The notes below the pieces were generated by a model. That model saw only the letters and a list, made by a program, of their open reading frames with translations. It had not been told where the DNA came from and made no database searches. This document shows positions 1 through 21,803 of a stretch of 21,803 nt of DNA, piece after piece. Positions within the stretch are counted from its first letter, which is position 1, and each line of letters opens with the position of its first letter. This stretch comes from a virus: positions 1 through 21,803 of IMG/VR virus record IMGVR_UViG_3300014720_000216; one strand, 5' to 3'. The position numbers were made by a program, and so were the translations under genes.

Positions 1-266
1 AATATTTCTTCCAACAACACTTTGCCAGTGGCAGGATCCAATGTGAGTGCTGTGCTCACTGAGCTGTTGATTTCATCTGGTATGTAAGTGGCATCAATTT
101 TGGTGCTGGCATTCAAAGGTGCCACACCACTCACTTGACCTCTGCCGTTGATCACAATGATCAGTTCATCCAGTGCTGCTTTGATGTCCACACGTGCTGC
201 TGCAGGTGAATCTGTGTTGGAATCCAAATTGGTAGTGATAACGTTTGCTGCTGTGGCCCAGGCCAT
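1..266 (-). CDS. Tail fibre protein, N-terminal part (runs off the left edge)
   Basis: Reading from ATG at 266 the frame stays open to base 1, giving about 88 residues. The start MAWATAANVITTN is followed by a DSPAAARVDIKAALDEL stretch and an INGRGQVSGVAPLNAS segment, typical of marine phage fibre N-termini that join the fibre to the tail tip. The first 40 residues resemble the N-termini of the proteins starting at 1862 and 18942 (an early Trp, then a D-rich stretch, then AR-x-DIK), so all three may dock on the same site. A strong AAGGAG lies 7 bases before the ATG. The C-terminal receptor-binding part lies outside the window. Fibre role is inferred from this similarity and from position; confidence is good for the gene, moderate for the role. 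Confidence 0.8.
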   Translation of the reverse strand, partial: MAWATAANVITTNLDSNTDSPAAARVDIKAALDELIIVINGRGQVSGVAPLNASTKIDATYIPDEINSSVSTALTLDPATGKVLLEEI

Positions 267-269
267 AAT

Positions 270-368
270 TTACTCCTTCTGTTTGATATTTATGGCGCTT
301 GTATTACAAGCACCGCACAATGATTCTTTTGCCCTAAAAACGAGCGATTTTACAGCTTTAAACCACAT
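270..368 (-). CDS. Possible small ORF, 32 aa, ending in the next gene's RBS
   Basis: ATG at 368 opens one base after the preceding stop, and the frame runs 32 codons to TAA at 270. The product starts MWFKAVKSLVFRAKE, is basic, has CGAC in the middle and ends KQKE. The last codons AAG GAG TAA are also the Shine-Dalgarno sequence of the fibre gene that begins at 266, and the possible late-promoter motif at 287-294 lies inside it. No family is recognised. It may be a coupling or leader peptide, or chance; without homologues it cannot be told from an untranslated spacer. Confidence 0.3.
   Translation of the reverse strand: MWFKAVKSLVFRAKESLCGACNTSAINIKQKE
287..294 (-). promoter_or_regulatory. 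CATAAATA motif, possible T4-type late promoter
   Basis: On the coding strand the sequence is CCATAAATATCAAA, 20 bases before the ATG at 266. The same 14 bases precede the fibre gene at 18942. T4-type late promoters consist of little more than TATAAATA, with transcription starting a few bases downstream; that would give a short leader just holding the AAGGAG. This is a motif match only. Confidence 0.35.
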
Positions 369-369
369 A

Positions 370-480
370 TTAATCAGTATCTTGAACATAATCCGCTGAC
401 ACATATCCTGTGCTCACATAGGCAGCATTGGTTTCGGTTTGCACTCTACCCAGCGAAGTTTGTTTGGCAGCGCCCAGCAT
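370..480 (-). CDS. Small conserved-looking protein, 36 aa, coupled to fibre gene
   Basis: The ATG at 480 shares its A with the TAA stop of the 460-residue fibre gene (TAATG), the same junction used between many sure genes here, and the frame runs 36 codons to TAA at 370. The product begins MLGAAKQTSLGRVQTETN and contains a tandem pattern AAYVSTGYVSADYV rich in Tyr and Val. The TAATG coupling and non-random composition make it more likely real than the 32-residue ORF after it. The function is unknown; its place at the fibre end suggests a small tail-tip or fibre-associated protein. Confidence 0.55.
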   Translation of the reverse strand: MLGAAKQTSLGRVQTETNAAYVSTGYVSADYVQDTD

Positions 481-1862
481 TACACATATCCTTTGTTGAT
501 GCTGGCAAAATAGGTGCCTCCAATGTAACTGATGGTCATGATGTCGATGGCATTGGCACCTGTGCTGAGTGTGCTGACACCACCTGCAAACAGCATGCGG
601 TTGGCCGAATCCAGTCCTTCGGTGAATGTTCTTCCACCAGTGCCGTCCTGTGTGATCAGCAAGGTCACAGTCTGACCTTCACGTGCATCCGCAAATCCTG
701 TGAATGTGATGTTGCCGGTCAATCTCATGCGCTGTGTGTTGCCATTGGCCACTGTGATGGATAATGATCCTGTGACATTGCCTTGATTGTACACAGTTTC
801 TGCATAGTCTTTGAATTCTACCTGACGTAGGATCCTATCACTGCAATTGATAGTTGCATTGATACTAGGAGTTAATTTGATGTCTCCTGTAGCTTGAGTG
901 GTTAATTCAATCACGCCTCCCGTGCCTGTGATACTTTGACCGCCATCTATGGTTATATTACCGTTGGTAGTGTCTTTAGCAAATAATGTAATTTGCCCCC
1001 CAGTTCCGCCACCTGGTGGTGCACCACTTTGTAAATTTAATGATTCACCTACGGTTGAGATACTAATGCTGTTTGGCAGAGTAGTTCTGGTGTCAAGGTA
1101 AAGAGCGTTTGCTTGTAAAAATATCTGACCTTGTGATCCACCGCTTTTGCCAGTAGTGATCAATATATCGTTATCTGCAATAATTGTATTGCTGGTTTGC
1201 AGTGTTATGCTAGGCGGTGTTGATCCTCCTGTGGTTAAAACCAAATTGCCAGTGCCATTGGTTGTAATAAAAGCGTTGGCATTTAAATCACCCACACGCA
1301 CGGTGTCTGTGGTCAATTGCACATCACCTGTGCCGTTGGGTTCCAATTGAATGTGACCATTGGTCACATTATTCACAATCTTAAAATTATTCACATCTAA
1401 ATCTTCATTTAGAGGATTCACTGAAATAGCATACACTTCTACTGAACCGTGTGCCAAATTTATTCTGGCATAGTAGTCGGTTCCATCAAAAAAGATATCA
1501 GCAGTGTCCACAGCGCCATTGATCTGTGTGAGACTTTCCAAACCATTCTCCCACAGCATATTGCTGCTGAGATTAAATGTGGGGCCTGCTGCTGGTTGTT
1601 TGAATATCATCATGAGACGCTGACCAGCAACAGGATTGGCAAAAGCATTCATAGTGATGTTGCCTGTGAGTGTGATGCGCTGTATTTCGCCATTGGCCAC
1701 ATCTGGTGTGATGGTGCCTGTGGTACTGCCCCCAGTGAACACATTGCTGGCCATGGTGTTCACAGCATCCGACATCTTTTTGAGTTCGGGTCTGCTGGCC
1801 GCTACTGAATCTGCATCTGCGTCAAATGCAGCACTGTTGGGTAAAATCGATGGCCAAGTCAT
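480..1862 (-). CDS. Tail fibre protein with duplicated beta domain, 460 aa
   Basis: The N-terminus MTWPSILPNSAAFDADADSVAASRP matches the docking-type N-termini of the genes starting at 266 and 18942. Residues about 45-145 and 355-460 are two versions of one domain: each has NG-x-x-QR-x-x-LTGNIT, then FA, GQ, a G-T-F step, and ends with a D-I-x-x-Y-G-Y-A-I-N pattern close to phage fibre beta modules. Between them, about residues 150-350, lies a stretch with NGTGDVQL and GGGTGGQITL repeats that looks like a beta-helical shaft and is more A+T-rich in DNA. AAGGGAG lies before the ATG at 1862, inside the end of the preceding gene. Likely a receptor-binding fibre; the specific receptor is unknown. 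Confidence 0.82.
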   Translation of the reverse strand: MTWPSILPNSAAFDADADSVAASRPELKKMSDAVNTMASNVFTGGSTTGTITPDVANGEIQRITLTGNITMNAFANPVAGQRLMMIFKQPAAGPTFNLSSNMLWENGLESLTQINGAVDTADIFFDGTDYYARINLAHGSVEVYAISVNPLNEDLDVNNFKIVNNVTNGHIQLEPNGTGDVQLTTDTVRVGDLNANAFITTNGTGNLVLTTGGSTPPSITLQTSNTIIADNDILITTGKSGGSQGQIFLQANALYLDTRTTLPNSISISTVGESLNLQSGAPPGGGTGGQITLFAKDTTNGNITIDGGQSITGTGGVIELTTQATGDIKLTPSINATINCSDRILRQVEFKDYAETVYNQGNVTGSLSITVANGNTQRMRLTGNITFTGFADAREGQTVTLLITQDGTGGRTFTEGLDSANRMLFAGGVSTLSTGANAIDIMTISYIGGTYFASINKGYV

Positions 1863-1863
1863 G

Positions 1864-2592
1864 CTATATCTCCCTTATGTTGCCGTTGACGTCACTGCTG
1901 ACCAGCGGCAAGTATTGTGCCTGCACATCCAATCTGCAGTCTATTCTGCGTCTTTTGCCGTAGCTGTCAGCATCATATATATTCAACACCACTGGTGTGC
2001 TGCTTTTATCTACCAAGACCAAAGGAACTTCATTGTCCTGTGCTGAATCACCCAAACTTTGGGCGTGTGCTTGTGTGAGTATGTTTTTGATTTTGCCCAC
2101 ATTGATATCAAATGTAAGATTGCGCAGTCCCACTGAACCTGTGAGTGTGCTGGTGTCAATGTCTGCTTTGCTGATGGTTTCTGCACGATTGTTGAAACGC
2201 AAATCCACAGATTGAATCTCAGGTGCTGCTTGACCCGCACTGTCCTGTGTGAGTGTGATATCCGCTTCAAAATATCTGCCATACACAGCGGACACTGTGG
2301 CGGTGTTGGGGTGAATGGTGGTGGTGGTTGGAGACACAATTGATCCTGCGCTGTCCACAGCAGTGCCTGCTCTGATCACGGTGGTCACAGGAAGACTGGC
2401 CTGCACTTCAGTGAGCAAATTAAACCAATCCACAGTGCCTGTGTCCTGCACAATGGTGGTGTAGGTGAGTGTGCTGCTGGGTGTGCCCTGCCAACTGGTG
2501 AATGCACTCCATGTGGCATAACTGCTCCAAGTTTCAGTGCCCTTACTGAGATAGGTGTTGTTGTATTTGTCGAAATATCCTGTGCCTGGCAT
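1864..2592 (-). CDS. Uncharacterised tail-tip protein, 242 aa
   Basis: No family is recognised with certainty. The start MPGTGYFDKYNNTYLSKGTETWSSY is rich in Tyr, Trp and Ser; a Thr-rich middle (SPTTTTIHPNT, residues about 88-98) precedes a segment with FEADITLTQDSAGQ and a C-terminal part with DNEVPLVLVDKSS, VVLNIYDADSYGKRRRID and a beta pattern. There is no signal peptide or membrane segment. It sits between the central hub and a fibre gene, with stop and start separated by two bases on each side and a good GGGAGGT before its ATG. That context suggests a hub-associated or fibre-connecting virion protein. The gene itself is sure; the role is inferred from position. Confidence 0.75.
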   Translation of the reverse strand: MPGTGYFDKYNNTYLSKGTETWSSYATWSAFTSWQGTPSSTLTYTTIVQDTGTVDWFNLLTEVQASLPVTTVIRAGTAVDSAGSIVSPTTTTIHPNTATVSAVYGRYFEADITLTQDSAGQAAPEIQSVDLRFNNRAETISKADIDTSTLTGSVGLRNLTFDINVGKIKNILTQAHAQSLGDSAQDNEVPLVLVDKSSTPVVLNIYDADSYGKRRRIDCRLDVQAQYLPLVSSDVNGNIREI

Positions 2593-2594
2593 CT

Positions 2595-4742
2595 TTAACC
2601 TCCCAAACTCTGACTGCCACCTGTGGCGGGCACATTGGGATTGGTATCCACAATGTAATTGATATAACCTTCAATGCTGTAATCTGTGATGGTGCTGCCA
2701 GCTATGCTGTAGGTGTAACCTGTAAAACCAATTGGAGCAAGACTCAAATCTCCACCAATTCTAAATTCTGTTTCTCCCATGTATCTTATTTTGTATCTAT
2801 AACTTTTGGCCAATACTATTGGTTCATCAATGTTATTGCCATTAACATAGGTAAATGGCAGTGATTTTTTTACCACCAATGTGTTGCCTTGAAACACATC
2901 AATGATCACACGATTGACCAATGTGGATATGGGTTGTCTAAATCTTAGTGATGTGGTTCTTGCTCCATAAAATGGATATCCCTGAGCAGTGCCATCGCCA
3001 TTTTTAACAAATGTAAATAATCCTTGTGAATATTGACTCAACCAATCACTGGATGGAGAAATTCTTCGCACACAAGGATTCAATGCTGTGTATGCATCCA
3101 GTTGAGATGGGTTAGTTTTAATAACCCAACCCTGAATGTATCTGATAGGTGGTGGTGGTGGCGGTGGTGGCGGTGTGGGTGGTAGGGGTGGCACAACAAT
3201 AGCAGGAGGTGTGGGTGGTGGCGGATTTTCTGGCAAAAACACCGGCGGTGGTATGTCTATCTGCGGACCCGGCACATAGGGATAATTGGTGGCCACGTGT
3301 TCAGTGCAACTTATACTGATCGTGCCATCCACATTCAATTTCATATTGATCACTCTGAATGTTTTGTTGCTGAGATTCAACACACTGTCAGTGATGCGTA
3401 TGATGTCACCAGGTATCACATCTATCAATTCTTGTGTGGCAATAAATTCAATACCAGATTGATTTCTACTTTTTTTGTAGATGCTTTCGGCCATAAATTT
3501 TGCAATGTAAGCACTGCTGATGGTGCCGAATGTGAATTCACCTGTGAGTTCTTCATCTTGATCCACTGTCAAATCTCCACTCACACGATGCACAGCTTGT
3601 TGCACAGTGAAATCTATGTTGGGATCCACATAATTCACAATCACTTGATTGTATTTGGTACCTTTGGTTTCACCTGTGAGTGTGATGCCTCCCACAATCT
3701 CTGATTTGTCCACATCATAAGCAATGCTCACTGTGGCACTGGTAATATCTGTGGCATTGCCACCATCTTCCACAATCAATTTGTATCTGCCCTGCACATA
3801 TGGCATCATGCCTCTGCATCCACCCACCAACACTTTCACATTGTCAATTAATTTTTGTTTGGTGTCCATCACAGCACAACAGGTCATGGCCTGTCCAGTG
3901 GTGGTTGCAAAATAGGTCACTGTTTGATTGAATTTGGTTGCTGCCGTTTTGAAACTGTCAGCATCAATTTCATCTCTGCTGATGCCACAACCATATCTGG
4001 GATTCATCATGTAATCCAGCAAACAATTGGCAGGATTGGTGCCTTCCACACCAGTATAGGTCTTGGTGAGACTGCCATAAACTGCACTCAATTGAGCACC
4101 TGTGGTGTGAGTGGTCACATCAAAAACTTTTCGGCCACACACATCAAATTGCACAGTGGGCACACCACCTTGATAAGGGTTGGCATCTGCTTCTGCTTGT
4201 GTGGTAATGGTGCGCCATTCAAATCTCATGGCCACATAGGCCACACCCGGCAATGTTCTAGATTTTGTAGGCCAGCTGGGTGTTTGATTCAGTAATGTGC
4301 TCTGTGATTGATTTTCTGTGCCTGTGAATACCTGCAATTGACAACGCCCTGCGTATTTGCCTTCAGTCACATCTATGATTGTGCCCACTGCATAAGTGCC
4401 TGCTGCAGGTTGTGGCAATGCTTCATCATCTATTAATATTTTTTTTATGCCAGCAATTTCGCCTTCACACACCACATAGCACACGTACAAATAGCTGTTG
4501 CTGGTGCCGTTGGTCTCCACAAATATGATGGTGCCACCCACGCGTCTAAAACCATAGATCACAGGTATCTGTTCATTGGTGCCGAATTTATTCACCAGCA
4601 CACCTTGTTCTCGTGCAGCATCACCCACATCAGGTGCGCCCATGGGTTTGATGTTGAATCCAAAGAAATCTCCCACAAATCCCACCACCTTTTTGAACAC
4701 CTTGGCGATGGGTTTAACTATGGCATCTACCACTCCGCCCAT
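2595..4742 (-). CDS. Central tail hub / host-specificity protein, lambda J-like (TipJ), 715 aa
   Basis: The start chosen is ATG at 4742, which overlaps the stop of the GNAT-like gene as TAATG; an in-frame ATG at 4778 lies inside that gene and has no better signal. Residues 59-70, IPVIYGFRRVGG, and the LLDYMMNPRYGCGIS segment near residues 240-255 are characteristic of J-like tail tip attachment proteins, which close the tail tube and hold the fibres. An amphipathic N-terminus (residues 1-30) is followed by hub domains to about 490, then a proline linker (about 498-531, with nine Pro in a row) and a C-terminal domain of about 180 residues whose DNA is more A+T-rich. At 715 residues it is shorter than lambda J (over 1100). 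Host contact is expected through the C-terminal part or attached fibres. Confidence 0.9.
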   Translation of the reverse strand: MGGVVDAIVKPIAKVFKKVVGFVGDFFGFNIKPMGAPDVGDAAREQGVLVNKFGTNEQIPVIYGFRRVGGTIIFVETNGTSNSYLYVCYVVCEGEIAGIKKILIDDEALPQPAAGTYAVGTIIDVTEGKYAGRCQLQVFTGTENQSQSTLLNQTPSWPTKSRTLPGVAYVAMRFEWRTITTQAEADANPYQGGVPTVQFDVCGRKVFDVTTHTTGAQLSAVYGSLTKTYTGVEGTNPANCLLDYMMNPRYGCGISRDEIDADSFKTAATKFNQTVTYFATTTGQAMTCCAVMDTKQKLIDNVKVLVGGCRGMMPYVQGRYKLIVEDGGNATDITSATVSIAYDVDKSEIVGGITLTGETKGTKYNQVIVNYVDPNIDFTVQQAVHRVSGDLTVDQDEELTGEFTFGTISSAYIAKFMAESIYKKSRNQSGIEFIATQELIDVIPGDIIRITDSVLNLSNKTFRVINMKLNVDGTISISCTEHVATNYPYVPGPQIDIPPPVFLPENPPPPTPPAIVVPPLPPTPPPPPPPPPIRYIQGWVIKTNPSQLDAYTALNPCVRRISPSSDWLSQYSQGLFTFVKNGDGTAQGYPFYGARTTSLRFRQPISTLVNRVIIDVFQGNTLVVKKSLPFTYVNGNNIDEPIVLAKSYRYKIRYMGETEFRIGGDLSLAPIGFTGYTYSIAGSTITDYSIEGYINYIVDTNPNVPATGGSQSLGG

Positions 4743-5227
4743 TATGACAATCCTTTCATATGAATATATCCCACACAATCAGCACCTTTGCTGCGATAGA
4801 ACGACTGTGCTCTGTCCAAAAATCTCACAGTGGGTTTGAATTCTGCTGTGTGTGCCACACACATGGCCTGCATCATTTTGGCACCAGCTGCATAGAAGAA
4901 ATCTTCACAGGCCTCCCACATCTGATCAGATAAACTTTTTTGACGTGCTTCTGGATGCACAAAAAACATCACCACATTGCCTATCACTGTGTCATTGTAT
5001 AATTTTTTGCTGACCTGCGCCACAGCATAGGCCACAATTTGTTGATCTTGTTCGCACACAAATATTCTAAAATTTGGATCAATCATGGCCTGTCTCAATC
5101 TATCAAAACAAACTTTTTCATCCAGTGGATCATGTGAGGCCAATTCAGCACTCTTGCCGTGCTCGTGTATGATGGGCATCAATCTATTGATTTCTTTGGG
5201 TTGTAATACTCTTATGTGATGTATCAT
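4742..5227 (-). CDS. GNAT-like acetyltransferase-fold protein in tail module, 161 aa
   Basis: The start is the ATG at 5227 (MIHHIRVLQPKEINRLMP), which overlaps the preceding stop as TAATG; an in-frame ATG 15 bases upstream is inside that gene. The order of elements fits a GNAT fold: an N-terminal helix and loop, a central strand FRIFVCEQDQQIVAYAVAQV, then VIGNVVMFFVHPEAR followed by the helix SLSDQMWEACEDFFYAAGA and a late FYRSKGADCVGYIHMKG strand pair. The usual acetyl-CoA loop Q/R-x-x-G-x-G/A is degenerate here (RQKSLS has no glycine), so activity is doubtful. It lies between a DUF2163-like protein and the hub, where lambda-like and gene-transfer-agent modules usually carry an NlpC/P60 peptidase. 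It may be a virion or assembly protein. Confidence 0.75.
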   Translation of the reverse strand: MIHHIRVLQPKEINRLMPIIHEHGKSAELASHDPLDEKVCFDRLRQAMIDPNFRIFVCEQDQQIVAYAVAQVSKKLYNDTVIGNVVMFFVHPEARQKSLSDQMWEACEDFFYAAGAKMMQAMCVAHTAEFKPTVRFLDRAQSFYRSKGADCVGYIHMKGLS

Positions 5228-5805
5228 TATACTTTGCCCCATCTGATATCTTTGAGAGTCACAGCACTGAATTCCATACTTTGGTCTGTGGGGTGCTCCA
5301 CTTGAAAGTTGCCCTGATTGGTTCGGCGACCTGATCGCTTGTCAAAATTGATGAACTGACTGCTGATCTGAATGGTTATTTCTGCTGTGTTGATATCATT
5401 TCTCACACTGTATCCACTGATTCTGCCTCTGAATATGGTAATAGCATTTTCACCTGCTGAATCACCTATCAATTGATTGGTGCTGAAATTGATGAATCCT
5501 CTGCGAATGGTCACCAACTGATTAATCTGAGCACTGGTGGCAAATGACGTCACATCATTAACATTCAGAGCACTCAGTGTGATGGTGGCACTCACAATCT
5601 GCACATCAGCATTCTCTTCTGTTTCGCTGACATTTAGAAAAGCTCCTTGAGCAGTGTAAGTGTTAGAGTTGAAAGTGATATTGTAAGGAGCGTCTGTGTA
5701 TCTAGTGGTGCTGCCATTGGCCATGCCTATGTCTATCAACAGCACACTGATAATGCTGTTGCCAGCAAGATAAACATTTTGATCTGTGGTAAGATTCCTC
5801 ACCAT
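5227..5805 (-). CDS. Minor tail protein, DUF2163-like, 192 aa
   Basis: The start MVRNLTTDQNVYLAGN is followed by IISVLLIDIGM, a TRYTDAPYNITFNSNTY strand, QGAFLNVSETEEN and ITLSALNVNDV, a pattern like the DUF2163 / BR0599 tail proteins that sit next to the hub in gene transfer agents and lambda-like siphoviruses. The middle, IRRGFINFSTN and ITIFRGRISGYSV, is also typical of distal tail proteins that ring the tube end. It starts on a TAATG overlap with the gene before and ends on one with the gene after, so three tail-tip genes are coupled. The family assignment is by pattern and position only and could instead be lambda gpL-like. Confidence 0.75.
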   Translation of the reverse strand: MVRNLTTDQNVYLAGNSIISVLLIDIGMANGSTTRYTDAPYNITFNSNTYTAQGAFLNVSETEENADVQIVSATITLSALNVNDVTSFATSAQINQLVTIRRGFINFSTNQLIGDSAGENAITIFRGRISGYSVRNDINTAEITIQISSQFINFDKRSGRRTNQGNFQVEHPTDQSMEFSAVTLKDIRWGKV

Positions 5806-6431
5806 TAGATAGTCTCCTGTACATCCACCCTGTATGCTACCAATCCATCATTGGTGTATTGAAACTCTTGCAAATCACTGGTGGCAAACATTTTAAAATA
5901 CACGTTTTTGTAAGTGATTGCAGCACCTGGAGAAGTCTGTGTGATAATGGGGGGTTCCACAGTGAAAGTGCTGGTGCCTGGCGAAGCAGTCACATCTGCC
6001 ACCACCATATAAACTTTGTCATGTCCAGCAAGTTGAATCACATTGCCAGCTTTTATCACAGAAGCTGGACCACTGATGTTGTTCACAACCACCGAAGTGG
6101 CACCCACTGCGGCCAATGTGTTCACTTGCAATGTGCTGGGTCCATCAGTGCCAATAAAATTGCTCACACCTGGTATCTGCACATAAAAATCATTGAGAGG
6201 TCCGCGTGCTTTGGCAAAGAATGCTTGTATGGGTCTGTATTCTGCCTGAGTGCCTGGCACGAATTGCAGAGTGCCTGCCCACAGTGTGGTGGCCGTGCTC
6301 ACACGCACCGATCTGCCACTCTGAGTCTGTGTGATCTTGGTGATGTTTCTCTGTTGGAAATTAACTGCTGTGAATCCTATGTCTGTGGCCAGTGTGGCCG
6401 ATGCTCCGTTGAGATAACCTATGTTGGCCAT
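5805..6431 (-). CDS. Distal/minor tail protein, 208 aa
   Basis: This protein follows the tape measure directly (TAATG overlap at 6431) and precedes the DUF2163-like gene (TAATG at 5805), the position of distal tail proteins (lambda gpM, gene-transfer-agent distal protein). It opens MANIGYLNGASATLATDIGF, continues with VNFQQRNITKITQTQSGRSV and has LWAGTLQFVPGTQAEYRPIQAFF, a tail-ring style beta pattern. A middle insert of about residues 100-155 (LQVNTLAAVGATSVVV to IKAGNVIQLAGHDKVYMVV) looks like a separate small beta domain often inserted in such proteins. There is no membrane segment. The tail role is well supported by context; the exact family is not. Confidence 0.75.
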   Translation of the reverse strand: MANIGYLNGASATLATDIGFTAVNFQQRNITKITQTQSGRSVRVSTATTLWAGTLQFVPGTQAEYRPIQAFFAKARGPLNDFYVQIPGVSNFIGTDGPSTLQVNTLAAVGATSVVVNNISGPASVIKAGNVIQLAGHDKVYMVVADVTASPGTSTFTVEPPIITQTSPGAAITYKNVYFKMFATSDLQEFQYTNDGLVAYRVDVQETI

Positions 6432-8452
6432 TATTGTGTCACTCCTACTCTGCCGCGTTTGTTGGTTGCTTCGTTGATGATGCCCACTATGGTGCTTCTG
6501 CGATTGATCAATATTTCATCAAATCCATCTGCATCCACTGTGCTAATATTGAAGTTCACAGTTGTGCTGCCCATGTTGAGATTTTCGTTTGGTATGATTG
6601 TACCAGTTTGTCGAGGCACATATAGTTCTGGTCCTCGCTCACCCACAATAGAGGGTCTGCTGCCCGGAATGGTGCCACCATCTGCAAATCCAAATAAACT
6701 AAGGAAACCACCAAATCCTCCACCACCACCTCCGCCAAAGGCAGCAAGTGTTGCCTGCAAAGCAATTTGACGTGTCAACGCAGTGTTTTGTCTTCTGATT
6801 AAATTTTCTTGTATTGCTGCATTTTCATTTCTTCTTTTTTCAATATAATCTAATATTTTTGTGTAAGCAATTTGTAACAATAATCTTATGCCCAATTCAA
6901 TCACACCACTTATGAGTTTGGTTACAAATTCTTTTGCTATTTCAGCAAAAGTAATTTTGATTTTTTCTCCATAAACCAATGCTCGTGCCAGACCATCTGC
7001 AAATCCTTTTATGCCTCTGTTTATGGTATCAATCAACAACACACCTATGCTGTCTAAATTCAATAAATTTTTAATCAATTGATCGTTTTGCGCTTTAAAA
7101 TTCAGCAATGTATTTTTGGACGCCAGCTCAATTTTTTGCATCAATGAAAGTTCAACTTTTTTGGTTGCTGTGGTTTGATCCTTGGTATCTTTGCCATCTC
7201 TCTGTGTTTTATTGAATCCTTGCACAGCGTTTTTGGCAGCATTCACTTGATTTTTGAAGTCTTCAAAACTGCTGATGTCAATGCCCACTTGCTTGGCCAA
7301 ATCTTTGAGATAATCAGTCATGTCTTCAAATGGTTCTGATTCAACAATTGTGTCCAACAATTTGCTGAATGCACCTGTGAGTTTCTCAATGCCCACAGCA
7401 ATCAGTGTGGCGCCAAGTATCAATGGATTGGCCAACGCTGCTCTGCTTAAAAATATTATTGCAGCTGCCGCAGCGCGAACTGCCTTCACAAGTCCTCCAC
7501 CAAATGCCAGCGCTATCTGCAACACGTTGACAGCGATTTTCAATCCAAAGAATGCTATGAACGCACCACCCAAGAACACAATGTTCTTCACAACCAGTTC
7601 AACTGCTGCCGCAGCGACCAGCATAGCTCTGCCCAGACCTTCACCTATTTGTCTGATTAATTCAGGATTGTTTTTGATAAATTCGTTGGTCCTGTCTATG
7701 ATTTGTTTGAATGCTCCGCTGAGTCCTGCATCACCCAACGCCTGTTGCACATTGGAAACATTCTTTTGTAATTCAGCAAGACTGCCTGCCAGTGTGTTGT
7801 TGAATTGATTGGTAGCGCTGCCAAATCTTTCACCCAAACCCTTTGCTAGATTGTCCAATACAATCCTGCCACCTTCAGCACTGTCAGCAAATTTAACAAT
7901 CTGCTCTCTGCTCATGCCAAGGCGTTTGCCTAACACGTCAAAAACTGGTATGCCCATTTCAGCAAGTTTGTTCAGTGACTTCTGCTCAACCCCACCACCC
8001 TGCATGGCCTTACTGTATAATTTGGTAATTTCTTCCAGTGCATCAGTTTTATTGGTGCTGATTGCTGCCACGTTGCTGAATTCTTTGAATAGCGCAATGT
8101 TTGGGTAGATGCCTGCATTGCGCAATTGTGTGTATGACTTGCCCAATTCATCTGTGGTAAAAATTGTTTTATTGGCAGCACCTCTAATGATATCAAATGC
8201 CACAGCACCTTTTTCAGCGCTGCCTTCCACTCCGGACAAACTGACTTTGAGTTTGTCCATGTTGGTGCTGGTTTCTATGATGCCTTTGAGTGTGACTTTG
8301 GCGCCTATGGCAGCAATGGCAGCACCTGCAAGTGCGGCGAGTCTGTTCACGCCCAACAAACCTCGGTTTAGGTTGGCAAGGTTTCGCTGTACCGTGCTCA
8401 GACCACGCGCTGTATTATCTATGACGTTTAATACTATGTTTTGCTCGGCCAT
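6431..8452 (-). CDS. Tail tape measure protein, 673 aa
   Basis: It fixes tail length by spanning the tube during assembly. The N-terminus (IVLNVIDNTARGLSTVQRNL) and the GVNRLAALAGAAIAAIGAK segment are typical. Residues about 60-260 resemble the lambda-type tape measure domain, with LRNAGIYPNIALFKEF and KLAEMGIPVFDVLGKRLGMS. About residues 270-355 hold several hydrophobic stretches (for example NIVFLGGAFIAFFGLKIAV), which may enter the host membrane. A glycine run near residues 572-580 precedes FADGGTIPGSRPSIVGERGP, a C-terminal motif widespread in tape measures. By the usual rule of about 0.15 nm per residue the tail would be near 100 nm. The ATG at 8452 lies inside the frameshifted chaperone extension, 35 bases of overlap plus stop, as usual for this gene pair. 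Confidence 0.95.
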   Translation of the reverse strand: MAEQNIVLNVIDNTARGLSTVQRNLANLNRGLLGVNRLAALAGAAIAAIGAKVTLKGIIETSTNMDKLKVSLSGVEGSAEKGAVAFDIIRGAANKTIFTTDELGKSYTQLRNAGIYPNIALFKEFSNVAAISTNKTDALEEITKLYSKAMQGGGVEQKSLNKLAEMGIPVFDVLGKRLGMSREQIVKFADSAEGGRIVLDNLAKGLGERFGSATNQFNNTLAGSLAELQKNVSNVQQALGDAGLSGAFKQIIDRTNEFIKNNPELIRQIGEGLGRAMLVAAAAVELVVKNIVFLGGAFIAFFGLKIAVNVLQIALAFGGGLVKAVRAAAAAIIFLSRAALANPLILGATLIAVGIEKLTGAFSKLLDTIVESEPFEDMTDYLKDLAKQVGIDISSFEDFKNQVNAAKNAVQGFNKTQRDGKDTKDQTTATKKVELSLMQKIELASKNTLLNFKAQNDQLIKNLLNLDSIGVLLIDTINRGIKGFADGLARALVYGEKIKITFAEIAKEFVTKLISGVIELGIRLLLQIAYTKILDYIEKRRNENAAIQENLIRRQNTALTRQIALQATLAAFGGGGGGGFGGFLSLFGFADGGTIPGSRPSIVGERGPELYVPRQTGTIIPNENLNMGSTTVNFNISTVDADGFDEILINRRSTIVGIINEATNKRGRVGVTQ

Positions 8453-8944
8453 CTTCCATTACCCTTTTTTGTTCATCATACTGGAGCTCATAATAAGCGC
8501 TCCATAACTTTAGTTCCTGGACAGAGAACTGCATAACCTCTTCAATGCTCTTGTGTAGTTTTTCTGCCAAAAAAAACAAGAACATTGCTTCTCTGTCCTC
8601 TTTTAGTTTTTTTTTAGTTCATCCAAATTCATTTCTTCTTGACTGTTAAGAACAGATGCGACCTTTAACAAAACTTTAGGATCAACCTCGTTCATCAATG
8701 TAAACTTGTCAAATTTGTTAAACATGGGTTTGCCTTCTGGGTCCAATGATTTTGCAATCACACTTTCAACCAATGCTTCAACGGTTTTTCCTTGTTGTTG
8801 CAATTCAATTATGCGACTTTCTGTTGCAAATGAATTGGTTTGTCTGTAATAAATGTCAGTTTGCCATTCTGGCACTGTCATTTTTTTTAACGTTTGATTA
8901 AACTGCGACGTAAAATGTTTTTTGGCATTATCTAATATACTCAT
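8415..8944 (-). CDS. Tail assembly chaperone, -1 frameshift product (gpGT-type), about 176 aa
   Basis: The 0-frame product ends CTA AAA AAA AAC TAA. A -1 slip on A-AAA-AAC at 8612-8606 leads into a frame that stays open 63 more codons to TAA at 8415. The extension starts LKEDREAMFLFFLAEKLH and contains VMQFSVQELKLWSAYYELQ, with the Trp and Tyr-Tyr pattern seen in second tail chaperones such as lambda gpT and HK97 gp14-like proteins. It overlaps the tape measure start, the usual layout. In lambda-like phages a small fraction of ribosomes slip and the long form recruits tape measure and tube protein. An in-frame ATG at 8585 could instead start the extension alone (56 residues), but the slip site makes frameshifting the better reading. 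Confidence 0.8.
8603..8944 (-). CDS. Tail assembly chaperone, short form (gpG-type), 113 aa
   Basis: The gene lies between the gp10-like protein (ATGA overlap at 8941-8944) and the tape measure, the usual place of tail chaperones. It starts MSILDNAKKHFTSQFNQTLKKMTVPEW; WQTDIYYRQTNSFATE and the following RIIELQQQGKTVEALVESVIAKSLD are like small tail chaperones of lambda/HK97 type. It contains DPEGKPMFNKFDKFTLMNEVDPKVL, a pattern also found in phage tail chaperones that measure stoichiometry by conserved Phe and Asp. It ends NLDELKKN at a nine-A run that is the slip site. This is the major unshifted product. Confidence 0.85.
   Translation of the reverse strand: MSILDNAKKHFTSQFNQTLKKMTVPEWQTDIYYRQTNSFATESRIIELQQQGKTVEALVESVIAKSLDPEGKPMFNKFDKFTLMNEVDPKVLLKVASVLNSQEEMNLDELKKN
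8606..8612 (-). promoter_or_regulatory. Programmed -1 ribosomal frameshift slip site (A AAA AAC)
   Basis: The coding strand holds nine A then C (8615-8606), read CTA AAA AAA AAC, with the 0-frame stop TAA immediately after. A AAA AAC obeys the X-XXY-YYZ rule for tandem -1 slippage. No strong downstream stem is visible, only a weak AGAA/TTCT pairing, so slippage would depend on the A run and the adjacent stop. Confidence 0.75.
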
Positions 8945-9234
8945 CTATATCTCCTTTTTGATATTTCTTTAATGGTTGGTTCTATCATTCCGTTGGGTGC
9001 CTGTGTGCTGGATCCTTCTTCCAGTCTGCCTATGTATGGCACACGGTTTATGATGCTGTTGCCTTTGCTGCTGCGCATCATGCGCCATCCTTGCCTTGCT
9101 GTGCCTAATTTGATTGGTGTGTATTTTTTTACAGTAACCAACACATCTGTGCTAATTTTTTCAAGCAATTTTTTTGATTGACTCTTCAAATCTTGCATCA
9201 GTTGGTTAGCGTTAGTTACTGTAATTTTTATCAT
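8941..9234 (-). CDS. HK97 gp10-like tail/neck protein, 97 aa
   Basis: The protein starts MIKITVTNANQLMQDLKSQ, has VLVTVKKYTPIKLGTARQGWR (the common 'K-x-TP-x-x-x-G-x-A-R-x-G-W' signature) and NRVPYIGRLEEGSSTQAPNG before a basic C-terminus. This is the pattern of HK97 gp10-like neck or minor tail proteins, which help join head and tail. Members usually have about 100-150 residues, so this one is short. The gene lies downstream of the tail-tube gene rather than before the terminator as in HK97. Its ATG follows the tube stop by one base and its stop overlaps the chaperone start as ATGA, so it is translationally coupled on both sides. Confidence 0.78.
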   Translation of the reverse strand: MIKITVTNANQLMQDLKSQSKKLLEKISTDVLVTVKKYTPIKLGTARQGWRMMRSSKGNSIINRVPYIGRLEEGSSTQAPNGMIEPTIKEISKRRYR

Positions 9235-9235
9235 G

Positions 9236-9646
9236 TTATACGGTGCCTGTGATTAATCCGCCAGTGCCTTGAAAGTTCACTGTGGCAGTGATTAAATCAT
9301 CATAAGATGCTGTTCTTGACACTGATGTCACAATCACTTGTCCAGAGAATTTTTGACTGCCTGCTGCTGAGCTGGTAATAAAATCCACAAACAAATCGTC
9401 GTTTGATTCTGGAGAGAATGCTTTGGTTGCTGCTGTATGACCTGTGTCATAGATCACTTCCATAGATCCTGTGAAATCCAATAATCCGTTGAGATATGTT
9501 CTGCTGGTGTCTCCCATTGCAGTGTTCTCGATCACTTCTTTGGTGTGTTCCACTGTCCATGATCTGATTTCTGCTATGGCAGTTTCTGCGCCTGCTGAAT
9601 CGTTGCCGATTTTTACTTGGCCCAGTTGTCCTGTTAATGTTGCCAT
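9236..9646 (-). CDS. Major tail tube protein, 136 aa
   Basis: It starts MATLTGQLGQVKIGN, with EIRSWTVEHTKEVIENTAMGD and TYLNGLLDFTGSMEVIYDTG, then a beta-rich C-terminus ending TATVNFQGTGGLITGTV. The 'W-x-x-E-x-x-x-E-x-x-E-x-T-x-M-G' run followed by G-x-x-D-x-x-G-x-x-x-x-x-x-D is characteristic of small siphovirus tail-tube proteins, which polymerise as hexamer rings around the tape measure. The strongest ribosome-binding site of the tail genes (AAAGGAGTAA, 9 bases before the ATG) fits a highly expressed structural protein. It sits between the tail terminator and the chaperones, as expected. Confidence 0.85.
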   Translation of the reverse strand: MATLTGQLGQVKIGNDSAGAETAIAEIRSWTVEHTKEVIENTAMGDTSRTYLNGLLDFTGSMEVIYDTGHTAATKAFSPESNDDLFVDFITSSAAGSQKFSGQVIVTSVSRTASYDDLITATVNFQGTGGLITGTV

Positions 9647-9650
9647 GTTG

Positions 9651-9791
9651 TTACTCCTTTGGTTTAATGTTGTTGTTTACTTGACGCTGTTTTACATTGC
9701 GCCAATCCTTGATCAGTATGCCTGTGGCCTGCAATCGCGGGCGTTTGGGCACTGAATTTTTTTCTTTTGGTTGGGAAAAAAATATCTTCAT
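9651..9791 (-). CDS. Small basic ORF, 46 aa, between tail terminator and tube
   Basis: ATG at 9791 follows the stop of the tail-terminator gene by three bases, and the frame runs 46 codons to TAA at 9651. The product starts MKIFFSQPKEKNSVPKRPRL, contains ATGILIKDWRNVKQRQ and ends NNNIKPKE; it is strongly basic. The last codons AAG GAG TAA are the ribosome-binding site of the tube gene. No family is recognised. Filling a 140-base gap exactly in a module with almost no spare bases speaks for a real gene, but a leader peptide or an untranslated spacer remains possible. Confidence 0.45.
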   Translation of the reverse strand: MKIFFSQPKEKNSVPKRPRLQATGILIKDWRNVKQRQVNNNIKPKE

Positions 9792-9794
9792 ATA

Positions 9795-10244
9795 TTACAC
9801 TGCACTGATGGTGAATGAGTATTGCACTTCTGCAATCATCAAAAACTCACCCAACGGTGGAGTCCTTTCTATAATTTCTACCGAACGCACCAGTGTGGTT
9901 GCTGCTCTGGTTGCTCCCAATTCTCTGTTTCTTTGAGTGTTGAGAGTTTCTTCTATGCGTTCGATCATTTCGTTGCGTTTTTGATCCACGGTTTGTATTT
10001 GCCCTACTCTGCCGTCGGATCTCACAAAACCTCTGATGTTCACTTCTATCACACCACGTCTTGCTCCGCCCATGCTGATGTCCGTGCGTGTTTCATTGCC
10101 AGTGGTGATCAGCAGTGCTGGAAACTGTGTGATGGCCAATTTGTTCACGTCAAATGGTTCGCGTGTGATGAAAGCGGGTCTGGGTGGTGTCATGTCTGAC
10201 AAAACCTGTATGATATTGACTGTGATGTCTTCTCTGTTGCTCAT
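9795..10244 (-). CDS. Tail terminator / tail completion protein candidate, 149 aa
   Basis: The start MSNREDITVNIIQVLSDM, then FPALLITTGNETRTDISMGG, GVIEVNIRGFVRSDG and a helix with IERIEETLNTQRNREL, then PPLGEFLMIAEVQYSFTIS match the layout of tail terminators (lambda gpU or HK97-like): an N-terminal helix, a beta sheet with a middle 'rG-x-V-R' strand, a long helix and a final Y-x-F/Y-x-I strand. Such proteins cap the tube and bind the head connector. Its place between the connector and the tube agrees. The ATG is three bases past the preceding stop, with AAGG near it. Confidence 0.72.
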   Translation of the reverse strand: MSNREDITVNIIQVLSDMTPPRPAFITREPFDVNKLAITQFPALLITTGNETRTDISMGGARRGVIEVNIRGFVRSDGRVGQIQTVDQKRNEMIERIEETLNTQRNRELGATRAATTLVRSVEIIERTPPLGEFLMIAEVQYSFTISAV

Positions 10245-10247
10245 TCC

Positions 10248-10703
10248 TTACCTTTTGAGGCGTAGGAATGATTCAGGTTGTTTTTCGGAATCTGTCACTG
10301 TGCCCGAACTGTCCAAATCATACTCTACTCCGTCTCTCAACACAAGATCGAATTCTCTTTCGTACTCTTTGCGATAGAATTCCATTTTGCGTTCAAATAA
10401 ATCCAGATCTGGTTCAAATTTTGCCAGTTTGGGATAGATGTGGAAACCCAATGCCTGATACACCGTGGCACGTGTTAATTGTGCTGTGGTGTATAGGTCT
10501 TCGTCGGGTTCTTGCTGTCCAGTGCCCAAAACTTTGATATCAAATAGGCCTATCTGTTGTGTGGGCCACCATCTGATGCGCAGATCTCTCAATACGTCTG
10601 ATTGTGCTTTGGATAATTCAGCTGTGAAGTCAGCTATGCCATAATTTAAGATGTCAGGTTCGTATTCCTTGACATGTTCTATAGTCGCGAGGGTAATCCC
10701 CAT
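10248..10703 (-). CDS. Head-tail connector (adaptor) candidate, 151 aa
   Basis: The protein is helical: MGITLATIEHVKEYEPDILN, then FTAELSKAQSDVLRDLRIRWW, a loop with GQQEPDEDLYTTAQLTRATVYQAL and a final helix DLDLFERKMEFYRKEYEREF. A four-helix adaptor with a conserved 'L-x-x-A-x-x-Y-x-A-L' helix is what gp6-like (HK97) or gp15-like (SPP1) head completion proteins look like. It is the first gene after the capsid gene, the usual place. AAGGAAG lies 7 bases before the ATG and could be masked by a small hairpin in the leader. The specific family is not certain. Confidence 0.68.
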   Translation of the reverse strand: MGITLATIEHVKEYEPDILNYGIADFTAELSKAQSDVLRDLRIRWWPTQQIGLFDIKVLGTGQQEPDEDLYTTAQLTRATVYQALGFHIYPKLAKFEPDLDLFERKMEFYRKEYEREFDLVLRDGVEYDLDSSGTVTDSEKQPESFLRLKR

Positions 10704-10704
10704 A

Positions 10705-10742
10705 AAGGTACTTCCTTGTGTAGGGTTACAGGTACTGCCTGT
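10705..10742 (-). promoter_or_regulatory. Two tandem small hairpins with the same loop core in the connector leader
   Basis: On the coding strand 10742-10728 reads ACAGG CAGTA CCTGT (5-bp stem) and 10717-10705 reads AAGG AAGTA CCTT (4-bp stem), sharing GG-N-AGTACCT 24 bases apart. The second includes the Shine-Dalgarno AAGGAAG of the gene at 10703. This could be an RNA operator or a DNA operator, or chance; the stems are weak. Confidence 0.3.
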
Positions 10743-10759
10743 GAACCGTTTGTGAATGT

Positions 10760-10767
10760 TATTTATC
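10760..10767 (-). promoter_or_regulatory. GATAAATA motif, possible late promoter for the tail genes
   Basis: The motif lies 20 bases after the hairpin terminator of the capsid gene and 57 bases before the connector start. This terminator-then-promoter order is what an independent tail operon would need. A sigma-70-like TATAAAAT also lies at 10783-10776, without a convincing -35 box. Confidence 0.35.
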
Positions 10768-10786
10768 TATCTGACATTTTATAAAC

Positions 10787-10814
10787 AAGAAAGGGCCCTT
10801 GCAGGCCCCTTCTT
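10787..10814 (-). terminator. Strong hairpin after the capsid gene
   Basis: The coding strand shows a 12-bp stem (AAGAAGGGGCCT pairing with GGGCCCTTTCTT, two G-U pairs) with a GCAA tetraloop, followed by a moderately T-rich stretch GTTTATAAAA. It begins 19 bases after the capsid stop. It may be an intrinsic terminator, or a stabilising 3' end that raises capsid mRNA over the tail genes. Confidence 0.75.
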
Positions 10815-10832
10815 ATACAACTGACTAATTTA

Positions 10833-11690
10833 TTAGTTAGATGTTCTGTTGTCAGCAATCAATTTCACTCCGTAAGAGTCAATCAATTCTGATACACCGT
10901 ACGCCATAGAACCCACATATTCTGTAGCTCTTAATGACGCATCTCTTTGCTCTTCTATTCTCATAGAACGTTTCAACACATAAGCAAGCGCTTGTGAGCT
11001 CATTACTGCTCCCACAAATGCACCGTCTGAAGTGCCTGACACCACTGTGGATTCAAATATGCTGATTCCATTGATGGTGGAAATGAACCCAGTTCTCAAC
11101 GCTTCATTGCCTACATCTGATAGATTGTGGTTGATCACGTTTGCACCTGCGTTTGTAAGCACCTTGCGTAATTGATACGCCTGGCCTGGATGGATTACAG
11201 AGACAAAGGGCCCCGGAGCTTGTGCTATTCTTAATAGTGCACCTGCTTTGAAGAACAAGTCTGCTGTTAATTCAGTGTTGCCTGATCCCACTGATTGTGA
11301 GAAACCAGAGAACAAGTTTGCCAAGTCAGTGTCAACTTTGGTGGCCATTGCAGCACCCAATTGTCTGCCGATAGCAACCGCAACATCTTGTGCTGCTGAT
11401 TCTCTACCTAGATCAGTCAATGTGATCATGGCGCCAATTTCAGCACAAGTCACGTCAACTTTTGTGGTGTTGAACGCTGTGTTCGCAGCGATATTAGTGC
11501 CATCAGTCAATGCTGATGCAGAAACCGCTGGGAAGATTGGGATTTGTGCTGTTAATCCTGGTGTGCCACTAAGGTCATAGTTGCTCACCAAGGGTCTTAT
11601 TACTGTTTGTTCAGACAGCGTGTAGATTGCTGACTGCACAATATTTGCGTAGAGTTCCGAGAGGACCGACGCTGTTACTTCATCTGCCAT
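10833..11690 (-). CDS. Major capsid protein, 285 aa
   Basis: Position after the scaffold, length and sequence pattern point to an HK97-fold coat protein that forms the icosahedral shell. MADEVTASVLSELYANIVQS leads into the N-arm; LTAQIPIFPAVSASALTDGT looks like an E-loop region; AEIGAMITLTDLGRESA and a VAVAIGRQLGAAMATKVDTD helix (spine-like) follow, then FVSVIHPGQAYQLRKVL and GFISTINGISIFESTVV in the P- and A-domain style. The C-terminus YVGSMAYGVSELIDSYGVKL is typical. There is no N-terminal delta domain or cleavage protease in the window. AAGGAG 7 bases before the ATG and a hairpin after the gene fit high expression. Two TAA stops in a row end it. Confidence 0.88.
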   Translation of the reverse strand: MADEVTASVLSELYANIVQSAIYTLSEQTVIRPLVSNYDLSGTPGLTAQIPIFPAVSASALTDGTNIAANTAFNTTKVDVTCAEIGAMITLTDLGRESAAQDVAVAIGRQLGAAMATKVDTDLANLFSGFSQSVGSGNTELTADLFFKAGALLRIAQAPGPFVSVIHPGQAYQLRKVLTNAGANVINHNLSDVGNEALRTGFISTINGISIFESTVVSGTSDGAFVGAVMSSQALAYVLKRSMRIEEQRDASLRATEYVGSMAYGVSELIDSYGVKLIADNRTSN

Positions 11691-11704
11691 TTTAACTCCT
11701 TAAG

Positions 11705-12409
11705 TTAAATGCGAACGCCCTTGCCTTGGAGTATTTTTTTGTATTGTGCTCGGTCGGCCGGGTTGTTCATGTTCAGTTTGGTTATGTCTGTTTCAACCAC
11801 CGACGCCTGTTTGCCCACCGCATTGCCAGTGCCAGAACCTTGCGGTCCAGCTGCTTTAAAATGTGGATTGGCATCCAGAAATTCTGTGACCAGTTGTGAC
11901 ACTTTGATAGGGTTGCCCTTGTCGTCATATCGCACCTTGCCTTGACTGTCCAGCACGTCCACAGCGCCTGCTTCGTTCAGCTTGATCTGATCTTTGAGCA
12001 ATCGCACCACTTGTTGTGGATTGATTGCACGGTTTTCAGATGCTGCCGACAACAGTGTGCCGTCAACTTTGATAGTGGTCAGTTCTGATTCGTATTGTTG
12101 GATCTTGTTGGAGAATTTCTCCGCCTGTTCCTTCAACAGTTTTTCAAACTCGCCTCGCTTTTGTAATTCAGCTTGACGTTTTTGTTCAGCTTCTTCCACC
12201 AGTTGTTTGTAGTGATCTGGATCTATGTTCGCGAATTTCTTCTCGAACTTGGATCTTTCTCTTTCTACACGTTCTGCCACAATCTTGTTGACTTCTTCTT
12301 GTGTCAACATTTTAGAATTTGTGTCTGGGTTGTCCGCCTGTTGTTGCACCTTGATAGGTTCAGATTGAACAGTTTTCTGAGAGTCTTTTACCGCGTTTTC
12401 TGCGTTCAT
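11705..12409 (-). CDS. Capsid scaffolding protein, 234 aa
   Basis: The protein is charged and helical and lies directly before the capsid gene. Residues about 35-115 (LTQEEVNKIVAERVERERSK onward, then EEAEQKRQAELQKRGEFEKL and KIQQYESEL) form a long coiled coil as in phage scaffolds of the DUF4355 / GP20 type, which line the procapsid interior and leave on maturation. A loop with LDSQGKVRYDDKGNPI and FLDANPHFKAAGPQGSGTG follows, and the C-terminus NPADRAQYKKILQGKGVRI is basic, as needed for coat binding. No protease domain is fused. AGAGG precedes the ATG. Confidence is high from composition and place. Confidence 0.85.
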   Translation of the reverse strand: MNAENAVKDSQKTVQSEPIKVQQQADNPDTNSKMLTQEEVNKIVAERVERERSKFEKKFANIDPDHYKQLVEEAEQKRQAELQKRGEFEKLLKEQAEKFSNKIQQYESELTTIKVDGTLLSAASENRAINPQQVVRLLKDQIKLNEAGAVDVLDSQGKVRYDDKGNPIKVSQLVTEFLDANPHFKAAGPQGSGTGNAVGKQASVVETDITKLNMNNPADRAQYKKILQGKGVRI

Positions 12410-12458
12410 TGTATTACCTCTTGGTTTGAGTTGAGTCTACTCCCTGCTTGTGCAGTGA

Positions 12459-12475
12459 TGTGCTTATTTAGCACA
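12459..12475 (-). promoter_or_regulatory. Small inverted repeat in the gap before the scaffold gene
   Basis: In the 111-base gap (12410-12520) the coding strand reads TGTGCT AAATA AGCACA, a 6-bp perfect stem without a T run, 50 bases before the scaffold ATG. The core TAAATAAGCA is shared with the gap at 17810-17820. It could be an operator or mRNA-processing site; nothing else is seen in this gap. Confidence 0.3.
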
Positions 12476-12520
12476 AATGGTATCTGTACTGTGTTTTGTG
12501 GTGATTTAGGTGCAATCTAA

Positions 12521-12790
12521 CTATGATTTTTTGTGTCTATTGGCAAATGCTCTTGCTGCTGCCTTGCTGCTGAATCCCCATCTTTGCAGTGCCAATTTTA
12601 ATCTACTGGGATTGCTGCGTGTGCCCATGCCACCACTCATGCCACCAAACCTTGCAGCAAAACTGATTCGGCGTGGTGAAGTGCCTGATCTCAATGGTGC
12701 TCTTAATTTTGCACCTGTGGTCCTTCTAAAAAAATTTCTACCTCGTTGATTCAGACCACCTCGGGGATTTTGATATATTTTTTTAACCAT
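12521..12790 (-). CDS. Arginine-rich protein with no acidic residue, 89 aa
   Basis: The sequence has 15 Arg and 7 Lys in 89 residues and not one Asp or Glu. It starts MVKKIYQNPRGGLNQRGRNF, has a glycine/methionine stretch ARFGGMSGGMGTRSNP and ends in a helix WGFSSKAAARAFANRHKKS. No family is recognised. Such a charge suggests DNA or RNA binding, or docking on the acidic scaffold or the packaged genome; a small nucleoprotein inside the capsid would fit its place between portal and scaffold. No Shine-Dalgarno is evident before the ATG, which follows the previous stop by 12 bases, so expression may depend on read-over from upstream. Confidence 0.72.
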   Translation of the reverse strand: MVKKIYQNPRGGLNQRGRNFFRRTTGAKLRAPLRSGTSPRRISFAARFGGMSGGMGTRSNPSRLKLALQRWGFSSKAAARAFANRHKKS

Positions 12791-12802
12791 TTCAAACTAT
12801 GA

Positions 12803-13036
12803 TTATTTCCAAAATTTCAGCACACTGATGATGGTGCCTATCACTCCACCCAATATGATCAGCAGCATGATGGCACCTTTGCCTTTGCTCATGTCCACAC
12901 GCAGATCTTTGATCTCCACACGCATGTCTTTGAGTTCGGTTTTCATTTCGTCTATGGTTCGGATCAGTGTTTTCATTCTTTCGGCGCAGATCTTTTCGTG
13001 AGCACTGATTCTATCTGTTTTTTTGTAATTGGCCAT
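12803..13036 (-). CDS. Coiled-coil protein with C-terminal membrane segment, XhlA-like, 77 aa
   Basis: Residues about 10-50 form a charged helix with heptads (KTLIRTIDEMKTELKDMRVE and IKDLRVDM), followed by a single membrane segment at about 54-73 (AIMLLIILGGVIGTIISVL) and KFWK at the end. This layout is that of XhlA-type haemolysin/holin-associated proteins found in phage lysis cassettes. Here it lies between portal and scaffold, two bases after the portal stop. It could be a lysis factor in an unusual place, a virion membrane protein, or a pilot-type factor. No endolysin is near it in this window. Confidence 0.62.
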   Translation of the reverse strand: MANYKKTDRISAHEKICAERMKTLIRTIDEMKTELKDMRVEIKDLRVDMSKGKGAIMLLIILGGVIGTIISVLKFWK

Positions 13037-13038
13037 CT

Positions 13039-14499
13039 TTAACTGATAATTTCGTCTTCAGAATCTGATTGTGTGCTGGCGTCTGTGACGGTTGCAGATA
13101 ATTGCTCAATTTCTTGTGTGGATTCTTGTGCTTCCGCTGATTCCAATGAACCTTCATAGGTTTCACCTGTGAGAGTTTCATAGATCATTTTGTCAATTTC
13201 TGCTTTGATGATAGGATTTTCGATGTTTGAATCTTTGGCCATCTTCAGCATGGCAATATCATTGTTCTTGTCCTGCACGGAGAATGTTCTGCTGTATTCA
13301 ATTTCTCCATCCCAAACTTTGCCTTGATAGCGGGCCCACAATCTCCAAATTTGTTCTTCAGCAAATTCCAAATTCATTGCCAAATCAGAAAGTTTGGCAT
13401 TCAACAATTGAAATTCAGTCTGCAGACCTATGCCACTCATTCTGCGAGACTCAATGCTTCTGATGCCGCCCAAACATGCCATTCTGTCAATGCTGTCCAC
13501 TTTTTTCTGTATGGCATTCAGCACGCTCTCGATACTGCTGCCATTGGGTTGTAACAGATATGGTTTTAGGTTGGGATCCATGCCTTGTGGCATCTGTATG
13601 ATGGCGCCAGCACCTGCTGCTGCTTCCACATCTGCTGTTTTGACCAGTGATGGGTGATTGGTCAATCTGATGATTTGTTCAATCTCTGATGACATTTCAA
13701 ATATTTCTTTCTGTATGTCAGCAATATCTGCCACAGCACTCACACCAATACCTCTGATGTTGCTGCGTTGGTTATACACACACACCGCGGGTATCTGACC
13801 CAATTGATTGGGTATGGTGTATTCATAACTGCCTTTGCGATCATGACCATTGATTTTGTACACACTGATTTCTGTGGCAGTATATTCTCTCACATACTGA
13901 GTGCGATCAATCACTTCTTCTTTGACTTTGAGATAGGTCAATTGATAGTAACCGTTGGGTTGGCGTTCATATTTCCAATCCAACACATTGTCTGGTGTGA
14001 ATAAACTCACATAAGGACGTATGCCTTGATTCAATTCATCTGCTCTGGTGTAGGCCTCTGTGGTGGGTTTGTCCACAATCACCCACACATTGCCATACAC
14101 CATGGCGTATGCTGATACATCACGCAAAAATGCTGTAAAATTCCTGCCGTCCAAATCAGCATCATTTAAAAAATATTGCAATTGAGGATCTGATTGAATG
14201 CTGCCGTAATCTCTGTCCACTTCTTTTCTCAATAAGAAACTGTTGTAAATGCTCACCACACTTTTCACGTGATTGTCCAATCCAATCTGTCGCAATCTTT
14301 TTTCGTAATCTGCTCTGCTCTCGTAATTGTAGGGTTCTAGATATTTGCCTAAGAAATATTCATAACCACCCACATATGAATCACTGAGAAACATCCATCT
14401 GTTGAGATATCTTTTGAACGCAGAGTGTGACGCCAAAATGTAATCCACACTGAGATTCTCATTGTTGCCTTTGATTATTCTGTCTCTGATTATGGCCAT
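13039..14499 (-). CDS. Portal protein, 486 aa
   Basis: The start is ATG at 14499 (MAIIRDRIIKGNNENLSVDY), overlapping the TerL stop as TAATG; an in-frame ATG at 14541 lies in TerL. A portal ring of twelve copies forms the DNA entry vertex. Seen here: a helical N-terminus with KRYLNRWMFLSDSYVGGYEY, a wing-like beta part (YAMVYGNVWVIVDKPTT, NVLDWKYERQPNGYYQLTYL), a clip-like loop with GQIPAVCVYNQRSNIRGIG, a stem region SAVADIADIQKEIFEMSSEI, and a crown helix ending in a very acidic Ser/Glu tail (residues about 450-486). Length is in the usual range for siphovirus portals. TerL, portal order also supports it. Confidence 0.9.
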   Translation of the reverse strand: MAIIRDRIIKGNNENLSVDYILASHSAFKRYLNRWMFLSDSYVGGYEYFLGKYLEPYNYESRADYEKRLRQIGLDNHVKSVVSIYNSFLLRKEVDRDYGSIQSDPQLQYFLNDADLDGRNFTAFLRDVSAYAMVYGNVWVIVDKPTTEAYTRADELNQGIRPYVSLFTPDNVLDWKYERQPNGYYQLTYLKVKEEVIDRTQYVREYTATEISVYKINGHDRKGSYEYTIPNQLGQIPAVCVYNQRSNIRGIGVSAVADIADIQKEIFEMSSEIEQIIRLTNHPSLVKTADVEAAAGAGAIIQMPQGMDPNLKPYLLQPNGSSIESVLNAIQKKVDSIDRMACLGGIRSIESRRMSGIGLQTEFQLLNAKLSDLAMNLEFAEEQIWRLWARYQGKVWDGEIEYSRTFSVQDKNNDIAMLKMAKDSNIENPIIKAEIDKMIYETLTGETYEGSLESAEAQESTQEIEQLSATVTDASTQSDSEDEIIS

Positions 14500-15749
14500 T
14501 ATTGTGTTCTCCCTGTTGATGTGGTGCCACCAAATGCCCAACGCATGGGTTGATTGGTGTTAATTTCTGGTTTGATTGGATATATGAAATCTGTGAGATA
14601 ACCCACAGCATCTGCCATATGATCGTGTTCGCCATCCTTGTGAATCACTGATGTGCCTTCTTTGTATGTGAGTCTTTCTAAACTTTTGATGATTTGACGA
14701 CATTTGGGATCTATGAACATGCTGCGTATTCCTTTGGCGTTCTTTAATTTACTATTTACAGAATTCACTCGGTCTCGCACTGGAGTGTGAACGTGACGCA
14801 CATTCACTTGAAATCCTGCATTTCTCAAAATGCTGTGATCTGATCTGCCACCTGATGCGGTGTGTTTGGCCTTGCCAGCAGGATCTGGATACATGATGAT
14901 TTTTGCAGTGGGATAGCGTCTTTTCAATTCATCGCACACATCATCTGTGTTGCTGCCTTTCATCACCAATTCATCTATGAATAAAATATTATGATTTTGA
15001 ATCACAGCAATGGCCACACTCAATGGATCCACGTTAAAGTCAATGCCACAATGTATTTCTGGTGTGTGACTTACATCAATTTTTTTAATGGTTTCATCTC
15101 TGCTGAAATTGTAATACACCATGCCTGAATAGGTGTTGAATGTGGCATGATATTCTTGTTCAAATGTTTTGAGATCCAAATCTCTGCGTGCTTGTTCAAT
15201 CTCATCCAAACTCACATTGCCACCCTGTGCTGTGGTGTATTTGAAACTGGCCCAATCTTTGGTGCTCTGTGCCATGGTGTACATTTCATAACTGAATGAA
15301 CCTACACCTCTGGGTGTGCCTGTGAACAGTGCTCTGCCCTGTCTGTCTGACAGTGTGGGTCGCAACACTTCAGTCCACACAGTGGGATCCATGTCTTGAA
15401 ACTCGTCCAATGCCACAAAGTTATAACCTGCGCCACGCAGTGAATCTTTGTTTTCAGCACCTTTGAGATATATTTTGGATCCTGATTTCAATCTAATGGT
15501 CAATTCTGCTTCGTTGGTTTGATCCACCCATCTTAAATTTTTTAATTTGTCTTTGATTTGATCCCAAACTAAATTTTTGGCCATACGGTAGGAAGGGGCA
15601 AGGAAAAGGCATTCCTGATCTGGCAGTGCTGCTGCTCTGCTCAATTCTCTAATGGCCACATAGGTTTTGCCAAAACGTCTGCCAGTCACTGCCACTCTAA
15701 ATCTTGCGTCGTTGTTGCAGATGGTTTCTTGAGGTTTGCTTAGGGGCAT
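14499..15749 (-). CDS. terL: Terminase large subunit, 416 aa
   Basis: This is the ATPase-nuclease that packages DNA into the procapsid. Walker A is GRRFGKT at residues 23-29; Walker B is FVALDE at 111-116 with catalytic Glu116; the coupling motif LFTGTP is at 141-146. The RNase H-like nuclease has GIDFNVDP (Asp237) and near the end DHMADAVGYL (Asp380), the usual metal ligands; a third acidic residue lies between. The length of 416 matches small terminases of this type. The ATG lies two bases after the TerS stop without a clear ribosome-binding site, so it is probably coupled to TerS, and its own stop overlaps the portal start (TAATG). Confidence 0.96.
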   Translation of the reverse strand: MPLSKPQETICNNDARFRVAVTGRRFGKTYVAIRELSRAAALPDQECLFLAPSYRMAKNLVWDQIKDKLKNLRWVDQTNEAELTIRLKSGSKIYLKGAENKDSLRGAGYNFVALDEFQDMDPTVWTEVLRPTLSDRQGRALFTGTPRGVGSFSYEMYTMAQSTKDWASFKYTTAQGGNVSLDEIEQARRDLDLKTFEQEYHATFNTYSGMVYYNFSRDETIKKIDVSHTPEIHCGIDFNVDPLSVAIAVIQNHNILFIDELVMKGSNTDDVCDELKRRYPTAKIIMYPDPAGKAKHTASGGRSDHSILRNAGFQVNVRHVHTPVRDRVNSVNSKLKNAKGIRSMFIDPKCRQIIKSLERLTYKEGTSVIHKDGEHDHMADAVGYLTDFIYPIKPEINTNQPMRWAFGGTTSTGRTQ

Positions 15750-15751
15750 AA

Positions 15752-16078
15752 TTAAATTTTATCATCACTCCAAGGCAGAGGTGCTTTGTTGATGGTGTCT
15801 TCAGGCACTTCTTTCATGCCCAAATATTGTTTGCTCAAAAAGATTTGCACACGAGTGTCACCATTGATGGCCTTCTCCCACATGGCCCTACGCAGCGATT
15901 TCTTGCCAGCTTCTTTGCCTTTGGCCAAAATGTATTTGAATTTTCTTTTGAGAGCAGAAGTTTTCATGCCCACCACTTCAGCAATTTCTTCTGGTGTGCA
16001 TTGAATGCAGGCCAGTTTGTAGACCAACTCTTTGTCCACTTTGCCTTTGCGTGGTTGTGCGGGTGTGTCTTCACTCAT
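15752..16078 (-). CDS. terS: Terminase small subunit, 108 aa
   Basis: It lies directly before TerL and recognises the packaging site. Residues about 16-50 form a helix-turn-helix: KELVYKLACIQCTPEEIAEV followed by VGMKTSALKRKFKYILAKG. The next part (AGKKSLRRAMWEKAINGDTR and VQIFLSKQYLGM) is the central oligomerisation part common to this small-subunit family. At 108 residues it is short but typical of such marine phage TerS. The start overlaps the stop of the previous gene as TAATG. The packaging site itself is not identifiable in the window. Confidence 0.85.
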   Translation of the reverse strand: MSEDTPAQPRKGKVDKELVYKLACIQCTPEEIAEVVGMKTSALKRKFKYILAKGKEAGKKSLRRAMWEKAINGDTRVQIFLSKQYLGMKEVPEDTINKAPLPWSDDKI

Positions 16079-16407
16079 TATGCTTGTCTTTCTATCACTT
16101 TGATTCTGATGTTTCTGCTGTCGCGTTTGGCGTTGGCAGTGATTATTCTGTATTCAATGTTGTAAATCTTGCCCGCTGTGCCTCCACCTATGATTGCTGT
16201 GACCACATAGCTGGTGTTGGTGCTGCTGTTGATGGTCAAGGGAGTGGCATCACCTGTGATGCTTTGTGCTGTGACTGTGATGCTGCTGATGGTGTCACCA
16301 GCTGGCATCCAGTTGGTAAAATCTAAACTGTAATCCAGTATGGCATAGGGATCCTTGTCGATGTAGGTGCCCACGTTGTCTGTTTTGAATCCTGTGAGTG
16401 TGGCCAT
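16078..16407 (-). CDS. Phage Ig-like/beta-sandwich virion protein, 109 aa
   Basis: The pattern DPYAILDYSLDFTNWMPAGD, then ISSITVTAQSITGD, SYVVTAIIGGGTAGKIYNIE and a final NAKRDSRNIRIKVIERQA is a widespread small phage protein: 'KDPDAxLDYxxDWxxWLxxxDTI' followed by a beta strand series 'GGTAGxxYxVxxxIxT'. It is usually found near head or terminase genes and is read as an Ig-like fold, perhaps a decoration or neck/whisker protein. The exact role is not established. The ATG follows the preceding TAG without a gap, with AGAAGGA in front, and the stop overlaps TerS as TAATG. Confidence 0.75.
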   Translation of the reverse strand: MATLTGFKTDNVGTYIDKDPYAILDYSLDFTNWMPAGDTISSITVTAQSITGDATPLTINSSTNTSYVVTAIIGGGTAGKIYNIEYRIITANAKRDSRNIRIKVIERQA

Positions 16408-17337
16408 CTATCCTTCTCTCCTGTCTATCGGTGTGCCAGCAATATCCACCAATTGTGTGTGCTGTACCACCAGGTTGCGTGTCTCGCTTAAGATTTGTTG
16501 TGCTCTGGTTTCTTCAGTAATCATATTTATACGACTTTCACTTAAGATACGCAATATGCGTTCAGGATCCACACTGTAGGCAATCAATGTGCCCAAGATG
16601 CTGGTCACTGCAGGCAAACTCACTGTGACCTGCTGTGTGGTGCCACCTGTGCCGCTCACTGTGCTGATTGCTGTGAATTGGGTGTCAGCGTTTCTAATTC
16701 TTGTGGCAGTGGCAGTGGTGCTGCTGATGCTGTCCAATTGAGCACTGGCAGTGACGCCTGCCACCACAGTGATTGTGGTCTGAGCTTGAAATTGCAATTG
16801 TGTGCCCACGGTGATGGCACTGATTACCTGTGCTGTGCTGACCACGCTGCTGCTGCTCACAGCATTCAATGTGGCCGTGGTGATGTGTGTGGTGGTGCCT
16901 TGAATGGTGCTGCTGCTGACTTCAATATGATTTTCCGCAGTCTGCATCTGAGTGACACTGCTAATGGTGCTGGCACCTGTGCTCTGCAGTGTGCCCGACG
17001 CTATGAGTGTGCCTGAACTCACTTTGATGGTGGCGCCATCGCCCACCAATTTGGCAGTGACATCCATGGTGCTCTGCGCGGCAAGAGTAACCGTGACGGT
17101 TACTGTGGCAGTGGATGTGAATGTGCTGGTGGCAGATAGGGTGACAGGTTCAAATCCTTGCTGTGTGATAGCAGTGGCAATGAATGGTTGCCAAACTTCT
17201 TGACCTGGTTCTTGCCAGGTGCCCATGTCCTGCCATTGACCTGTGCTGTTGCTGATGAATGTGACAGAGACATCTCTGGTGGCCACCACATAACCTGGAT
17301 CTACATATCCGTCAATGACGTACAGTATGTCGGCCAC
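16408..17337 (-). CDS. Thr/Ser-rich beta-repeat virion protein, 309 aa
   Basis: It uses a GTG start at 17337 with GGAG 7 bases before. The N-terminus LYVIDGYVDPGYVVATRDVS and a W/Q-rich segment WQDMGTWQEPGQEVWQPF are unlike the middle, which from about residue 65 to 255 is made of short Thr/Ser/Val/Ala strands (TSTFTSTATVTVTVTLAAQ and similar), a probable elongated beta fibre. The C-terminus has VDPERILRILSESR then EETRAQQILSETR, a tandem E-x-R-x-I-L-S-E-x-R motif also common in marine phage structural proteins. An exact TATAAATA lies inside the gene at 16524-16531. It probably is a virion surface or fibre protein; that is inference. Confidence 0.68.
   Translation of the reverse strand: MADILYVIDGYVDPGYVVATRDVSVTFISNSTGQWQDMGTWQEPGQEVWQPFIATAITQQGFEPVTLSATSTFTSTATVTVTVTLAAQSTMDVTAKLVGDGATIKVSSGTLIASGTLQSTGASTISSVTQMQTAENHIEVSSSTIQGTTTHITTATLNAVSSSSVVSTAQVISAITVGTQLQFQAQTTITVVAGVTASAQLDSISSTTATATRIRNADTQFTAISTVSGTGGTTQQVTVSLPAVTSILGTLIAYSVDPERILRILSESRINMITEETRAQQILSETRNLVVQHTQLVDIAGTPIDRREG
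16524..16531 (-). promoter_or_regulatory. TATAAATA inside the beta-repeat gene
   Basis: This is the exact T4 late-promoter core, 117 bases before the start at 16407 and so a possible internal promoter for the packaging genes. It encodes part of RINMITEE, so it could equally be chance codon use. Confidence 0.22.
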
Positions 17338-17350
17338 TCGCGTGCTCCGA

Positions 17351-17770
17351 TTATGCTAGGGTTACTGTGAGATTGCCCGATGCTATTTGTAGAGAGTCTC
17401 CATTAGAGATCACCTTGCTGCTGGTCAAAGCGCCCGCCGCGAGTATTTGGCCCCCAGTGGAATTATCTGCAATAAAACAATGAGTCACTGTGCCAAAGGC
17501 ACCACCTGATGCTGTGAAAGTCACTGTGGCATTGGTGCTGATTGATCCGCCTGATGCTGCCGCAAAAGTTACTGATTGTCTGCTGTATCCGTTGCCGCTG
17601 ACTTCGTCATCCTGTATGTTCTCCTCCAAATCTGCCAGTGTGTCACCAGCTGATTGTGTGCTGGTGGCCAAACCCACATACACTGTGCTGGGTGCTGTGG
17701 TGGATAATGAATTGGCCTTAAACCAAAAGTCCAATGTGCGGTTTTCTGTGTAGTCTGCAAAACTTGACAT
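17351..17770 (-). CDS. Small phage structural protein of tail-fibre-annotated family, 139 aa
   Basis: The start MSSFADYTENRTLDFWFKAN, then APSTVYVGLATSTQSAGDTL, GYSRQSVTFAAASGG, TVTFTASGGAFGTVTHCFIA and the final GALTSSKVISNGDSLQIASG with LTVTL match a common phage family ('x-x-Y-x-E-N-x-x-L-x-x-x-F... VYVGL... GY-R-x-x-V-x-F... GxVTHxxI... G-x-L-x-x-x-x-x-I-x-x-G'), often annotated as a tail fibre or head decoration protein and encoded near structural genes. AAGGAG lies before the ATG. The function is not established by sequence. Confidence 0.72.
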   Translation of the reverse strand: MSSFADYTENRTLDFWFKANSLSTTAPSTVYVGLATSTQSAGDTLADLEENIQDDEVSGNGYSRQSVTFAAASGGSISTNATVTFTASGGAFGTVTHCFIADNSTGGQILAAGALTSSKVISNGDSLQIASGNLTVTLA

Positions 17771-17839
17771 TTAATTTCTCCTTATAAGGTTGTGTTGTCG
17801 TGTTCGAACATGCTTATTTATGGTTGTTGTGTGTTTCAT
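17771..17839 (-). CDS. Possible 22-aa ORF in the gap before the structural gene
   Basis: ATG at 17839 begins a 22-codon frame with the sequence MKHTTTINKHVRTRQHNLIRRN that ends in TAA immediately next to the ATG at 17770. Its end again overlaps the Shine-Dalgarno (AAGGAG, read across ATA AGG AGA). It is very short and basic and may be noise; it is listed because two other gaps show the same arrangement. Confidence 0.18.
   Translation of the reverse strand: MKHTTTINKHVRTRQHNLIRRN
17815..17822 (-). promoter_or_regulatory. CATAAATA motif, possible late promoter
   Basis: The coding strand reads CAACCATAAATAAGCATG in the 74-base gap between the fibre gene and the structural gene starting at 17770, 45 bases before that ATG. 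It shares CCATAAATA with the motifs at 287-294 and 18959-18966. Confidence 0.35.
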
Positions 17840-17844
17840 TGTGT

Positions 17845-18942
17845 TTAACTTAATTTTGTAATCACAATCCAAGTGTTGGGCACCAGTGTGACCCATCCCA
17901 GTTTGGCAGGAATGTAAGCACTGTTTTTAAAAAAATGCCATATGGTGCCGCTGCTTTGTGGTGTAAGATCACCAGATGTGTAACTTTCTCCCCCGGTGTT
18001 AACAAAAATACCCAAAGCGTCTTGTGTGGAAGTGTTTATGGTGTTGGGATTCACACGATTCACAAATTGTATATCCTTGGTGCTGGCAAGTGTGATCACC
18101 TGCATGGTGTTCACTGGCCATGTGGCAGGATTCAATGAAGTATCACTGGGTGTGAACTGTGCTTCGTTTTGAGGTGTGATAAACGCCTGATCGGTGCGAT
18201 TGTACACACTCATGTTGTCAATGGTGTCATTGTTTGAATTCAAAGAAGATTGATATGTGTGAGTGTTGGTCCAAGCACTGCTGCTGGTGTTGGCAGTGCG
18301 TATCTCCACAGTGTAGCTGCCCGTGGGCAAAGTCACATAATTGTCGTATCCTGTGGCATACCAGCAACGACCAGCACTGCTGCTGCCAGAACCTAAATTG
18401 GTGATGAAGCTAAAAAAACCTGTGCTGTTTACTTGACCGTTGGTGATATTGCCAGCAAAGTTGCCATTAGAAAGATTGAATGAATATCCTGTGGGTTCCA
18501 CCAATGTGGGCGTGGCACGTGTGACGGAAGCACCTATGATGCTGCCATAGGTGCTTGCTGCTGCTGTGAGTGCGGGTGCTATGCCAGCGCCTCTCAAATA
18601 ATATGCGCCACCCAACAGCACCTGTCTAAATTTTCTTGCCTCTGCACCTGCTGAACTGGTAGTTCCATCTGCTGCTGCTTCTGTGACCACAAATCCTGTG
18701 AATGGAATCACCAGCTGTTGAGTCTGTTGTATACTGCCTGCGGTGACCTTCTCCCACTTGGTGGTACTGCTGCTGTATTGCATGAGATCACCATTGGTGG
18801 GTGACCCAATATTCAACGTGTCTATGATGTCATTCACATTGTCTATGTTCTGTTTGATGTCTGCTCGGGCCAGACTGATCTGATCTGTGCCAGCATCCAC
18901 GTTTGCGGTGCTTGCTTTGGTTGCTGAGGGCCATGTGGGCAT
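17845..18942 (-). CDS. Tail fibre protein, 365 aa
   Basis: Residues 1-50 (MPTWPSATKASTANVDAGTD, then ARADIKQNIDNVNDIIDTL) are the same docking-type N-terminus as in the proteins starting at 1862 and 266. PTNGDLMQYSSSTTKWEKV follows, a short linker strand common in marine fibres. The rest is beta-rich with a small-residue pattern, TSSAGAEARKFRQVLLGGAY, YATGYDNYVTLPTGSYTVEI and a final IWHFFKNSAYIPAKLGWVTL and WIVITKLS, which look like a C-terminal knob. No enzyme motif is seen. AAAGGAG lies 9 bases before the ATG. It probably forms a trimeric fibre; the receptor is unknown. Confidence 0.8.
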   Translation of the reverse strand: MPTWPSATKASTANVDAGTDQISLARADIKQNIDNVNDIIDTLNIGSPTNGDLMQYSSSTTKWEKVTAGSIQQTQQLVIPFTGFVVTEAAADGTTSSAGAEARKFRQVLLGGAYYLRGAGIAPALTAAASTYGSIIGASVTRATPTLVEPTGYSFNLSNGNFAGNITNGQVNSTGFFSFITNLGSGSSSAGRCWYATGYDNYVTLPTGSYTVEIRTANTSSSAWTNTHTYQSSLNSNNDTIDNMSVYNRTDQAFITPQNEAQFTPSDTSLNPATWPVNTMQVITLASTKDIQFVNRVNPNTINTSTQDALGIFVNTGGESYTSGDLTPQSSGTIWHFFKNSAYIPAKLGWVTLVPNTWIVITKLS

Positions 18943-18958
18943 GTGTGTTCTCCTTTGA

Positions 18959-18966
18959 TATTTATG
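18959..18966 (-). promoter_or_regulatory. CATAAATA motif, possible late promoter
   Basis: The coding strand reads TAAACCATAAATATCAAAGGAG directly before the fibre start at 18942, just after the stop of the LamG gene. CCATAAATATCAAA is identical to the motif before the fibre at 266. Confidence 0.35.
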
Positions 18967-18968
18967 GT

Positions 18969-20957
18969 TTATGCGTTGTCATCCGTAAACGTGGTTGCAT
19001 TATTGGTGCCATCTGCGTGTATCAACAACAACGTGTTGGTATCGTTGGTGAATGCGGCAGTGGGTGCTGTGAAGTTGGCAGTGTATCTTGCTGTGCTGCT
19101 CACACGAATTTCATCCATGTATCCATTGCCATCATAACCAGCATCTATCCTAGCTTTGCCCATGTGCAAAATACTTTGTGTAAAATCAATTGAGAATGAT
19201 TGTGTTGTGCCCACTTGTGTGCCATCTATAAATGCTTTTAAATTACCAGCACTGCGTGAAACGGCCACATGATACCAAGTATTGTTGTTAATGGTTCCTA
19301 CCCCTTGCAGCGTCCAACCACCTGAATACACGTTGAGCACTCCTGATTGTGCCCAAACTGACACAGCATTATTGCTGCCTGTAGGATTGGTTCCATCAAA
19401 CAACATAAAAGCATTGGTGTCTGCAACTCTTACAAAGCATTCATAGGTAAAATCACTGGTGCCAAATGCAAAATCACTGTTGTCAACTGAAAGACCATCA
19501 TTAGTGCCATCAAACAAGGCACTTGCACCACCAAATTTTGATTGTGCTGTGCTGACTTTGGCATTGCCTATGGCACTTATGCCTTTGGGCGAACGAACAC
19601 CGTTGTCATCTGTGAATGTGGTTTGTGCGTTGGTGCCATCTGTGTGTATCAACAACACAGTGTTTCTGTCATTGGTGAATGCGGCAGTGGGTGCTGTGAA
19701 GTTGGCAGTGTATCTTGCTGTGTTGCTGAATCTTATTTCATCTATATAACCATCCCAACTGTTGCCAGGTGTGGCAGTCAATTGAAAGTCTTGACCCACA
19801 ATAAAAGGTCCTGCGGCAGTATGATTGGTGCTGTCAGTGATTGAAATCACTGAGGTGCCATCCACAAACACTTTAAGAGAACTGCCAGATCTGCTGATGG
19901 CCACATGATACCAAGTGCTCGCTGTGGGCAAAGGATTGGCACTGCTCACATTAGCAGAGTTCCAATATAATTCCATGTAGTTGTCTGCTCGCATATACAG
20001 TATGAATCCACCAGAGGTGTCGCCTGAGTTTCTGGTGTCAAAGATCGTCATTGCATCACTTCTAATTCTCTGTTGCACAAATGCTTCCAATGTGAAATCT
20101 CCTGTGCCAAATTTTAGATCCGAAGAGATGGCGGGCACACTGAGATAATCACTGGTGCCATCAAACAAGGCACTTGCACCACCAAATTTTGATTGTGCTG
20201 TGCTGACTTTGGCATTGCCGCCCACTGTGATGGTTTTGGGTGTTCTGGGTATAAAATTGGTGCCAATGTCATCTGTGAACACAGTGGTGGTGTTGCTGCC
20301 ATTGCAGTGCAACAGCAACAGAGTGTTCACATCGTTGGTGAATGCGGCAGTGGATGGGGTAAATGTTGTGGTATATCTTGCTGAGTTGCTGAATCTCACT
20401 TCATCTATGTAACCGTTGAGACCATAACCCGTTCCAGCATAATCACCTATTGCACAATTGCTATCCACATAGGTATTAGTGTCAGTGTAGGTGCTTCCTT
20501 GTTGAGTGCCATCCAAAAATAATTTGGTTGATGTGCCTGATTTACACAATGCGATGTGATACCAGGTATTAGTAGATAAAGCGTTAGTGGTTCCAGTGAT
20601 TCTATCAGCGCCATTCACAAAATATCGCAAATTGTTTGCACCGCCTGAATTTGTCCAATACAATGTAGGTTTGACCACGGACCCATCTGTGCTCAATCTA
20701 AAATCAAATAAAAAGAATTGTGAAGATAAAGTTGAGAATCTAAACCATCCTTCCAGTGTGAAATCACCTGAGAATCCAAAATCTCCTGCGGAAGTCACTG
20801 TGAGTCTATCACCATTGCCATCAAATAGGGCACTTGCACCACCAAAATTGCTTTGTGCTGTGCTGACTTGGGTATTGCCCACTGCTGTGACAGTCTTGGC
20901 GGTTCTAACAGCAGCGGCGTAGGTTGCTCCAGCAATAGAACACAGAATGCCAGTCAT
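18969..20957 (-). CDS. Three-repeat LamG (concanavalin-like) adhesin, 662 aa
   Basis: Three LamG-type jelly-roll domains follow each other (about residues 30-220, 240-430, 455-640). Each starts KVSTAQSKFGGASALFDG, has a GDFTLE or SDFTYE strand, NTWYHVAVSRS and FIDGTQVG, and ends GYIDEIRFSNTARYTANFT then APTAAFTNDTNTLLLIHADG. This is the phage form of LamG_3-like domains that bind glycans or surface polymers. The last repeat linker TFTDDNA stops abruptly, as if a fourth unit had been lost. The gene starts three bases after the preceding fibre stop. Parts of the repeats are identical in DNA, so copy number can change by recombination. Its place among fibres suggests a receptor or capsule-binding virion protein. 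Confidence 0.85.
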   Translation of the reverse strand: MTGILCSIAGATYAAAVRTAKTVTAVGNTQVSTAQSNFGGASALFDGNGDRLTVTSAGDFGFSGDFTLEGWFRFSTLSSQFFLFDFRLSTDGSVVKPTLYWTNSGGANNLRYFVNGADRITGTTNALSTNTWYHIALCKSGTSTKLFLDGTQQGSTYTDTNTYVDSNCAIGDYAGTGYGLNGYIDEVRFSNSARYTTTFTPSTAAFTNDVNTLLLLHCNGSNTTTVFTDDIGTNFIPRTPKTITVGGNAKVSTAQSKFGGASALFDGTSDYLSVPAISSDLKFGTGDFTLEAFVQQRIRSDAMTIFDTRNSGDTSGGFILYMRADNYMELYWNSANVSSANPLPTASTWYHVAISRSGSSLKVFVDGTSVISITDSTNHTAAGPFIVGQDFQLTATPGNSWDGYIDEIRFSNTARYTANFTAPTAAFTNDRNTVLLIHTDGTNAQTTFTDDNGVRSPKGISAIGNAKVSTAQSKFGGASALFDGTNDGLSVDNSDFAFGTSDFTYECFVRVADTNAFMLFDGTNPTGSNNAVSVWAQSGVLNVYSGGWTLQGVGTINNNTWYHVAVSRSAGNLKAFIDGTQVGTTQSFSIDFTQSILHMGKARIDAGYDGNGYMDEIRVSSTARYTANFTAPTAAFTNDTNTLLLIHADGTNNATTFTDDNA
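19045..19095 (-). repeat. 51-bp direct repeat, copy 1 (LamG linker)
   Basis: This is identical to 19672-19722. It encodes the end of a LamG unit, the ARYTANFTAPTAAFTN linker. A diverged copy is near 20334. Confidence 0.85.
19504..19568 (-). repeat. 65-bp direct repeat, copy 1 (LamG unit start)
   Basis: This is identical to 20155-20219, about 651 bases away, one repeat unit. It encodes the GNAKVSTAQSKFGGASALFD start of a unit. A diverged copy is near 20815-20880. Confidence 0.85.
19672..19722 (-). repeat. 51-bp direct repeat, copy 2 (LamG linker)
   Basis: The perfect copy of 19045-19095, 627 bases away, at the end of the second LamG unit. Confidence 0.85.
20155..20219 (-). repeat. 65-bp direct repeat, copy 2 (LamG unit start)
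   Basis: The perfect copy of 19504-19568, at the start of the second LamG unit. Confidence 0.85.
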
Positions 20958-20960
20958 GGT

Positions 20961-21803
20961 TTAACTTACATTTCCAGTGATGATACAGCGTGTGCCTGAA
21001 AGGAACAATATGTTGGCCACTCCTCTGGTGGCCAAACTCACTGTGGCCTTGTCTGTGTCAGTGCCGCCAATGTAAGTGTCTGTGATGGTGCAGGTGATGG
21101 TGATGGCCGCTGAGTGATTGTTGGCAATCACTATCACATCGCCTTCTGCGAATGTGGCATTGGGTATGGTGATTGAACCACCCGATCCCACCTGCACATA
21201 TTTGCCCACATCTGCGGTGACCAGTGTGTAAGAACTGGTCTTGGTGCCCACTGCTGGTAAATTTTGATAACCCAATGTGCCAGTGGTGGTGGGTAGAGTC
21301 AATGTGCCTGTGTTGGTGATTGAAGCAATCACTGGTGTGGTCAGTGTGGGTGATGTGGCAAATACTAATGCACCTGTGCCTGTTTCGTCTGTGACTGCTG
21401 AAATAAGATTAGCACTTGAAGGTGTGCCTAAGAATGTGGCCACTCCTGTGCCCAATCCTGTGACTCCTGTGCTGATGGCCACTGATGGTGTGGCAAAACT
21501 TAATGTGCCGCTGCCATCTGTTTGTAAAACTTTTCCATCAGTAGGTGCTGTACTTGGAAATGTTAGTGTATAAGATTGTGCCGCAGAATGTGGGGGTGAA
21601 GCAAGTTTAATTCCATGAGAATTGCTTTCACAGTTTAATTGAATCCTACCTGAGTTAGTAGCACCGCCAATTTCAACTACACCACTTCCATTAGGATATA
21701 ATTTTACATTGGCATTTGAAGTTGTAACTATTGAATGAGTATTTGTATCAAGGTTTCCACCAAGTTGTGGAGTTAAATCATTAACTAAATCTCCACCAAC
21801 TGT
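20961..21803 (-). CDS. Tail fibre protein, C-terminal part (runs off the right edge)
   Basis: The frame is open from base 21803 (TVGGDLVNDLTPQLGGNLDT) to TAA at 20961, 280 residues, so the gene begins outside the window; the in-frame GTG at 21482 is not needed as a start. The TPQLGGNLDTNTHSI repeat start and NVKLYPNGSGVVEIGG, ESNSHGIKLASPPHSAAQSY then TFPSTAPTDGKVLQTDGSG are modules found again and again in marine phage fibre proteins. The C-terminal part (KTSSYTLVTADVGKYVQVGS and SGTRCIITGNVS) resembles the closing beta domain of such fibres. The DNA before about 21490 is more A+T-rich than the C-terminal part, suggesting module exchange. Confidence 0.82.
   Translation of the reverse strand, partial: TVGGDLVNDLTPQLGGNLDTNTHSIVTTSNANVKLYPNGSGVVEIGGATNSGRIQLNCESNSHGIKLASPPHSAAQSYTLTFPSTAPTDGKVLQTDGSGTLSFATPSVAISTGVTGLGTGVATFLGTPSSANLISAVTDETGTGALVFATSPTLTTPVIASITNTGTLTLPTTTGTLGYQNLPAVGTKTSSYTLVTADVGKYVQVGSGGSITIPNATFAEGDVIVIANNHSAAITITCTITDTYIGGTDTDKATVSLATRGVANILFLSGTRCIITGNVS

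Follow-up and report, generated by a model that had tools for sequence, protein, structure and literature searches.

A candidate −1 frameshift signal with a conserved long-loop RNA helix in the tail assembly chaperone gene of an uncultured virus

The tail chaperone locus

The window examined here is the whole 21,803-nucleotide stretch of IMG/VR record IMGVR_UViG_3300014720_000216, an uncultured virus that is probably a tailed phage from an aquatic environment. The tail genes lie on the minus strand in the order tail tube, chaperone, extension and tape measure, with a small gene of the tail completion/neck type between the tube and chaperone genes. The major tail tube protein, encoded upstream of the chaperone at positions 9236–9646 (− strand), was identified by a match to phrog_10528 (major tail protein, E 5e-18), and the tape measure protein, at 6431–8452 (− strand), by a match to PF20155 (TMP_3, E 3.7e-18). 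A gene for a GNAT acetyltransferase (4742–5242, − strand; phrog_1249 acetyltransferase and Pfam Acetyltransf_7) is also found within the tail module, directly upstream of a gene related to that of the central tail fibre J. Near the window end, a 662 aa open reading frame (ORF; 18969–20957, − strand) contains internal repeats (SALFDGxxDxLxV..WYH..SrSG..kxFxDGT) that look LamG/concanavalin-like in sequence.

The zero-frame chaperone ORF (8603–8944, − strand) has 113 codons. Its product matched the tail assembly chaperone family phrog_344 (E 6.3e-7) and was modelled by AlphaFold2 with a pLDDT of 88. A PDB profile search with the sequence found nothing, but the fold search with Foldseek did find the HK97 tail assembly chaperone 2OB9 as the best PDB match to the model (E 1.9e-4, probability 1.00), and phage tail chaperones in a viral structure library were matched too. 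In Pfam, the chaperone of the window had no match, and PF16459 (TAC_13) was matched weakly, in two relatives only. As described in the earlier note on this DNA, which had been made from the sequence alone, the ORF ends in nine A (8615–8607), a C (8606) and a stop codon (TAA, 8605–8603), reading ..CTA AAA AAA AAC TAA. The A run and the C contain, in the zero frame, a slippery heptamer of the X_XXY_YYZ form, A_AAA_AAC (8612–8606, − strand), which comprises the final two sense codons plus the preceding base and is followed directly by the stop codon.

The −1 frame extension

The −1 frame is open from CTA (first base 8606) through 63 codons to a stop codon at 8417–8415, and this extension (8415–8606, − strand) runs over the tape measure start codon (ATG at 8452) to give an overlap of 38 nt. 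Translation and ORF coordinates thus bear out the length, end point and overlap given earlier. A fusion of the chaperone to the extension would be 176 aa long, with a junction expected at Asn113–Leu114 under tandem slippage. The earlier statement that the extension had no entry as a gene of normal size was incomplete. A 56-codon ORF that begins with an ATG and occupies 8585–8415 is present in the same frame, and a second gene with its own start was therefore examined as a rival explanation (see below).

A profile search of the extension against gpT-type families, proposed as a check in the earlier note, gave weak results for the window sequence alone (phrog_16513, E 0.016; phrog_337, E 0.018) and clearer ones among the 35 members of the extension family. 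The tail protein family phrog_337 was matched by 12 of the 35 (best E 8.6e-6), and three matched the tail assembly chaperone family phrog_16513 (best E 1.1e-7). The extension is predicted to be helical (pLDDT 83.5), and a PDB profile search with this putative T domain gave only chance-looking matches, mostly to designed or helical proteins. The pN/pS ratio was 0.43 in the −1 frame, while the other two frames gave 0.92 and 1.48. Judged by this substitution pattern, the −1 frame is under purifying selection and is conserved as a protein.

Conservation of the slip site and extension among relatives

Chance XXXYYYZ heptamers occur in several other genes of the window (in a count of the pattern only). 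A heptamer or a −1 extension alone is therefore weak evidence, and conservation decides. IMG/VR was scanned with the chaperone and two of its relatives, which yielded 216 loci (L numbers below), some of them overlapping, and records of named phages were added. A homologous −1 extension and a slip site were found in every nonredundant relative with a readable end. In the window's lineage, A_AAA_AAC lies in the same frame at the shift point, while more distant relatives have G_GGA_AAC (L053, Dinoroseobacter phage R4C and RcCronus) or A_AAA_AAG (Pelagibacter phages HTVC111P and HTVC112P). The first approximately 45 codons of the extension aligned nearly free of gaps across the window's lineage and a sister lineage. 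In many relatives, though not in the window, GAGG precedes the heptamer by about 7 nt and may be a Shine-Dalgarno-like stimulator of the dnaX kind. Of the named phages, the closest relative is Phage DSL-LC06, which comes from a lake, and Pelagibacter phages come next.

The annotation of the extension differs among the named genomes. In the RefSeq record of RcCronus (NC_042049), the equivalent product is a two-part joined CDS, with the join at GGGAAAC. The −1 extension is absent from the annotated CDSs of DSL-LC06 (L058), MED4-184 (L060), R4C (L061), HTVC202P (L225) and HTVC026P (L226). In HTVC111P (gp45, L062:1556–1708) and HTVC112P (gp41, L224:806–952), a 'hypothetical protein' is annotated antisense over the T-domain frame. 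Both phages have a compact 7-bp hairpin 5 nt 3′ of A_AAA_AAG, and because the sense −1 frame after this heptamer is conserved and accompanied by the hairpin, the antisense ORFs are, on sequence grounds, probably spurious. As the extension is either unannotated or overlain by an antisense ORF in these named genomes, gene catalogues of aquatic phages miss the extension protein.

An RNA helix downstream of the slip site

The earlier note had considered the case somewhat unusual in that no strong stem followed the heptamer. This was refuted. After a 7-nt spacer, within the usual range of −1 signals (about 5–9 nt), the heptamer is followed by a stable 10-bp basal helix formed by the 5′ arm GGACAGAGAA (8589–8598, − strand) and the 3′ arm TTCTCTGTCC (8519–8528, − strand), with a 60-nt loop between them. 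Within the loop, an inner hairpin of 12 bp (8543–8587, − strand; 8587–8576 paired with 8554–8543) is seen in both the minimum-energy and centroid structures. Folding runs covered nested structures only. The 91-nt segment of the window folded at −28.8 kcal/mol (z −3.75), and none of 200 shuffled sequences did as well. For 28 nonredundant relatives, RNAalifold returned a single consensus element, namely the 10-bp helix, and a second run agreed. In that alignment, 95.0% of the cells in the helix were paired, compared with 20–44% in slid controls, and changes on both sides were found in five of the ten basal pairs. A search of Rfam with positions 8300–9000 of the window found no match near the gathering score, only matches at chance level.

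As both arms of the helix are coding, a codon-preserving null was used. The mean energy of the arm duplex was −19.1 kcal/mol in 26 sequences versus −9.9 kcal/mol in synonymous recodings (z −12.3; 0 of 200 recodings as good), and pairing was still lost when synonymous codons were permuted within alignment columns (z −4.4; 0 of 200). For the window alone, two of 2000 synonymous recodings paired equally well. Synonymous change was 0.50 and 0.53 in the two arms versus 0.77 in the loop and 0.79 downstream. From the covariation of its pairs, we conclude that the basal helix is kept by evolution. The inner loop was likewise more structured than the codon-preserving null, both in the window's lineage (z −8.0) and in the sister lineage (z −9), and the pairs of the inner hairpin shift between relatives and show no position-by-position conservation.

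Sister and cyanophage lineages

The sister lineage (around L042, which has its slip region at about 3327–3333) has no X_XXY_YYZ heptamer, and the shift point is A_AAG_GAA or A_AAG_GAG in all 56 of its loci. A helix is found in the same place relative to the slip site, formed by arms of unrelated sequence (CCAACACGGA/TCTGTGTTGG in L042) and in a register two bases away, and it too stood out from the codon-preserving null (z −11.7; 0 of 200). In ten sister loci, including L085, L100, L105, L109 and L113, the zero-frame stop codon is 18 nt further on, with the shift site in place and, in most, the downstream helix in place as well. In a few sister sequences, such as L100 and L109, the basal helix is not the minimum-energy structure. 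Among the relatives, the distance from helix to slip site is also kept while the start of the tape measure gene varies. That this distance is kept even where the stop codon has moved by 18 nt ties the helix to the slip site, and not to the stop codon or the tape measure start.

A cyanophage lineage of 77 loci (MED4-184, L060, and its relatives) keeps A_AAG_GAA, with the slip region at about 1492–1498 in L060. A stem scan across these 77 loci found no consistent or clear downstream stem, and the stem is thus not general. To judge from the sequence of the A_AAG_GAR site, only the Lys tRNA in the P site can re-pair there. On its own, A_AAG is already known to support −1 slippage at a low level (PMC5009743).

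Interpretation and alternative explanations

The gene order, the family and fold matches, the conserved slip site and extension, and the precedent of a joined RefSeq CDS support the view, already put forward in the earlier note, that this is an arrangement of the lambda G/GT and HK97 type. We consider a programmed −1 ribosomal frameshift of this kind highly probable, and from the comparative data we infer slippage, its stimulation by the helix and the function of the T domain. Most ribosomes would stop at the TAA (8605–8603) and release the 113 aa gpG-like chaperone. A minority, carrying tRNA-Lys (P site) and tRNA-Asn (A site) on A_AAA_AAC, would meet the base of the helix 7 nt downstream, and the ribosomes stalled there would re-pair one base back and read 63 more codons to produce the 176 aa gpGT-like fusion. 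The additional domain of the fusion should connect the complex of tape measure protein and chaperone with the tail tube protein, and the major tail tube protein encoded upstream is its expected partner.

When AAA occupies the P site and AAC the A site, 10 nt would separate the P-site codon from the base of the helix. This distance is close to the spacing of known stimulators, as stem-loops 11–12 nt from the P-site codon inhibit binding of tRNA to the A site (PMC7282821). In Escherichia coli, which may not be the host of this phage, A_AAA_AAC is less prone to shifting than A_AAA_AAG (PMC5009743), and a stable helix may plausibly compensate for the poorer slip site. The lower tendency of A_AAA_AAC to shift counts against the frameshift, as do three further observations: the ATG at 8585 could give a separate product of 56 aa, the inner hairpin pairs are not conserved, and in the few sister sequences noted above the minimum-energy structure lacks the basal helix.

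RNA polymerase can slip on a run as long as nine A, and the part of the mRNA that gained one more A in this way would code for the fusion. The window has such a run (8615–8607), as do Pelagibacter phages HTVC202P and HTVC026P. However, the run is six A in 15 of 26 nonredundant relatives, seven in nine and nine in only two, while the in-frame A_AAA_AAC and an RNA helix at a fixed spacing are conserved, and a helix downstream of the run would have no obvious use in polymerase slippage. Transcriptional slippage is disfavoured by this variation in run length, and we regard it as the least likely of the alternatives. Scarcely more probable is an independent gene of 56 aa in the −1 frame, whose translation from the ATG at 8585 would depend on re-initiation or coupling once ribosomes had reached the TAA. 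This ATG has GAGG 11 nt upstream, and the annotation of phi3LM21 gives the extension frame an ORF of its own. However, only the window and the two relatives nearest to it, L001 and L002, have an ATG at this codon. Among 26 nonredundant relatives, the first 12 codons of the extension include no ATG in eight and no ATG, GTG or TTG in five. The codons that precede the ATG (LKED..) are conserved as protein, and a separate gene would have no need for the conserved slip heptamer. The search for homologues with their own start in the second frame, which the earlier note had named as a possible refutation, therefore led us to reject a separate start, as the ATG is not conserved.

It is also conceivable, if improbable, that the stem is real and has another role, for example in translation of the tape measure gene or in mRNA processing, rather than in stimulating slippage. 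The end of the stem is 66 nt upstream of the tape measure ATG. Against this, the spacer between heptamer and stem is fixed (about 5–7 nt) in two lineages whose arm sequences differ, and it is kept in relatives in which the stop codon or the tape measure start has moved.

Programmed frameshifting in tail chaperone genes is widespread, and what determines its rate outside lambda is poorly known. The frameshift described here is itself of a known kind. What looks undescribed is the conserved long-loop helix, together with its occurrence next to A_AAG_GAR in the sister lineage. The literature searched, mostly non-subscription papers, gave no description of such a helix, so priority is uncertain. 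In a survey of motif types (PMC10885494), the only mention is of a hypothetical three-two-two motif, for which CCCGGAA is the commonest sequence. We give an even chance to the broader proposal that the helix of approximately 80 nt, with a base of 10–17 bp and a structured loop of 50–66 nt inside the T domain, represents an undescribed class of stimulator in aquatic phages that drives slippage at A_AAG_GAR in the sister lineage, and that it evolves by paired changes and shifts of register while staying about 5–7 nt from the slip site. The comparative data provide a testable candidate stimulator for which dozens of uncultured phages supply natural compensatory changes, and in the sister lineage a slip site that departs from the X_XXY_YYZ rule is conserved.

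Comparison with known systems

A close counterpart is the gpG and gpGT pair of phage lambda, which has the same gene order and a low-abundance −1 fusion in which a T domain is joined to the tail chaperone immediately ahead of the tape measure gene. The ratio of the two lambda products is approximately 30:1, and the role presumed for the T domain is recruitment of the tail tube protein (PMC5009743). Lambda slips on G_GGA_AAG, whereas the heptamer here is A_AAA_AAC, and, unlike lambda, the window has an extension of only 63 aa and a conserved, covarying downstream helix with a structured loop of 60 nt. The HK97 chaperone (2OB9) shares the zero-frame fold and a frameshift extension at a sequence identity of about 20%. 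For an HK97-like frameshift cluster, slippage of 6–7% was measured (PMC3711429), while that in the window is inferred. E. coli dnaX (A_AAA_AAG plus hairpin) also combines an A-run heptamer with a downstream hairpin at a similar spacing, but the window differs in the gene involved, in having no clear upstream Shine-Dalgarno-like element and in its much larger loop.

The chaperones of the Rhodobacter phages RcCronus and RcRhea (phrog_16513 type) are comparable in having a joined CDS in RefSeq and a weakly similar T domain, and differ in slipping at G_GGA_AAC and in having compact local hairpins in place of the long-loop helix. The only named genome found with both the same chaperone and the same stem is that of Phage DSL-LC06 (OR003941), which has A_AAA_AAC, an extension of 61 codons and an 11-bp stem (GAGGATGCTGA/TTTAGCATCCTC) at the same place.
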